Below, in pieces: positions 1 through 51,377 of a stretch of DNA of 51,377 nucleotides. Numbering within the stretch: the stretch's first letter is position 1; every line of letters starts with the position of its first letter. Below the pieces are notes generated by a model, which worked only from the letters and a program-made list of their open reading frames with translations, ran no database searches and was not told the DNA's origin. The stretch spans positions 1 through 51,377 of the forward strand of contig JAFTIH010000048.1 in the NCBI GenBank assembly GCA_017456985.1, read 5' to 3'. The translations under genes were made by a program, and so were the position numbers. The stretch comes from Clostridia bacterium. GTDB lineage: Bacteria > Bacillota > Clostridia > Oscillospirales > CAG-272.

Positions 1-194
1 AGCGAACGGCACTTAGTTCGCATAAAAATGATGCTCCGTGCCTTACATATGTAAATTCAGATACGAGTCTTTATCAAAACTCTTGTGGGGGCTATCTAAT
101 ACTCCAACCGAAATATGAACGCTCGGCAGCTGATAGCATAGGCACACAATTACATCTATTCAATTTTCAAGTCCTCATCTTTGTGAGGGGCTTT
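1..194 (-). other. Leader of an off-window transcript, probably rRNA
   Basis: This stretch has no credible gene. It would be transcribed leftward from the promoter at 195-223. It holds a small hairpin at 2-21 (GCGAAC/GTTCGC) and the rRNA-leader-like motif noted for the promoter. The 16S leader at the other edge is about 220 bases from the -10 box, so an rRNA gene would start a few tens of bases beyond the left border if the leaders are alike. The leader sequences are otherwise dissimilar, so the identity of the RNA is inference. Confidence 0.4.
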
Positions 195-223
195 ATTTTA
201 TCATACTCGGAAAAATTTGTCAA
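195..223 (-). promoter_or_regulatory. Strong promoter firing leftward out of the window
   Basis: Read on the minus strand there is a TTGACA box (218-223), a 17-base spacer and TAAAAT (195-200). About 40 bases downstream comes cttgaaaattgaatag, close to the ccttgaaaactgaac motif in the 16S leader at the right edge. This suggests an rRNA or other stable-RNA operon starting just left of base 1; the RNA gene itself is not in the window. Confidence 0.75.
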
Positions 224-336
224 GGCCTTTTTGAATAATTTTTTCGCTTTTTGGAAATAATACTTAGTTTGGCACAATCGGTCTAAAACACCGTTATGTC
301 GCTTCCCGGATTGTCATGGATTTTCACAAAAAGAAA

Positions 337-366
337 AGGCGATGAGTATATTTCAACTCATCGCCA
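337..366 (-). terminator. Terminator of the cohesin/dockerin operon
   Basis: GGCGATGAGT (338-347) pairs perfectly with ACTCATCGCC (356-365). On the minus strand the hairpin is followed by TTTTCTTTTT. It lies just past the stop of the dockerin gene. Confidence 0.85.
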
Positions 367-373
367 TAAGGAT

Positions 374-3300
374 TTAATTAAGTGCTTCTTTGTTAACCAA
401 GTAGTTGGTCAAAATTGTCGTGTCACGGTCATTTACTACGCCGTCGCCGTTAACATCGATTGCAATCATTTGTGCTTTGTTAGCGATTCTTGCATTTTCG
501 ATATACTGATTAATCATAACAATATCCTTGTTGCTAACCAGACCATCGCAATTGAAATCACCTGTAACGATAGCGGTCGTTTGAGCTATTAACTTTGTGC
601 CGTCATAAAGTTGAATTAAAGTTCCAGTGGTTACAAGAGCATCTTCTGCAAGAATTTTTCCTTTTGCATCACAGAAAATAAGATTCTCATTTTCAAAATG
701 ACTGCGGATTTCCGCAACGGTATTCTCTCCAAGGGGAATTGCGCGAAGGTTATTTTCGCTGTCAAAGCCCATTGTTGATGCGTATTTAAGAACAATGGCA
801 AAGTATTCATCTGTTAACACATTGACGGTCACGGATGCTTCAGAACCCGTATAAGGCAATTTAACTTTGATTACTGCAGTTCCGGCTGAATTTGCCGTTA
901 TCTTGCCGTTTTGATCTATGCTTACTACGCCCTCATTGCTTGATGTCCATACCATTTCATAAGATTTAGAACTTTCTGTTTCAACAGAAGCATTCAGTTG
1001 CATACTCTTTCCAATGCTAATATTTAACGTTACACTCTCATTTAATGATACAGAAGCATTTTCGCTTTCAGGGATATAAAGTGCTGATACAGTTGTATCC
1101 TCGGTAATACAATCATAGCTCTTATCCCAACCGACAAAAATGTATCCTTCACGGTGTGGAGGTAGAGGTGTATGTGCGGAACGCATATAATCTACTGTCT
1201 GACTGTACAATTCCGTTCCGTCATGATCCACGAAAACGACGGTATATGAAGCATATCCATACTTCGCATAGAGATCTACGCTTGATGTTACGGTATTCGT
1301 ATCACAAGCGAACTCATTCTCATAAGCTGCATCGAAGAATACTCCTTCGAATTCATATCCCTCCATATTCTTGAAAACAGACACAGGCAGTTTTTCGCCA
1401 GACTTAATCAAACCGTACGCCGGAGCAGAACCGTTTTCATCATGCAACTCTGACCAAATGGTAACGACATGGTATTTGTCGGTGTTATTTGCATTAATTG
1501 CATAAACACGGTAATCTTCACAGCTATTGTTCTTGCCGAGAGAGCTTGCGCAATAGCGAAGTACGCAAGATTCAGAAATGGTGATAGGTCCAGTGTATTC
1601 TTTTGCTGTAGCAGAAGTAGAGGGATCGCTGTTATCGGTGGTATACCAAATAGTTGCACTTTCGATCGTACAGGTCAAGGTTACGGTCTTTTGCTCGTTA
1701 TACTCGCCCGTTTCGATATCCGCAAGAGGCATATCCGTCGTTGCGGCAAAAGTGTATGAGGGATAGATAACAATATTCTCATCTACAATAGTTCCGTCAA
1801 TTGCTTCGCCTGTATGGGCATTAATCCATCCAGTGAAAATGTAATTCGGATTTTCCTCTACGCTCATTTGAACAGAACTGAAATCAATATAGTTTCCGTT
1901 TTCGACTACATATTCGCTTGCGATATCAACTGAATCGAGGCCATTGGTAATTATTGCATTTCCGTCGATGATGCTGTTGGGATTTGCGTTTACAATTGTA
2001 ACGGTATATTCTTCAAGGGTGCTACGAGTTTCAACGACCATGTTTCCCGAAACCGTATAACCTGCATCGTGGAATTCTTTGATTGTAAGATATTCGTTGC
2101 CTACTTGAACAACCCATTCAGTTATGTAACCGTCTTTTCCTTCGGGAGCTTTCTCTGCAATCAACTCTGCTCCGTAAAGGAACTCTTTAAGTTCAACAAT
2201 TTGTTTTTCCCAATTGACAAACGCTACCACATAACTTTCAGTTTCGCATTCGGGATATACATCCATATTTTCTCTAACATTCACAACGGACATATTCCAG
2301 TTTGTAAAACGATGTCCTTCGGGAACATTCAAGAGAGTTTCGGAAGGAAGTGTTGCGCTATCGCCAGCGGTTATCGTTTGTTGTGACAATACGGTGGTTC
2401 TATCAAAATCATAAAAAGTTACCGTATATGTAGGCTTGGGTGCCTCGATAACTCCTATTTTAATAGCTTTTGCTTGACCTGCCACAGATGCAACTATCGT
2501 ATAGTCGCCACTTTCAACTGTAGGCGCAGAAATAAGTTTTGCATTAGCTATATTGATAGATCCGTCGCTTCCTACTGTTGTCGTACCAATATACTGAATA
2601 TTTTCATTCGATGCTTGATCGTATTTGTAAACCCAAACCGTCGCGGCTTTTCCGGCATATTGACTTCCTACATTTCCGGACAAGTTATAAACCCTGTTAG
2701 AAGGAACAGACGGCTCATTAATCGTTGGATTGGTAGTAGTCATATACCGATATTGGTGGGTATAAGTAGTAGTACCGGGAACAATTTGAGTTTCAACATT
2801 CTGATAGGTTTTATTTGTGCCAGCGCTTTGTCCATTGTATATTGGAGCATTACTACTTGAATGTTCTATCCAACCGGTATATCCAGAATATTGATAGTAG
2901 TTATACAGTTTATTGTAGGTAGTATAGGTTTGCTTTCTTACCGTGATGATATTATCAGAGCCAGATACTGCACCATTCCACCAATAAGTATCCTTACAGC
3001 AAGAAGTATTTTTATATTTATAGGCATTTCCTGATGATGAATATGTCAATTTCTCGGTGCTAAAGAATGCATGGAAAGTTCCGTAGGTTGATGTTTTGGT
3101 CCAGTTGATCTTTCTATTTATCGCACCATGATTGCCACCGCGACACCAGTGCCAATAGATATAACCTACTACCTCGTTCGAATCTACAACTACTTTTTGT
3201 GTTGCGTTTTCGTATGCCGACACAGGAGTTTTGTTATACTGCGAGTAAAGAGAATTCGAAGTTAAAAATCCGTTATGCCAATTCGAGACATAAGTAACGC

Positions 3301-6300
3301 TTCTTGATCCAGCGTTGACGAGAGAGTAACCGTTCTGTGTCCATCCAGACATAGAAGTGCTATAGGATGTGGTAGTCGAAAGCGTTTTGTAGCGATAATA
3401 ATATTTCGTGGGGGATGTACTTGAAAGGGTTTGCGTTTCAACAGTAATTCCATTGCCGGAGGTCATCGGACAATTTCCAGTGTAAGTAATCCATCCCGAC
3501 CATCCAGACGACGTGCTGTTGTCGATGGTTTGGGTAGCTACCTTGGATATTTGTCCAAGGGCTTCGTTTTCATATCCATTTACTACATAAATCTCAATCT
3601 TAGGTGCAAGTTCGGGACACAATACAGTATCCGTGATTGTTTTATTTGCGAGTGCATCAATAGCAAATGCCGATGATTCAACCGTAGACAAAATAACTCC
3701 ACCTTGAGATTTGAGGACAAATACAACCCTACCCGTAGAAATCTCGGATACCTTGTTGCTAATGGTTACAGTCACATCATATCCTTGCTTTGTAGTGTTT
3801 CTCGTCACAGAATTTATTGTAACAGTAGCTGTATGATCCTTATCAATCCATTTGTAAACTGTGTAAACCGTCAAATCGGACTTGATATTGTTAAATGATT
3901 TATCCCAAGATGCCAAAGCATATCCGTCGGGAATGTTAGTTACATTGGGAGCTGTTGCACTCTGTCCGTACTTTACTGTTTGAGGAGATCCAATAACTTT
4001 GTTTGTAAAAGTATCAACAAACTTTACGGTGTACGAATTAACATCATAAACTGCATTTACGGTAATATTTTCGGTAACCTTATCGAAGGACTTATCCCAT
4101 TTTGCAAAAGTATGACCTTCTTGTTGGGGATTCTTCGGAGCAGATGCAGAATGTCCGTAGGAAACCGTTCGTGTGTCAATTGTTTTCTTTCCGATTGGAT
4201 CGTAGAATGTAACAGTCACATTGGGCATTACAGTAAAGGCTGCACTTAATCCTTGCGTAGTGCCGGCACTATTAACTGCTTCGATATGTGCTGTGTATGT
4301 ATCTGCAGTATCAAAACCATCAAGAACACATGTTGTTCCTGTTATATTGTTTTTGGTCTGAACAGTAGCTCCACTCGAATTTTTGATTACAATGTTATAA
4401 CTCTCTGCATTATCTACCGCATCCCAAAGAAGTGTTGCCTGATCGCCAATTCCGATTTTTAAGCTGCTTGAAGAAACATTTACACTTGGAACGGCAGGCA
4501 GAACCTTGGCGGTCGTAAAACTATAAACTGCTGATTCGTACCATTTAGAACCAATTTTCACAGTTGCCTTATAGTAATAAGTCGTATTGGCTTCCAAAGG
4601 TTGTTTGGCAAAACGGTTAATCTTAAATGATGCTGCGGTTTGAGTTTGAGGATCATTTGTATAGTCTAAAACTCGAACGCAATCCATTCCTGCAACCGTT
4701 TTATGCGTGCTTCCTTGTGTTCCATCTACTTTTTCTACTTGACTCTTGTCCTTACTCAAGAAGTAAGTCCATTTCTGAACAGTTGCAACGTTATTAAGTC
4801 TTACATTGATGGTTGCAGAGTTGTTAGTTGTTTCGCTACAGAAAACAGAAGAGATATCATAATCGGTGAAGGTTAATGCCTTGTCACCATGCCATCCCCA
4901 TCCTCTGTAGGGATATCCTCGATCAACGACATAGTCAATAGTGGTCTTAACTATTTTTCCAGACCAGCCATGCACTATATAACCGTCGCCAACATAGATA
5001 CCTATGTGTCCACATTTGTTTTTGCATGAGCTACATGTCTTACTGCTACCACCGAAGAAAACAGAAGCACCGAGAGGGATATCATCCCTGCTTTTGCTAT
5101 CTATAAAGCTATTTCCATACTTGTATGCGCAGCAAGCTGTAGATTTAAATCCATATGCATCTTCAAACAACTGTCTTACAAAACGCAAGCAATAACCATT
5201 TGCGTAGCTTGTTCCGACCTTGCTCAATGCTAAATCAACAATTTTTTGTGCATCTTTTGAAACAGGTTGAGTTGAAGTGCCTGTTCCTGCAGTATTTTTG
5301 TTTACATTACTTTCAACTTCATCGAAACTCGGAGCATGGGCTTTTTCATATGCATTGTATGTGATGTTTTCAAATTGTTTGTAATTATCTTCCTTTACAG
5401 TCTTAAATCCATGGAGTTCTTTAACAAGTCGAGCAGAGGATTCGCTTTGACCGGGCTTTGTTCCTTCGTGCTGAACAAGGTTAATGGAATAATCAAAACC
5501 TAACAAAACCACTTTTTTATACATTTCTACCGTTTGCATGTAGTATGTAGCATTTTCGAGTGTAGGAGAAGCCTTGTACGTTTTCTTGGCATTATCCATT
5601 ACTCGAATCATCGCCTTTTCAAAGTCCACACATGCGCCCAGTGCGTAATAGTACATATTTGATTTGTCGATATCGAATACGGCATTTGCAAGAACACGAA
5701 TGCCCTTGACTCCCAGCAATGCATAAGAATAGTTTGTTGTTCCGATAAATTCATCCCAAGCGTAATCGACCGCAACGGGCAGTACTGCCGCAACGTCAAC
5801 TGCTTTGTACACTACCTTTTTAGCAACGACATTCGCCAAAATCTTATCAAAGGCTTCATTGAAGAAAACTATGCACTCGGTTGCGGCAATTCTCAATCCG
5901 CGAGGATTGTTTGAATCGGCTGCCATAGCGGAGAGAATTTCCTCAACGCCATCCTTCAATTCCGAAATAGCTTGATAGCTTGTATATGATTCTATCAATT
6001 CGTCCATGTTCTTATACACAGATGAAATGTTGCTTACTGCGCTAAATGCTTTGAAAGTCGTTTCCGTTGCTGTAGATTTAGCAACTTTTTGCAGCACGCT
6101 CATATTGGTTGAATTTACTTTTGCATTCTTTAAATTTTTTGTATTTATTTTCTTTAAAACTTCTTGGGAAACAGACGCCAAGTGCTGAAGCTTATCGTTA
6201 GTGATTCCTTGAGCTAATGAGTCAAGTATACTATCCTTCTCATCCATATCTCCCAACATTAGATCAAAGATAACTAATTTATATCTTTCCGCATCTGTCA

Positions 6301-6628
6301 GTTTTCCCAATGCATAGGAAGGCTCGGAAACCATGTGATATGCTTCCCAAGTATTACGAATTGCTCTTAATCCATCATCCTCATCGAGCATCGTAAGATA
6401 TGTATTAGCATAGGAGGAACTTGCAGTTCCTACAAATATTTGATCAAAGAATTCTGCATAGCATTGAGCTTGGAATTCCTTATAAGCAGGCGAATCTTCA
6501 TCTGCGGAAGCAGCAGAGACTTGCATCGGAAGCCATGTAAATACAGATAAAAAAGTAATCATGGCTAAAAGGAATGCTACAGCTTTCGTTCCTATTTGCC
6601 TGAAGTTTATTCTTTTAGTTTTTGTCAT
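374..6628 (-). CDS. Giant secreted NlpC/P60 protein with dockerin domain
   Basis: A 2,084-residue exported protein. Visible in order: a signal peptide (about 1-40, ending VSAASA); an unassigned helical region (about 45-450); an NlpC/P60 peptidase domain (about 455-605) with catalytic Cys near 479 in NGYCLRF and His near 539 in CGHIGIYVG; a fibronectin-III-like domain (about 710-803); two InlB/Listeria-Bacteroides-type repeats (about 803-925); an aromatic-rich region (about 1035-1300); a third such repeat (about 1400-1463); a chitobiase-C-like domain (about 1638-1700); a fourth repeat (about 1796-1855); a Big_2 Ig-like domain (about 1855-1935); and a type I dockerin (about 2020-2084) with two Ca-binding loops, DFNCDGLVSNKD and DVNGDGVVNDRD. 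NlpC/P60 enzymes usually cut peptidoglycan stem peptides, so a wall hydrolase or surface adhesin is likely. It starts 3 bases after the cohesin gene stop, so the pair is probably co-translated. Base composition is AT-rich compared with the genes to its right. Confidence 0.9.
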   Translation of the reverse strand: MTKTKRINFRQIGTKAVAFLLAMITFLSVFTWLPMQVSAASADEDSPAYKEFQAQCYAEFFDQIFVGTASSSYANTYLTMLDEDDGLRAIRNTWEAYHMVSEPSYALGKLTDAERYKLVIFDLMLGDMDEKDSILDSLAQGITNDKLQHLASVSQEVLKKINTKNLKNAKVNSTNMSVLQKVAKSTATETTFKAFSAVSNISSVYKNMDELIESYTSYQAISELKDGVEEILSAMAADSNNPRGLRIAATECIVFFNEAFDKILANVVAKKVVYKAVDVAAVLPVAVDYAWDEFIGTTNYSYALLGVKGIRVLANAVFDIDKSNMYYYALGACVDFEKAMIRVMDNAKKTYKASPTLENATYYMQTVEMYKKVVLLGFDYSINLVQHEGTKPGQSESSARLVKELHGFKTVKEDNYKQFENITYNAYEKAHAPSFDEVESNVNKNTAGTGTSTQPVSKDAQKIVDLALSKVGTSYANGYCLRFVRQLFEDAYGFKSTACCAYKYGNSFIDSKSRDDIPLGASVFFGGSSKTCSSCKNKCGHIGIYVGDGYIVHGWSGKIVKTTIDYVVDRGYPYRGWGWHGDKALTFTDYDISSVFCSETTNNSATINVRLNNVATVQKWTYFLSKDKSQVEKVDGTQGSTHKTVAGMDCVRVLDYTNDPQTQTAASFKINRFAKQPLEANTTYYYKATVKIGSKWYESAVYSFTTAKVLPAVPSVNVSSSSLKIGIGDQATLLWDAVDNAESYNIVIKNSSGATVQTKNNITGTTCVLDGFDTADTYTAHIEAVNSAGTTQGLSAAFTVMPNVTVTFYDPIGKKTIDTRTVSYGHSASAPKNPQQEGHTFAKWDKSFDKVTENITVNAVYDVNSYTVKFVDTFTNKVIGSPQTVKYGQSATAPNVTNIPDGYALASWDKSFNNIKSDLTVYTVYKWIDKDHTATVTINSVTRNTTKQGYDVTVTISNKVSEISTGRVVFVLKSQGGVILSTVESSAFAIDALANKTITDTVLCPELAPKIEIYVVNGYENEALGQISKVATQTIDNSTSSGWSGWITYTGNCPMTSGNGITVETQTLSSTSPTKYYYRYKTLSTTTSYSTSMSGWTQNGYSLVNAGSRSVTYVSNWHNGFLTSNSLYSQYNKTPVSAYENATQKVVVDSNEVVGYIYWHWCRGGNHGAINRKINWTKTSTYGTFHAFFSTEKLTYSSSGNAYKYKNTSCCKDTYWWNGAVSGSDNIITVRKQTYTTYNKLYNYYQYSGYTGWIEHSSSNAPIYNGQSAGTNKTYQNVETQIVPGTTTYTHQYRYMTTTNPTINEPSVPSNRVYNLSGNVGSQYAGKAATVWVYKYDQASNENIQYIGTTTVGSDGSINIANAKLISAPTVESGDYTIVASVAGQAKAIKIGVIEAPKPTYTVTFYDFDRTTVLSQQTITAGDSATLPSETLLNVPEGHRFTNWNMSVVNVRENMDVYPECETESYVVAFVNWEKQIVELKEFLYGAELIAEKAPEGKDGYITEWVVQVGNEYLTIKEFHDAGYTVSGNMVVETRSTLEEYTVTIVNANPNSIIDGNAIITNGLDSVDIASEYVVENGNYIDFSSVQMSVEENPNYIFTGWINAHTGEAIDGTIVDENIVIYPSYTFAATTDMPLADIETGEYNEQKTVTLTCTIESATIWYTTDNSDPSTSATAKEYTGPITISESCVLRYCASSLGKNNSCEDYRVYAINANNTDKYHVVTIWSELHDENGSAPAYGLIKSGEKLPVSVFKNMEGYEFEGVFFDAAYENEFACDTNTVTSSVDLYAKYGYASYTVVFVDHDGTELYSQTVDYMRSAHTPLPPHREGYIFVGWDKSYDCITEDTTVSALYIPESENASVSLNESVTLNISIGKSMQLNASVETESSKSYEMVWTSSNEGVVSIDQNGKITANSAGTAVIKVKLPYTGSEASVTVNVLTDEYFAIVLKYASTMGFDSENNLRAIPLGENTVAEIRSHFENENLIFCDAKGKILAEDALVTTGTLIQLYDGTKLIAQTTAIVTGDFNCDGLVSNKDIVMINQYIENARIANKAQMIAIDVNGDGVVNDRDTTILTNYLVNKEALN

Positions 6629-6631
6629 CTT

Positions 6632-7162
6632 TTAGTCCTCGCTTTGAATGTTAATTGTGATATCGTGGCAATTGAGAACAATTTCGTCGATATCTTCATT
6701 TATGGTATTTTCCTGAATATATGATACTTGAAGCACAATGTTCTCGCTCGCTTCTGCCTTAATATCAAATTTTATAACGAACAACTCTAAATTAGTTGTA
6801 ATATTTGAGCTTCCTGACCATACGACGGAGAAAGAATTATCTTGTATAGTTTCGATGGAGTCGTTGAAGTTTCCTGTTGAAAGAGATGACGACGCTGTAA
6901 CACTTTTTGGAGTAACGGCATTTGCATCATATGTTATAACGATTTCAAAGCCACAAATTCCTTTGTTATTCTTAATCTTTATAGGCACCGCTACTTCTTG
7001 CCCAGCGGCAGCAGTTATTTCATCACAATAAATAATATTATCTACGATTTCGTTATTAGAGGATGGCGGTTTATTGCCTGACGAATTCGGTGCAAACAGA
7101 CTACAACCCGTAAAAGTTAAAGCCAAGCATAGTGATAGTAACAAAATGCATATTTTTTTCAT
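6632..7162 (-). CDS. Lipoprotein with cohesin-like domain
   Basis: A 176-residue protein with a lipoprotein signal (lipobox TFTGC, Cys about 20), a short Ser/Pro/Asn linker, then one cohesin-like beta-sandwich (about 42-172). Cohesin features are the opening AAAGQEVAVPIKIKNNKG, the GFEIVITYDANAVTP core, and a closing run of hydrophobic strands. Cohesins bind dockerins, and the next gene encodes one. The lipid anchor would place the cohesin on the outer face of the membrane, so this protein is a plausible docking site for its neighbour. The start is supported by AGGAGG eight bases upstream. It is preceded by a structured leader with its own terminator. A cohesin-fold (carbohydrate-binding) domain with no dockerin partner is the alternative. 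Confidence 0.75.
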   Translation of the reverse strand: MKKICILLLSLCLALTFTGCSLFAPNSSGNKPPSSNNEIVDNIIYCDEITAAAGQEVAVPIKIKNNKGICGFEIVITYDANAVTPKSVTASSSLSTGNFNDSIETIQDNSFSVVWSGSSNITTNLELFVIKFDIKAEASENIVLQVSYIQENTINEDIDEIVLNCHDITINIQSED

Positions 7163-7402
7163 AGAAAACCTCCTATCTTATGATATATAAAAAGGTGCGC
7201 TAACCGAAGCCAACGCACCGAAAAATGCAAACTCCGATTGTCGCTCAACAAAACTAAAATAAAATTAGGGTATTCGCTACCATAACTATTTAGTGGAGTT
7301 TGCATTTTTACCAAATTCCCAAAATAGTTATGGTTAAAAAAGGGTATAGTATTCCCGTAAAAGAAAAATACCGCTAATTTTAGATATTTAGTTTTGTTGA
7401 GC
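7163..7402 (-). ncRNA. Structured leader RNA with terminator upstream of cohesin gene
   Basis: On the minus strand the predicted start (about 7402) falls on the first base of a long stem. Pairings seen: 7389-7402 with 7243-7256 (14 bp perfect, extendable to 16); 7374-7381 plus the following bases with 7261-7274 (about 14 bp, one bulge); 7322-7334 with 7279-7291 (13 bp perfect); and 7295-7309, inside the loop of that hairpin, with 7221-7235 (15 bp perfect), which would make a pseudoknot. A terminator hairpin (7194-7219) and T-run follow, then the AGGAGG of the lipoprotein gene. No known riboswitch class is recognised. A cis-acting attenuator is the simplest reading. A DNA-level palindromic element or a separate small RNA remains possible. 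Confidence 0.6.
7194..7219 (-). terminator. Intrinsic terminator inside the cohesin leader
   Basis: GGTGCG/CGCACC close a stem that continues through wobble pairs to a TTCG loop. TTTTTATAT follows on the minus strand. It sits between the structured leader and the ribosome site, where an attenuator would be. Confidence 0.75.
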
Positions 7403-7408
7403 AAGAAT

Positions 7409-7437
7409 ATTATACCACAGTAAGAAAATAATTACAA
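7409..7437 (-). promoter_or_regulatory. Promoter of the cohesin/dockerin operon
   Basis: Minus strand TTGTAA (7432-7437), 17-base spacer, TATAAT (7409-7414). The expected start lands at about 7402, the edge of the first leader stem. Confidence 0.7.
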
Positions 7438-7470
7438 GTGTTATAAAAAAAACAACAAATTTTAATAAAA

Positions 7471-7506
7471 AATCCATCAGTGTCTAATTGGACTGATGGA
7501 TTTTTT
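7471..7506 (-). terminator. Terminator of the DUF6809 gene
   Basis: AATCCATCAG (7471-7480) pairs with CTGATGGATT (7493-7502). T-runs lie on both sides, so it could work in either direction. Its arms resemble those of the hairpin at 7917-7954. Confidence 0.8.
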
Positions 7507-7511
7507 CATTG

Positions 7512-7775
7512 TTAGATTAAGGTTTGTATTGCTATCTGCATTCCTAACTTGAAGGCATACTCGAAGATGGCTGCTTCGGCGAGACTCATGTACTCGCTCC
7601 AACAATCATGGAACTTCTCAAATGTTTCCTTCTGCTCGTCCGTGAAGCTCTTTTCGAGTTTCTCGTGATGCCTTGCCATATAGCCGAGGAGTTCCTTCAT
7701 CTCCTTTGAGTTGGTTCGGCTGTCCTCTTGCGGAATAATGTTTCCGTGCCATAGTTCTTTTATTGGGTTGTTCAT
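7512..7775 (-). CDS. DUF6809-family small protein
   Basis: An 87-residue protein of unknown function. It matches the pattern of DUF6809 proteins, which I know from Clostridia: an N-terminal ELWHGNIIP segment, a charged helical middle (KEMKELLGYMARHHEKLEKS) and a C-terminal FEYAFKLGMQ motif. The ATG at 7775 is chosen because AGGAGG lies 8 bases before it; a GTG three codons earlier is too close to that site. It is followed by a clean terminator, so it is a single-gene unit. Members often lie in accessory or mobile DNA, which suits the AT-rich surroundings. No function is assigned. Confidence 0.65.
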   Translation of the reverse strand: MNNPIKELWHGNIIPQEDSRTNSKEMKELLGYMARHHEKLEKSFTDEQKETFEKFHDCWSEYMSLAEAAIFEYAFKLGMQIAIQTLI

Positions 7776-7784
7776 TCGTTGCAC

Positions 7785-8142
7785 CTCCTGTTAGCACAAC
7801 AACATACCACAGAAGGGAGAGGAAGTCCAGCACTTTTTCGAAAATAAACCCAACTTTTTTCACGGCTGTACTCTTTGATTAATGCGACGCAATTATTGAT
7901 GAGCGATGGCATAAAGAAAAATCCATCACAGACTCTCGTCCATGATGGATTTTTCTCGTCCTATTCGGTTTTTGGTAAATTCTCCGTTAAGACGGGCAGG
8001 CTTTGTGCTTCCATCCTTTTTTCTTTGCTTTTTCCGATTTCTCGCTTGCCGTACGGATGTACGCCTGCGCTCCCAATCGAAAAATTCTGCTCAAAATCTG
8101 CTCGCGAGCTTACCGAAAAACGCGAGGAAAATGAAAAGTGTT
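7785..8142. other. Gene-free stretch with one terminator-like hairpin
   Basis: About 360 bases with no credible gene. The only clear structure is the palindrome at 7917-7954. The part from about 7960 to 8140 has no reading frame with coding character and may be decayed sequence at the junction between AT-rich accessory and GC-rich core DNA. Confidence 0.5.
7917..7954. terminator. Terminator-like palindrome
   Basis: AAAAATCCATCA (7917-7928) pairs perfectly with TGATGGATTTTT (7943-7954) around a 14-base loop. It shares the ATCCATCA arm with the terminator at 7471-7506, but no gene ends here on either strand. Confidence 0.55.
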
Positions 8143-9696
8143 TTACTCTTCCTTTTTCTTGGCTCTGCGTTTTGCGACGGCGGCGTAGAGGGCGCCGCCA
8201 CCGAGTGCCAAAAGAATGGTCACGAGGAACACGAGCGCCGAAAATAAATACTGCTTTTCGGCAAGCGCACTGCCGCAGATGGTAGAGGTAAGAATGGACG
8301 GAATGCGCGCAAAAAAGGTGAGCGCGAGGAAGGGCAGAAGCTTGACGTCCGTCAGCCCGATAAAATAGGTCACGCCGTCCTTGGGAGAGCCGGGGATCAG
8401 AAAGAAGAAAAAGATGAGCCCGTACAGCTTTTCCCCCGAGAAAAAGGCAGAAAAGCGGCGCACACTGCGCTTAGAAAAGAAGAGCGACAAAAGCCGCATC
8501 CCGAATTTTTTGGTCAGAAAAAAGATGGGGATCGTACCAAGCATATTACCGAGCAGGCAGTAAAGCATCCCAGGGACGGCACCGTAAGCAAATCCTGCGC
8601 CGATCTCAAGCGGCTCGGCGGGGATGAATTTTACCATCGTTTGCGCCGCGCGAATGAGAATAAAGATAAGCTCGTCAGCCGCGCCGAAGCCGTCAAGCCA
8701 CGCACGGAACGCCTCGGGCTCTGCGAGCAGAGCAAGCAGCTCCTGACCGAAAAATACGTAGGAAAGAATACACACGAGCGCAAACAGCGCGAGCGAGCAA
8801 ATGGCGACCGTTTGTGCGCGTGAGGGACGCGTGATGCGCAAAAAGGAACGCACGTGACGCGCCGCAACACCCGTGGGACGGGGCCCCTTCCTTTCGACGC
8901 TGGGATAGAACATATCGAGCATCCCCTCGTAGCCCGCAAGCCAAGGCTTGCATTTGCCGTTGTAGTGGATGATGCGCGTGCGCTCCCGCACCGTTGCAAG
9001 CGTCCACCCCTCCTTTTCCGTCAGATCGCGGAAGGTGCGCTCGTCTAAGTTATAGACCTCCTCGGGGACGAAGAGCGTTCGCTTGCCAAAGAGAATGTTC
9101 ACCATATCCTGATCGCCCATCAAAAGAGCGCGCACGTTTTCCTCCATCACCTCCAAGATCTCCTTGACGGTGAAATCCCGTCTGATAGCGGCAAGGTTGA
9201 GGAGCATCACGCCCGAATTGATATACCGTTCTTGCTCGCCTAGGTGTAAGCGCATCTTGTTAAAGCCGTCACGAAAGCCGTGCAGGTGTCCCGATGCCGC
9301 AATATAGTGCTCCGAAAGATCCGTTTCATAAAAGGATGACAGCTCCCCAAGCACGAGAATATCGGGATCCAAATACAAACACCGCTCGACCTCCTTCGGC
9401 AAAAAGTCGAAGGCGAGCAAGCGGTAAAAGGATTCCTCAGGTAACCGCTCAAGCACGGGAATATCGGAGAAGTGGCGCTCGCGAATGCGTACGTTGTGAA
9501 TGCGTACGCAAGAGCCCTCACATTCGTCTTCAAGACGTGCGAAATCCTCTTCGTCGAGCAGGGAATGTGCCACGTAAAGCTCCGTCGGGACGCCCTCGTT
9601 CGTGTCGATATACGAGCGAAGCATCGTGCAAAGCGGGGAAAGATAGTTTTTGTCAACCGTGACCAAAAGGTTGATGAACGTTTCGTTTTGTTGCAT
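8143..9696 (-). CDS. Fusion: GT8 glycosyltransferase + VTT (TVP38/DedA-like) membrane domain
   Basis: A 517-residue protein made of two parts. Residues about 8-260 are a family-8 glycosyltransferase: the DPD metal/nucleotide motif at 110-112 in YLDPDILV, an NSGVMLLN motif near 160, GDQD at 194-197 and HYNGKCKPW near 244-252. Residues about 295-510 are hydrophobic and match the VTT (SNARE-associated, TVP38/TMEM64) family, including the segment PAEPLEIGAGFAYG and the FFFFLIPGSPKD stretch. GT8 enzymes transfer sugars to glycans or lipids; some VTT proteins move or flip lipids. A membrane-coupled sugar-lipid enzyme is a reasonable inference. The start has AAGGA upstream. It is last in a leftward run after rsmG and the pyridoxamine kinase. 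Confidence 0.85.
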   Translation of the reverse strand: MQQNETFINLLVTVDKNYLSPLCTMLRSYIDTNEGVPTELYVAHSLLDEEDFARLEDECEGSCVRIHNVRIRERHFSDIPVLERLPEESFYRLLAFDFLPKEVERCLYLDPDILVLGELSSFYETDLSEHYIAASGHLHGFRDGFNKMRLHLGEQERYINSGVMLLNLAAIRRDFTVKEILEVMEENVRALLMGDQDMVNILFGKRTLFVPEEVYNLDERTFRDLTEKEGWTLATVRERTRIIHYNGKCKPWLAGYEGMLDMFYPSVERKGPRPTGVAARHVRSFLRITRPSRAQTVAICSLALFALVCILSYVFFGQELLALLAEPEAFRAWLDGFGAADELIFILIRAAQTMVKFIPAEPLEIGAGFAYGAVPGMLYCLLGNMLGTIPIFFLTKKFGMRLLSLFFSKRSVRRFSAFFSGEKLYGLIFFFFLIPGSPKDGVTYFIGLTDVKLLPFLALTFFARIPSILTSTICGSALAEKQYLFSALVFLVTILLALGGGALYAAVAKRRAKKKEE

Positions 9697-9758
9697 CGTT
9701 TTATCCTTGTTCTAGCGTGATGCTCCAAAGACGTTCTCAAATAGGCTAACGAAGTTGT

Positions 9759-10622
9759 TTAATCGGAAAGCAGAGCCGAGAGGGAGGCAAGCTCACCCTC
9801 GAAGTTGACCCCGTACCAGAGCGCGGGATTGTTTTTTGCCGTGTTGCGGATGGTGCGGCGCACGAATTCCGCCGCGATGCCCGTTGCCTCGTAAAGCGAC
9901 CGACCGCGAAGCAGAGCCGCGCAAAGCACCGAGGAAAAGACGTCACCCGTGCCGTGATAGCCGTGCGCCACGTAGGGCTCGGACACGAAGGAAACGCGAC
10001 CGCCCTCGGCGACGGCGCAGTCGATGGCGCCCTCCTCAAGCATCACGCTCGTAAGCACCACGTCGGTACCGATGCGCTCGGAAAGCGCAAGGATCAGCTC
10101 CTCGTATTCCGCCTTCGAGGTGGGCAGTGCCGTGCCGTCCCGCCCAAGCAAAAGGAGCGCCTCCGTCACGTTGGGCGTGATGACCGAGGCACGGCGACAA
10201 AGCTTTTCCATCTCGGCGGGGAAGGTGGGGGGCAGGCAGGCGTAAAGCTTACCGCCGTCCGCCATCGCGGGATCCACGATAATGCGCGTGTCCGCATCCG
10301 CGAGCATCGTGATCACGTCGGACACGATCTCCGCTTGCGCTCCGTTGGCAAGATAGCCCGTATAAACGGCATCAAAATGGAAGTTTTCCTTTTTAAGCGC
10401 CTCTGCCATCGGCAAAAGAAATTTCGTTAGGTCCTCGCACGCGAAGGACGAAAACGCCGTATGCGTCGAGAACACGGCGGTCGGCATCACGCACGCCTCG
10501 ATCCCCGCCGCCGAAAGAATGGGAACGGCGGTCGTGAGAGAGCATTTTCCAACACCGCAAATGTCGTGTACGGCAAGCACGCGGCGCTGACCTGTAAATT
10601 GATGATCGGGGTGATTTGTCAT
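9759..10622 (-). CDS. pdxK: Pyridoxamine/pyridoxal kinase
   Basis: A 287-residue ribokinase-superfamily enzyme that phosphorylates pyridoxamine/pyridoxal in vitamin B6 salvage. Diagnostic pieces are the N-terminal VHDICGVGKCSL, the DAVYTGYLANGAQ segment, DPAMADGGKLY, and the catalytic HGTGDVFSSVL anion-hole motif near the C-terminus. The ATG at 10622 is preferred over a TTG six codons upstream because AGGGA lies just before it. It begins 14 bases after the end of rsmG, so the two are probably co-transcribed. PdxK and PdxY subtypes cannot be separated by eye. Confidence 0.88.
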   Translation of the reverse strand: MTNHPDHQFTGQRRVLAVHDICGVGKCSLTTAVPILSAAGIEACVMPTAVFSTHTAFSSFACEDLTKFLLPMAEALKKENFHFDAVYTGYLANGAQAEIVSDVITMLADADTRIIVDPAMADGGKLYACLPPTFPAEMEKLCRRASVITPNVTEALLLLGRDGTALPTSKAEYEELILALSERIGTDVVLTSVMLEEGAIDCAVAEGGRVSFVSEPYVAHGYHGTGDVFSSVLCAALLRGRSLYEATGIAAEFVRRTIRNTAKNNPALWYGVNFEGELASLSALLSD

Positions 10623-10636
10623 AAGGATCCCTGCCT

Positions 10637-11377
10637 TCAAAGCGGATTTTTTAAGATCTTTCCGTACGCGCGCGGATAGAGCGCGGGCGTCGGCTTGCTT
10701 TTCTTAACGAGCACGGTGGTGTGCGAGAAGCTCTCCCCGTCCAGGGAAGAAAGGGGCGTATCAAAAAGTCTGCCCCCGTCACCGCCGAGAAGCGGAAGGG
10801 CAGTACGTGCGCTCGCCAGCTCCTCCTTGCCGCTCTTGCCCTTCAAGGCGACGAAATCACCCTCCGTGCGCACGAAGGGAAGGCATAGCTCAGCAAGCAC
10901 GGGAAGTGCCGCTACGGCACGCGCCGTCGCCACGTCAAAGCGCTCGCGGTAACGGGCGTCCTTCGCAACGTCCTCCGCGCGCCCCGTAAGGGTCGTAAGG
11001 TTCGACAGCCCCAAAAGCTCCGCCGTCCCCGCGACGAAGGACACGCGCTTCGCGGTGGAGTCCAGCCCCGTAATGCGAAGGTCGGGTCGCGCAATGGCAA
11101 GCGGCAGAGTGGGAAAGCCCGCGCCACAGCCCACGTCGATCACCGTCGCTCCCTCGGGATAGAAGGAGGACGCCACGAGGCAGTCGATATAGTGCAAAAG
11201 GATCACGCGCTCCCACTCACGGATAGCCGTCAGATTGAACTGCTCGTTGACGGTCAGAAGATGCTCTGAGAGCTTGTGAAACGTCACGATCTGCTCTTCG
11301 TTAAGCGCCGAAGAAAGACCGTTTTTCTCTGCCGCCCGTATGAAATTGTCGATAAAAGCCTCGCGGTCGATCGTCAC
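10637..11377 (-). CDS. rsmG: 16S rRNA (guanine527-N7)-methyltransferase RsmG
   Basis: Methylates G527 in 16S rRNA using S-adenosylmethionine. About 246 residues from the chosen GTG start. Motifs: NEQFNLTAI (about 45-52), the SAM-binding VIDVGCGAGFPTLPLAI (about 79-95), the LDSTAKRV loop, and RAVA after the central strand. A longer reading frame begins at 11431, but its first 18 codons run through AT-rich promoter-like DNA, while the GTG at 11377 has AGAGGTG just upstream. It is the first gene of the leftward operon with the pyridoxamine kinase and the GT8/VTT fusion. In many Firmicutes rsmG sits near the origin beside mnmG and parA; that context is absent here. Confidence 0.92.
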   Translation of the reverse strand: MTIDREAFIDNFIRAAEKNGLSSALNEEQIVTFHKLSEHLLTVNEQFNLTAIREWERVILLHYIDCLVASSFYPEGATVIDVGCGAGFPTLPLAIARPDLRITGLDSTAKRVSFVAGTAELLGLSNLTTLTGRAEDVAKDARYRERFDVATARAVAALPVLAELCLPFVRTEGDFVALKGKSGKEELASARTALPLLGGDGGRLFDTPLSSLDGESFSHTTVLVKKSKPTPALYPRAYGKILKNPL

Positions 11378-11543
11378 GCGCGCGCACCTCTTTTCTTTGG
11401 ATTTGAATATATACAGTATAAAGGATAGCAAAAGGAAAAGTGTGGATTTTTTGTTAATTTTGCTTTTTCGCCACCCAATTGGGGAGAAACAAAAGGGAAA
11501 AAATAAAAAATCGGCAGGTTTGTGGATTTTTTAACAAAAAATA

Positions 11544-11572
11544 TTGACTAACGCTTAAAATAGTGATATAAT
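11544..11572 (+). promoter_or_regulatory. Promoter of pgk-tpiA
   Basis: TTGACT (11544-11549), 17-base spacer, TATAAT (11567-11572), about 35 bases before the pgk start. Confidence 0.85.
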
Positions 11573-11607
11573 ATCTTGGTATGAAAATTAAAAAAGGAGT
11601 ACAAAAA

Positions 11608-12915
11608 ATGGCTACTTACAACAAAAAGAGTGTCGAAGACATCGACGTAGTCGGCAAGCGCGTTCTCGTGCGCTGCGACTTCAACGTTCCTATGAAGGAC
11701 GGCGCGATCACCAGCGATAAGCGTATCGTCGGCGCGATCCCCACCATCAAGTACCTGCTTGACAAGGGCGCAAAGGTCATCCTTTGCTCTCATATGGGCA
11801 AGCCCCACAACATCCTTACCGCAGGCTACGGTCTGACCAAGAAGGAGAAGAAAAAGGTTGCCGCTCTTCCCGCAGAGGAGCAGGCTGCCGCTACCGCAGA
11901 GCTGCTGAAAAAGGCAGAGGGCGACAAGAAGAAGCTCACGCTCCGTCCCGTTGCAGACCGTCTGAACGAGCTGCTTGGCGAGGGCACCGTGACCTTCGCT
12001 GAGGACATCGTCGGCGCGGACGCAAAGGCAAAGGTTGCCGCTCTTGAGGGCGGTAAGGCAGTTCTTCTTGAGAACGTTCGTTTCGACGCTCGCGAGGAGA
12101 AGAACGACCCCGAATTCGCGAAGGAGCTTGCCGAGTACGCTGACGTTTACGTCAACGACGCATTCGGTACGGCACACCGCGCGCACGCAACCACCGCAGG
12201 CGTTGCGGCATACCTGCCCGCAGTTTGCGGCTACCTCATCGAGAAGGAGATCTCGGTGATGGGCAAGGCGCTTGAAAACCCCGTCCGTCCCTTCGTTGCC
12301 ATCCTCGGCGGCGCAAAGGTCTCCGACAAGATCGGCGTTATCAAGAACCTCATCGACAAGGTCGATACCCTCATCATCGGCGGCGGTATGGCATACACCT
12401 TCTTCCGTGCAATGGGCAACTCCGTCGGCACCTCGCTCTGCGAGGAGGATAAGCTCGACCTCGCACGCGATCTGATGGCTAAGGCACGCGAGAAGGGCGT
12501 GAACTTCATCATCCCCGTTGACAACGTGATCGCACGCGAGTACGCAGAGGACGCAATCTGCATGCGCATCTACTCCGACTCCATTCCCGACGGCTGGATG
12601 GGTCTTGACATCGGTCCCGTGACCCGTGAGCTGTTCGCAAAGTCCATCCTCGGCGCAGGCACCGTCGTTTGGAACGGTCCTATGGGCGTTTCTGAGTGGA
12701 AGAACTTTGCAGCAGGTACCGAGGGCGTTGCCGAGGCAGTTGCTAACTCGGGTGCCATCTCCATCATCGGCGGCGGCGACTCCGCGGCGGCTGTTGAGAA
12801 GCTCGGCTTCGCTGACAAGATGACCCACATCTCCACGGGCGGCGGCGCATCGCTTGAGTTCCTTGAGGGTCTTGAGCTCCCCGGCATCGCATGCCTTATG
12901 GATAAGGACGCGTAA
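11608..12915 (+). CDS. pgk: Phosphoglycerate kinase
   Basis: Converts 1,3-bisphosphoglycerate and ADP to 3-phosphoglycerate and ATP in glycolysis. 435 residues, longer than the usual 390-400. Family motifs are [11 protein letters not shown] near the start, SHMGKP, ENVRF, the [14 protein letters not shown]-type segment (here [14 protein letters not shown]), [11 protein letters not shown] and the nucleotide-binding [11 protein letters not shown]. The extra length is a Lys/Glu/Ala-rich insertion of about 40 residues after SHMGKPH, before RPVADRL. The ATG at 11608 is chosen over one at 11581 because AAAGGAG lies 8 bases before it. It is followed after 58 bases by tpiA. Confidence 0.96.
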
Positions 12916-12926
12916 ATAAAAAACAA

Positions 12927-12949
12927 GGTCGGCGCCTTTTGCGCCGACC
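12927..12949 (+). other. Intercistronic hairpin between pgk and tpiA
   Basis: GGTCGGCGC pairs with GCGCCGACC around CTTTT. No T-run follows, so it is more likely a message-stability or processing element than a terminator. Confidence 0.6.
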
Positions 12950-12973
12950 GCAAAATAAAAGGAGAATACGACA

Positions 12974-13732
12974 ATGAGAAGAACCGTTATTGCAGGCAAC
13001 TGGAAAATGAATATGACGCCCTCTGAAACCAAGGCGTTCATCGAAGCGCTCGCTCCTATGGTAGCAGGCAAGGATAAGTGCGACATCGTTCTTTGCGTTC
13101 CCTTCGTTGACATCGCTACGGCTGTTGAGGCGGCAAAGGGCACCAACATCAAGATCGGCGCGGAAAACATCCACTTTGAGGAGAAGGGCGCCTACACGGG
13201 CGAGATCTCCGCAAAAATGCTCAAGGAGATCGGCACCGAGTACGTCATCATCGGTCACTCCGAGCGCCGTCAGTATTTCGGCGAGACGGACGCAACCGTA
13301 AACCTTCGCACCAAAGCGGCTCTCGCCGCAGGCTTCAAGGCAATCGTTTGCCTTGGCGAGGTGAAGGAAGAGCGCCTTTCGGGCATCACCAACGAGATCG
13401 TTCGTATGCAGACCAAGCTTGACCTCGCAGGCATCCCCGCAGAGGACCTTAAGAACGTGATCATCGCTTACGAGCCCGTTTGGGCAATCGGCACGGGTCT
13501 GACCGCTACCCCCGAGCAGGCAGATGAAACCTGCGGTGTCATCCGCGAGTGCATCGCCGAGCTGTACGGCGCAGCTGCTGCTGAGGAGATCACCATCCAA
13601 TACGGCGGATCGATGAACGACAAGAACGCCGCAGAGCTTCTTGCTAAGGTCAACGTTGACGGCGGTCTCATCGGCGGCGCATCGCTGAAGACTGACGCGT
13701 TCACGGCAATCGTTAATGCAGCCAATCTTTGA
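12974..13732 (+). CDS. tpiA: Triosephosphate isomerase
   Basis: Interconverts dihydroxyacetone phosphate and glyceraldehyde 3-phosphate. 252 residues, the normal size. Catalytic residues are visible: Lys11 in GNWKMN, His near 94 in IIGHSERR, and Glu near 165 in AYEPVWAIGTG. The phosphate-binding QYGGSM and GGLIGGASL segments follow. AAAGGAG precedes the ATG. It shares the promoter of pgk and ends at a strong terminator. Pairing pgk with tpiA is common in Firmicutes. Confidence 0.97.
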   Translation: MRRTVIAGNWKMNMTPSETKAFIEALAPMVAGKDKCDIVLCVPFVDIATAVEAAKGTNIKIGAENIHFEEKGAYTGEISAKMLKEIGTEYVIIGHSERRQYFGETDATVNLRTKAALAAGFKAIVCLGEVKEERLSGITNEIVRMQTKLDLAGIPAEDLKNVIIAYEPVWAIGTGLTATPEQADETCGVIRECIAELYGAAAAEEITIQYGGSMNDKNAAELLAKVNVDGGLIGGASLKTDAFTAIVNAANL

Positions 13733-13751
13733 TTTGTCTGTGCAAAAGGAA

Positions 13752-13779
13752 AAGGACGAGAGTGATCTCGTCCTTTTTG
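13752..13779 (+). terminator. Terminator after tpiA
   Basis: AAGGACGAG and CTCGTCCTT form a 9-bp stem followed by TTTTG. It lies at the convergent end with the AEC transporter gene. Confidence 0.85.
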
Positions 13780-13781
13780 TA

Positions 13782-14774
13782 TTACACAAGCAGTAAAAGA
13801 AGCGGCATCGTGAGGATGGACAGCGCGGTAGAAACCGTCACGAGCTTGCCCGCGTAGGCGGCGTCGCAGTCGTAGCGCTCGGCGAACATCGTCGCGCTGG
13901 ATGCAGCGGGGCAGGCGGCGAGGATCAGAACGACGCTGATCACCGTCGTATCCACCGAGGGGAAGAGAAGCGCCGCGCCCTTCATAAGGAGTAAAACGCC
14001 AAACGGCAAAAGCAGGTGGCGGAGTGCGAGGAAGAGATACATCTGTCCGTCGCGCAAAAGTCCCTTGAAGTTCGTGTTCGCAAGGCGGAGCCCGATCACC
14101 ACCATAGAAAGCGGGGCAACGGTGTCCGCGAGCATTTGGAGCGTTTCGGTGAAAAGAGAGGGAATTTTGTCTTCAATCGGCAGGAAGAAAAAGACGAGTC
14201 CCAGCGCCGCCGCGATCGTAACGGGATGCAACAGCGCGACGCGGATGGAGCGAAGCCCCTCGCGCAGGGCGATACGGCGGTCGTGGTGGTTGTTTACGCC
14301 GTCCTCGTTGAGGTCGTTTCCGTGCGTGCAGATATAGGTGCCGAGCGACCAAAGCACGAGGTTGAAGGGGATGTTATAAACGGTCGCGTACAGCGTCGCC
14401 GTGGCGCCGAAGATCGCATCGATGAGCGGAATGCCCATAAATGCAGCGTTGGAGAACACCGTCGTCATCCGCAGGATCTTTTGACGGTCAGGCGTCGCGC
14501 GGCGGAACAAAAGAAGCGCCACCACTGCAAAGAACGCGTGTGCCACGATCGAAAAGAGAAGCACCCAGCCTGCCCCGCGCAAAACGGCGGCGTCGTAGGG
14601 GCGCAGATACGCGAGAAAAACGAGAGAGGGCTGTGCGGCGTACAAAACGAAGCCCGAAAGCCCTTTGCCAAACGCCTCGGGAACGAGCTTGCATTTGCGC
14701 AAAATAAAGCCGGGGATCATTGCAAGAAAGAGAATGCCGACCCGATAGATCAAAGAAAGTGCAATATCCGTCAT
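13782..14774 (-). CDS. AEC-family transporter (auxin efflux carrier type)
   Basis: A 330-residue inner-membrane protein with about ten hydrophobic segments and a short polar loop in the middle (around THGNDLNEDGVNNHHDRR). The family is recognised by the N-terminal PGFILRKCKLVP, the FSNAAFMGIPL motif after the third segment, the second-half APLSMVVIGLRLA, and ACPAASSATMFAERYDCD near the end. AEC carriers export or exchange organic acids or amino acids; the substrate cannot be told. AAGGA precedes the ATG. It stands alone with its own promoter and converges on tpiA. Confidence 0.88.
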   Translation of the reverse strand: MTDIALSLIYRVGILFLAMIPGFILRKCKLVPEAFGKGLSGFVLYAAQPSLVFLAYLRPYDAAVLRGAGWVLLFSIVAHAFFAVVALLLFRRATPDRQKILRMTTVFSNAAFMGIPLIDAIFGATATLYATVYNIPFNLVLWSLGTYICTHGNDLNEDGVNNHHDRRIALREGLRSIRVALLHPVTIAAALGLVFFFLPIEDKIPSLFTETLQMLADTVAPLSMVVIGLRLANTNFKGLLRDGQMYLFLALRHLLLPFGVLLLMKGAALLFPSVDTTVISVVLILAACPAASSATMFAERYDCDAAYAGKLVTVSTALSILTMPLLLLLV

Positions 14775-14806
14775 AGATCCGTCCTTGTTATTTCGATAAC
14801 TTCACC

Positions 14807-14835
14807 ATTGTATCATATTTCGGTGGGCTTGTCAA
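14807..14835 (-). promoter_or_regulatory. Promoter of the AEC transporter
   Basis: Minus strand TTGACA (14830-14835), 17-base spacer, TACAAT (14807-14812). Confidence 0.8.
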
Positions 14836-14898
14836 GGCTCTTTTTGGGGGGGAATTTTATTTGGGGGAAAAACGCAAAAGGAAAAAATGAAAAAACGG

Positions 14899-14927
14899 TT
14901 GAAAAAGTAAGAAAAATTTGTTATACT
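14899..14927 (+). promoter_or_regulatory. Promoter of the CASTOR/POLLUX-like channel gene
   Basis: TTGAAA (14899-14904), 17-base spacer, TATACT (14922-14927). It is divergent from the AEC promoter. Confidence 0.8.
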
Positions 14928-14956
14928 GTAAAAAGAATGCATCAAAGGAGTACTTT

Positions 14957-17065
14957 ATGAAACGGTTACGGGAAATTATCAGTATAGTGATGGCGCGCAA
15001 TCCTGCACGACTCGTGCTTTTGGCGATCATCGTTTTAAACCTCGCGTTTCTTGCCCTTGCCGCGCTTGTGATCTCAATGCTTTCCCCCGTCAGCAACGAT
15101 ATGGGATTTTGGGAATCTCTCTACTATTCGGTGGGTATGGTTCTCGACGCGGGCTTCGTGGAGGGAGTCGTTACGGAGGATCCCACGGCGGCACATATCG
15201 CTACCATCATCATTTGCCTGATCGTCGTTCTCGTGGGTATGATCACCTTCACGGGTGCCGTTATCGGTTACCTCACCAACTTCATCTCCGACTTTATCAC
15301 AAAAGCATCGTCGGGCGAGCACGCGCTTGCTATTTCGGAGCATACGGTCATTCTTAACTGGAACAACCGCGCCTCTGAGATCATCAACGAGTTGCTTTAT
15401 AGTGAGCATGCGGAAAAGGTGGTCGTTTTGGTGAGCGAACGCCGCGACGAGATCAAAACGGAAATTGCCGAGCGCATTGCAGATACTCTGCACAAGGAAA
15501 AAATCGAACTGATCGCGGCAGAGGAAGCCGTCCTCGGCAGACGCCTTTCCCGTAGAGAAGCGCGCCGCCTTTGGCGCTTGCATGGGCTGCACAACCGACT
15601 GACTTGGATCGTCCGCCAGGGCGACGCTTTTTCCTCCAAGCAGCTGCTTGACGTTTCGCTTGACCGCGCCAAGACCATCGTGATCCTGGGCAAGGACGAT
15701 CAAAACGCCGTTTGTCGCTACGAGCGTGAGGAGCGGAGAAACCGTATGGGTAACGCGCTGACCGTCAAAACGCTGGTGCAGGTCGTGGAGCTGGCAGACG
15801 CCGAGACCTCCCGCGACGACCAGAAGATCGTCGTCGAGGTGGACGACGTGTGGACGATGGAGCTTGTGGATATGGTCATCGCGCAAAAGCGCAAGCACAA
15901 GAGCAAGTGCCAGATCGTACCCGTTCCCGTCAGCCGCATTCTCGGACAAATGCTCGCACAGTTCTCTATTATGCCCGAGCTTAACGGCGTTTACCGCACC
16001 CTCTTTTCTAACAAGGGAGGCGCCTTCTTCGGCGTTGCCAAAGAGCGCCCTGAGGATGAGGATGCTTACGTTGCACGCTTCCTTTCCACGCATCGCAAGG
16101 CGATTCCGCTTACCTATATGACCGATCGCGAGGGCGTAGATAAGCTCTTCTACGTGGCAGACCGTGAGAGCGAGCTCAAAAGCAAGACCTCGGAAAAGCC
16201 TGCGCACGGGCTTACCGTTCGCACACGCAGGGATTTCTGGATGCCCAAGCAAAACGTCATCGTTCTCGGACACAACAGCAAGAGCCGCTTCGTGATGGAG
16301 GGCTTCGACGCCTTCCGCAGTGAGTGGAACCGCGAGGGCGAGGAGATCATGAACGTGCTCGTCATCGACGACACCGCGTCGCTGGATGCGGCGGGACGGT
16401 ACGCCGAATATCCCTACGTGAGCTGTGTTGACGCCGACGTCATCAACGACAAGGATCGCATCTGCCGCGCTATTTCGGACTACGTGGATGCGCACGCCGA
16501 GGACACGAGCGTCTTGATTTTGTCGAATGACAAGGTTTCTGCCGAGGAGCTGGATGCCAACGCCTTGACCTACCTGATCTACGTGCAGGACATCGTAGAA
16601 AAGAAGGTTGCCGAAAACCCCGACTTTGACCGCGAGAAGATCGACATTGTCATCGAGCTTCTGAACCCCAAAAACTACGACGTCGTCAGCCATTACAGTG
16701 TGAACAACGCCGTCATCTCCAACCGTTACGTCAGCAAGATGGTCACGCAGATCGGTAAGGACTGCTCGCTCTACGATTTCTATTCCGATATTCTTACCTA
16801 CGATACGGGCGAGGGCGAAACCTACGAGAGCAAGGAGATCTACGCCAAGACCGTAGAGGATTTTCTCGAAGAGGTACCGCCGACCTGCACGGCAGACGCG
16901 CTCGTGCGTGCCGTTTATGAGGGCTCTCCCGAGGGCAATCGCGCGATCCTTCTGGGGTACGTGCAAAAGGGAACGGGTAAGATCACGCTCTTTGCGGGCG
17001 ACCTTGCCAAGATCTCCGTCACGCTCGGCGCCAAGGATAAGCTGATCGTCTTTTCTAACCACTAA
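14957..17065 (+). CDS. CASTOR/POLLUX-like ion channel with RCK domains
   Basis: A 702-residue membrane protein. It has a first membrane helix (about 16-42), a pore helix and filter-like segment (SLYYSVGMVLDAG, about 52-66), a second helix (about 80-115), and then a long cytoplasmic part. That part has two Rossmann-like RCK/TrkA-N units, starting near HTVILNWNNRASE (about 127) and NVIVLGHNSKSR (about 430). Instead of the K-channel TVGYG filter it has LDAG, like the ADSG/ADAG filter of plant CASTOR/POLLUX channels and their bacterial relatives. It probably passes cations under ligand control. The ATG at 14957 has AAAGGAG upstream; a longer frame from 14918 has none. It is a single-gene unit. 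Confidence 0.8.
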   Translation: MKRLREIISIVMARNPARLVLLAIIVLNLAFLALAALVISMLSPVSNDMGFWESLYYSVGMVLDAGFVEGVVTEDPTAAHIATIIICLIVVLVGMITFTGAVIGYLTNFISDFITKASSGEHALAISEHTVILNWNNRASEIINELLYSEHAEKVVVLVSERRDEIKTEIAERIADTLHKEKIELIAAEEAVLGRRLSRREARRLWRLHGLHNRLTWIVRQGDAFSSKQLLDVSLDRAKTIVILGKDDQNAVCRYEREERRNRMGNALTVKTLVQVVELADAETSRDDQKIVVEVDDVWTMELVDMVIAQKRKHKSKCQIVPVPVSRILGQMLAQFSIMPELNGVYRTLFSNKGGAFFGVAKERPEDEDAYVARFLSTHRKAIPLTYMTDREGVDKLFYVADRESELKSKTSEKPAHGLTVRTRRDFWMPKQNVIVLGHNSKSRFVMEGFDAFRSEWNREGEEIMNVLVIDDTASLDAAGRYAEYPYVSCVDADVINDKDRICRAISDYVDAHAEDTSVLILSNDKVSAEELDANALTYLIYVQDIVEKKVAENPDFDREKIDIVIELLNPKNYDVVSHYSVNNAVISNRYVSKMVTQIGKDCSLYDFYSDILTYDTGEGETYESKEIYAKTVEDFLEEVPPTCTADALVRAVYEGSPEGNRAILLGYVQKGTGKITLFAGDLAKISVTLGAKDKLIVFSNH

Positions 17066-17071
17066 AAAACG

Positions 17072-17100
17072 AAAAACACCGTCGAAAGACGGTGTTTTTT
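17072..17100. terminator. Bidirectional terminator between channel gene and pfkA
   Basis: AAAAACACCGTC and GACGGTGTTTTT pair around a GAAA tetraloop. A-runs and T-runs on both sides serve both converging genes. The 3' arm is repeated at 17102-17114. Confidence 0.9.
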
Positions 17101-17122
17101 GACGGTGTTTTTTATAGAGATC

Positions 17123-18187
17123 TTAAAGACCGAGCTTGTCGACCGAGTGGCAGAGGGAGGCGAGGAACTCGTGCTTTTTGTTGCAAAGCGCACGCATTTC
17201 GGCAACCTGCTCTTCGGTGTAGGGAGCGAGATCTCCCTCTTGGAGCTTACCCTTGTACATACGGTCGGTGATCAGCGCGAAGGAAATATCCGTTGCCACG
17301 AGATCGGCATCGCGCTTGCAAATAACGAGCTTGCTCTTGCCCTCAAGCAGCTGCTCGACGGCGTATTCGCCCATCATCGTACCCAGCATACGGTCGCGGA
17401 GCGTGGGAACACCGCCGCGCACGACGTGCGCAAAGCGGGCAAAGCGGCTCTCGACGCCCGTTTCCTTCTCAATACGCTCCGTTAATGCGGGCGCAAAGTC
17501 ACTGCCCATACCCTCGGATACGACGACGATAAAGTTGCGCTTGCCGAGCGCACGCGAGGTGCGGATCTTCTTGAGAAGATATTCTTCGTCAAAGGGGAGC
17601 TCGGGAACGATCACGGCGGTAGCGCCCGAAGCGAGTGCCGTATAAGCGGCAAGGTCGCCTGCGTGTCTTCCCATGACCTCGACAACGTTGGAGCGCGCGT
17701 GACTCTCGCAGGTGTCGCGCAGTCGGTCGATCAGCTCAAGGGTGGTATTCATCGCCGTATCAAAGCCGATGGTGCTTTCGGTGGAGGTAATATCGTTGTC
17801 GATGGTGCAGGGAATGCCGATGCAGGGAACACCGCGCAGGGTCAAGTCGGTAGCACCGCGGAAGGTACCGTCGCCGCCCATGGCAACGATGCCGTCAATG
17901 CCCAGCTCGCGGCAAGCGGCGATCGCCTTCTGCATACCGGGCTCTGTCTTGAATTCGGGGCAACGGTCGGAGTAAAGGACCGTGCCGCCGTGGTTCATCA
18001 TATTGGAAACGTCACGAAGCGTAAGGGGCTTGACGTCCTTGGCGATCAGTCCCGAATAACCGCGATAGATACCCACCACCTCAACACCGTGAGCAAGCGC
18101 CGTACGCGTGACGGCACGGATGGTCGCGTTCATACCGGGCGCGTCGCCGCCCGACGTCAGGACACCGATTCTCTTAAATTTTTCCAT
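17123..18187 (-). CDS. pfkA: ATP-dependent 6-phosphofructokinase
   Basis: Phosphorylates fructose 6-phosphate, the committing step of glycolysis. 354 residues, slightly longer than the usual 320. Motifs: SGGDAPGMNA (12-21), the GYSGLI substrate loop, MGGDGTFRGA (about 101-110), whose Gly-Gly-Asp-Gly form points to ATP rather than pyrophosphate as donor, the catalytic TIDNDI, and EVMGRHAGDLA. The reading frame can be extended to 18370, but that part is Phe/Lys-rich and crosses the promoter. The ATG at 18187 has AAAGGAG upstream. It converges with the channel gene. Confidence 0.95.
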   Translation of the reverse strand: MEKFKRIGVLTSGGDAPGMNATIRAVTRTALAHGVEVVGIYRGYSGLIAKDVKPLTLRDVSNMMNHGGTVLYSDRCPEFKTEPGMQKAIAACRELGIDGIVAMGGDGTFRGATDLTLRGVPCIGIPCTIDNDITSTESTIGFDTAMNTTLELIDRLRDTCESHARSNVVEVMGRHAGDLAAYTALASGATAVIVPELPFDEEYLLKKIRTSRALGKRNFIVVVSEGMGSDFAPALTERIEKETGVESRFARFAHVVRGGVPTLRDRMLGTMMGEYAVEQLLEGKSKLVICKRDADLVATDISFALITDRMYKGKLQEGDLAPYTEEQVAEMRALCNKKHEFLASLCHSVDKLGL

Positions 18188-18233
18188 AGCTCTATTTTCT
18201 CCTTTGGCAGAGTCGTAAAAACATTCAAGGTGT

Positions 18234-18262
18234 ATTATAATATATTTTGCGCGTTTTTGCAA
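18234..18262 (-). promoter_or_regulatory. Promoter of pfkA
   Basis: Minus strand TTGCAA (18257-18262), 17-base spacer, TATAAT (18234-18239). Confidence 0.8.
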
Positions 18263-18363
18263 GAGAAAAAAACAAAAAAAGCAAAAAAATGCAAAAGTTT
18301 CGGCAAAAATAAAGAAATGGGCAAAAAAAAGAGTGCCGAGCACAAAAAAAGCCAGACAAAATA

Positions 18364-18393
18364 TTGACAAATCCTCCCCTTTTATTGTATAAT
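18364..18393 (+). promoter_or_regulatory. Promoter of the MinD-like/mgsA pair
   Basis: TTGACA (18364-18369), 18-base spacer, TATAAT (18388-18393). Confidence 0.82.
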
Positions 18394-18423
18394 AATAACA
18401 ATGAAAACAAGGATGGGAATACG

Positions 18424-19179
18424 ATGCTCGGTGTCTTTACGGTGATGAGTGCCGTACCCTCGCGTGAGGCGGCGCATTTTTGCGTCTGTGCGGCAAGGAT
18501 TCTTGCCGAGCGCGGGCGTCGCACGCTTTTGATCGACTTGTGTGCAGAGCACCCGATGCTTGATCTTGCGCTGGGTGTCGGAGAGAAGGTTCTTTACACC
18601 GTGCGTGACGTGTTAAACGGCAGCGTTCCGTTAGAAAATGCGCTGATCTCCCCGCTTCGTAGGACGAAAAAGGGAACGGTGACGGAAGACGGGATCCTTT
18701 TGCTTGCGGGTGACGTTACTGCCTGCCCGACAGGGGAGAGCGTACGCGCACTTTTGGAGCAAGCCACCGCCCTGTCGGCAGACGCCGTCCTTGTTCTTGC
18801 CGACGCACGCACACAAACCACGCTCCGTGCGGTAACGGACGCCGCCTTGCTGTTTACGGACGGCAGTGAGGAGAGCTTGCGCGCACTGCTTCCGCTTTGT
18901 GAAGCGGGCGGTCCCGTCGGCGTCATTCTTTCTCATTTTATGCTCACTGCGGAGGCGGTGAATACGACCATCGCGCCCCGCGCGCTTGCCGATGCTTTGG
19001 GCGCACCCGTCGTGGGTATTCTGCCCCACAGTGCCGCACGCACGGTCGGGGATAAGACCTCGCGGGAGTTTCTCGCGGGTGTCACCAACGTTACGCGCAG
19101 ATTGATGGGGGAAAACGTCCCCTTGCTTTATAACGTTTCCGTGGACGGAATGCGTAAGCGCAAATATCTTGAACGGTAA
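18424..19179 (+). CDS. MinD/ParA-like protein with degenerate P-loop
   Basis: A 251-residue protein with the layout of MinD/ParA ATPases: a strand, a loop, a helix, and then LLIDLCAEHPMLDLALGV, which corresponds to the family's DxDxxxxNLD switch segment. The loop that should read KGGVGKTT is MSAVPSREAAHF, so the Walker A lysines and Thr are gone. Later strands such as AVLVLADA and GPVGVILSHF fit the fold. The protein may have lost ATPase activity and act as a binding partner; this is inference. AGGATGGGA precedes the ATG. It lies 13 bases before mgsA and shares its promoter. Confidence 0.6.
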   Translation: MLGVFTVMSAVPSREAAHFCVCAARILAERGRRTLLIDLCAEHPMLDLALGVGEKVLYTVRDVLNGSVPLENALISPLRRTKKGTVTEDGILLLAGDVTACPTGESVRALLEQATALSADAVLVLADARTQTTLRAVTDAALLFTDGSEESLRALLPLCEAGGPVGVILSHFMLTAEAVNTTIAPRALADALGAPVVGILPHSAARTVGDKTSREFLAGVTNVTRRLMGENVPLLYNVSVDGMRKRKYLER

Positions 19180-19192
19180 AGGAGAACGAGCT

Positions 19193-19612
19193 TTGGACAT
19201 TGCTATTATTGCGGACGATAACAAAAAAGAGCTGATGGCGCAGTTTTGCATCGCGTATTGCGGCATCCTTGCCCGCCATACCCTTTGTGCGACCAGCGTT
19301 ACGGGTAAATACATCTCGGATGCTACGGGACTTGAGATCGATCAGATGATGGCAGGCTACGAGGGCGGAGTGGAGCAGATTGCCGCGCGCATCGCGTACA
19401 ACGAGATCGACCTTCTCTTCTACTTCAAGAGCCGCGAGCCGCAGGCGGAGTACGCCTCGGACCAGGACGTCTTGCGTCTTTGCGACATTCACAACATCCC
19501 CGTTGCTACCAACATCGCGACGGCAGAGGCGCTCGTGATGGCGCTCGACCGTGGAGATCTTGATTGGCGCAAGCTGATCAATCCGCACTCCGAATACAAT
19601 CGAAAGGATTAA
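19193..19612 (+). CDS. mgsA: Methylglyoxal synthase family protein
   Basis: 139 residues from a TTG start supported by AAAGGAG 7-8 bases upstream. Methylglyoxal synthase turns dihydroxyacetone phosphate into methylglyoxal and phosphate, a bypass of lower glycolysis. Family signs are ADDNKKELM at the start, the phosphate-binding ATSVTGKYI, the NEIDLLFYF strand, and NIPVATNIATAEALV near the end. The usual GPLGGDQQ motif, which holds the catalytic Asp (Asp71 in E. coli), reads GYEGGVEQ here, with Val in that place. Many Clostridia carry variants at this site, so activity is uncertain. It sits downstream of the MinD-like gene. Confidence 0.8.
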   Translation: MDIAIIADDNKKELMAQFCIAYCGILARHTLCATSVTGKYISDATGLEIDQMMAGYEGGVEQIAARIAYNEIDLLFYFKSREPQAEYASDQDVLRLCDIHNIPVATNIATAEALVMALDRGDLDWRKLINPHSEYNRKD

Positions 19613-19643
19613 GCAAAGGGGGCGCGCCCCCTTTGCTTTTTAA
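19612..19643 (+). terminator. Terminator after mgsA
   Basis: AGCAAAGGGGGC and GCCCCCTTTGCT pair almost without a loop, followed by TTTTT. The next gene starts only about 6 bases later. Confidence 0.85.
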
Positions 19644-19648
19644 CTGTT

Positions 19649-20092
19649 ATGAAGGTTTCCGTTTTACAGCGCTCCGCGATTTCACGCTATGAGGGCGCGT
19701 TTTCCTCTCTCTCCGCCTTCCTTTTGTCTGCCGCCCCCGCGATAAGTGACAGCGAGGAGGCGAGCTTTCGCGGCGAAGGGGAGCTGTCCGAGCACGAGGG
19801 CGAACTTACCCTTTCTTACCGAGAAGAAGAGAGCGGTGTTCGCGCGGCACTGTCGCTTGCGGGGGATACGCTGACCTTGACACGCGGCGGCGCCGAGCTT
19901 TGCTTCGTGCGCGGCAAGCGCACGGCGTTTACCTACGTCACCACCTACGGACGGCTTCCTACCGAGGCGTATACCGAGCGCGTCGATTGTATCAAAAAGG
20001 GAAGCGCTTATCTGATCACGCTCGTCTATACCGCCGTCTTTTCAGGCATCGCCCAGAAAAACGAGCTTCGCTTTAAGATCACCGTAAAATAA
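19649..20092 (+). CDS. DUF1934-family protein (YwiB-like)
   Basis: 147 residues matching DUF1934, small beta-barrel proteins of unknown role. Recognisable parts are the GELSEHEGELTLSYREEE strand pair, the AGDTLTLTRGG turn, the FVRGKRTAFTYVTTYGRLP segment and a C-terminal run of alternating hydrophobics. The ATG follows directly on the mgsA terminator and no ribosome site is visible, so translation may be weak or the message leaderless. It ends 21 bases before holA, which suggests co-transcription. Confidence 0.78.
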   Translation: MKVSVLQRSAISRYEGAFSSLSAFLLSAAPAISDSEEASFRGEGELSEHEGELTLSYREEESGVRAALSLAGDTLTLTRGGAELCFVRGKRTAFTYVTTYGRLPTEAYTERVDCIKKGSAYLITLVYTAVFSGIAQKNELRFKITVK

Positions 20093-20113
20093 AAGGAAAA
20101 AGGAGGATCCTCT

Positions 20114-21136
20114 ATGAAAGTCGATGAGCTTCGCGCCCGCATTGCCGAAGGAAAAACCGACGGCGTCTATCTTTTTTGCGGCGAGGAGGACTTCCTCAAG
20201 CGCCATTATCTCGGCGAGCTTCGCCGCCGCCTCGTTCCCGACGAGGGGATCGCTCCCTTCGTGCATTTCGTGTATGAGGGCGCCGAGGTGGATCTCGGGG
20301 CGATCTTGGACGCTGCCCGTGCCCCCACGATGTTTGGGGACGGGAAGCTCGTGGAATGGTACGGCGCCGATTTTGAGCATATGAAGGAAAGCGCCCTCAA
20401 AGCGCTCGAGGCGGCGTGCGAGGAGTTAAAGGACGAGGCGGGTGCCACCGTCGTTTTCATCGCCAGCGCAGAGGGACTCGACACGGGGACCGAAAAACGC
20501 CCCACGCGCCTTTTTACCCGTCTGTCTAAATGCTTGAACGCCGTTCCCTTTTTCCGCTCCACGGACGCCGCGCTCATCGGTTGGCTTCGCCGCCATTTCG
20601 CGGCAGAGGGGGTGACGGTGGAGCAAACGCTCCCTGCCGCAATGCTTGCGCGCGTCGGACACAATATGGACGTGCTGCTCGGGGAGCTTGATAAGCTCGT
20701 CGCCTACGCCAAGGAGAACGGGATCTCCGTCGTCACGGAAAAGGAGCTGCTCCACGTTTGCATCCGCACGGTAGAGAGCGATGCGTTCAGCTTTACCAAC
20801 GCCTTGCTCGACGGCAAGCGCGAGGAAGCTTATCTGTACCTTGGCGATATGAAGCGCCGCCGCGTGGACCCCATCTCGGTGCTCGGACAGATCTCCCGTC
20901 TTTACGCCGATCTCTTTGCCGTTGCCGCACTTGCCGCGGACGGCGTGGGAGAAAAGGAGATCGCCAAAACGCTCGGGATGCACGAATACAAGGCGTCGCT
21001 CTACTTCCGCCGCGCAAAAGCGATCGGCGTGGATGCGATCGAGGAAAAGCTTCGCCTTTGCGGCAAGATCGATGCGGACCTCAAACGCGGCACGAGCTCC
21101 TACCGCGGACTGGAAATGCTGCTTGCAACCATTTGA
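20114..21136 (+). CDS. holA: DNA polymerase III subunit delta
   Basis: 340 residues, the usual size. HolA is the clamp-loader subunit that opens the beta sliding clamp. It has the family's N-terminal DGVYLFCGEEDFLKRHY, a degenerate AAA+ core without functional Walker motifs, the middle GWLRRHFAAEGVTVE helix pair, the LDKLVAYA segment, and the C-terminal collar region with VLGQISRLYADL and MHEYKASLYFRRAK. A strong AAGGAGG site lies upstream. It follows the DUF1934 gene, and a terminator stands right after it. Confidence 0.93.
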   Translation: MKVDELRARIAEGKTDGVYLFCGEEDFLKRHYLGELRRRLVPDEGIAPFVHFVYEGAEVDLGAILDAARAPTMFGDGKLVEWYGADFEHMKESALKALEAACEELKDEAGATVVFIASAEGLDTGTEKRPTRLFTRLSKCLNAVPFFRSTDAALIGWLRRHFAAEGVTVEQTLPAAMLARVGHNMDVLLGELDKLVAYAKENGISVVTEKELLHVCIRTVESDAFSFTNALLDGKREEAYLYLGDMKRRRVDPISVLGQISRLYADLFAVAALAADGVGEKEIAKTLGMHEYKASLYFRRAKAIGVDAIEEKLRLCGKIDADLKRGTSSYRGLEMLLATI

Positions 21137-21142
21137 TACAAG

Positions 21143-21173
21143 AAAAAGCGCTGTCGGTTGACAGCGCTTTTTC
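21143..21173. terminator. Bidirectional terminator between holA and DUF896 gene
   Basis: AAAAAGCGCTGTC (21143-21155) and GACAGCGCTTTTT (21160-21172) form a 13-bp stem with a GGTT loop. Confidence 0.9.
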
Positions 21174-21329
21174 TCATTTTTTTTCAAGCTGACCGCGAAT
21201 GGCACGGCGGTATTCCGCTAGATATTCCTCGCGAAGAGCCTTTTGCTCCGCCTTTTCGTCTTCGCTCAACCCTTCCTTTTGCTGCTTTGTATAAAGCGCG
21301 TTGATGCGGTCGATCTTTTCTTTTTCCAT
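21174..21329 (-). CDS. DUF896 (YnzC-like) small protein
   Basis: 51 residues, nearly all helix, with the signature EKIDRINALYTKQQKEGLSE and EEYLAEYRRAIRGQLE of the DUF896 family (Bacillus YnzC/YozI). The family has a two-helix fold. It has been linked to SOS regulons in some Bacilli, but its role is not settled. The short start at 21329 has GGAG upstream, while the longer frame to 21407 crosses the promoter. Its stop touches the terminator shared with holA. Confidence 0.88.
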   Translation of the reverse strand: MEKEKIDRINALYTKQQKEGLSEDEKAEQKALREEYLAEYRRAIRGQLEKK

Positions 21330-21360
21330 AACGAAACTCCGTTTTTTTGTCTTTTTTTCT

Positions 21361-21389
21361 ATTATAGCACGCGCACTCGTTTTTTGCAA
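21361..21389 (-). promoter_or_regulatory. Promoter of the DUF896 gene
   Basis: Minus strand TTGCAA (21384-21389), 17-base spacer, TATAAT (21361-21366). Confidence 0.8.
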
Positions 21390-21400
21390 GTAAAATTTGC

Positions 21401-21429
21401 TTGACAACGACGGCTTTTTGGGTTATAAT
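21401..21429 (+). promoter_or_regulatory. Promoter of the PHP phosphatase gene
   Basis: TTGACA (21401-21406), 17-base spacer, TATAAT (21424-21429). It is followed by a leader of about 75 bases. Confidence 0.82.
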
Positions 21430-21507
21430 ATAGATGGTAATAAAACGAAGGGACTTCGCGGCGCACCGAGTCTTTCTCGATGCACGGGAACGGCAGGGGG
21501 TGACGGG

Positions 21508-22230
21508 ATGCATTATACCGATCTTCATACGCATATGCTCTTTGGGGTGGACGATGGTGCCAAGACGGAGATGGATATGTGCCGTATGGTGGACGCATCC
21601 TATCGGGACGGCACGCGCACGCTCTGCTTAACGCCGCACTTTCAACCCACCTTTTACGGAGATAACCGTGCCGCCGCAGACTTTGCCTTCGGCAGACTGA
21701 AGGCGTATGCTGCGGAGCATTACCCCGACCTGTCGCTTCACCTTGCCAACGAGCTTGGCTATTATACGGGCTGTCGCCTTGCCATCCACGAGGGGGAGTG
21801 CCGTTTTCTCGGCGGTGCCTTTCTTTTGATGGATTTTTCTCCTGACACCACGCTCTTCCAGATCCGCTACGCGATGGATGAGCTTCTTTCGTCGGGCTAC
21901 CGCATCCTGCTTGCGCACGTTGAGCGCTATCCCGCCTTGCACGGGGAAGAGGACCTGATCCTTGATTGGACGCGCCGCGGCGCGCTTTTGCAGGTCAACG
22001 CCTCCGCCTTCTCGCGCAGAGCTTCCTTTGCAATGCGTCGCCGTATAAAAAAGCTTTTGCGCCGTGTGCCCGTCGCCGCCGTCGCGTCCGACGCGCACGA
22101 CGTCCTTTTCCGTCCGCCCCTCCTTTCGGAGGCGGAAGCCTTCATCACCGCGCACTACGACGCGGATATGGCACACTTTTTGCTTTCCTACGGTCCATCC
22201 AAGATCGTAAAGGGCGAAAGCCCGATGTAA
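21508..22230 (+). CDS. CpsB/YwqE-like PHP-domain tyrosine phosphatase
   Basis: 240 residues of the PHP metal-dependent phosphatase family typified by CpsB and YwqE, which dephosphorylate bacterial tyrosine kinases controlling capsule or exopolysaccharide export. Metal-binding pieces are visible: DLHTHMLFGVDDGAK at the start, CLTPHF, the ANELGYY strand, LLAHVERYP and ASDAHD. The ATG at 21508 is preceded by GGGGG rather than a perfect site. No kinase or polysaccharide gene lies next to it, so its partner is unknown. Other PHP hydrolases are possible. Confidence 0.82.
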   Translation: MHYTDLHTHMLFGVDDGAKTEMDMCRMVDASYRDGTRTLCLTPHFQPTFYGDNRAAADFAFGRLKAYAAEHYPDLSLHLANELGYYTGCRLAIHEGECRFLGGAFLLMDFSPDTTLFQIRYAMDELLSSGYRILLAHVERYPALHGEEDLILDWTRRGALLQVNASAFSRRASFAMRRRIKKLLRRVPVAAVASDAHDVLFRPPLLSEAEAFITAHYDADMAHFLLSYGPSKIVKGESPM

Positions 22231-22334
22231 CGGAAACGGACGTTGCCGCGAAGCGAGCGCAAAAAACTTTTGCCCGCGTTTACAGCCGCCACGCCCCCGT
22301 TTTCGTCCGTTTTGTAAAAATACCTCGATTCCTC

Positions 22335-22363
22335 TTGATTTTTCAGCATCACTGTGCTATAAT
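22335..22363 (+). promoter_or_regulatory. Promoter of degV-fakA
   Basis: TTGATT (22335-22340), 17-base spacer, TATAAT (22358-22363). Confidence 0.75.
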
Positions 22364-22370
22364 AAGAAAA

Positions 22371-22388
22371 ATGTTGATTTGTCAACAT
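22371..22388. promoter_or_regulatory. Operator-like palindrome at the degV start site
   Basis: ATGTTGA and TCAACAT flank TTTG, placed at the expected transcription start of degV-fakA. It could be a repressor site; the protein is unknown. It may also be a chance hairpin. Confidence 0.4.
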
Positions 22389-22419
22389 CCAAGCCTTGAA
22401 AAATGAAAGGAAGCTTTTT

Positions 22420-23280
22420 ATGAGTGAATATGTGATCGTTACCGATTCGGGATCGGACCTTTCCGCCACCCTTGCCGCAAGCCTCGGCGTTACCGTCGTT
22501 CCCCTGACGCTGCAGATCGGGGAAGAATCTAAATTTGACGGCGATCTTGAGCCTAAGGCGTTTTACGATCTACTGCGTGCGAAGACTGTTATCACCACCT
22601 CGGCGGTGAATATGGATCGCTTTATGGAAGCCTTCCGTCCCCATCTTGCCGCGGGGAAGGACCTCCTTTATATCGGCTTTTCCTCGGGTCTGTCCGCGAC
22701 CTATACGGCAGGCCGTAACGCCGTCGAGGAGCTGCGTGCAGAATTCCCCGACCGCAAGATCTATGCGGTAGATTCCCTTTGCGCCTCGCTCGGTCAGGGG
22801 CTTCTCGTAGCCCACGCCGCCAAAAAACGCGACGGCGGCGCCTCGATCGAGGATGTTTATGCGTTCTTGGAGGAAAACAAGCTCCACCTTGCCCACTGGT
22901 TTACGGTGGATGATTTGTTCTTCTTAAAGCGCGGTGGACGCGTCAGCGCCGCTACCGCAGTGCTGGGTACGATGCTCGCCATTAAGCCCTTGATGCACGT
23001 CGATAACGAGGGTCACTTGATCCGCGTTTCCACCGTGCGCGGTCGCCGTGCTTCCATTGACGCGATCTTTGACAAGATCGCCGCAAGCGCGATCGCTCCC
23101 GAGGGACAGCTTTACTACATCTGCCACGGCGACTGCCTTGACGATGCGGAATACCTCGCAGGCAAGATCCGTGCAGCATACCCGGGCGTCGAGGTGATGA
23201 TCGACTATACGGGTACGGTGATCGGCTCCCACTCGGGTCCGGGTACCCTTGCGCTCTTCTTCCTCGCGACCGAGAGATAA
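22420..23280 (+). CDS. DegV family protein (FakB-like fatty-acid binder)
   Basis: 286 residues of the DegV family. These proteins bind a fatty acid and, as FakB, present it to the kinase FakA for phosphorylation. Signature parts are VTDSGSDLS (7-15), TTSAVNMDRF, IGFSSGLSATY, DSLCASLGQG, LFFLKRGGRVS and the C-terminal DYTGTVIGSHSGPGT. AAAGGA precedes the ATG at 22420; an upstream start at 22396 is less likely. The next gene, 45 bases on, is the FakA-like kinase, which strengthens the FakB reading. Confidence 0.9.
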   Translation: MSEYVIVTDSGSDLSATLAASLGVTVVPLTLQIGEESKFDGDLEPKAFYDLLRAKTVITTSAVNMDRFMEAFRPHLAAGKDLLYIGFSSGLSATYTAGRNAVEELRAEFPDRKIYAVDSLCASLGQGLLVAHAAKKRDGGASIEDVYAFLEENKLHLAHWFTVDDLFFLKRGGRVSAATAVLGTMLAIKPLMHVDNEGHLIRVSTVRGRRASIDAIFDKIAASAIAPEGQLYYICHGDCLDDAEYLAGKIRAAYPGVEVMIDYTGTVIGSHSGPGTLALFFLATER

Positions 23281-23325
23281 TTTTTCATCCCCGTCCGTGA
23301 CGGAAAAAACGAAAGGAGAAGTCCT

Positions 23326-24978
23326 TTGAGTAAGAAAAAAACGATTGGCAGCCTGTTCCACGCCATGGTGGTTTCCGCTAAAAACCTGCTCTCGCGTAAG
23401 AAGGAAGAGGCAAACAATATGAACGTCTTTCCCGTTCCCGATGGGGATACGGGCATCAATATGTCGCTGACGATGAGCTCGGTTGCGAGCGTGGAGGAGG
23501 ATCTCACCCTCGGTCAGTCGGCAGAAAAAACGGCGGAGCAGATGCTCCGCTCCGCACGCGGCAATTCGGGTGCGATCCTCTCGCTGTTCTTCCGCGGTGT
23601 GGGCAAGGCGTTCCACGAAAAGGAAACGGCAACCGCGCTTGCCTGGGTACAGGCGTTTGAGGCGGGCACCAAGGAGGCGTATCGCGCGGTGATGAATCCC
23701 TCCGAGGGAACCATCCTCACCGTTATGCGCGTTTGCTCCGAGGACGCACGCCGCGCATACAACGAAAACCGCAAGATCACGGTGGAAGAGCTCTTTGAGG
23801 TGATCGTCGCCAGCGCCGAGCGCACGCTCAATGAAACGCCCGAAATGCTTCCCGTCTTGAAGGAAGCGGGCGTCGTGGATGCGGGCGGCTACGGCTTCGT
23901 CTGCGTGCTTCAGGGTATGAAGGCGGTGCTTGACGGCAACCCCGTCGATGCCGATGAGGATGAGGAAAACGGCACGGGCGGCGCAACCTTCTCGCAGTTC
24001 TCCACGGGTGACATTACCTTCGGATATTGCACCGAGTGCATCGTGGATAAGAGCGAAGAATATCAGTACGAGGGCTCCGCGCGCGAGCTTTGCGCCTTTA
24101 TCACCGATATCGGTGACAGCGTGGTCTTCGTGGACGATAAGACCTTCATCAAGCTCCACGTGCATACCAACGAGCCGGGACTCGTCCTGACCGAGGCGCT
24201 TCGCTACGGCTCGCTCGCTACCGTAAAGATTGAAAATATGCGCTCCCAGCATACCGCACTCGTGGGTGACATTCCCGCACCTGCGGCACCCGCACGCCCC
24301 GAAACCATCAAGACCGAAAAGAAATACGGCTTTGTCAGCGTGTGTATGGGCGAGGGCATCCGCAATCTCTTCCTTGACGTGGGCGCCGACGAGGTGGTCG
24401 AGGGCGGTCAGACGATGAATCCCTCCACGCAGGATCTGATCGACGCGGTCTATCGCACCCCCGCAGCCACCGTCTTTATCCTTCCCAACAACAAAAACAT
24501 CGCGATGGTCGCCAAGGCAGCGTCCGAGCTGGTTTCGGAGCGTCACGTCGTCGTGCTTCCCACCGTCAGCGTTCCCGAGGGCATGGCGGCACTCATCAAC
24601 TATAACCCCGATGCCTCCGAGGAGAAAAACGTTGCGCTGATGAGTGAAGCGGCGGAGCGCGTGACCACGATGGCGGTCACCTATTCCGTGCGCGACACCA
24701 AGGTCGGACGCTTCAAGATCGCCAAGGGGCAGTATCTCGGACTCGTGGAAAACACGATCGCCTGCGTTTCTCCCACGCCTCGCGCGTGTGCGGAGGAGCT
24801 GACGCGCGGTATGGTGGATGCCGCCTTCGTCACCGTGCTGTACGGTGAGGGCGTGCGTGAGGAGGACGCCGAGGCGATCGGCGACTATATCCGTGCGCAC
24901 GCCGCAGAAGGGTGCGAGGTCTCCGTGATGTCGGGCGGTCAGCCGATTTATGACTATTTGTTCTGGGTCGAGCAATAA
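23326..24978 (+). CDS. fakA: FakA-like DAK2-domain fatty acid kinase
   Basis: 550 residues. The N-terminal DhaL/DAK2 domain binds ATP and metal through NVFPVPDGDTGINM (33-46) and SARGNSGAILS (about 76-86), with DAGGYGF near 187. The middle domain has CTECIVD-type Cys residues and a KLHVHTNEP segment, and the C-terminal part is DegV-like (VSVCMGEGI, TVFILPNNKNI). FakA phosphorylates fatty acids held by FakB for membrane-lipid synthesis. It starts with TTG, supported by AAAGGAG 8 bases before it. Its partner is the DegV protein just upstream. Confidence 0.88.
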   Translation: MSKKKTIGSLFHAMVVSAKNLLSRKKEEANNMNVFPVPDGDTGINMSLTMSSVASVEEDLTLGQSAEKTAEQMLRSARGNSGAILSLFFRGVGKAFHEKETATALAWVQAFEAGTKEAYRAVMNPSEGTILTVMRVCSEDARRAYNENRKITVEELFEVIVASAERTLNETPEMLPVLKEAGVVDAGGYGFVCVLQGMKAVLDGNPVDADEDEENGTGGATFSQFSTGDITFGYCTECIVDKSEEYQYEGSARELCAFITDIGDSVVFVDDKTFIKLHVHTNEPGLVLTEALRYGSLATVKIENMRSQHTALVGDIPAPAAPARPETIKTEKKYGFVSVCMGEGIRNLFLDVGADEVVEGGQTMNPSTQDLIDAVYRTPAATVFILPNNKNIAMVAKAASELVSERHVVVLPTVSVPEGMAALINYNPDASEEKNVALMSEAAERVTTMAVTYSVRDTKVGRFKIAKGQYLGLVENTIACVSPTPRACAEELTRGMVDAAFVTVLYGEGVREEDAEAIGDYIRAHAAEGCEVSVMSGGQPIYDYLFWVEQ

Positions 24979-24992
24979 AACCGCAAAAAGCC

Positions 24993-25021
24993 TTGACAAA
25001 AAGGGACTGCCACGCTATAAT
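24993..25021 (+). promoter_or_regulatory. Promoter of the first small lipoprotein
   Basis: TTGACA (24993-24998), 17-base spacer, TATAAT (25016-25021), a perfect consensus. Confidence 0.88.
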
Positions 25022-25091
25022 AGATATTGACAGAAAAAGCTTTCTGCCATAATTTCGGCACTGCCGAGAAAATGAAAAGGAGTTTTTGAAG

Positions 25092-25475
25092 ATGAAAAAG
25101 ACAGTTAAGATCGTAGCACTTGCACTCGTTCTCGTTATGGCTCTCGCTTGCCTCGCTTCCTGCGGCAAGACCATCAAGGGCGAATACGAAGCAACCGTCG
25201 CAGGCACGGGCTTCAACCTGAAGTTTGATGGCAAGAACGTTGCCATCACGGCTAAGGTCGTCGGCTTCTCTTCCGATCCCATCAACGCTACCTACGAGAT
25301 CGAGGATGACAAGATCAGCTTTACGATCCCCGAGGATGCAGAGATGAGCGCAACGGTAAAGGGTCTCTTTAACGATATTTTCGGTCAGCCCGCTACCCTT
25401 GAGATCGGTGAAGATGAGAACGGTACCGCTTACATCAAGATCGGCGAATCCAAGTTCACCGCAGTCACCAAGTAA
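25092..25475 (+). CDS. Small secreted lipoprotein, unknown function (copy 1)
   Basis: 127 residues: a signal with lipobox LASC (Cys about 25), then a compact beta-rich domain beginning IKGEYEATV. The Cys would be lipid-modified, anchoring the protein outside the membrane. No family is recognised. The ATG at 25092 lies 9 bases after AAGGAG. The following gene has a near-identical signal peptide and the same GEY motif after the Cys, so the two are sisters, each with its own consensus promoter and terminator. A stress or envelope role is only a guess. Confidence 0.8.
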   Translation: MKKTVKIVALALVLVMALACLASCGKTIKGEYEATVAGTGFNLKFDGKNVAITAKVVGFSSDPINATYEIEDDKISFTIPEDAEMSATVKGLFNDIFGQPATLEIGEDENGTAYIKIGESKFTAVTK

Positions 25476-25484
25476 GAAATCGAA

Positions 25485-25516
25485 TGAAAAAGAAGCGAAA
25501 TTTCGCTTCTTTTTCA
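25485..25516 (+). terminator. Terminator after lipoprotein copy 1
   Basis: TGAAAAAGAAGCG and CGCTTCTTTTTCA form a 13-bp stem around a 6-base loop, with a T-rich tail. Confidence 0.88.
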
Positions 25517-25533
25517 TTTTTACGGAAAGATAC

Positions 25534-25562
25534 TTGACAAAGCAAAAAAATTTTAGTATAAT
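25534..25562 (+). promoter_or_regulatory. Promoter of the second small lipoprotein
   Basis: TTGACA (25534-25539), 17-base spacer, TATAAT (25557-25562), a perfect consensus. Confidence 0.88.
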
Positions 25563-25615
25563 AAAACGGTAAAGCCGAGAGAGTCGGCAGAAAAACGAAA
25601 AAAGGAAAAAGAGAT

Positions 25616-25987
25616 ATGAAAAAGACGGTAAAGATCGTAGCTCTGGCACTCGTGCTCGTTATGGCACTTGGACTGCTCGCATCCTGCGGCGGCGTAGAAC
25701 GCGGCGAATACGTGAGCGAAAAGGGTTATACCTATGAATTCAGCGGCAATCGCTACACCTATACGATGGATAAGGTCGTTCTCAAGGGCACCTACACCAT
25801 TAAGGATGTGGACGGTGACAAAATGATCATCTGCGAGATCAAGGAAAGATTCGTTGACGGCAAAGAGATCGAGTTTGGCGAGGACGACAAGGAATCCGAC
25901 CGCTATATCGGCTCCAAGACGGGCGTCAAGTTCATTGAGGGTGACGGTTACATCGTAGTCGGTACGACCAAATACACCAAGCGCTAA
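25616..25987 (+). CDS. Small secreted lipoprotein, unknown function (copy 2)
   Basis: 123 residues. The signal (KKTVKIVALALVLVMAL) is almost the same as in the gene before it, ending in lipobox LASC. The mature part differs but keeps a GEY start, and continues with short beta-strand-like stretches (YTYEFSGNRYTYTM, KGTYTIKDVDGDKM) and ends GTTKYTKR. It may be a small beta-barrel or lipocalin-like fold; no family is recognised. It is expressed from its own consensus promoter with AAAGGA before the ATG, and is followed by a strong terminator. Confidence 0.8.
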   Translation: MKKTVKIVALALVLVMALGLLASCGGVERGEYVSEKGYTYEFSGNRYTYTMDKVVLKGTYTIKDVDGDKMIICEIKERFVDGKEIEFGEDDKESDRYIGSKTGVKFIEGDGYIVVGTTKYTKR

Positions 25988-25991
25988 AAAG

Positions 25992-26021
25992 AAAAAGGCA
26001 AGCGTGGAGCTTGCCTTTTTT
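25992..26021 (+). terminator. Terminator after lipoprotein copy 2
   Basis: AAAAAGGCAAGC and GCTTGCCTTTTTT pair around GTGGA. Confidence 0.9.
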
Positions 26022-26031
26022 GTATAACAAA

Positions 26032-26054
26032 AACCACGCGATAGTCGCGTGGTT
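26032..26054. other. Perfect hairpin upstream of the candidate small RNA
   Basis: AACCACGCGA and TCGCGTGGTT form a 10-bp stem with a TAG loop. It has no T-run and no gene ends here. Function unknown. Confidence 0.5.
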
Positions 26055-26100
26055 CAAAAGAGGTTAACCGGTGAAAAGAAATCCTCTAGTGTGTTATACT

Positions 26101-26247
26101 GAATTGACCTGCCAGTCAAAACAAAAAACGCATGGTAGTAAGTAGCAGTTGCATGGCTGGCAGGCCAACAAAAAGCGCACTTTTGCCCGCCGGTATTATT
26201 AGGGCTATGCCCGAAAATGAAATCCCCCCGTTATACGGGGGGATTTT
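26101..26247 (+). ncRNA. Candidate small structured RNA with own terminator
   Basis: No coding frame here looks real. TATACT (26095-26100) with a weak GTGAAA box upstream could start a transcript at about 26106. The region then shows TTGACCTGCCAG (26104-26115) pairing with CTGGCAGGCCAA (26157-26168), 11 of 12 positions; a small GGGC-TAT-GCCC hairpin (26202-26212); and a terminator of 11 bp (26221-26245) with a T-run. This is the layout of an independent small RNA of about 140 bases. I recognise no family. It may instead be an interspersed repeat unit. Confidence 0.5.
26221..26247 (+). terminator. Terminator of the candidate small RNA
   Basis: AATCCCCCCGT and ACGGGGGGATT pair around TAT and are followed by TTTT. 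On the minus strand it could also serve the membrane-protein gene that ends at 26258. Confidence 0.88.
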
Positions 26248-26257
26248 TATCATCCTT

Positions 26258-26749
26258 TCAAAATGCCGCCTTGTTGTAGTAGCGGATGACGCGCAAAACG
26301 GCGTCCGATGCGTCGAATAGAAAGCGCTCCTCTCCCTTGTCCGTACGGATCACGGCAAGCACGCCGCCGCCCGCCGTCGGGTCGGCACGGAGATCGTGTG
26401 CCGCGCTCTCACCGCTTGCCGCGCGAATGGAAACGATGCTCGCGATGGGGAAGGAAAACAGCAGCCTTTCCTTTTTGCCGTAAAGCCGCAAAAAGCTGAT
26501 CTTGCCTCCCTCCGTGCGCACACAGCACTCATAGCTGACCGTGCGCCAGGTGAAAAACACCAGCATCCATATAAAAAGCGGCAGGATCGCGACGGGATGC
26601 GGAAAACGGATGGCAATGAACACCGAGGCGTATACCAGCGCGAACAAAACGTAGGCGAAAACGAGAAGGACGCGGCGCCCGCGCATTTTGCCGCGCGTTG
26701 TTACGGGATGCGCACATTCTGCAAAAAGAAACGAATTTTCCTCGGACAT
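26258..26749 (-). CDS. Small membrane protein with PH-like C-terminal part
   Basis: 163 residues from the ATG at 26749 (AGGGAG upstream; an earlier ATG at 26773 lacks a well-placed site). After a polar N-terminus come two close membrane helices (VLLVFAYVLFALVYASVFI and the PVAILPLFIWMLVFF stretch). Then follows a soluble beta-rich part, including SYECCVRTEGGKISFLRLYG and FSFPIASIVSIRAA, which resembles bacterial PH-like (bPH) domains behind paired helices. Function unknown. It is divergent from malQ, and the shared intergenic region carries a palindrome. Confidence 0.65.
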   Translation of the reverse strand: MSEENSFLFAECAHPVTTRGKMRGRRVLLVFAYVLFALVYASVFIAIRFPHPVAILPLFIWMLVFFTWRTVSYECCVRTEGGKISFLRLYGKKERLLFSFPIASIVSIRAASGESAAHDLRADPTAGGGVLAVIRTDKGEERFLFDASDAVLRVIRYYNKAAF

Positions 26750-26781
26750 TGGCTCTCTCCCTCTTTTTGTCATTCCCTTAC

Positions 26782-26809
26782 ATTATATCAAAAAATATGC
26801 AAAAGTCAA
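26782..26809 (-). promoter_or_regulatory. Promoter of the small membrane protein gene
   Basis: Minus strand TTGACT (26804-26809), 16-base spacer, TATAAT (26782-26787). Confidence 0.7.
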
Positions 26810-26827
26810 GTATGCATTTTGACTTTT
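26801..26827. promoter_or_regulatory. Palindrome in the divergent malQ intergenic region
   Basis: AAAAGTCAA (26801-26809) and TTGACTTTT (26819-26827) are perfect inverted copies separated by 9 bases. They overlap the -35 element of the leftward promoter and a possible -35 of malQ. A shared operator is possible; it may also simply be two divergent -35 boxes. Confidence 0.4.
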
Positions 26828-26864
26828 TGGCACATACTACCTTTAATAAAACAAGGAGACTTAT

Positions 26865-28298
26865 ATGCAAAAACGCAGAGCGGGCGTTTTAGCCCCCATT
26901 TTTGCCTTGCCCTCTGGCTATTCCTCGGGCGCCTTCGGACGGGAGGCGTACGAGTTCGTTGACCGCCTTGCCGAGGGTGGCTTTGCCTATTGGCAGGTGC
27001 TGCCGTTTACCGTGACGGATGCCTTCCGTTCGCCCTATGCTTCTCCCTCGTCCTTTAGCGTGAATCCCTATTTCATCGATCTCGTTTCACTCGCCGAGAG
27101 GGAGCTGATCACGAAAGAGGAGCTGGAGGCGGCGAAGGAGAGCGTTTCCTATACCTGCGAGTACGAGCGTCTGGAAGCGGAGCGTATGGCGCTTCTTTCT
27201 CGCGCCGCATCCCGCTTTACGGATGACGGAGCGCTTACTGCCTTTCTTGACGAAAATCCCTATCTTGAAGAATACTGCCGCTTTGCGGCGTTAAAAAAGG
27301 CAAACGGCGGGGTGCCTTGGCAGGCGTTCCGCGTGCAGGAGCCCGATGCCGACGCGTATCGCACGCACGCCTTTATCGCATACGAGTTTTTCCGTCAGTG
27401 GAGCGCACTCCACGCCTACGCAAACGCGCGTGGCATCCGCGTCATCGGGGACCTTCCCATCTACGTTTCCCACGACTCGGCAGACGTCTTTTTCCATCCC
27501 GAGCTGTTTTGCCTTGACGAGAACGGCGACCCCACGGGCGTTGCGGGTGTCCCCCCCGACTATTTTTGTGAGGACGGTCAGATGTGGGGCAATCCGCTTT
27601 ATCGCTGGGAGAAAATGAAGGAGGACGATTTCTCCTTCTGGCGCGCGCGCATCCGTCAGATGCTCACCTTCTTTGACGGCGTCCGCCTCGACCATTTCCG
27701 CGGCTACGACACCTATTTCGACATCCCCTACGGTGCGCCTAACGCCAAGAGCGGCGTCTGGCGAGAGGGACCGCGTGAGGCATTCGTGGATATGTTAAAG
27801 GAGGAGGGCGAGGGCGCGCTTTTGATCGCGGAGGACCTTGGTGACCTTTCTCCCTCGGTCGAAGAGCTTCTTGCGTACAGCGAGCTCCCGGGAATGCGCG
27901 TCTTCGCCTTTGCGACGGACGGTGCCGACTCACATCACATCCCGCACGCCTATCCCGCAAACACCGTGGCGTACAGCGGCACGCACGACAATAACACTCT
28001 GCTCGGCTTTCTCTTTTCTCTTGATGAGGAAAAGCGCCGAGAGCTCTTTGATTACTGCCGCTACGGCGGGGACGACGTCACCGAGGGCTGTCGCGCGGTC
28101 ATCGAAACGCTCTATCTCTCACACGCAAACCTTGTGATCCTTCCCATCCAAGACCTTTTATTCTTCGGGGAGGACACGCGCTTCAACACCCCGGGAAGGG
28201 CGGAGGGCAACTGGGCGTTCCGCATTACAGACGAGCAAATGCGCTCCATCGATATGGCGTACTTCCGTACCCTTGCCGAGCGCTACGGCAGAATTTGA
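26865..28298 (+). CDS. malQ: 4-alpha-glucanotransferase (amylomaltase)
   Basis: 477 residues, the typical length of a GH77 enzyme, which moves alpha-1,4-glucan segments between chains and releases glucose. It is used in maltodextrin or glycogen metabolism. Motifs: RAGVLAPIFALPS at the start, the SPYASPSSFSVNPYFID substrate loop, GIRVIGDLPIYVSHDSADV, the nucleophile Asp near 274 in DGVRLDHFRGY, the acid/base Glu near 322 in LLIAEDLG, and YSGTHDNNT with the transition-state Asp. AAGGAG precedes the ATG. No other glucan gene is next to it. Confidence 0.95.
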   Translation: MQKRRAGVLAPIFALPSGYSSGAFGREAYEFVDRLAEGGFAYWQVLPFTVTDAFRSPYASPSSFSVNPYFIDLVSLAERELITKEELEAAKESVSYTCEYERLEAERMALLSRAASRFTDDGALTAFLDENPYLEEYCRFAALKKANGGVPWQAFRVQEPDADAYRTHAFIAYEFFRQWSALHAYANARGIRVIGDLPIYVSHDSADVFFHPELFCLDENGDPTGVAGVPPDYFCEDGQMWGNPLYRWEKMKEDDFSFWRARIRQMLTFFDGVRLDHFRGYDTYFDIPYGAPNAKSGVWREGPREAFVDMLKEEGEGALLIAEDLGDLSPSVEELLAYSELPGMRVFAFATDGADSHHIPHAYPANTVAYSGTHDNNTLLGFLFSLDEEKRRELFDYCRYGGDDVTEGCRAVIETLYLSHANLVILPIQDLLFFGEDTRFNTPGRAEGNWAFRITDEQMRSIDMAYFRTLAERYGRI

Positions 28299-28304
28299 TA
28301 CAAA

Positions 28305-28344
28305 AATGCGTTGCTTCCCGAAGGGAGCAACGCATTAATTTTTT
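28305..28344. terminator. Terminator between malQ and ligA
   Basis: AATGCGTTGCTTCCC and GGGAGCAACGCATT form a 14-bp stem with a GAA loop, then AATTTTTTG. It lies between converging genes. Confidence 0.88.
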
Positions 28345-28348
28345 GTTT

Positions 28349-30382
<2,034 letters not shown>

Positions 30383-30384
30383 TT

Positions 30385-30413
30385 ATTATACCCCTTATCG
30401 GGGAAAAAGTCAA
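30385..30413 (-). promoter_or_regulatory. Promoter of ligA overlapping the dapA stop
   Basis: Minus strand TTGACT (30408-30413), 17-base spacer, TATAAT (30385-30390). The TGA stop of dapA lies inside the -35 box. The spacer holds a CCCC-gataa-GGGG hairpin that could end the dapA message. Confidence 0.75.
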
Positions 30414-31303
30414 GAGATTTTGAACCGCGTCAAGCGCGAAATTTCGGCGCGAAGCTCCTCGCAAAGACCCGCAGTGGGAGCAGAGAGCGGCAGACGGCAC
30501 GCCCCGTCCCCAAAGCCCATCTGACGGAGCGCTTCCTTAACGGGGGACGGGCTCGTTTCCTTGAAAAGCAGCCCAACGAGCGGGGCGATCTGCGCAAAGA
30601 GAGCGCGTGCCTTGGCGGGATGCTCCGCAAAAAGCGCCGTGATCGCCTGCACCGTGCGCGGCGCGATCGCCGATACCACCGAGATCACCCCGTCGCCGCC
30701 CATCGCGAGCGAGGGTAAAAGAAAGGCGTCCGAGCCCGTGTAGATGCGCTTATTCTCTCCAAAGGCGGTGCAAAGCGCAAAAAAGTGCTGGGCGTCCTCC
30801 TTCGCCTCCTTGATCCCCACCACGTTTTCGTGGGAGAGGATCACACCGTAGTCCGCAAGCGAAAGATCGCATCCCGTGCGTGAGGGAACGTTATACGCCA
30901 AAACGGGCGCGCTTACCGCCTCCGCAACCGAAAGAAAATGCGTGCGCACGCCTTCGCGCGTGCCGCGGTTGTAATAGGGCGTTACCACGAGCAGTCCGTG
31001 CGCCCCAAGCGCCGCCGCCCGACGGGACAGAGCCAGCGTGCGACGGGTGTCCGCGCACCCCGTTCCCATAATCACCGTGAGTTTGTCGCCCACGCGGTCG
31101 AGCGTGAAGGAAAGAAGCGCATCGCGCTCGCGGTCGCTTAACACGGGCGCCTCTCCCGTCGTCCCCGCAACCACCACGCCGCCCACGCCCGCCGCTGCCT
31201 GTAAGTCCAAAAGTCGCCCGAGCGTATCAAAATCGATCCCATCCTCGCAAAAAGGGGTGACGAGGGCGGTGCCAACCCCGAAAAACAGCCGTTTCTTTTC
31301 CAA
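30410..31303 (-). CDS. dapA: 4-hydroxy-tetrahydrodipicolinate synthase
   Basis: 297 residues from a TTG start with AAAGGA about 7 bases upstream. Condenses pyruvate with aspartate semialdehyde in lysine and diaminopimelate synthesis. DapA signs: GTALVTPF (11-18), GTTGEAP (47-53), TPYYNRGT, the catalytic Tyr137 in YNVPSRTG, the Schiff-base Lys165 in GIKEAKED, and a GxDxFLLP-type segment (GSDAFLLP). No ATG exists in the N-terminal part. The gene stands alone on its strand and ends where the ligA promoter starts. Other N-acetylneuraminate-lyase-family enzymes are less likely given the SRTG motif. Confidence 0.93.
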   Translation of the reverse strand: MEKKRLFFGVGTALVTPFCEDGIDFDTLGRLLDLQAAAGVGGVVVAGTTGEAPVLSDRERDALLSFTLDRVGDKLTVIMGTGCADTRRTLALSRRAAALGAHGLLVVTPYYNRGTREGVRTHFLSVAEAVSAPVLAYNVPSRTGCDLSLADYGVILSHENVVGIKEAKEDAQHFFALCTAFGENKRIYTGSDAFLLPSLAMGGDGVISVVSAIAPRTVQAITALFAEHPAKARALFAQIAPLVGLLFKETSPSPVKEALRQMGFGDGACRLPLSAPTAGLCEELRAEISRLTRFKIS

Positions 31304-31320
31304 AATAATTCCTTTCTCTC

Positions 31321-31349
31321 TTGCAAAAAGCAAAAGAATGTGTTAAAAT
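31321..31349 (+). promoter_or_regulatory. Promoter of queA
   Basis: TTGCAA (31321-31326), 17-base spacer, TAAAAT (31344-31349). Confidence 0.7.
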
Positions 31350-31389
31350 GATGCTGATAATAGCATATGTAAGAAATGGAACGAAGTGA

Positions 31390-32460
31390 ATGATAAAGAT
31401 CGTCAACGAACGCACCAAAACTGACCTCTCTACGGCGGATTTTGCCTACGACCTTCCCCCCGAGCTGATTGCGCAGACGCCGCTTGAAAAGCGGGACTCG
31501 TCGCGCCTTTTCGTGCTCGACCGCAAGACGGGCTCGTTTGCGCACCGCCACTTTTACGATATTCTCGATTACCTGAAGGAGGGCGACACCCTCGTCGTCA
31601 ATTCCTCCAAGGTCATCCCCGCACGTCTTTTGGGCGTGACTGAGAAAACGGGCTCCTCGATGGAGCTCCTTCTTTTGCGGATGCAAGAGGACGGCACGTG
31701 GGAAACCCTCGTGCGCCCGGGCAAGCGCGCAAAGCTCGGCGCCCGCTTCGTCTTTGGGGACGTCTTGCACGCCGAGGTCGTCGCGATGGGCGAGGAAGGG
31801 AACCGCATCGTCGCCTTCGAGTACGATAAGGAGCGCTACGGCAGCATTTACGAGGTGCTTGACGCAGTCGGTAATATGCCGCTACCGCCCTATATCACCG
31901 CGCGCCTTGAAAAAAAGGATCGCTATCAGACCGTCTATGCGAAAACCGAGGGCTCTGCCGCCGCCCCCACCGCGGGACTTCATTTCACCAAGGAGCTTTT
32001 GGAGGAGGTCAAGCGGCGCGGTATCGCCGTTGCAGAGGTCACGCTCCACGTTGGGCTCGGCACCTTCCGTCCCGTTAAGGTGGATCGCATTGAGGACCAC
32101 CATATGCATACCGAGCATTTCGTCATCACGAAGGAAACTGCCGACCTTATCAATGCGCGCCGCGCGGCGGGCGGCAGAGTGATCGCCGTCGGTACCACCT
32201 CGACGCGCGTGCTCGAAAGCGTCGCGGACGAAAACGGACTTCTCCGCCCCTTTGACGGCGAAACGGGCATTTTCATTTATCCCGGCTACCGCTTCCGCGC
32301 CGTCGATGCCCTCATCACCAACTTCCATCTTCCTGAAAGCACGCTTCTTATGCTCGTTTCCGCCTTTTCGGACAGAGAAACGGTGATGCGCGCGTATGAA
32401 GAGGCGGTGGCACAGAAGTATCGTTTCTTCTCCTTCGGCGACGCGATGCTGATTGTATAA
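31390..32460 (+). CDS. queA: S-adenosylmethionine:tRNA ribosyltransferase-isomerase
   Basis: 356 residues. Transfers the ribosyl part of SAM to preQ1 in tRNA, giving epoxyqueuosine. Motifs: [21 protein letters not shown] (first 20 of this given) near the start, [25 protein letters not shown], the [10 protein letters not shown] signature, [27 protein letters not shown] and [16 protein letters not shown]. The ribosome site before the ATG is weak (GGAACGAAG). It is divergent from dapA and the only queuosine gene visible here; tgt is not in the window. Confidence 0.95.
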
Positions 32461-32702
32461 ATCGTCCAATACGGCGTTGCTCCTCGCCTACTCCCTCGCC
32501 GTAGGTAACTACGCCTTCGGGAGGCGGCTCTGGTGCGCCTTGTCTTGAACGATTTCTACAAACCAGCATATCCTGCGTCCCGTGAGCATGAAGGAGACAA
32601 TACGGCGTTGCTCCCCGCCTGCGACGATTTCTCCTGATCAGCAAGCAAATCAAATAAATGAAAAAAACCACATTCATCAAGTAACGCACGAAAGGCAACA
32701 CT
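32461..32702 (+). repeat. Intergenic tract with a degenerate direct repeat
   Basis: caatacggcgttgctcc followed by t/c and cgcct occurs at about 32466-32488 and again at about 32598-32620. In both copies an acgatttct block follows, after about 85 bases in the first copy and few in the second. The first copy also carries a GGCGAG/CTCGCC-rich palindromic middle. It looks like a small repeat duplicated with a deletion. A similar ctactccctcg patch occurs near 44680. Confidence 0.5.
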
Positions 32703-33590
32703 ATGAACACCAAAGAAAACGCAAAAAAACTCTTTTTCGATCTTCTTATCACCCTGCTTGCGGGTGCCATCGTTGGTACGGGTTACCACATTTTCCAAAA
32801 CAGCAACGGCTTTGCCCCGGGCGGCGTTGGCGGTCTTGCGACCATCACGCACCACCTGCTTGGCGGGCGCGTCAGCTGGTCGGTCTTAATGCTTGCCTTC
32901 AATCTGCCTATCTTTATTCTTTTGATGATCTTCGTCAACAAAAAGATGGGTCTTATTCTCAGCCTTTATATGATCGTGCAGTCCTTTATGCCCGAGCTTT
33001 ACGATCTGCTCGGCGTGAAGCCCTACTCGCTTCTCAACAACGCCGAGGATTTCAACGTGGTCTTTGCCTGCATTGCTACGGGCGTGATCACGGGCTTCGG
33101 CTTCTTCTTGATGCTCAGGCGCTTTGGCGCGAGCGGCGGCACCTACGCCATCTCGGCACTGCTTAAACGCGCGCGTCCCGCGATGAATATCGCGTACGTT
33201 GCCTTCATTATGGATGCCAGCGTCGTCTTTATCGCATTTTTCGTGTACGGTATGCGCATCACGCCCGTCATTTGTACGTTGCTCAACCTCTTTATCGCCA
33301 GCGTTATCGTGGACAGGGGACTCAGTGGTTTAAAAGAAGGGTACAAGTTTGAGATCGTCACCGCACACCCGCAGGCGCTTGCCGAGGAGCTGATGAGCAA
33401 GCTCAAGCACGGCGTTACCGAGCTCCGTGCGCACGGTATGTACTCCGATACCGATAAATATATGCTCGTTTGTATCATCAACAAGCGCCAGCTTGGCGAT
33501 ATGATGCGCATCCTGCGCTCCTATCCCGATACCTTCGCAAGCTTCTCGCGTGTCAACGAAGTATTTGGTAATTTCAAGCACAAGGTCTAA
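32703..33590 (+). CDS. YitT family membrane protein
   Basis: 295 residues: about five or six membrane helices (2-200) with the family motifs NGFAPGGVGGLATI, FNLPIF and RFGASGGTYAI, followed by a soluble DUF2179 domain (about 210-295) with the HGVTELRAHGMY and DKYMLVCIINKRQL segments. YitT proteins are common in Firmicutes. Their transport or signalling role is not established. AAAGG lies before the ATG. It is followed after 34 bases by the MBL-fold gene, and the two may form one transcript. Confidence 0.9.
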   Translation: MNTKENAKKLFFDLLITLLAGAIVGTGYHIFQNSNGFAPGGVGGLATITHHLLGGRVSWSVLMLAFNLPIFILLMIFVNKKMGLILSLYMIVQSFMPELYDLLGVKPYSLLNNAEDFNVVFACIATGVITGFGFFLMLRRFGASGGTYAISALLKRARPAMNIAYVAFIMDASVVFIAFFVYGMRITPVICTLLNLFIASVIVDRGLSGLKEGYKFEIVTAHPQALAEELMSKLKHGVTELRAHGMYSDTDKYMLVCIINKRQLGDMMRILRSYPDTFASFSRVNEVFGNFKHKV

Positions 33591-33624
33591 CGAATCTACA
33601 TAAAAAACGAAAGAAGGAAATCTT

Positions 33625-34479
33625 ATGAAAAACGCAATTCACTCTCTCGCACCCGTGCGCACCTTCCCGCATCGCGGCGGCTTCCTTTACGTGCAAAACC
33701 AAGCGCAGATCATCACGACTGAGCAGGGCAAGATCATCGCCATCGACGGCGGTCACGTTGGCGAGGGAGAATTTTTTCTTGAATATTTGAAGAAGCTCAC
33801 GGGCAAGGAAAAGCCCCACGTCGATGCGTGGCTCCTGACCCATCCCCACGATGACCATATCCCCGCGTTTCTCGAGCTGATGGAAAAGCACGCGGACGAG
33901 TTTACCGTGGACAAGATCTTCTATAATTTCCCCTCCGCACAGTTCTGCGGCAACTACGGCGACAAGGGCGCAAGCAAGACTACTGCCGAATTCTATGCGC
34001 TTTTGCCCCGCTTCGTGGAAAAAACCACGATCTGCTCCGTGGGCGACGTGTACGACGTCGGTGACGCCCACGTCGAGATCCTCTATTCTCCCGACCCCTA
34101 TATCACCCAGAACGTTTGCAACAACACCTCCGTCGTCTATAAGATCACCCTCGGCGGCAAGGTCTTGCTCATTCTCGGCGATTGCGGTGTCGAGGCGGGT
34201 AACCGTATTTTGAACCGCTTTGGCGCGGATGGCGTCAAATGCGACGTCTGCCAGATGGCGCACCACGGTCAGCAGGGTGTCAATCGCGCCTTCTACGAGG
34301 CGGCACGCCCCGAGGTCTGCATCTATTTAGCGCCCGATTGGGTATGGAACAACGACGCGGGCGACGGCTTTAATACCTACAACCTCAAAACGGTTGAGGT
34401 GCGCGGCTGGATGGACGAGATCGGCACCGTCAAAACGACGCTCTGCACCGTCTTCGGCACGCAAATTTACGAGTGGTAA
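33625..34479 (+). CDS. Metallo-beta-lactamase-fold hydrolase
   Basis: 284 residues of the MBL fold. Metal-binding motifs are LLTHPHDDH (HxHxDH, about 71-79), LILGDCG for the bridging Asp (about 187), and MAHHGQQG for the last His (about 210). The arrangement resembles the hydrolase domain of ComEC and other phosphodiesterase-like MBL proteins. It has no signal peptide or membrane segment, so it is probably cytoplasmic. The substrate is unknown. AAGAAGGAAAT precedes the ATG. The gene is followed by the multi-hairpin intergenic element. Confidence 0.82.
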   Translation: MKNAIHSLAPVRTFPHRGGFLYVQNQAQIITTEQGKIIAIDGGHVGEGEFFLEYLKKLTGKEKPHVDAWLLTHPHDDHIPAFLELMEKHADEFTVDKIFYNFPSAQFCGNYGDKGASKTTAEFYALLPRFVEKTTICSVGDVYDVGDAHVEILYSPDPYITQNVCNNTSVVYKITLGGKVLLILGDCGVEAGNRILNRFGADGVKCDVCQMAHHGQQGVNRAFYEAARPEVCIYLAPDWVWNNDAGDGFNTYNLKTVEVRGWMDEIGTVKTTLCTVFGTQIYEW

Positions 34480-34481
34480 GC

Positions 34482-34640
34482 ACACCGCCGTGCGGTGTAC
34501 CGTGAATTGCCCTTTAGGCATGAATTGGCTTTCGCCATGAATCGAGCTGTGCTTATGAATTGCACCGATCGGTGCATTTAAAAAGGACAATTCAAATGAT
34601 GGCGCTTTGCGTCAATTCATGACACTCTATGTCAATTCAT
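34482..34640. repeat. Multi-hairpin palindromic element A
   Basis: A chain of small hairpins: 34482-34498, 34509-34519, 34527-34536, 34562-34575 (perfect palindrome GCACCGATCGGTGC), 34601-34613 and 34621-34633. In the left half they are separated by the linker ATGAATTG (34520-34527, 34555-34562, with near copies at 34502 and 34537). In the right half the linker is its reverse complement, CAATTCAT (34613-34620, 34633-34640). The whole can fold as a branched cruciform. It does not encode a protein. It lies between the MBL-fold gene and the exporter genes. Confidence 0.7.
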
Positions 34641-34683
34641 GATTCGGTAGCATCTATTCATTTTCATCTCCCAAGGAGCTTCT

Positions 34684-35436
34684 ATGGAACAGCTTTTGCA
34701 TCAGATTTTACGCGTCTGCGCCTTTATGATCGAGTCGGGCGGCGAGATCAGCCGCGTCGAGGAAGGGCTTTCGCGGATGACGGCGGCGTACGGCGCCGAG
34801 GAATGCCACGTCTATGCCACCACCGCACAGGTGTCCGTCACGGTCGTGAAGGCGGGCGAGGTGCGCACGCAAATGTGCCGTCCGCATCGCGTTTCTCTCG
34901 ACCTTGACCGCCTTGACCGCGCCAACGCTCTCGTGCGCCGCATTTGCGCCGAAACACCCCGCGCGGACGAGATCGCGCACGAGCTTGACGCCCTTCGGGC
35001 GCGCCGTCCCTATCCCGTGCTCGTCACCGCCCCCACGACGGGCGTGATCGCCGCCGCGTTTGCCGTCTTCTTCGGCGCCCGCACCCTCGCAGAGCCCCTC
35101 GTTGCGCTCGTCCTCGGAACGGCACTCGGGTTTCTCTCCCGTGCGCTCTCCCGTGCCAAAACCAATCGGATGCTCAACTCCTTCCTGTTATCCTTTTTAG
35201 CATCCCTCTTTTCCTTCTTCGCCGTGCGCGCAGGGCTCGTCCCCACCGCCGACTTCATCATCATCGGCTATATTATGAACCTCATCCCGGGCGTCGGCTT
35301 CACGAGCGCGCTTCGCGACCTCTTCGTGGGCGACCTTTTCACGGGAATGTCCCGCATCCTCGAGGCGCTTTTGCTCGCGGCGTCCATCGCCCTCGGCTTC
35401 GTCTTGACGATGCTGCTCTTTGGAGGTGTCGCGTAA
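34684..35436 (+). CDS. Threonine/serine exporter, ThrE N-terminal-type subunit
   Basis: 250 residues of the ThrE (PF06738-type) family: a soluble N-terminal part with ESGGEISRVEEGLSRMT (about 17-33) and then five hydrophobic segments from about 118 on, with TTGVIAAAFAVFFGA and IPGVGFTSALRDLFVGD. In single-chain ThrE the two halves are fused. Here the second half is the next gene, whose ATG overlaps this stop by one base (TAATG). Together they probably export threonine or serine. AAGGAG precedes the ATG. Confidence 0.9.
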   Translation: MEQLLHQILRVCAFMIESGGEISRVEEGLSRMTAAYGAEECHVYATTAQVSVTVVKAGEVRTQMCRPHRVSLDLDRLDRANALVRRICAETPRADEIAHELDALRARRPYPVLVTAPTTGVIAAAFAVFFGARTLAEPLVALVLGTALGFLSRALSRAKTNRMLNSFLLSFLASLFSFFAVRAGLVPTADFIIIGYIMNLIPGVGFTSALRDLFVGDLFTGMSRILEALLLAASIALGFVLTMLLFGGVA

Positions 35437-35888
35437 TGGGATGGAATGAACTTTTGCAAATTCTTTGCGGCACGCTCGGCACGCTGGGCTTCGCCTTCGT
35501 CTTCGATATTCGCGGCAAGCGCATCTTCTTTGCCGCCTTCGGCGGACTGCTCGCGTGGGCGCTCTACCTCTTGCTCGGACTCTTTCTGCCCGACGCGACG
35601 CTCCGTTGCTTCCTCGTTTCGGTCGTCGTGTCGCTCTATGCCGAGCTGCTCGCGCGCCTGCTCAAAACCCCCGCCGTCACCTTCAGCACCATCTCGCTCA
35701 TCCCGCTCGTCCCCGGTAGCTCGCTCTACTACACGATGACGGGCGCCTTTCGGGGCGACGGCGCGGCATTCCTCGCCAGCGGCGTCGAAACGCTGAAGAT
35801 CGCCGCCGCACTCTCCCTCGGCACCGTGCTCGTCAGCACCTCCTTCGCGTATGCGAAAAAATACCTCTTAACGAAAAAACAAGGATAA
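35436..35888 (+). CDS. Threonine/serine exporter, ThrE_2-type subunit
   Basis: 150 residues with four membrane helices, matching the ThrE_2 (PF12821-type) family. The marker is TISLIPLVPGSSLYYTM near 87-103, plus a polar RGDGAAFLASGVETLK loop. It forms the second half of a two-gene exporter with the preceding gene, which it overlaps by one base; this coupling suggests equal production of both subunits. A bidirectional terminator follows. Confidence 0.9.
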   Translation: MGWNELLQILCGTLGTLGFAFVFDIRGKRIFFAAFGGLLAWALYLLLGLFLPDATLRCFLVSVVVSLYAELLARLLKTPAVTFSTISLIPLVPGSSLYYTMTGAFRGDGAAFLASGVETLKIAAALSLGTVLVSTSFAYAKKYLLTKKQG

Positions 35889-35894
35889 CAAAAA

Positions 35895-35933
35895 GCGCAT
35901 ACCTCGGAAATCGAGGTATGCGCCATCTTTTTA
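35895..35933. terminator. Bidirectional terminator after the exporter genes
   Basis: GCGCATACCTCG (35895-35906) and CGAGGTATGCGC (35912-35923) form a 12-bp stem. A T-run follows on either strand. It separates the exporter from the aminopeptidase gene. Confidence 0.88.
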
Positions 35934-35937
35934 TCAA

Positions 35938-37167
35938 TTAAAAGCAGAAGTTACCGTCCTTCATTACGGCGATCTCTTTGCCGTCCTCGGTGATGCCCGT
36001 GACCGAAAGATCTGCCGTGCCGATCATAAAGTCGGTGTGCTGGGTGGAAACGTTCAGCCCGTGGGCGGCAAGCTCCTCCTCGCTCATTTCTGCGCCCCCC
36101 TCGATGCAGGGGTACGCCGCGCCAAAGGCAAGATGGCAGGAGGCGTTTTCATCGAAGAGCGTTTCGTAAAAGAGAATATTCTGGCGGCGGATGGGCGAAT
36201 CGTACGCGATCAGCGCCACCTCGCCGAGATAGCAAGCCCCCTCGTCCACCGCAATCGCGTTTTTGAGGATCTCCTCGCCCTCACGGGCGTGGACCTCCAC
36301 GATCTTGCCCTCGCGGATGACGAAGTGAAAATCGCGGATCACGTTGCCGTCCTCCACGAGCGGCATCGCGGCATATACGATGCCGTTGACACCCGTTTTG
36401 AGCGGAGAAGTGAAGATCTCCTCCGTCGGCATATTCGCAACGAAGGGATGCCCCGCGGGCGTCGTTTCTTCGCCCGATTGCCATAAGTGCCCCTCGGGAA
36501 GCTCTACCGTGAGCCGCGTGCCAAGCGCGTTCTCGTAGCGAAGATAGCGGAAGCGGTAGGCGTTCAGCTTGTCGGTGCGCGCCTTGAGGGTGGCAAGATG
36601 CTCGCGCCAGCGCGCGACCGCGTCCCCCTTGCCCTCAACGCGCACGGCAGAGAGGATCGCGTCCCAAAGGCGCTCGATCTTGTCGGACGCATCGGGGAAT
36701 ACGCGTGCCGCCCAGCTTTCGATGGGAACGGACGCAATGCACCACGGGAAAAAGCTGGTCGTTTCCAAGCGGTAAAACTCCGCAAGGTCGCGCCCCTTTG
36801 CCTTGGCGTTGCGCAAAATGCGCTCGGGGTCCACCCCTGCAAGGTTCATCGGGTCGCTCGCCTCAATAAACAGACGCGGCACGCCGCGGCGGGACTCGCC
36901 GTTGAGCAGCTCCATCCGCCAAGCGAGCGTCGTGTCGAATACCTCGTCCTCGGCACGCAAAAAATGCTCGCGCGTGACGAAGTCGTCGCTCCAAACCACC
37001 GTCACGTCCTTGGCGCCCGCATCGTAGGCGGCGCTGACGCAAAGACGCGCAAAATCCGCCACGTCAACGGGTGCGTGGATATAAAGCTCCATCCCTTTTT
37101 TGATACCAAGCCCTACCTCGATCAGCAGGGCGGCGTATTCTTTTTTCTTTTGCTCTAAGCTCTTCAT
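35938..37167 (-). CDS. M29-family aminopeptidase
   Basis: 409 residues, the usual size of thermophilic-type (M29, AmpS/PepS) metalloaminopeptidases. The N-terminal part has GKxxELYIHAPVDVADFAR. The metal-binding C-terminal half shows NMPTEEIFTSP (Glu ligand), an EVALI Glu, ENASCHLAFG (His) and STQHTDFMIGT (His and Asp), as in the family. It removes N-terminal residues from peptides in the cytoplasm. Its ATG overlaps the TGA of the upstream glycosidase gene by four bases (37164-37167), so the two are translationally coupled although their roles are unrelated. Confidence 0.92.
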   Translation of the reverse strand: MKSLEQKKKEYAALLIEVGLGIKKGMELYIHAPVDVADFARLCVSAAYDAGAKDVTVVWSDDFVTREHFLRAEDEVFDTTLAWRMELLNGESRRGVPRLFIEASDPMNLAGVDPERILRNAKAKGRDLAEFYRLETTSFFPWCIASVPIESWAARVFPDASDKIERLWDAILSAVRVEGKGDAVARWREHLATLKARTDKLNAYRFRYLRYENALGTRLTVELPEGHLWQSGEETTPAGHPFVANMPTEEIFTSPLKTGVNGIVYAAMPLVEDGNVIRDFHFVIREGKIVEVHAREGEEILKNAIAVDEGACYLGEVALIAYDSPIRRQNILFYETLFDENASCHLAFGAAYPCIEGGAEMSEEELAAHGLNVSTQHTDFMIGTADLSVTGITEDGKEIAVMKDGNFCF

Positions 37168-38858
37168 TCGCTTTTCTCCTTCACGCCGTCAAGTGCGGCA
37201 ACAATTTCATCGCGCAGGGCGGCAAACGCCCCCTCGGGAACCTTCACCACCGCGCGGTCGTAGGTCGTAAAGCCGTTGGTTTCGTCCTCCACGTCCGCAA
37301 GCTGGGTGATCACCGCACCTCCAAGCCCCGCACGCACCGCGGGAATAACCTCTTCGCGGTAAAGCCGCAACAGCCGCTCGGTGAGATCCTTTTCGTCGCG
37401 GCAAAGCGCATAGCCGTAATTCTTTCCCGACGGATAGGTATGTCCCGCAACGGGGAGCGAATACCCGCCAAACTCCGAAAGGAAAACGGGAAGTGCTTCT
37501 CCCTTATAATTTGGCTTGATTTTCTTGAAATACACGTGATCGCTCCGCATATCCGTCGCGCGGGTGCGGAACCAGCCCGACGCCGTGTCAAAGAGCATCG
37601 AGGGGAATTCCCCCTTGAAAAGACGGTACAGCGCGTCCGCGTCCTTTTGTCCCCAACCCTCGTTGAAGATGGTGAACATCAAAACACAAGGGAAGACGGA
37701 TAAATAGGAAAGCATCTCGCGCGTATGCTCGTAAAAGATCTCCCGCGCACGGCGGCTCTTTCTAAGAAGCGCATTTGGGAAACGCTTCAAGCCCACCGTG
37801 GGGAGCGCCGTGTGAAAGAAAAACGAGTAGGAGCCGTTGTTGACGGCGTCCTGGCATACGATGATGCCCTCGCGGTCGCAATCGTAGTAAAAGAGCGCGC
37901 TCTCCACCTTGATATGCTTGCGGATCATATTAAAGCCAAGGCGCTTGGCAAGACGAATATCGTCAAGATAGCCGCTCGGCGTCTTTGGCGTGTAAATCCC
38001 CTCGGGATAATACCCTTGGTCAAGCACGCCGTGTAAAAAATAGGGCTTGCCGTTTAAGAAAAAGCGTGTCTGCCCGTCCTCGCACACTCGCGCGTCCAGG
38101 CGGCGAAGCGCAAAGTATCCATCCGCCTCGTCCGTTTCGCTCTTCACTGTAAAGCGGTACAAATAAGGGTCCTCGGGCGACCAGAGGTGCGGATTTTTGG
38201 GCTTCAAAACGATCTCGCCCGCCCGCATCGTATAAAGCGCCGTTTCCTCGCCGTCAAAATAGGAGATCGTCAGCTCCTTGGCGTCGCTCTCGACCGTAAT
38301 ATGCACGCACCTTTCGTTTGCGTGGGTGCGAATACCGTAAATGCCCCCCTCGGGAAAGCTTTCAAGCCAGACGCTCTGCCAGATGCCCGACGTGGGCGTG
38401 TACCACATCCCGCCGCGCTTGACGCGTTGCTTGCCGTAGGGATAGTCGTGGGAAAGGTCGTCCCGCACCGCAACGACCAACTCGTTCTCCTCTTGCAAAT
38501 GCGCGCTCACGTCCACCGAGAAGGGAAGATAGCCCCCCTCGTGCGTGTAAAGGGGCGAGCCGTTGAAAACGACCGTCGCCACCGTGTCCACCGCCCCGAA
38601 GTGCAAAAGCGTCTTCTTCTCGTGGAAGCCCTCGGGCAGGCGAAAGGTGCGGCGGTAAAATAACATCTCCCCGCGCGCGCGGCGCGCCGTTACGCCCGAC
38701 GCCTCGCTCTCGGGCGGGAAGGGAACGTTCACCGTGTAGGGAAACGTGCTCGGAATTTCGGGCGTGCGCGAAAACGCAAGCTCCCAAGTCCCGTCAAGCG
38801 AGAAAAAGGAGCGGCGTCTTAACTGCGGACGCGGATACGTATCAATATAGGCGTTCAT
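37164..38858 (-). CDS. Glycoside hydrolase family 2 protein
   Basis: 564 residues. GH2 layout: a jelly-roll sugar-binding domain (about 15-170, SLDGTWELAF to GIWQSVWLE), an Ig-like domain (about 180-265), and a TIM barrel. The acid/base Glu is near 400 in FTIFNEGWGQ and the nucleophile Glu near 461 in FLSEFGGY. There is no signal peptide, so it acts inside the cell on imported sugars. Beta-galactosidase, beta-glucuronidase or beta-mannosidase activity cannot be separated by eye. GGGAGG precedes the ATG. It leads a two-gene unit with the M29 peptidase. Confidence 0.9.
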   Translation of the reverse strand: MNAYIDTYPRPQLRRRSFFSLDGTWELAFSRTPEIPSTFPYTVNVPFPPESEASGVTARRARGEMLFYRRTFRLPEGFHEKKTLLHFGAVDTVATVVFNGSPLYTHEGGYLPFSVDVSAHLQEENELVVAVRDDLSHDYPYGKQRVKRGGMWYTPTSGIWQSVWLESFPEGGIYGIRTHANERCVHITVESDAKELTISYFDGEETALYTMRAGEIVLKPKNPHLWSPEDPYLYRFTVKSETDEADGYFALRRLDARVCEDGQTRFFLNGKPYFLHGVLDQGYYPEGIYTPKTPSGYLDDIRLAKRLGFNMIRKHIKVESALFYYDCDREGIIVCQDAVNNGSYSFFFHTALPTVGLKRFPNALLRKSRRAREIFYEHTREMLSYLSVFPCVLMFTIFNEGWGQKDADALYRLFKGEFPSMLFDTASGWFRTRATDMRSDHVYFKKIKPNYKGEALPVFLSEFGGYSLPVAGHTYPSGKNYGYALCRDEKDLTERLLRLYREEVIPAVRAGLGGAVITQLADVEDETNGFTTYDRAVVKVPEGAFAALRDEIVAALDGVKEKSE

Positions 38859-38887
38859 AGGAAGCCTCCCGTAAGTTCGTTGCTTCT

Positions 38888-38916
38888 ATTTTATCACGTT
38901 TTGCCTCAAAATGCAA
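38888..38916 (-). promoter_or_regulatory. Promoter of the GH2 gene
   Basis: Minus strand TTGCAT (38911-38916), 17-base spacer, TAAAAT (38888-38893). Confidence 0.72.
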
Positions 38917-38922
38917 GAGCGC

Positions 38923-38951
38923 TTGACATTTTGCCCCAAAAAGAGTATAAT
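38923..38951 (+). promoter_or_regulatory. Promoter of the PAP2 gene
   Basis: TTGACA (38923-38928), 17-base spacer, TATAAT (38946-38951). It is back to back with the GH2 promoter. Confidence 0.87.
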
Positions 38952-38981
38952 GAAGCTATCCAAAGGAAAGGATTTCTTGCT

Positions 38982-39941
38982 ATGTCAGTTTTGTATTGGT
39001 TTGAAAGCATCCGCAACCCCGTTCTCGACGTCTTCTTCGGGCTCGTCACGCGCCTCGGGGAAGAAACGGTCATCGTCGTCCTTGCGCTCCTCTTTTTGTG
39101 GTGCATCGACAAATACGAGGGCTATTATCTGCTCTCCGTCGGCTTTGCGGGAATGCTCGTCAGTCAGTTTATGAAGATCCTCTGCCGCATCCCCCGTCCG
39201 TGGGTCAAGGACCCCTCCTTCACATTCGTCGAAAGCGCACGCGAGGCGGCAACGGGCTACTCCTTCCCCTCGGGACACTCGCAGAACGCCGTCGGCGCGC
39301 TCGGCTCGGTCGCCGCGTGGCAAAAAGAGAAGTGGCTTCGCATCCCCCTCATCGTCCTCGCCGTCCTCGTTCCCATCTCGCGGATGTACCTCGGCGTACA
39401 TACCCCCGCGGACGTGCTGGTGGGCTCGCTCATCTCGCTCGTTCTCCTTTTTGCCTTTCTGCCCATCTTTAAAACCCTCAAGGAGCATCCCCTGCGCTTT
39501 TACGCGGTGCTTGGCACCTTCCTTTTGCTCACAGTCGCGTACGTGATCTATCTTGAGGTATATCCCTTTGGCGCGGATGTCGATGCGGCAAACCTTGAGT
39601 CTGCCTACTCCAACGGCTATAAGCTCCTCGGCTCGCTCGTGGGACTTATCGTAATGTACGCTCTCGACACCCACGTCTTCCGCTACGAAACCAAAGCGCC
39701 CCTCCTTGCGCAGGTCTTTAAGCTCCTCATCGGCGCCGCGGTCGTCATCGTCATCAAATCCCTGCTCAAAACGCCCCTGCTCGCCCTCACGGGCGGACAC
39801 GCCTCGGCAGGTGCCATCCGTTATTTTCTGATGTTCGCCGTGGGCGGATGCTGTCCCGCACTCTTCCCGCACCTGACGCGCTTTGCAAGCTTCCTTACCG
39901 CAAAATGCAAAAAGAAAGACGAAGGCGAAACGCAAGAATAA
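38982..39941 (+). CDS. PAP2-family membrane phosphatase
   Basis: 319 residues with about eight membrane helices. The three acid-phosphatase motifs are present: KILCRIPRPW (KxxxxxxRP), SFPSGHSQNA (PSGH) and SRMYLGVHTPADV (SRxxxxxHxxxD). Such enzymes dephosphorylate lipid phosphates, including phosphatidic acid or undecaprenyl pyrophosphate. The C-terminal half carries extra helices beyond the catalytic core. The ATG at 38982 has AAAGGA upstream; the frame continues upstream through the promoter and is not used. A terminator is not obvious before the tRNA promoter. Confidence 0.92.
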   Translation: MSVLYWFESIRNPVLDVFFGLVTRLGEETVIVVLALLFLWCIDKYEGYYLLSVGFAGMLVSQFMKILCRIPRPWVKDPSFTFVESAREAATGYSFPSGHSQNAVGALGSVAAWQKEKWLRIPLIVLAVLVPISRMYLGVHTPADVLVGSLISLVLLFAFLPIFKTLKEHPLRFYAVLGTFLLLTVAYVIYLEVYPFGADVDAANLESAYSNGYKLLGSLVGLIVMYALDTHVFRYETKAPLLAQVFKLLIGAAVVIVIKSLLKTPLLALTGGHASAGAIRYFLMFAVGGCCPALFPHLTRFASFLTAKCKKKDEGETQE

Positions 39942-39978
39942 AAAAACCGAGAAAAACAAAATATTTTTCAAAAACCCC

Positions 39979-40007
39979 TTGACAACGGGCAAAAACTATG
40001 TTATAAT
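39979..40007 (+). promoter_or_regulatory. Promoter of the tRNA-Thr/tRNA-Tyr transcript
   Basis: TTGACA (39979-39984), 17-base spacer, TATAAT (40002-40007), a perfect consensus. Confidence 0.9.
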
Positions 40008-40030
40008 CTTTGACGTTGTTGAGGGCGCAT

Positions 40031-40106
40031 GCTGGTGTAGCTCAGCTGGTAGAGCAGCTGATTTGTAATCAGCAGGTCGGGGGTTCGAATCCGTCCACCA
40101 GCTCCA
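40031..40106 (+). tRNA. tRNA-Thr (TGT)
   Basis: 76 bases with CCA encoded. Acceptor GCTGGTG pairs with CACCAGC, D-arm GCTC/GAGC, anticodon arm CTGAT-TTGTAA-ATCAG with anticodon TGT, and T-loop TTCGAAT. The T-stem as written (GGGGG against CCGTC) holds one G-G mismatch and a G-T pair. Confidence 0.93.
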
Positions 40107-40121
40107 CACAACGGTGAATAT

Positions 40122-40206
40122 GGGGGAATTCCCGAGCGGCCAAAGGGGGCAGACTGTAAATCTGTTGTCACTGACTTCGGTGGTCCGAATCCACCTTCCC
40201 CCACCA
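40122..40206 (+). tRNA. tRNA-Tyr (GTA)
   Basis: 85 bases with CCA encoded and a long variable arm, as in bacterial tRNA-Tyr. Acceptor GGGGGAA pairs with TTCCCCC; anticodon arm CAGA-CTGTAAA-TCTG with anticodon GTA. It is 15 bases after tRNA-Thr and shares its promoter. Confidence 0.95.
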
Positions 40207-40207
40207 G

Positions 40208-40237
40208 AAAAAAAGCACGCGCAAGCGTGCTTTTTTT
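40208..40237 (+). terminator. Terminator of the tRNA-Thr/Tyr transcript
   Basis: AAAAAGCACGC and GCGTGC pair around GCAA and are followed by seven Ts. Confidence 0.92.
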
Positions 40238-40241
40238 CTAT

Positions 40242-40432
40242 CCAATCCGAAGGATTGGCATGGAATCACGACGCAGTCGTGTATGGAATCGCCGTAGGCG
40301 TGTGGCGTCACGCTTTAGCGTGTATTCCTCTTCGGATTGATGCCATGCACCACTTCGTGGTGATTCCATACCGCAACGAGTTGCGAATTCCATCCAAGGC
40401 TTTGCCTTGATTTCATACACGCCTTCGGCGTG
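40242..40432. repeat. Multi-hairpin palindromic element B
   Basis: Eight small hairpins in 190 bases, most with 2-4-base loops: 40242-40258, 40267-40281, 40290-40300, 40309-40322, 40348-40362, 40372-40385, 40396-40408 and 40418-40432. The left half has the linker ATGGAAT twice (40260-40266, 40283-40289); the right half has its reverse complement ATTCCAT twice (40363-40369, 40387-40393). CAATCCGAAG (40243-40252) also pairs with CTTCGGATTG (40330-40339), closing the left half. The plan is the same as element A at 34482-34640, with different stem sequences. No coding frame is credible. Confidence 0.75.
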
Positions 40433-40459
40433 GTTGGGATGCGAGATTGAAAAAAACTC

Positions 40460-40488
40460 TTGCATTGCGTTTAAAAATATGATATGAT
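40460..40488 (+). promoter_or_regulatory. Promoter of nfnAB
   Basis: TTGCAT (40460-40465), 17-base spacer, TATGAT (40483-40488). Confidence 0.75.
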
Positions 40489-40549
40489 ACATTCATCAAG
40501 CTCTAAAACGCTGCAAGGAAAGATATCGCTTGCCTATACGGAGAATATT

Positions 40550-41404
40550 ATGTATCAAATCAAAAAAAAGAAGATCTTAAACCCCACGGTCGTGGAGCTT
40601 CACGTGGAAGCTCCCCTCGTGGCAAACAAAGCGCGCCCGGGACAGTTTATCATCCTGCGCGTCGATGAGGACGGCGAGCGCATTCCCCTGACCGTCGCAG
40701 GCACCGACAAGGAGAAGGGAACGGTCAAGATCATTTATCAGATCGTCGGCGCGACCACCAAAAAGCTTTCGGCCAAGGAAGAGGGCGACACCCTTCAAGA
40801 CTTCGTCGGTCCGCTCGGCGTCCCCACGCATCTTGACGGACTGCAAAACGTCTGCATCGTAGGCGGCGGCGTCGGATGCGCCATCGCCCTGCCTATCGCC
40901 GAAGCGCTTCACGAAATGGGCGCCCGCGTCACGAGCATCATCGGCTTCCGCAGTCGCGACCTGCTCATCCTCGAGGATGAGTTCCGCGCCGCATCGTGCA
41001 CCCTTCGCGTGATGACGGACGACGGCTCCTACGGAGAAAAGGGCAACGTCACGCTTCCCTTAAAAGAAATGCTTGAGGGCGGCGAGCGCTTTGACGCCGT
41101 CATCACCATCGGTCCGCTCGTAATGATGAAGTTCGTGACGTTGACAGCAAAGCCCTACGGCGTCCCCGTCACCGTGTCGATGAACCCCATTATGATCGAC
41201 GGCACGGGTATGTGCGGCGGCTGTCGCCTTACGCTCAACGTGGACGGCAAAAAGATCACGAAGTTCGCTTGCGTGGACGGTCCCGACTTTAACGGCTACG
41301 AGGTCGATTTCGACGAAGCGATGGCACGCGGCAGAATGTACGGTGCCTTCGAGCGCCACGCGTATGAAGAAACCTGTAATCTCTATAAAAAGGAGGTGCA
41401 GTGA
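40550..41404 (+). CDS. nfnA: NADH-dependent ferredoxin:NADP oxidoreductase, subunit A
   Basis: 284 residues. The small subunit of the electron-bifurcating NfnAB complex, which couples NADH and reduced ferredoxin to NADPH formation. It has the FAD-binding domain (KARPGQFIILRV near 24-35), an NAD-binding domain (VCIVGGGVGCAIALPIA near 99-115), and a C-terminal [2Fe-2S] site in GMCGGCRLTL plus a later Cys in FACVDGP. The related PyrK and sulfide dehydrogenase subunits share this plan; the immediate neighbour decides for NfnA. The ATG at 40550 has CGGAGA upstream. It is followed by nfnB with a one-base gap. Confidence 0.9.
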   Translation: MYQIKKKKILNPTVVELHVEAPLVANKARPGQFIILRVDEDGERIPLTVAGTDKEKGTVKIIYQIVGATTKKLSAKEEGDTLQDFVGPLGVPTHLDGLQNVCIVGGGVGCAIALPIAEALHEMGARVTSIIGFRSRDLLILEDEFRAASCTLRVMTDDGSYGEKGNVTLPLKEMLEGGERFDAVITIGPLVMMKFVTLTAKPYGVPVTVSMNPIMIDGTGMCGGCRLTLNVDGKKITKFACVDGPDFNGYEVDFDEAMARGRMYGAFERHAYEETCNLYKKEVQ

Positions 41405-41405
41405 T

Positions 41406-42818
41406 ATGGCGAATATGAACCCAAAGCGCAACGAAATGCCCACCCAAGACCCCCTCGTTCGCGCCCACAATTTCGACGAGGTCGCCCTCGGCTATACCGA
41501 GGCACAAGCCATCGACGAAGCAAACCGTTGCCTTTCCTGTAAGAATATGCCCTGCGTTGCAGGCTGTCCCGTTAAGATCCATATTCCCGCGTTTATCGAA
41601 AAGATCAAGGAGGGCGACTTCGAGGGTGCCTACGGGATCATCGCCAAGTCCTCCTCGCTCCCCGCCGTTTGCGGCAGAGTTTGTCCCCAAGAGGTGCAGT
41701 GCGAGTCAAAATGCGTGCGCGGCATCAAGGGGGAGAGCGTCGGCATCGGTCGGTTAGAGCGCTTCGTCGCGGATTGGCATAACACCTTCGTAGCGGACGA
41801 CCCCGTACGCCCCGCGCAAAACGGACACCGCGTCGCCGTCGTCGGCTCGGGTCCCTCGGGACTCACTTGCGCGGGCGACCTTGCGAAGCGCGGCTTCGAC
41901 GTCACCGTCTTTGAAGCGCTCCACACCGCAGGCGGCGTGCTGGTATATGGCATCCCCGAATTCCGACTGCCCAAGGCGATCGTCGCCAAAGAGGTGGAAA
42001 CGCTCAAAAAGCTGGGCGTCAAGATCGAAACCAACGTCGTCATCGGCAAAACGCTCACCGTTGACGAGCTTTTTGACCAAGGCTTTGAAGCCGTCTTCAT
42101 CGGCTCGGGCGCGGGACTTCCCAACTTTATGGGCATCCCGGGAGAGGGGCTTTGCGGCGTCTATTCCGCCAACGAATTTCTCACCCGCAGTAACTTAATG
42201 AAGGCGTATCTCGACGCCCCCCATACCCCCGTAATGAAGGGTGGCAGGGTCGCCGTCGTGGGTGGCGGCAACGTCGCGATGGACGCGGCAAGAACCGCAC
42301 TCCGTCTGGGCGCCGAAAAGGTCTTTATCGTCTATCGCCGCTCCGAGGAGGAGCTTCCCGCGCGCCGCGAGGAGGTCGAGCACGCGAAGGAGGAGGGCAT
42401 CGAATTTTGCCTTCTCACCAACCCCACCGAGATCCTCGGGTACCACAATCCCGACGACCCGCGCGACCCCAAAAACGGCTTCGTGACAGGAATGCGTTGC
42501 GTCCGTATGGAGCTTGGCGAGCCCGACGAGCGCGGCAGACGCCGCCCCGTCGAAATTCCGAACAGTGCCTTTGAAATGGCGCTCGACACCGTCGTGATGT
42601 CCATCGGCACCTCGCCCAACCCCCTCATCAAAGCCACCACCGACGGGCTCACCGTCAACGCGCGCGGCGGCATCGTCGTCAACGAGGACGGGCTCACCTC
42701 CCGCCCCGCCGTCTATGCAGGCGGTGACGCCGTCACAGGCGCCGCCACCGTCATCTCCGCAATGGGTGCGGGCAAAACGGCGGCAAAAGCCATCGCCGAC
42801 GCGCTTCTCGACGCCTGA
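41406..42818 (+). CDS. nfnB: NADPH-dependent oxidoreductase, NfnB (GltA-type) subunit
   Basis: 470 residues, homologous to the small subunit of glutamate synthase. The N-terminal part binds two [4Fe-4S] clusters through CLSCKNMPCVAGCP (42-55) and CGRVCPQEVQCESKC. It then has FAD-binding VAVVGSGPSGLTCAGDLA, GGVLVYGIPEFRLPK, and NADPH-binding VAVVGGGNVAMDAART, ending with YAGGDAVTGAATVI. With NfnA next door and no large GltB subunit, the NfnB assignment is better than glutamate synthase. AAAGGAGG precedes the ATG. A terminator follows. Confidence 0.92.
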   Translation: MANMNPKRNEMPTQDPLVRAHNFDEVALGYTEAQAIDEANRCLSCKNMPCVAGCPVKIHIPAFIEKIKEGDFEGAYGIIAKSSSLPAVCGRVCPQEVQCESKCVRGIKGESVGIGRLERFVADWHNTFVADDPVRPAQNGHRVAVVGSGPSGLTCAGDLAKRGFDVTVFEALHTAGGVLVYGIPEFRLPKAIVAKEVETLKKLGVKIETNVVIGKTLTVDELFDQGFEAVFIGSGAGLPNFMGIPGEGLCGVYSANEFLTRSNLMKAYLDAPHTPVMKGGRVAVVGGGNVAMDAARTALRLGAEKVFIVYRRSEEELPARREEVEHAKEEGIEFCLLTNPTEILGYHNPDDPRDPKNGFVTGMRCVRMELGEPDERGRRRPVEIPNSAFEMALDTVVMSIGTSPNPLIKATTDGLTVNARGGIVVNEDGLTSRPAVYAGGDAVTGAATVISAMGAGKTAAKAIADALLDA

Positions 42819-42830
42819 CCCCTTTGAAAG

Positions 42831-42858
42831 AAAAAAGCTTGCCGCGGCAAGCTTTTTT
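42831..42858. terminator. Bidirectional terminator between nfnB and the YkuD gene
   Basis: AAAAAAGCTTGCC and GGCAAGCTTTTTT form a 13-bp stem with only GC in between. Confidence 0.9.
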
Positions 42859-42862
42859 CTAT

Positions 42863-43555
42863 CTACCGCACGTACACCGCCGTGCCGATGGGAACGGTGC
42901 GGTAGAGATATTCGCTGTCCTTCGGCGAAAGCCGAATGCACCCGTGCGAGATGCGCTCGCCAAGGCGTCCGTCCGTCACGCTCTCGCCCGCCCAGTCGTA
43001 CAGCACCGAGTGGAGCATATATCCCCCGTAGAAGCAAAGCGCGTGACGGCAGAGATACAGGTTTTCCTTGCCGATGGACGCCGAGCGGTACGCAATTTCA
43101 AACCGCCCCGACGGCGTCGGGTGCGCCGCGTCCCCCACGGAGCAACGAAGCGTGCGCACGAGCGTCCACCCCTCGTCCCCGTATTCAAGCAGATACACGC
43201 GCACCCGCGCAAGGTCCACCCACAGCAGCACCCCCGTCCTGCTATGCATCCGCTCGCCCACGAAATCTGCGATCTCGGCGGCGCTTGGCTCTCGCAAGGC
43301 GGGCGACGGCACCGCGATGGGCATCACCGCGTCCCACGGCACCCGCACGCGCCCGCCCGACGGTGTCGAAACGGTATAATGCTTTTCGTGCTCCGCCTCG
43401 TACAGCCGCACGCGCGTCCCTGCCGCAAGCCCCGATGCGGCGTACCGCATTTCTCCCTCGTATTTATAAGGAGGGAAGAGTGACGCCGCCCGTGCGGGAA
43501 CGGGCAAAATCGCAAAAAACAGCACAAAAGCCAAAAGACAGGAACGCACGCGCAT
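42863..43555 (-). CDS. Exported L,D-transpeptidase (YkuD domain)
   Basis: 230 residues. A signal peptide (about 1-23, ending ARA) is followed by a short SH3-like part (about 25-75) and a YkuD domain (about 105-230). The catalytic motif SHGCIRLSPKD has its Cys near 206, with the family His in the segment YMLHSVLYDW before it. L,D-transpeptidases cross-link peptidoglycan or attach proteins to it. Clostridia often use them in spore or vegetative wall. AAAGGAG precedes the ATG at 43555; the longer frame is not used. Confidence 0.9.
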   Translation of the reverse strand: MRVRSCLLAFVLFFAILPVPARAASLFPPYKYEGEMRYAASGLAAGTRVRLYEAEHEKHYTVSTPSGGRVRVPWDAVMPIAVPSPALREPSAAEIADFVGERMHSRTGVLLWVDLARVRVYLLEYGDEGWTLVRTLRCSVGDAAHPTPSGRFEIAYRSASIGKENLYLCRHALCFYGGYMLHSVLYDWAGESVTDGRLGERISHGCIRLSPKDSEYLYRTVPIGTAVYVR

Positions 43556-43619
43556 AATTTTCTCCTTTTTTCTTTTAGTTTGCCCGAAAAAGCGAAAAAA
43601 GCAGTTGTTAAAAACAAGA

Positions 43620-43648
43620 AAAAAGCCTTGCAAAAGCAAGACTTTTTT
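43620..43648 (-). terminator. Terminator after the metallopeptidase gene
   Basis: AAAAAGCCTTGC pairs with GCAAGACTTTTTT around AAAA, with one mismatch. On the minus strand a T-run follows. Confidence 0.8.
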
Positions 43649-43651
43649 GCT

Positions 43652-44323
43652 TTATAAATAATCCTTAACGTCGTACGCAAGCGCGTTTCGCTCCTCGCCA
43701 AGCGCGCGCCCCTCGGGGCATTTCTTGGCGAAAAGTGCCCAGAAGTCCTCACCGTGTCCGCGCACGAGCGAGTGGCAAAGCTCGTGGTAGAGAAGGGCGC
43801 GCAAATACCGCGGGTCGTACCGTGCGATCTGCGGCGAAAGCACGATCTCTCGCTTATAGTTGTACCCCCAATAGCCATGCACCGTCTTGACGGAGATCGT
43901 GGGAAAGGTGATCTCGCGAAACGCGTACTCGGCGTCGTAGATCAACCTTGTCAGCTCCTTTTCCACCGTGCGCTTGAAGAACGCAAGAAGCACGCACCGA
44001 TACGCGTGGCGCGATTCCTTTGCCGCGCGCACGATCATACGGTCGCCCTCGATCGTGACCCCCGTTTTTTTACCCACGCGTAACTCTGCGTGATATACCT
44101 GCCCAAGGTAATGCACCACGTGCCACTCCTCGGGATGAATTTTGTAATAATAATCGTAGAAGCGCTGACCAAGCACGTCCCGCGCCGTTTGATCACTCGT
44201 CCCCTCGGGGACGTAAAAATGAAGAACGCCGTCCTGAACGAAGCTCGTATAATACGCCTTTTTGCTCTTGGTCGGCAAAATTTCGTAAGGGACGCTCTTG
44301 CCGTCGCGCGTTAATTTTCTCAT
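43652..44323 (-). CDS. YgjP-like zinc metallopeptidase (DUF45 family)
   Basis: 223 residues. The C-terminal half has the zinc motif in YHELCHSLVRGHGEDFW (HExxH plus a third His), the mark of the YgjP/DUF45 (M48-like, WLM-related) family. Before it lies KTVHGYWGYNYKREIVLSP, another family segment. No membrane helix or signal is present, so it is cytoplasmic. The substrate is unknown. The start has only a weak GGAG upstream but a good promoter behind it. Confidence 0.85.
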   Translation of the reverse strand: MRKLTRDGKSVPYEILPTKSKKAYYTSFVQDGVLHFYVPEGTSDQTARDVLGQRFYDYYYKIHPEEWHVVHYLGQVYHAELRVGKKTGVTIEGDRMIVRAAKESRHAYRCVLLAFFKRTVEKELTRLIYDAEYAFREITFPTISVKTVHGYWGYNYKREIVLSPQIARYDPRYLRALLYHELCHSLVRGHGEDFWALFAKKCPEGRALGEERNALAYDVKDYL

Positions 44324-44358
44324 ACAGTTTCAAGACTCCGTGCGTCGTTGTTGCTTTC

Positions 44359-44387
44359 ATTTTAACATATATGCGGATCTTTTTCAA
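44359..44387 (-). promoter_or_regulatory. Promoter of the YgjP-like gene
   Basis: Minus strand TTGAAA (44382-44387), 17-base spacer, TAAAAT (44359-44364). Confidence 0.75.
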
Positions 44388-44438
44388 GCTTTTTGTCAAA
44401 AAGCAAATAGAAGCGCTAAAATATTCTTTTTTTCTCTC

Positions 44439-44467
44439 TTGACAAAAAAGCGTATTTGTGTTAGAAT
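44439..44467 (+). promoter_or_regulatory. Promoter of tRNA-Gly
   Basis: TTGACA (44439-44444), 17-base spacer, TAGAAT (44462-44467), 10 bases before the tRNA. Confidence 0.85.
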
Positions 44468-44477
44468 ACTCACGTAC

Positions 44478-44551
44478 GCAGATGTAGCTCAATGGCAGAG
44501 CGCTCGCTTCCCAAGCCAGATACGCGGGTTCGATTCCCGTCATCTGCTCCA
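44478..44551 (+). tRNA. tRNA-Gly (CCC)
   Basis: 74 bases with CCA encoded. Acceptor GCAGATG pairs with CATCTGC; D-arm GCTC/GAGC; anticodon loop TTCCCAA gives CCC; T-arm CGGGT-TCGATTC-CCG form. The anticodon stem CTCGC/GCCAG has a central C-C mismatch. Confidence 0.92.
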
Positions 44552-44586
44552 AAGGAAAAGGCACCCAGAAAGGGTGCCTTTTCCTT
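44552..44586 (+). terminator. Terminator of tRNA-Gly
   Basis: AAGGAAAAGGCACCC and GGGTGCCTTTTCCTT form a 15-bp stem around AGAAA. Confidence 0.85.
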
Positions 44587-44747
44587 TGGAATAAATGACT
44601 TAATAAGACACGGCGATACGCAGGATCGCGCGGGTTCGTAGGAGCGCCGCAGAGCGACGCCTGCTCGCAGAGCGGCGGCAAGGCGCTACTCCCTCGCAGA
44701 GATTCCCGGGTTTAAGAAGCACCCAGAAAGGGTGCCTTTTCCTTTTT
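44587..44747 (+). repeat. Decayed duplicate downstream of tRNA-Gly ending in a second terminator
   Basis: The loop and 3' arm of the tRNA-Gly terminator (gcacccagaaagggtgcc) are repeated exactly at 44719-44736, followed by TTTTCCTTTTTT. Just before the copy stands gattcccggg, similar to the T-arm of the tRNA. This suggests an old duplication of the tRNA transcript whose tRNA has decayed or been replaced by the GC-rich block at about 44630-44700. That block also shares ctactccctcg with the repeat at 32461-32702. Confidence 0.5.
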
Positions 44748-44768
44748 TAAATGCTTTGTTGCAAAAAC

Positions 44769-44798
44769 AAAACCACCGCGCTTTCGCACGGTGGTTTT
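44769..44798 (-). terminator. Terminator after rpsT
   Basis: AAAACCACCG and CGGTGGTTTT form a 10-bp stem. A T-rich tail follows on the minus strand. Confidence 0.85.
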
Positions 44799-44839
44799 GA
44801 AAGTATCGTATGGGTTAGTTACGATACGGTTTTTGTGAT

Positions 44840-45103
44840 TTACGCCATTGCGTTGAGCTTCAGCGTGAAAGCGCTCTTTCTGTGCGCGGCAGTATTCTTG
44901 TGCATAATGCCACGAGCAGCAGCCTGGTCAACCTTCTTCACAACGAGCTTGTACGCTTCGGTAGCGGCAGCCTTATCGCCGGAAGCAACTGCGGCGTTGA
45001 ACTTCTTGATCACGGTACGCAGCTGAGTTTTTACCATCTGATTCTGAAGAGTCTTCGTCTGAATCACTTTAATGCGCTTCTTTGCGGACTTGATGTTAGC
45101 CAT
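44840..45103 (-). CDS. rpsT: 30S ribosomal protein S20
   Basis: 87 residues, Lys/Ala-rich and almost all helix. It starts MANIKSAKKRIKV and has the family's HKNTAAHRKSAFTLK near the end. S20 binds the 5' domain of 16S rRNA early in 30S assembly. AGGAGG lies upstream of the ATG. A leader of about 75 bases follows the promoter. The gene stands alone, as is common in Firmicutes, and is followed by a terminator. Confidence 0.97.
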   Translation of the reverse strand: MANIKSAKKRIKVIQTKTLQNQMVKTQLRTVIKKFNAAVASGDKAAATEAYKLVVKKVDQAAARGIMHKNTAAHRKSAFTLKLNAMA

Positions 45104-45186
45104 TTCTTAATCCTCCTCTTTCAAAAACGTGATATGCCAGCTGCAACTGAGAGGGTTTGCAGACTGAAATCATTTCATACTCCAAC

Positions 45187-45215
45187 ATTATAACACAACT
45201 TTTTTAAAATAGCAA
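45187..45215 (-). promoter_or_regulatory. Promoter of rpsT
   Basis: Minus strand TTGCTA (45210-45215), 17-base spacer, TATAAT (45187-45192). Confidence 0.78.
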
Positions 45216-45345
45216 GCCCTTTTCCAAATTTTTTTATATTTTTTTCGCGTTTTTATTTTGTCCCGAAAAATCCCCGTTTTTTCTGCATAAAAGCGCAAGA
45301 CGCGGGCAAAAATCAAGGCAAAATCAAAAAGGAGGTCCCTTCATA

Positions 45346-45933
45346 ATGAAGACCATCGTTACATTTTCTCTCTGCCTTTGCGCCATCGTGACGCTCGTGT
45401 TTTTCTTGCCCGTTTCGGGCGAGGAAGCCATCTACGACGACGTTTTGCGGCTGCACGTTCTCGCCGACTCGGACGACACCGCCGACCAGACGGCAAAGCT
45501 CCTCGTGCGCGACGCCCTGCTTGCTACCTACGGCGAAGCCTTCACCGCACAGCCGAGCAAGGACGCCGCCGCGCATTACCTCGAAGAAAACCTTCCCGCC
45601 GTCGAAGCGACGGTGCGCGACACGCTCACAAAGCACGGATATGACTACGAGGTGGACGTCGCGCTCACAAGCGAGCATTTTGACACCCGAAGCTACGGTG
45701 AGCTGACGCTTCCCGCAGGCGAGTACGCCGCGCTCAAGGTTACCCTCGGGAAGGGCGAGGGGCAAAACTTCTGGTGCATGCTCTATCCCGCCCTCTGCAC
45801 CGAGCCCGCCAAGGGGGAGCAGTTAAAGATCGCCGCCGACACCCTAAACGAAGAAGAATTTCTGCTCGTCACCGACAGCGGCTACGCCGTCAAGCTCCGT
45901 GCGCTCGAAATTTTGTCCCTCATTTTCAAATAA
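45346..45933 (+). CDS. spoIIR: Stage II sporulation protein R
   Basis: 195 residues. SpoIIR is made in the forespore under sigma-F, secreted into the space between the two membranes, and activates SpoIIGA, which processes pro-sigma-E in the mother cell. The protein has an N-terminal export signal (about 1-23), then DDVLRLHVLADSDDTADQ, LLVRDALL, a YGELTLPAGEYAALKVTLG segment, and the family's GQNFWCMLYPALC. AGGAGG-like sequence (AAAGGAGGTCCC) lies before the ATG. No sigma-F box is clear. Its presence marks the organism as spore-forming or recently so. Confidence 0.93.
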   Translation: MKTIVTFSLCLCAIVTLVFFLPVSGEEAIYDDVLRLHVLADSDDTADQTAKLLVRDALLATYGEAFTAQPSKDAAAHYLEENLPAVEATVRDTLTKHGYDYEVDVALTSEHFDTRSYGELTLPAGEYAALKVTLGKGEGQNFWCMLYPALCTEPAKGEQLKIAADTLNEEEFLLVTDSGYAVKLRALEILSLIFK

Positions 45934-45938
45934 GTAGG

Positions 45939-45970
45939 AAAAATGCAAGGCTACTCCTTGCATTTTTTTT
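45939..45970 (+). terminator. Terminator after spoIIR, overlapping the proB promoter
   Basis: AAAAATGCAAGG (45939-45950) and CCTTGCATTTTT (45956-45967) pair around CTACT, with a T-run. The TTGCAT of its right arm doubles as the -35 box for proB. Confidence 0.85.
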
Positions 45971-45986
45971 TGAAGTGTGCTACAAT
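45958..45986 (+). promoter_or_regulatory. Promoter of proBAC
   Basis: TTGCAT (45958-45963), 17-base spacer, TACAAT (45981-45986). The -35 lies in the spoIIR terminator stem. Confidence 0.75.
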
Positions 45987-46019
45987 AAAGCAAAATAACT
46001 GGATTAGGAAGAGAATGCT

Positions 46020-46796
46020 ATGCGTATCGTCATCAAAGTCGGCACCTCCACACTCGCCCACGAGAGTGGAAGACTCAATATCCGCCACACCGAGGAGCTT
46101 TGTAAGGTCCTCTCCGATCTCAAAAATGCAGGACACGAGATCATCCTCGTTTCCTCGGGCGCGATCGGTATGGGTATGGGCAAGCTCTCGCTCTCCTCTC
46201 GCCCCACCGACATCCCCACCAAGCAGGCGGCGGCGGCAGTCGGACAGTGCGAGCTGATGTACACCTACGACAAGCTCTTCTCCGAATACCGTCACACCGT
46301 CGCCCAGCTTCTTCTGACGGGCAGTGACTTCAAAAACGAGGAGCGTCACGAAAACTTCCATAACACGCTTTTGCGCCTGCTCGCGCTGGGCGCTCTCCCC
46401 ATCATCAACGAAAACGACACCGTCGCCACCGAGGAGATCAAGGTGGGCGATAACGACACCCTCTCCGCCCTCGTCGCCACCAGCGTCGATGCAGAGCTTT
46501 TGATCCTGCTCTCGGACATCGACGGACTTTATACCGCCGATCCGCACAAAAACGCGGACGCCGTCCTGCTTTCTGCCGTCACCGAGCTGACGCCCGAGAT
46601 CCTCGCCCTCGGCGGGGAAAGCGACAGTGGCCTCGGTACGGGCGGTATGGCGACCAAGCTCGCCGCCGCAGGGCTTTGTATGGAAAGCGGTTGTGATATG
46701 GTGATCGCCAACGGCGCCACCCCCGCCCTCATCTACGACGTCGTGGAAGGGAAGAGCGTCGGCACGCGCTTTTACGCCAAAGGAGAAGCCAAATGA
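46020..46796 (+). CDS. proB: Glutamate 5-kinase
   Basis: 258 residues. Phosphorylates glutamate, the first step of proline synthesis. The amino-acid-kinase core is complete: [67 protein letters not shown] and [12 protein letters not shown]. The C-terminal PUA domain found in the longer (about 367-residue) form is missing, as in many Firmicutes. The last four bases (ATGA) overlap the proA start. It is the first gene of proBAC. Confidence 0.95.
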
Positions 46797-48049
46797 CCAC
46801 GAATGAAATTTTAAGCCGCGCCGCCGCCGTCAAGACGGTCGTCGCGCTCTTGGATGAACAAACGAAAAATAACGCGCTCTACGCGATGGCGGACGCGCTC
46901 CTTGCGCACAAGGAAGACATCCTCGCCGCCAACCGCGCGGATATGGACGCCGCGCGCGAGTCGCTCAGTGAGGTGATGCAGGACCGCCTGCTTCTCACCG
47001 CCGCCCGCATCACCGCGATGGCAGACGGCATCCGCGCCGTCGCCGCGCTCCCCGACCCCGTCGGGCGCACCCTCGCCACCCACACGCGCGAGGACGGACT
47101 TCGCATCGAAAAAGTCAGTGCTCCCATCGGCGTCGTCGCCATTATTTACGAGAGCCGCCCCAACGTCACCTCGGACGCCGCCGCGCTCGCCTTCAAAAGC
47201 GGTAACGTTGCCGTCCTTCGCTCGGGTAAGGAGGCGCACGCCTCTGCCGCCGCCATCACCGCGGCGCTTCGTGAAGGACTCACCGCCTGCGCCTTGCCCG
47301 CCGACCTCGTGTCGCTCGTCGAGGACACCACGCGCGCAAGCGCAAACGAGCTGATGCACGCCGTCGGCAAGGTGGACCTGCTCATTCCGCGCGGCGGAAA
47401 GGGGCTCATCCGCGCGTGCGTCGAAAACGCCACCGTCCCCTGCATCGAAACGGGTACGGGTATCTGCCACGTCTATATCGACCGCGACGCCGACCTCGAT
47501 AAGGCGCTCTCCATCATCGAAAACGCAAAAACCTCCCGCCCCTCCGTCTGCAACGCCGCCGAGGTCTGCCTCGTCGATGCCGCCGTTGCCCCCGCCTTCC
47601 TGCCGCGCTTACGCGAACGGCTGGTGGATGCGCGTATCCAAAGCGGCAAGACCCCCGTCGCGCTCCGTCTTGACGGGCGCGCCGCCGCCATCATCGAGGG
47701 TGAAGCGGCTGGGGAGGAGGACTTCGACACCGAGTTCCTTGACTATATCCTCGCCGTCGGCGTGGTGGATGACGCCACCGCCGCTATTGCCCATATCGGG
47801 GCGCATTCCACCCATCACAGCGAAGCCATCGTCACCGAGAACGACGCCACCGCCGCCCGCTTTGCGGCATCCGTCGATTCTGCCGCAGTCTATATCAACG
47901 CCTCCACCCGTTTCACGGACGGCGGCGAGTTTGGGCTCGGATGTGAGATGGGTATCTCGACCCAAAAGCTCCACGCGCGCGGTCCGATGGGACTCGCCGA
48001 GCTTTGCACGTACAAATACGTCGTCCGTGGCAACGGACAGATCCGCTAA
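46793..48049 (+). CDS. proA: Gamma-glutamyl phosphate reductase
   Basis: 418 residues. Reduces glutamyl 5-phosphate to the semialdehyde with NADPH, step two of proline synthesis. Aldehyde-dehydrogenase-superfamily motifs: [27 protein letters not shown], the PRGGKGLI stretch, and the catalytic Cys in RPSVCNAAE, with [10 protein letters not shown] and [20 protein letters not shown] near the end. It overlaps proB by four bases and is followed by proC after 16 bases. Confidence 0.96.
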
Positions 48050-48065
48050 AAGAAAGGACGCAACA

Positions 48066-48863
48066 ATGAGCATTACCGTAGGCTTTATCGGCTGTGGCAA
48101 TATGGGCGGCGCCCTGGCGCGCGCCGTAGCGAAAACCGTCGGCGGCGCAAACGTCTTTCTCGCCGACACCCAAACGCAAAAGCGCGACGCCCTCGCCGCC
48201 GAGCTGGGCGCCACCGCAAAAACGGCAGAACAAATCGCCGCCCTCGCCGACCTCGTCGTGCTTGGTATCAAGCCCCAGGTCGCCAAGGACGCCATCGCCC
48301 CCCTCCAAGCGGCACTCGCCTCCCGCGCGACCCCCGCGCTTCTCGTCACGATGCTCGCAGGCACGAGCACCGCGCAGATCGCCGCCTACGCGGGCGGCGA
48401 ATATCCCACCGTCCGCATTATGCCCAATCTCCCCGCCGCGATCGGGGAGGGAATGATCCTCTATACCACCGCGCACCTCACCGCCGCGCATAAGGATGCA
48501 TTCCTTCACGCCTTCGCAAAAGCAGGCACCCTCGACGAGATCCCCGAGACGATGATGGACGCCGCCGCCGCCCTCACGGGCTGCGGTCCCGCCTTCGTCG
48601 CGATGTTCGTCGAAGCCCTCGCCGACGGCGCTACCGCCTGCGGCGTTCCGCGCGAGAAAGCACAGCTTTACGCCGAAAAAATGCTTCTCGGCACGGCAAA
48701 ATACCTTCTCGAAACAGGGATGCACCCCGCCGTCCTTAAAGACGCCGTCTGCTCCCCGGGCGGCACCACCATCGCGGGCGTCGAAGCCCTCGAGGACGGC
48801 GCCTTCCGCGCCACCGCCGCCTCTGCCGTCGCCGCCGCGTTTGAGAAGACCAAACGCCTTTAA
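48066..48863 (+). CDS. proC: Pyrroline-5-carboxylate reductase
   Basis: 265 residues. Completes proline synthesis by reducing pyrroline-5-carboxylate. The Rossmann start is VGFIGCGNMGGALA; LGIKPQVAKD, RIMPNLPAAIGEGM, and the C-terminal signature AVCSPGGTTIAGVEALEDG with AFRA follow. The ATG at 48066 has AAAGGA upstream. A much longer frame runs back through proA in the same register and is not the real start. It is the last gene of proBAC. Confidence 0.96.
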   Translation: MSITVGFIGCGNMGGALARAVAKTVGGANVFLADTQTQKRDALAAELGATAKTAEQIAALADLVVLGIKPQVAKDAIAPLQAALASRATPALLVTMLAGTSTAQIAAYAGGEYPTVRIMPNLPAAIGEGMILYTTAHLTAAHKDAFLHAFAKAGTLDEIPETMMDAAAALTGCGPAFVAMFVEALADGATACGVPREKAQLYAEKMLLGTAKYLLETGMHPAVLKDAVCSPGGTTIAGVEALEDGAFRATAASAVAAAFEKTKRL

Positions 48864-48896
48864 GTCTTCCTACTAAATTGATCACACGACACAAAA

Positions 48897-48934
48897 ATGC
48901 AAAAGCCGCCTCCTACGAGGCGGCTTTTTTGCAT
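48897..48934. terminator. Terminator after proC
   Basis: AAAAGCCGCCTC and GAGGCGGCTTTTTT pair around CTAC; ATGC and GCAT extend the stem. Confidence 0.92.
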
Positions 48935-48954
48935 CCATATAACTCGGCGTTATC

Positions 48955-49227
48955 TCATTTTTTGCTTATGATCTCATCAGGAAACAATGAAGCGTTGATT
49001 AAGTCAGTGGGAGCGATTTCCAAAGCATCTGCAATGTTGAAAAATACTTCAAGGGAAAAACCGTTGGCAATGCCGGGTGCTTCAATTGTGCTAACCAGCG
49101 AACGGCTGATCCCTGCTTTTTCTGCAAGCTTTTCCTGTGACATACCCTTTAATTTTCTCAGTGCTGAAATCGCAACTCCGAGTTGTATAAAGCGGTCACG
49201 ATTCTTGAAAGAAACCTCTTTGCTCAT
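48955..49227 (-). CDS. XRE-family helix-turn-helix regulator (1)
   Basis: 90 residues. A Cro/C1-type DNA-binding domain fills most of it (about 14-75): LGVAISALRKLKGMSQEKLAEKAGISRSLVSTIE forms the first helices and recognition helix (first 20 residues quoted as LGVAISALRKLKGMSQEKLA), followed by FFNIADALEI. There is no effector domain. It lies 72 bases downstream of the second XRE gene on the same strand and ends next to the proC terminator. Base composition is poorer in G+C than proBAC, which suggests transfer. Its target is unknown. Confidence 0.85.
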   Translation of the reverse strand: MSKEVSFKNRDRFIQLGVAISALRKLKGMSQEKLAEKAGISRSLVSTIEAPGIANGFSLEVFFNIADALEIAPTDLINASLFPDEIISKK

Positions 49228-49299
49228 AACGGCTCCCTTTCCTTAAGAAAAAACGCGATAATTTTGAATAACGACAGAGTAACTTTTTAGGGAGTCCCC

Positions 49300-49635
49300 T
49301 TAAGCTTTCATTTTATCCATCTCAAGTAAAATGCGGTAAATGTGCTCTTGTTCTTCCTTCGATTTTCCGGATAGCAATTCATAACACGCAAGCGGAATAT
49401 CGTTTGCTTTTTCTTCTTGATTGCCCAGCTTTTCAAATAACTTGGCTAAAGAAATGTGCAACGCCGATGCTATTTTTTGTATGCTCTCAATGGTTGCGTT
49501 TTTCTCGCCACGCTCCAATTGCCCAACGTAAGTCGGGTGGCATCCTGCCAGCTCTGCTAATTTCTCTTGACTTAAGCCTTGTTGCGTTCTGTAATTTCTG
49601 ATTCGTTGCCCTAATGCTTTTGCGATCTTATCCAT
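49300..49635 (-). CDS. XRE-family helix-turn-helix regulator (2)
   Basis: 111 residues: an N-terminal HTH (about 7-66) with IRNYRTQQGLSQEKLAELAG and the recognition part HPTYVGQLERGEKN, then a helical tail (about 67-111, EKANDIPLACYELLSGKSKE) that may dimerise. It faces away from the SLOG-like gene, and the 150-base region between them carries several copies of a CTATAAAT-like motif. That arrangement suggests autoregulation and control of the SLOG-like gene; this is inference. Confidence 0.88.
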   Translation of the reverse strand: MDKIAKALGQRIRNYRTQQGLSQEKLAELAGCHPTYVGQLERGEKNATIESIQKIASALHISLAKLFEKLGNQEEKANDIPLACYELLSGKSKEEQEHIYRILLEMDKMKA

Positions 49636-49656
49636 ATCTCATCCACCTTTATAAGC

Positions 49657-49765
49657 ACTATATATAGTCTATAAATACTTAAATCATTTTTCCATAGACT
49701 ATTGATATTCTTTTTCTTGCGTGATATACTATAAATATTGAAAACAAAATAAATAGATTTATAGT
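49657..49765. promoter_or_regulatory. Operator-like repeats between XRE and SLOG-like genes
   Basis: ACTATATATAGT (49657-49668) is a perfect palindrome. CTATAAAT occurs at 49669-49676 and ACTATAAAT at 49728-49736, overlapping the -10 box of the rightward promoter. Its reverse complement ATTTATAGT is at 49757-49765. Such spaced half-sites are typical of XRE-repressor operators. Confidence 0.55.
49702..49730 (+). promoter_or_regulatory. Promoter of the SLOG-like gene
   Basis: TTGATA (49702-49707), 17-base spacer, TATACT (49725-49730). Confidence 0.72.
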
Positions 49766-49783
49766 GAGTAAAAAGGAGATGCT

Positions 49784-50257
49784 ATGAGCTTTTTTACGGT
49801 ATCTTTCTTTGGGCATCGTGAGCTTGAAGATTTGCGCCAAGTGGAAGCTTTGCTTTTGCCGCTGTTGCGAAAGCTCATCAAAGAAAAAGAGTTCGTCACG
49901 TTTTTGATTGGGCGCAACGGTGAATTTGACGAATATACAGCATCCTTGATAAAAGGCGTCCGACGACAGCTTGACGAAAACAACAGCGAACTTGTGCTGG
50001 TGCTTCCGTACAAGGTGGCAAACATAGAATATTACGAAGATTATTATGACAGCATCATCCTTCCCGCGTCTTTGCACGGCGTGCATCCCAAATCCGCCAT
50101 TACGCTAAAAAATCGGTGGATGATCGACCGCTCCGACCTTGTCGTCGTTTTCGTAGAGCGCCATAAGGGCGGCGCTTATGCGGCGATGCAGTATGCGAAA
50201 AAGAAGAACAAAAGCGTGATCAATCTCGCACAAAAGGGAGGCGATGAAGAGCCGTAG
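49784..50257 (+). CDS. SLOG-superfamily (DUF1273/YpsA-like) protein
   Basis: 157 residues with a Rossmann-like layout: an opening strand VSFFGHRELED, a middle LVLVLPYKV, a DRSDLVVVFVERHKGGAYAAMQYAKKK stretch (quoted to 20: DRSDLVVVFVERHKGGAYAA), and a final strand. The GHR start and the GG(A)xxA pattern after a hydrophobic strand recall SLOG nucleotide-binding proteins such as YpsA and DUF1273 members. SLOG proteins are proposed to bind nucleotide-derived ligands, sometimes in defence or stress systems. AAGGAG precedes the ATG. It is divergent from two XRE regulators. Confidence 0.65.
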   Translation: MSFFTVSFFGHRELEDLRQVEALLLPLLRKLIKEKEFVTFLIGRNGEFDEYTASLIKGVRRQLDENNSELVLVLPYKVANIEYYEDYYDSIILPASLHGVHPKSAITLKNRWMIDRSDLVVVFVERHKGGAYAAMQYAKKKNKSVINLAQKGGDEEP

Positions 50258-50682
50258 CGCGATAACCGCGTTTTCTTACCTTTTATTTATATATAGGCCG
50301 CCGCGCAAACGTAAAAAAGCCGCTTTTTAATGCTAAAAAACGGCTTTTTCTATTTTTATCCGCGAGAGGAAAAAATAAAGCGTAAACATTGATGAATGAA
50401 TGATGAAGAATTGCGAACAATAATGACCAGAGGAAGCGAGAAAAGAAAATCGCACGAAGAAAAACGAAAGCAAGAGAGACGGGTTGACAAGTTTCCCTTG
50501 CACGGCACCGCCGACGTTTTTCTGCGTCGGTGCCGTGTGTGGGAGATGGGTTGAAAAGTCCAAAGCAGACGGATTGCCAAAGGAAACCGAGGCAAGACTT
50601 TCCCGCTTGCCTCGATGATATAGATGGGCTTTTGCGGTAGGAGAGGTTCCACCCAAAGCAAGGAAAAAGAGGAGAAGTCAAA
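50258..50682 (+). other. Gene-free stretch with structured sequence before the spore protein gene
   Basis: No credible gene in 425 bases. It holds the terminator at 50314-50349, a strong hairpin at about 50500-50537 (arms CACGGCACC and GGTGCCGTG with a GACG/CGTC inner stem), a GAGGCAAG/CTTGCCTC hairpin near 50589-50613, and a repeated gggttga-aagt pattern on each side of the first hairpin. It may be a long structured leader of the SASP gene or an unrecognised RNA. No clear sigma-G or sigma-A promoter is seen. Confidence 0.45.
50314..50353 (+). terminator. Terminator after the SLOG-like gene
   Basis: AAAAAGCCG (50314-50322) and CGGCTTTTT (50341-50349) pair around an 18-base loop, with a T-rich tail. 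Confidence 0.7.
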
Positions 50683-50883
50683 ATGGCAAGAAACAGTGTC
50701 ATCGTTCCCGAAGCAAAGGAAGCAATGAAGAACTTCAAGATGCAGGCTGCATCTGAGGTTGGCGTAAACCTGAAGGACGGTTACAACGGCGAGCTCACCT
50801 CCCGTCAGGCAGGTTCCGTTGGCGGTCAGATGGTGAAGAAGATGATCGAGTCTTATGAGAACTCGATCAAGACCGGCAAGTAA
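50683..50883 (+). CDS. Small acid-soluble spore protein, alpha/beta type
   Basis: 66 residues, the normal size. These proteins coat forespore DNA, protect it from UV and chemicals, and feed germination. Both family motifs are present: MQAASEVGVNL (with the germination-protease cleavage area at ASEVG) and YNGELTSRQAGSVGGQMVKK. AGAGGAG lies before the ATG. It is usually read by sigma-G, but no convincing sigma-G box is seen. A strong terminator follows. Together with spoIIR it marks a spore-former. Confidence 0.95.
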   Translation: MARNSVIVPEAKEAMKNFKMQAASEVGVNLKDGYNGELTSRQAGSVGGQMVKKMIESYENSIKTGK

Positions 50884-50934
50884 GAAAGCCGTAAGCTTCA
50901 AAAGGGAAGCATAAAAAAGGCGAAAAGCCTTTTG

Positions 50935-50962
50935 CCGCCGCGCACGATGCGCGGCGGTTTTT
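50935..50962 (+). terminator. Terminator after the SASP gene
   Basis: CCGCCGCGC and GCGCGGCGG pair around ACGAT and are followed by TTTTT. Confidence 0.9.
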
Positions 50963-51086
50963 CCTTTATCCGTGCCGCTTTTGCGCTTTTTGTCAGCTTT
51001 TGTTGAAATTTTAACCCATCCTTTTGCTACTTTTCACAAAAAGCGAAAAAAGAGCGAAAAAACCGCAAAAAAATTAAAAAAAGGGC

Positions 51087-51115
51087 TTGACAAACGCAGT
51101 TTTGTGTGGTATACT
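51087..51115 (+). promoter_or_regulatory. rRNA operon promoter
   Basis: TTGACA (51087-51092), 17-base spacer, TATACT (51110-51115). It lies about 220 bases before 16S. Confidence 0.88.
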
Positions 51116-51337
51116 AATCAAGCTGTCGCGAAGGAGAGATCCTTAGGCGGGCATTGATCCTTGAAAACTGAACAACAAAATTTCGAAAAACATGCAAAGA
51201 CATTTGTTTAGACAAATGGTGTGTGTAGACGGAATCTCGTTAAGAAACACATTGAGTTATAACTCGAAAAAGTAAGAGAAGCTAAGATTTTAGCTCTAAG
51301 AAACGATTTTATGCACTTCGGTGTATGAGATACCATT
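51116..51337 (+). other. 16S rRNA leader
   Basis: An untranslated leader with ccttgaaaactgaac at about 51160, a motif usual in Firmicutes rRNA leaders and spacers, and several short stems that would serve RNase III processing. No gene. Confidence 0.75.
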
Positions 51338-51377
51338 TTTTAGAGAGTTTGATCATGGCTCAGGATGAACGCTGGCG
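51338..51377 (+). rRNA. 16S rRNA, 5' end only
   Basis: The window ends inside the first 40 bases. agagtttgatcatggctcag followed by gatgaacgctggcg is the conserved bacterial 16S start. The exact mature 5' end is approximate. Confidence 0.97.

Follow-up and report, generated by a model that had tools for sequence, protein, structure and literature searches.

A cohesin lipoprotein and a dockerin protein with a predicted wall-hydrolase head: a putative two-gene surface tether in a Clostridia bacterium

The window, i.e., the whole stretch of DNA analysed here, comprises 51,377 nucleotides of a Clostridia draft genome. Close to its left end lie two genes on the minus strand. In agreement with the first-pass annotation, open reading frames and a PF00963 match show that a single-cohesin lipoprotein is followed, after a gap of 3 bases, by an exported protein of 2,084 aa. 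The features of this region are as follows.

145–322, unstranded: left border of the cargo slot (91.6% identity in G022)
338–365, minus: intrinsic-terminator-like hairpin directly 3' of the dockerin gene (10 pairs, 6 of them G-C, then TTTTCTTTTT)
374–6628, minus: dockerin-bearing exported protein, 2,084 aa (ORF, Pfam domains, sole dockerin match in the genome)
398–562, minus: type I dockerin, residues 2023–2077, with both calcium loops (Pfam, loop inspection)
839–4828, minus: spacer of Flg_new/InlB-type repeats, CHB_HEX_C_1, Big_2 and other modules, residues 601–1930 (Pfam, alignment with L111)
4889–5263, minus: NlpC/P60-like domain, about residues 456–580, with Cys480 and His541 (alignment A5, profile matches)
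5345–6478, minus: N-terminal domain of unknown kind, residues 51–428 (28% identity to a G135 protein)
6632–7162, minus: cohesin lipoprotein gene, 176 aa (Pfam, lipobox pattern, sole cohesin match in the genome)
6677–7021, minus: cohesin domain of the lipoprotein, residues 48–162 (Pfam PF00963)
7186–7421, minus: structured leader RNA upstream of the lipoprotein gene, about 235 nt (alignment A7, covariation test, CM match)
7468–8007, unstranded: right border of the cargo slot (also present in G028 and G022, where other host genes follow beyond about 8004–8007)
7512–7784, minus: DUF6809 protein, 90 aa, within the border common to sister species (PF20648, E = 5.3e-21)

The cohesin of the lipoprotein scores 50.6 bits (E = 3.1e-13) against a Pfam cut-off of 24.1. 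The corresponding profile, A6, retrieves solved cohesins, the best being 5nrk_A (7.3e-8), whereas the best PDB match of the single sequence is 2xdh (E = 0.0032), presumably a cohesin of Archaeoglobus fulgidus. The N-terminus is hydrophobic, reads as a lipoprotein signal peptide and matches what we take to be the lipobox pattern (SLCLALTFTGC, with Cys20); further strongly hydrophobic stretches are absent from the protein. Searches of viral contigs and plasmids yielded no relatives of it.

The large protein ends in a two-loop dockerin, as had been annotated: Dockerin_1 (PF00404) matches with 41.2 bits (E = 1.9e-10, cut-off 22.9), and both 12-residue calcium loops (DFNCDGLVSNKD and DVNGDGVVNDRD) are complete. 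The dockerin is preceded by a module of about 80 residues, which recurs in front of further dockerins in the family to which the window belongs. Among the best 60 of 181 matches of profile A4 (module plus dockerin), solved dockerins were matched by the dockerin part alone and no match of the module to a solved X-module was found. Five Flg_new stretches, CHB_HEX_C_1, Fn3_assoc and Big_2 exceed their Pfam cut-offs, and an NCBIfam search gave no match above cut-off. CHB_HEX_C_1 is a C-terminal accessory domain that takes its name from hexosaminidases. The pair has no Pfam match to a catalytic glycoside hydrolase or carbohydrate-binding module, and the earlier statement that it lacks these and a scaffoldin of the cellulosome type is borne out.

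The NlpC/P60 label was less straightforward, since the window protein reaches 15.9 bits with PF00877, below the cut-off of 23. Three of five scanned relatives of the domain pass (L082, 23.6; L083, 26.1; L090, 35.4 bits) and two fail (L084, 18.9; L085, 15.2 bits); the two closest relatives both pass. Identity in the nine best matches from other families is 30–44%. The catalytic cysteine and histidine occur in order, Cys480 and His541 being invariant across the 12 rows of alignment A5. Profile A5 matches solved wall hydrolases, with 7cfl_A on top (2.6e-20) and LytE and MepS also found; it is dominated by 11 relatives, and the window sequence alone finds 7cfl_A with an E value of 0.0047. The window's own Pfam match thus falls short, and the label has indirect support from the kept Cys/His, the passing relatives and profile A5. 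A wall-hydrolase-type domain with predicted activity is likely to head the window protein, which agrees with one of the two cargoes first suggested, a wall hydrolase or an adhesin.

The other part of the head, domain 51–428 (about 370 residues), precedes the NlpC/P60 domain and had been passed over in the first-pass annotation. It has a relative in only one other of 196 family genomes, a rarity possibly overstated because no more than two candidates from each genome were scored in the whole-protein family search. This relative, 28% identical, forms the C-terminal region of an LRR-type protein of 1,950 aa encoded in G135. No Pfam family exceeds its cut-off in either sequence. Weak partial matches occur in G545, G392 and G373 among 394 genomes of the order. 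A Cap4_nuclease identity was considered for this domain and rejected, the match lying below its Pfam cut-off.

The 3-base gap and the terminator-like hairpin after the second gene give the pair the look of one transcription unit, such sites numbering 9 in 8.2 kb against 6.4 expected from shuffles. We do not regard the pairing as chance, because both cohesin and dockerin pass Pfam, the hairpin follows, and the arrangement recurs in seven loci of another family. Beyond the pair, the search of the draft genome (93.6% complete) for further cohesins and dockerins found none: there is one match of each. The draft accordingly contains no multi-cohesin scaffoldin and no set of dockerin-bearing carbohydrate enzymes, and its single dockerin protein matches no catalytic glycoside hydrolase family. 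With one match of each kind in the draft, we rejected a plant-fibre cellulosome for this genome. The pair could still belong to a larger, cellulosome-like assembly of which the remainder was lost from the incomplete draft, given that the contig stops 373 bases past the dockerin gene and that in six of the seven related loci a multi-cohesin protein accompanies the pair. We consider this quite improbable: the whole draft has the one cohesin and one dockerin match, and the dockerin gene is followed directly by the hairpin and then by the left border at 145–322. The description of the pair as minimal and private therefore applies to this genome, where it is the sole such pair found in the draft and apparently one unit, but 'minimal' is a local, cut-down state, as the multi-cohesin protein of the related loci indicates.

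The seven further loci are found in six genomes of another family and share the spacer-dockerin tail at 28–39% identity. Tails are 27–60% identical among the locus pairs listed, while the heads differ. Starting at residue 601, the alignment of L111 with the window protein spans 1,545 positions at 35% identity. In all seven full loci a single-cohesin membrane anchor is linked to the dockerin protein, and in six the two genes are adjacent, with a spacing of −65 to 96 bases; in L111, the exception, a two-cohesin gene lies between them. The anchors of these loci have a C-terminal hydrophobic helix, whereas that of the window is a lipoprotein. Each of the genomes has 5 to 17 dockerin matches. With a common tail, different heads and a linked single-cohesin anchor found throughout, we propose that these loci represent a dockerin-tethered exchangeable-head chassis. 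In the window's own family the full chassis is present in one of 395 genomes, namely that of the window, which is also the only one of 391 genomes of the class with the chassis module (E of 1e-10). Two peptide patterns of the module found nothing in viral contigs. Downstream of the L111 anchor gene are genes for a recombinase, ParA and ParB; we do not claim the locus as ICE cargo.

Four of the eight heads match Pfam families above cut-off, namely ELLD/Amidase_5 (L139), CHAP (L142), Phage_lysozyme2 with M23 (L143) and M23 (L146), and no catalytic family was recognised in three (L111, L144, L145). By eye, the L111 head appeared C39-like and the L145 head M23-like; profile searches supported neither, and both assignments were dropped. 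The L139 head reads as an endolysin-like amidase. Repeats of the Flg_new and InlB types, like SH3 domains, occur commonly in adhesins. The complex might be an adhesin or a protein-degrading display, its NlpC/P60-like fold either lacking activity or acting on proteins or mucus, and its repeats binding a host or neighbour surface. The sub-threshold match of the window and the three heads without a family would suit such a role, as would the cell-cell interaction or protective protease proposed for RflaF_05439 of Ruminococcus flavefaciens (as described in PMC3573020), but the catalytic Cys and His are retained and half of the heads belong to clear wall-hydrolase families, so that we hold this explanation to be unlikely.

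The pair stands out from its surroundings in composition, with a GC3 of 0.33–0.34 against 0.68–0.75 for nine long ORFs elsewhere in the window and a sharp GC step near 8 kb. Together with the position at a contig end, this step might signal an assembly chimera, the low-GC end coming from another organism. Yet the low-GC flank at 7170–8127 has matches in 47 of 69 genus genomes (own counted), mostly at 70–90% identity and many of them short repeats, and the left flank is nearly the same in G022; as the flanks are native to the genus, a chimeric contig is highly improbable. The border with the DUF6809 gene is 84–90% identical at the DNA level in G018, G028, G022 and G009, and the right-border match in G031 extends to 8020. 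In G022 the left border lies about 3.5 kb from the right one, in the same order and orientation and with different cargo between. No convincing terminal repeats were found between the two flanks.

The 18 nearest of 46 cohesin domains compared with that of the window are all from chassis loci. Mean identity is 28.7% to 27 chassis domains versus 19.0% to 19 own-genus domains (19 of 23 other genus matches, four of G007 being left out; two L143_sca segments below 80 residues were dropped). The Mann-Whitney values, 7e-6 with 19 and 2e-5 with 12 own-genus domains, are descriptive only, because the compared cohesins are related sequences. Likewise, the seven chassis dockerins (39.0–52.5% identity) top the 30 compared with that of the window, one of 20 own-genus dockerins tying at 39.0% (20 of 32 other genus matches, one domain per protein). 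Cohesin and dockerin are both nearest to chassis loci, and therefore both halves come from the same kind of source. On these sequence grounds, the pair is a trimmed form of a conserved system, brought in by horizontal transfer, as its GC is low, its nearest relatives belong to another family and its borders are native to the genus.

Cohesin-dockerin specificity is often narrow. It is conceivable that the two halves do not bind each other and were co-transferred while serving other partners. Indeed, at what we take to be the recognition positions the window dockerin has SNKD/NDRD, which differs from NNRD/NNKD in six of seven relatives and from TTLD/NLHD in L111, the nearest whole protein, itself devoid of an NNRD-type strip. 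However, other partners were not found in the draft genome and both halves were inherited jointly, making this option improbable. The nearest neighbours of the window cohesin include scaffoldin domains (L143_sca.4, L146_sca.1), short proteins and anchors, in a tree that lends the placement no support; given the scaffoldin domains among them, cohesins of scaffoldins may be the preferred partners of the chassis dockerin.

From the domains, their linkage, the head exchange, the foreign composition and the native borders, we consider it fairly probable that the pair is a surface tether in which the lipoprotein cohesin holds a dockerin-borne wall-hydrolase head, as a horizontally acquired two-gene form of a conserved exchangeable-head locus. 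The lipoprotein would be lipid-anchored on the outer face of the membrane, its cohesin is predicted to bind the dockerin at the C-terminus of the large exported protein, and the string of repeat modules would carry the head (NlpC/P60 and the unknown domain), predicted to be catalytic, outward through or beyond the wall. The locus type would thus combine one constant spacer-dockerin tail with exchangeable, partly phage-lysin-like peptidoglycan hydrolase heads, its constant partner being a membrane-anchored single cohesin and, elsewhere, a multi-cohesin protein too. The head would more likely act outward, with other cells or wall debris as its target, than on the cell's own septum.

NlpC/P60, CHAP and M23 enzymes often act on the wall of their own cell. 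The complex may accordingly be a self-directed, tethered autolysin that trims its own wall for growth, division or the passage of surface structures, and the lipoprotein anchor would keep the dockerin end near that wall. Nevertheless, with about 1,330 residues the spacer should, judging from its size, reach past a wall, the heads are swapped between catalytic families, phage-type lysins included, which is unusual in a housekeeping autolysin, and the locus type occurs in few of the genomes searched; we regard this alternative as rather unlikely. Extending the surface tether further, we put forward, tentatively and with some doubt, a mobile lytic surface apparatus, in which phage-lysin-type hydrolases on a common dockerin tail would sit on cohesins with a lipid or TM anchor (at other loci, in multiple copies on scaffoldins) and lyse or graze on neighbouring bacteria; the window would contain a form pared down to a single plug and socket and placed behind a leader RNA of wide occurrence. 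If so, the logic of the cellulosome would be turned on bacterial walls, and heads acting on other cells would make a contact-dependent lytic system without a dedicated secretion machine.

Studies of cohesin-dockerin assembly have mostly concerned plant fibre and starch, and more recently mucin. The present locus type would use the same plug-and-socket for predicted wall hydrolases, with heads swapped as modules and the tail and membrane socket kept constant. The two-gene version, with no other cohesin or dockerin found, offers a clean natural pair testable with two proteins. We know of no wall hydrolase in the Archaeoglobus fulgidus pair, which differs from that of the window in domain content. 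As described, the archaeal pair resembles it in having few modules and being non-cellulosomal (PMC9705933, PMC9012536). A precedent for a cohesin-held NlpC/P60 protein is RflaF_05439 of R. flavefaciens, reported to contain two NlpC/P60 domains and an X-dockerin bound by the cell-surface cohesin ScaE (PMC3573020). The two systems share NlpC/P60 head(s), a C-terminal dockerin and a cohesin anchor at the surface, binding being predicted in the window. By contrast, R. flavefaciens is described as having a large cellulosome with more than 220 dockerin proteins and a sortase-attached anchor (PMC3573020), whereas the window has a lone pair with a lipoprotein anchor, and a 2,084-aa repeat protein on an exchanged-head chassis is unlike RflaF_05439. 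The Limousia mucinolysome is likewise a gut-bacterial cohesin-dockerin complex with a purpose other than cellulose and has a wall-anchored cSca5, but it comprises multi-scaffoldin mucin enzymes, without a peptidoglycan hydrolase system as described (PMC12997984). Lachnoclostridium sp. MSJ-17, presumably non-cellulolytic, has single-cohesin membrane anchors too, in the form of proteins with a C-terminal TM helix; unlike the window, it has up to 39 dockerin proteins, and a private pair or lytic heads are absent from its description (PMC11557425).

The leader RNA consists of P1, a hairpin, a 15-bp crossing helix and a terminator (7219–7194) near the RBS. It has no Rfam match and covaries in alignment A7, which took 33 of 38 stretches and omitted two of three L206 tandem copies, the L216 contig-end copy, L078 and the partial second L210 copy. 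The structure tested derives from complementarity within the window itself and from the RNAalifold consensus, and this origin gives it an advantage in the test relative to slid versions. The CM matches the window, whose sequence is part of the model, and a promoter-like TTGTAA-17-TATAAT precedes the leader at 7437–7409.

The pair and its neighbouring elements lie as follows:

6632-7162, minus strand: cohesin lipoprotein gene, lipobox Cys20, one cohesin
374-6628, minus strand: dockerin protein gene, 2,084 aa, 3 bases from the lipoprotein gene
365-338, minus strand: terminator-like hairpin directly 3' of the dockerin gene
7421-7186, minus strand: leader RNA, about 235 nt, 5' of the lipoprotein gene

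The cohesin-like domain proposed by the first-pass annotation is borne out by a single PF00963 match (50.6 bits versus a cut-off of 24.1), and the two-loop dockerin proves to be of type I, located at the C-terminus of the large protein with both calcium loops present. The 3-base spacing of the two genes likewise holds. The large protein begins with a hydrophobic, signal-peptide-like N-terminus, followed by a domain of unknown kind (residues 51-428), the NlpC/P60-like domain and a spacer of ~1,330 residues composed of Flg_new, CHB_HEX_C_1, Big_2 and other Pfam modules. A domain related to residues 51-428 is also found at the C-terminus of a G135 protein (L080:7667-13519) with a lipoprotein-like start and LRR-like repeats.

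Assignment of the NlpC/P60-like domain is less straightforward. It scores 15.9 bits, below the Pfam cut-off of 23; Cys480 and His541 are invariant in an alignment of 12 rows. The window domain shares 30-44% identity with its nine best relatives from other families. Of five relatives scanned, L082 (23.6), L083 (26.1) and L090 (35.4 bits) reach the cut-off, and L084 (18.9) and L085 (15.2 bits) fall short. Searched against solved structures, the 12-row profile, which is dominated by the relatives rather than the window sequence, retrieves the wall hydrolases 7cfl_A (2.6e-20), LytE, MepS and Tn916-like hydrolases; the window sequence by itself retrieves 7cfl_A at E 0.0047.

A scan of named genomes, with the lipoprotein as query, yielded one relative, locus L111, in a genome (G396) of a different family of the window's order. 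From residue 601 of the window protein onward, the 1,780-aa protein of L111 shares 35% identity with it (538 of 1,545 positions); the N-termini are dissimilar. Next come a 1,293-aa protein, in which cohesin is matched twice, and a 371-aa single-cohesin protein with a hydrophobic helix at its C-terminus; the cohesins of both were matched by our own profile only, Pfam giving none for either. A profile built from window residues 930-1400 and L111 (A2), run at E 1e-5 against 300 genomes of that family, gave matches in 11 (the L111 genome included), from which 13 loci were taken (L111 and L137-L148). The full chassis, that is, the shared spacer and C-terminal dockerin, is present at seven of these loci in six genomes (L111, L139, L142, L143, L144, L145, L146); the remaining six have only part of the chassis middle in common. 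All seven full loci have, linked to the chassis gene, a gene for a single-cohesin protein whose hydrophobic anchor is C-terminal, and six of them also encode a multi-cohesin protein. Dockerin matches in the full-chassis genomes number 5 (G986), 7 (G1020), 6 (G1244), 17 (G1059), 6 (G1007) and 14 (G1216). Ten other dockerin loci of the chassis genomes were partly read; nine have a dockerin frame, and most of these proteins, judged by eye, are of repeat, LRR-like or cohesin-dockerin type. Further dockerin proteins with part of the chassis middle occur at L141:6188-8398, where a CHAP domain is also present, and L148:7247-9136; their genomes contain 54 and 79 dockerin matches, respectively. At L111:12719-20460, genes for a serine recombinase, ParA and ParB, possibly an integrative element, lie 3' of the anchor gene, followed by a SpaA-repeat surface protein.

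The N-terminal heads of the chassis proteins differ. Pfam scans of the first 500-650 residues (the whole length for L111) placed the following above the cut-offs: ELLD and Amidase_5 in L139, with NLPC_P60 at the cut-off; CHAP in L142; Phage_lysozyme2 and Peptidase_M23 in L143; and Peptidase_M23 in L146. Thus, four of the eight chassis proteins, counting that of the window, have a clear wall-hydrolase head. Over the same range, the L144 and L145 heads contain SH3 and no catalytic family, and no catalytic Pfam family was matched along the L111 protein.

The most likely reading, predicted from sequence, is that the lipoprotein would hold the dockerin end of the large protein at the membrane, with the repeat modules carrying the head outward; judging by its size, the spacer may be able to span a Gram-positive wall. 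The patchy distribution and the swapping of heads between phage-type lysins favour, with moderate confidence, the wall of other cells rather than the cell's own as the target. A similar arrangement is described for RflaF_05439 of R. flavefaciens, an NlpC/P60 and X-dockerin protein held at the surface through the cohesin of ScaE; the binding is cited there as unpublished and the function is left open by its authors (PMC3573020). Cohesins and dockerins outside cellulosomes are described for archaea and bacteria (PMC9012536, PMC9705933), and single cohesins with TM helices for Lachnoclostridium sp. MSJ-17 (PMC11557425). Among the matches listed from open-licence PMC literature, no title or abstract start describes a cohesin-dockerin system with exchangeable heads.

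The search for other cohesins and dockerins proposed earlier found one match of each at E 1 in the draft genome (1.80 Mb, 49 contigs, 93.57% complete, 0.37% contamination), both in the pair; the window is the entire contig C47. At E 0.001, cohesins are found in 9 and dockerins in 14 of the 69 genomes of the genus, the window's genome being in both counts, and several harbour small sets. In each of G042, G041 and G016, a dockerin protein gene is followed, at -4 to 71 bases, by one for a single-cohesin protein whose hydrophobic anchor is either C-terminal or N-terminal. Small dockerin and single-cohesin membrane-anchor sets of the genus, unrelated in sequence, are:

L065:4949-10726
L072:5645-7992
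L070:5247-8746

Together with the window, these sets represent three types of anchor (C-terminal TM, N-terminal TM and lipid). Since the other genus cohesins are only 11-27% identical to that of the window (19 of 23 other matches compared), they are parallel to it and not its source.

Among 46 cohesin domains from the chassis loci and the genus, the 18 closest to that of the window are all at chassis loci, and mean identity is 28.7% for the 27 chassis-locus domains versus 19.0% for the 19 from its own genus. Compared with 30 dockerins, that of the window is closest to the seven chassis dockerins (39.0-52.5%); one of 20 own-genus dockerins ties at 39.0%, the others falling below, and three non-chassis dockerins at the chassis loci reach 21-27%. 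Of 395 genomes in the window's family, only its own has the full-length chassis, with partial matches in four others. GC3 of the pair is 0.33-0.34; nine further long ORFs in the window have values of 0.68-0.75. Taken together, these sequence comparisons suggest that the cohesin and dockerin halves were probably acquired together from outside.

The leader RNA occurs in 38 stretches of the genus loci examined, and three copies were seen in the window's own genome; examples are:

L191:7655-7887
L206:538-771
L225:1330-1557
L226:1407-1643

By eye, most of 36 copies examined begin at promoter-like sequence and end in a terminator just ahead of an unrelated gene's RBS or start. The structure of 48 pairs comprises P1, a hairpin, a 15-bp crossing helix and the terminator. 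In 33 aligned copies, pairing is 93.7% over the 48 pairs, 24 of which changed on both sides; the observed covariation was reached in 0 of 500 shuffles, and slid partners gave 37-46%. Rfam has no match to window 1-9000 at E 0.1. In L146, L206 and L199 it yields a TPP riboswitch elsewhere in L206 and two matches far below gathering scores; of these two, mir-558 (892-965) overlaps a leader copy in L206. A covariance model finds no leader in the examined stretches of six chassis loci and detects one at the seventh, L146:3303-3483 (E 7e-18), ~210 bases ahead of that locus's first cohesin gene, in the other family. The leader, which covaries strongly and is scattered ahead of many unrelated genes of the genus, is a candidate new class of regulatory RNA.

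Despite the foreign appearance of the pair, the stretch between it and the host genes is native to the genus. Window 7170-8127 has DNA matches in 47 of 69 genus genomes at E 1e-5 (its own included, many via short repeats), and in G018 DNA resembling the DUF6809 gene and the leader precedes another gene, for a 1,971-aa lipoprotein-like protein. Both borders, 145-322 and 7468-8007, are present in G022 in the same order, ~3.5 kb apart, with different low-GC ORFs between them; the right border stops at 8004-8007 in G028 and G022, with other host genes beyond. Therefore, the pair seems to sit in a slot with exchanged cargo. Differing low-GC cargo within conserved borders is seen in sister species (L193:8263-12384; L191:7224-13820), and the bordered stretch is a candidate cargo slot or some kind of mobile element. 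At the slot edge, window 8024-8126 contains a ~95-base repeat, with three more copies in a row on contig C11 of G000 (L227, about 1554-1939).
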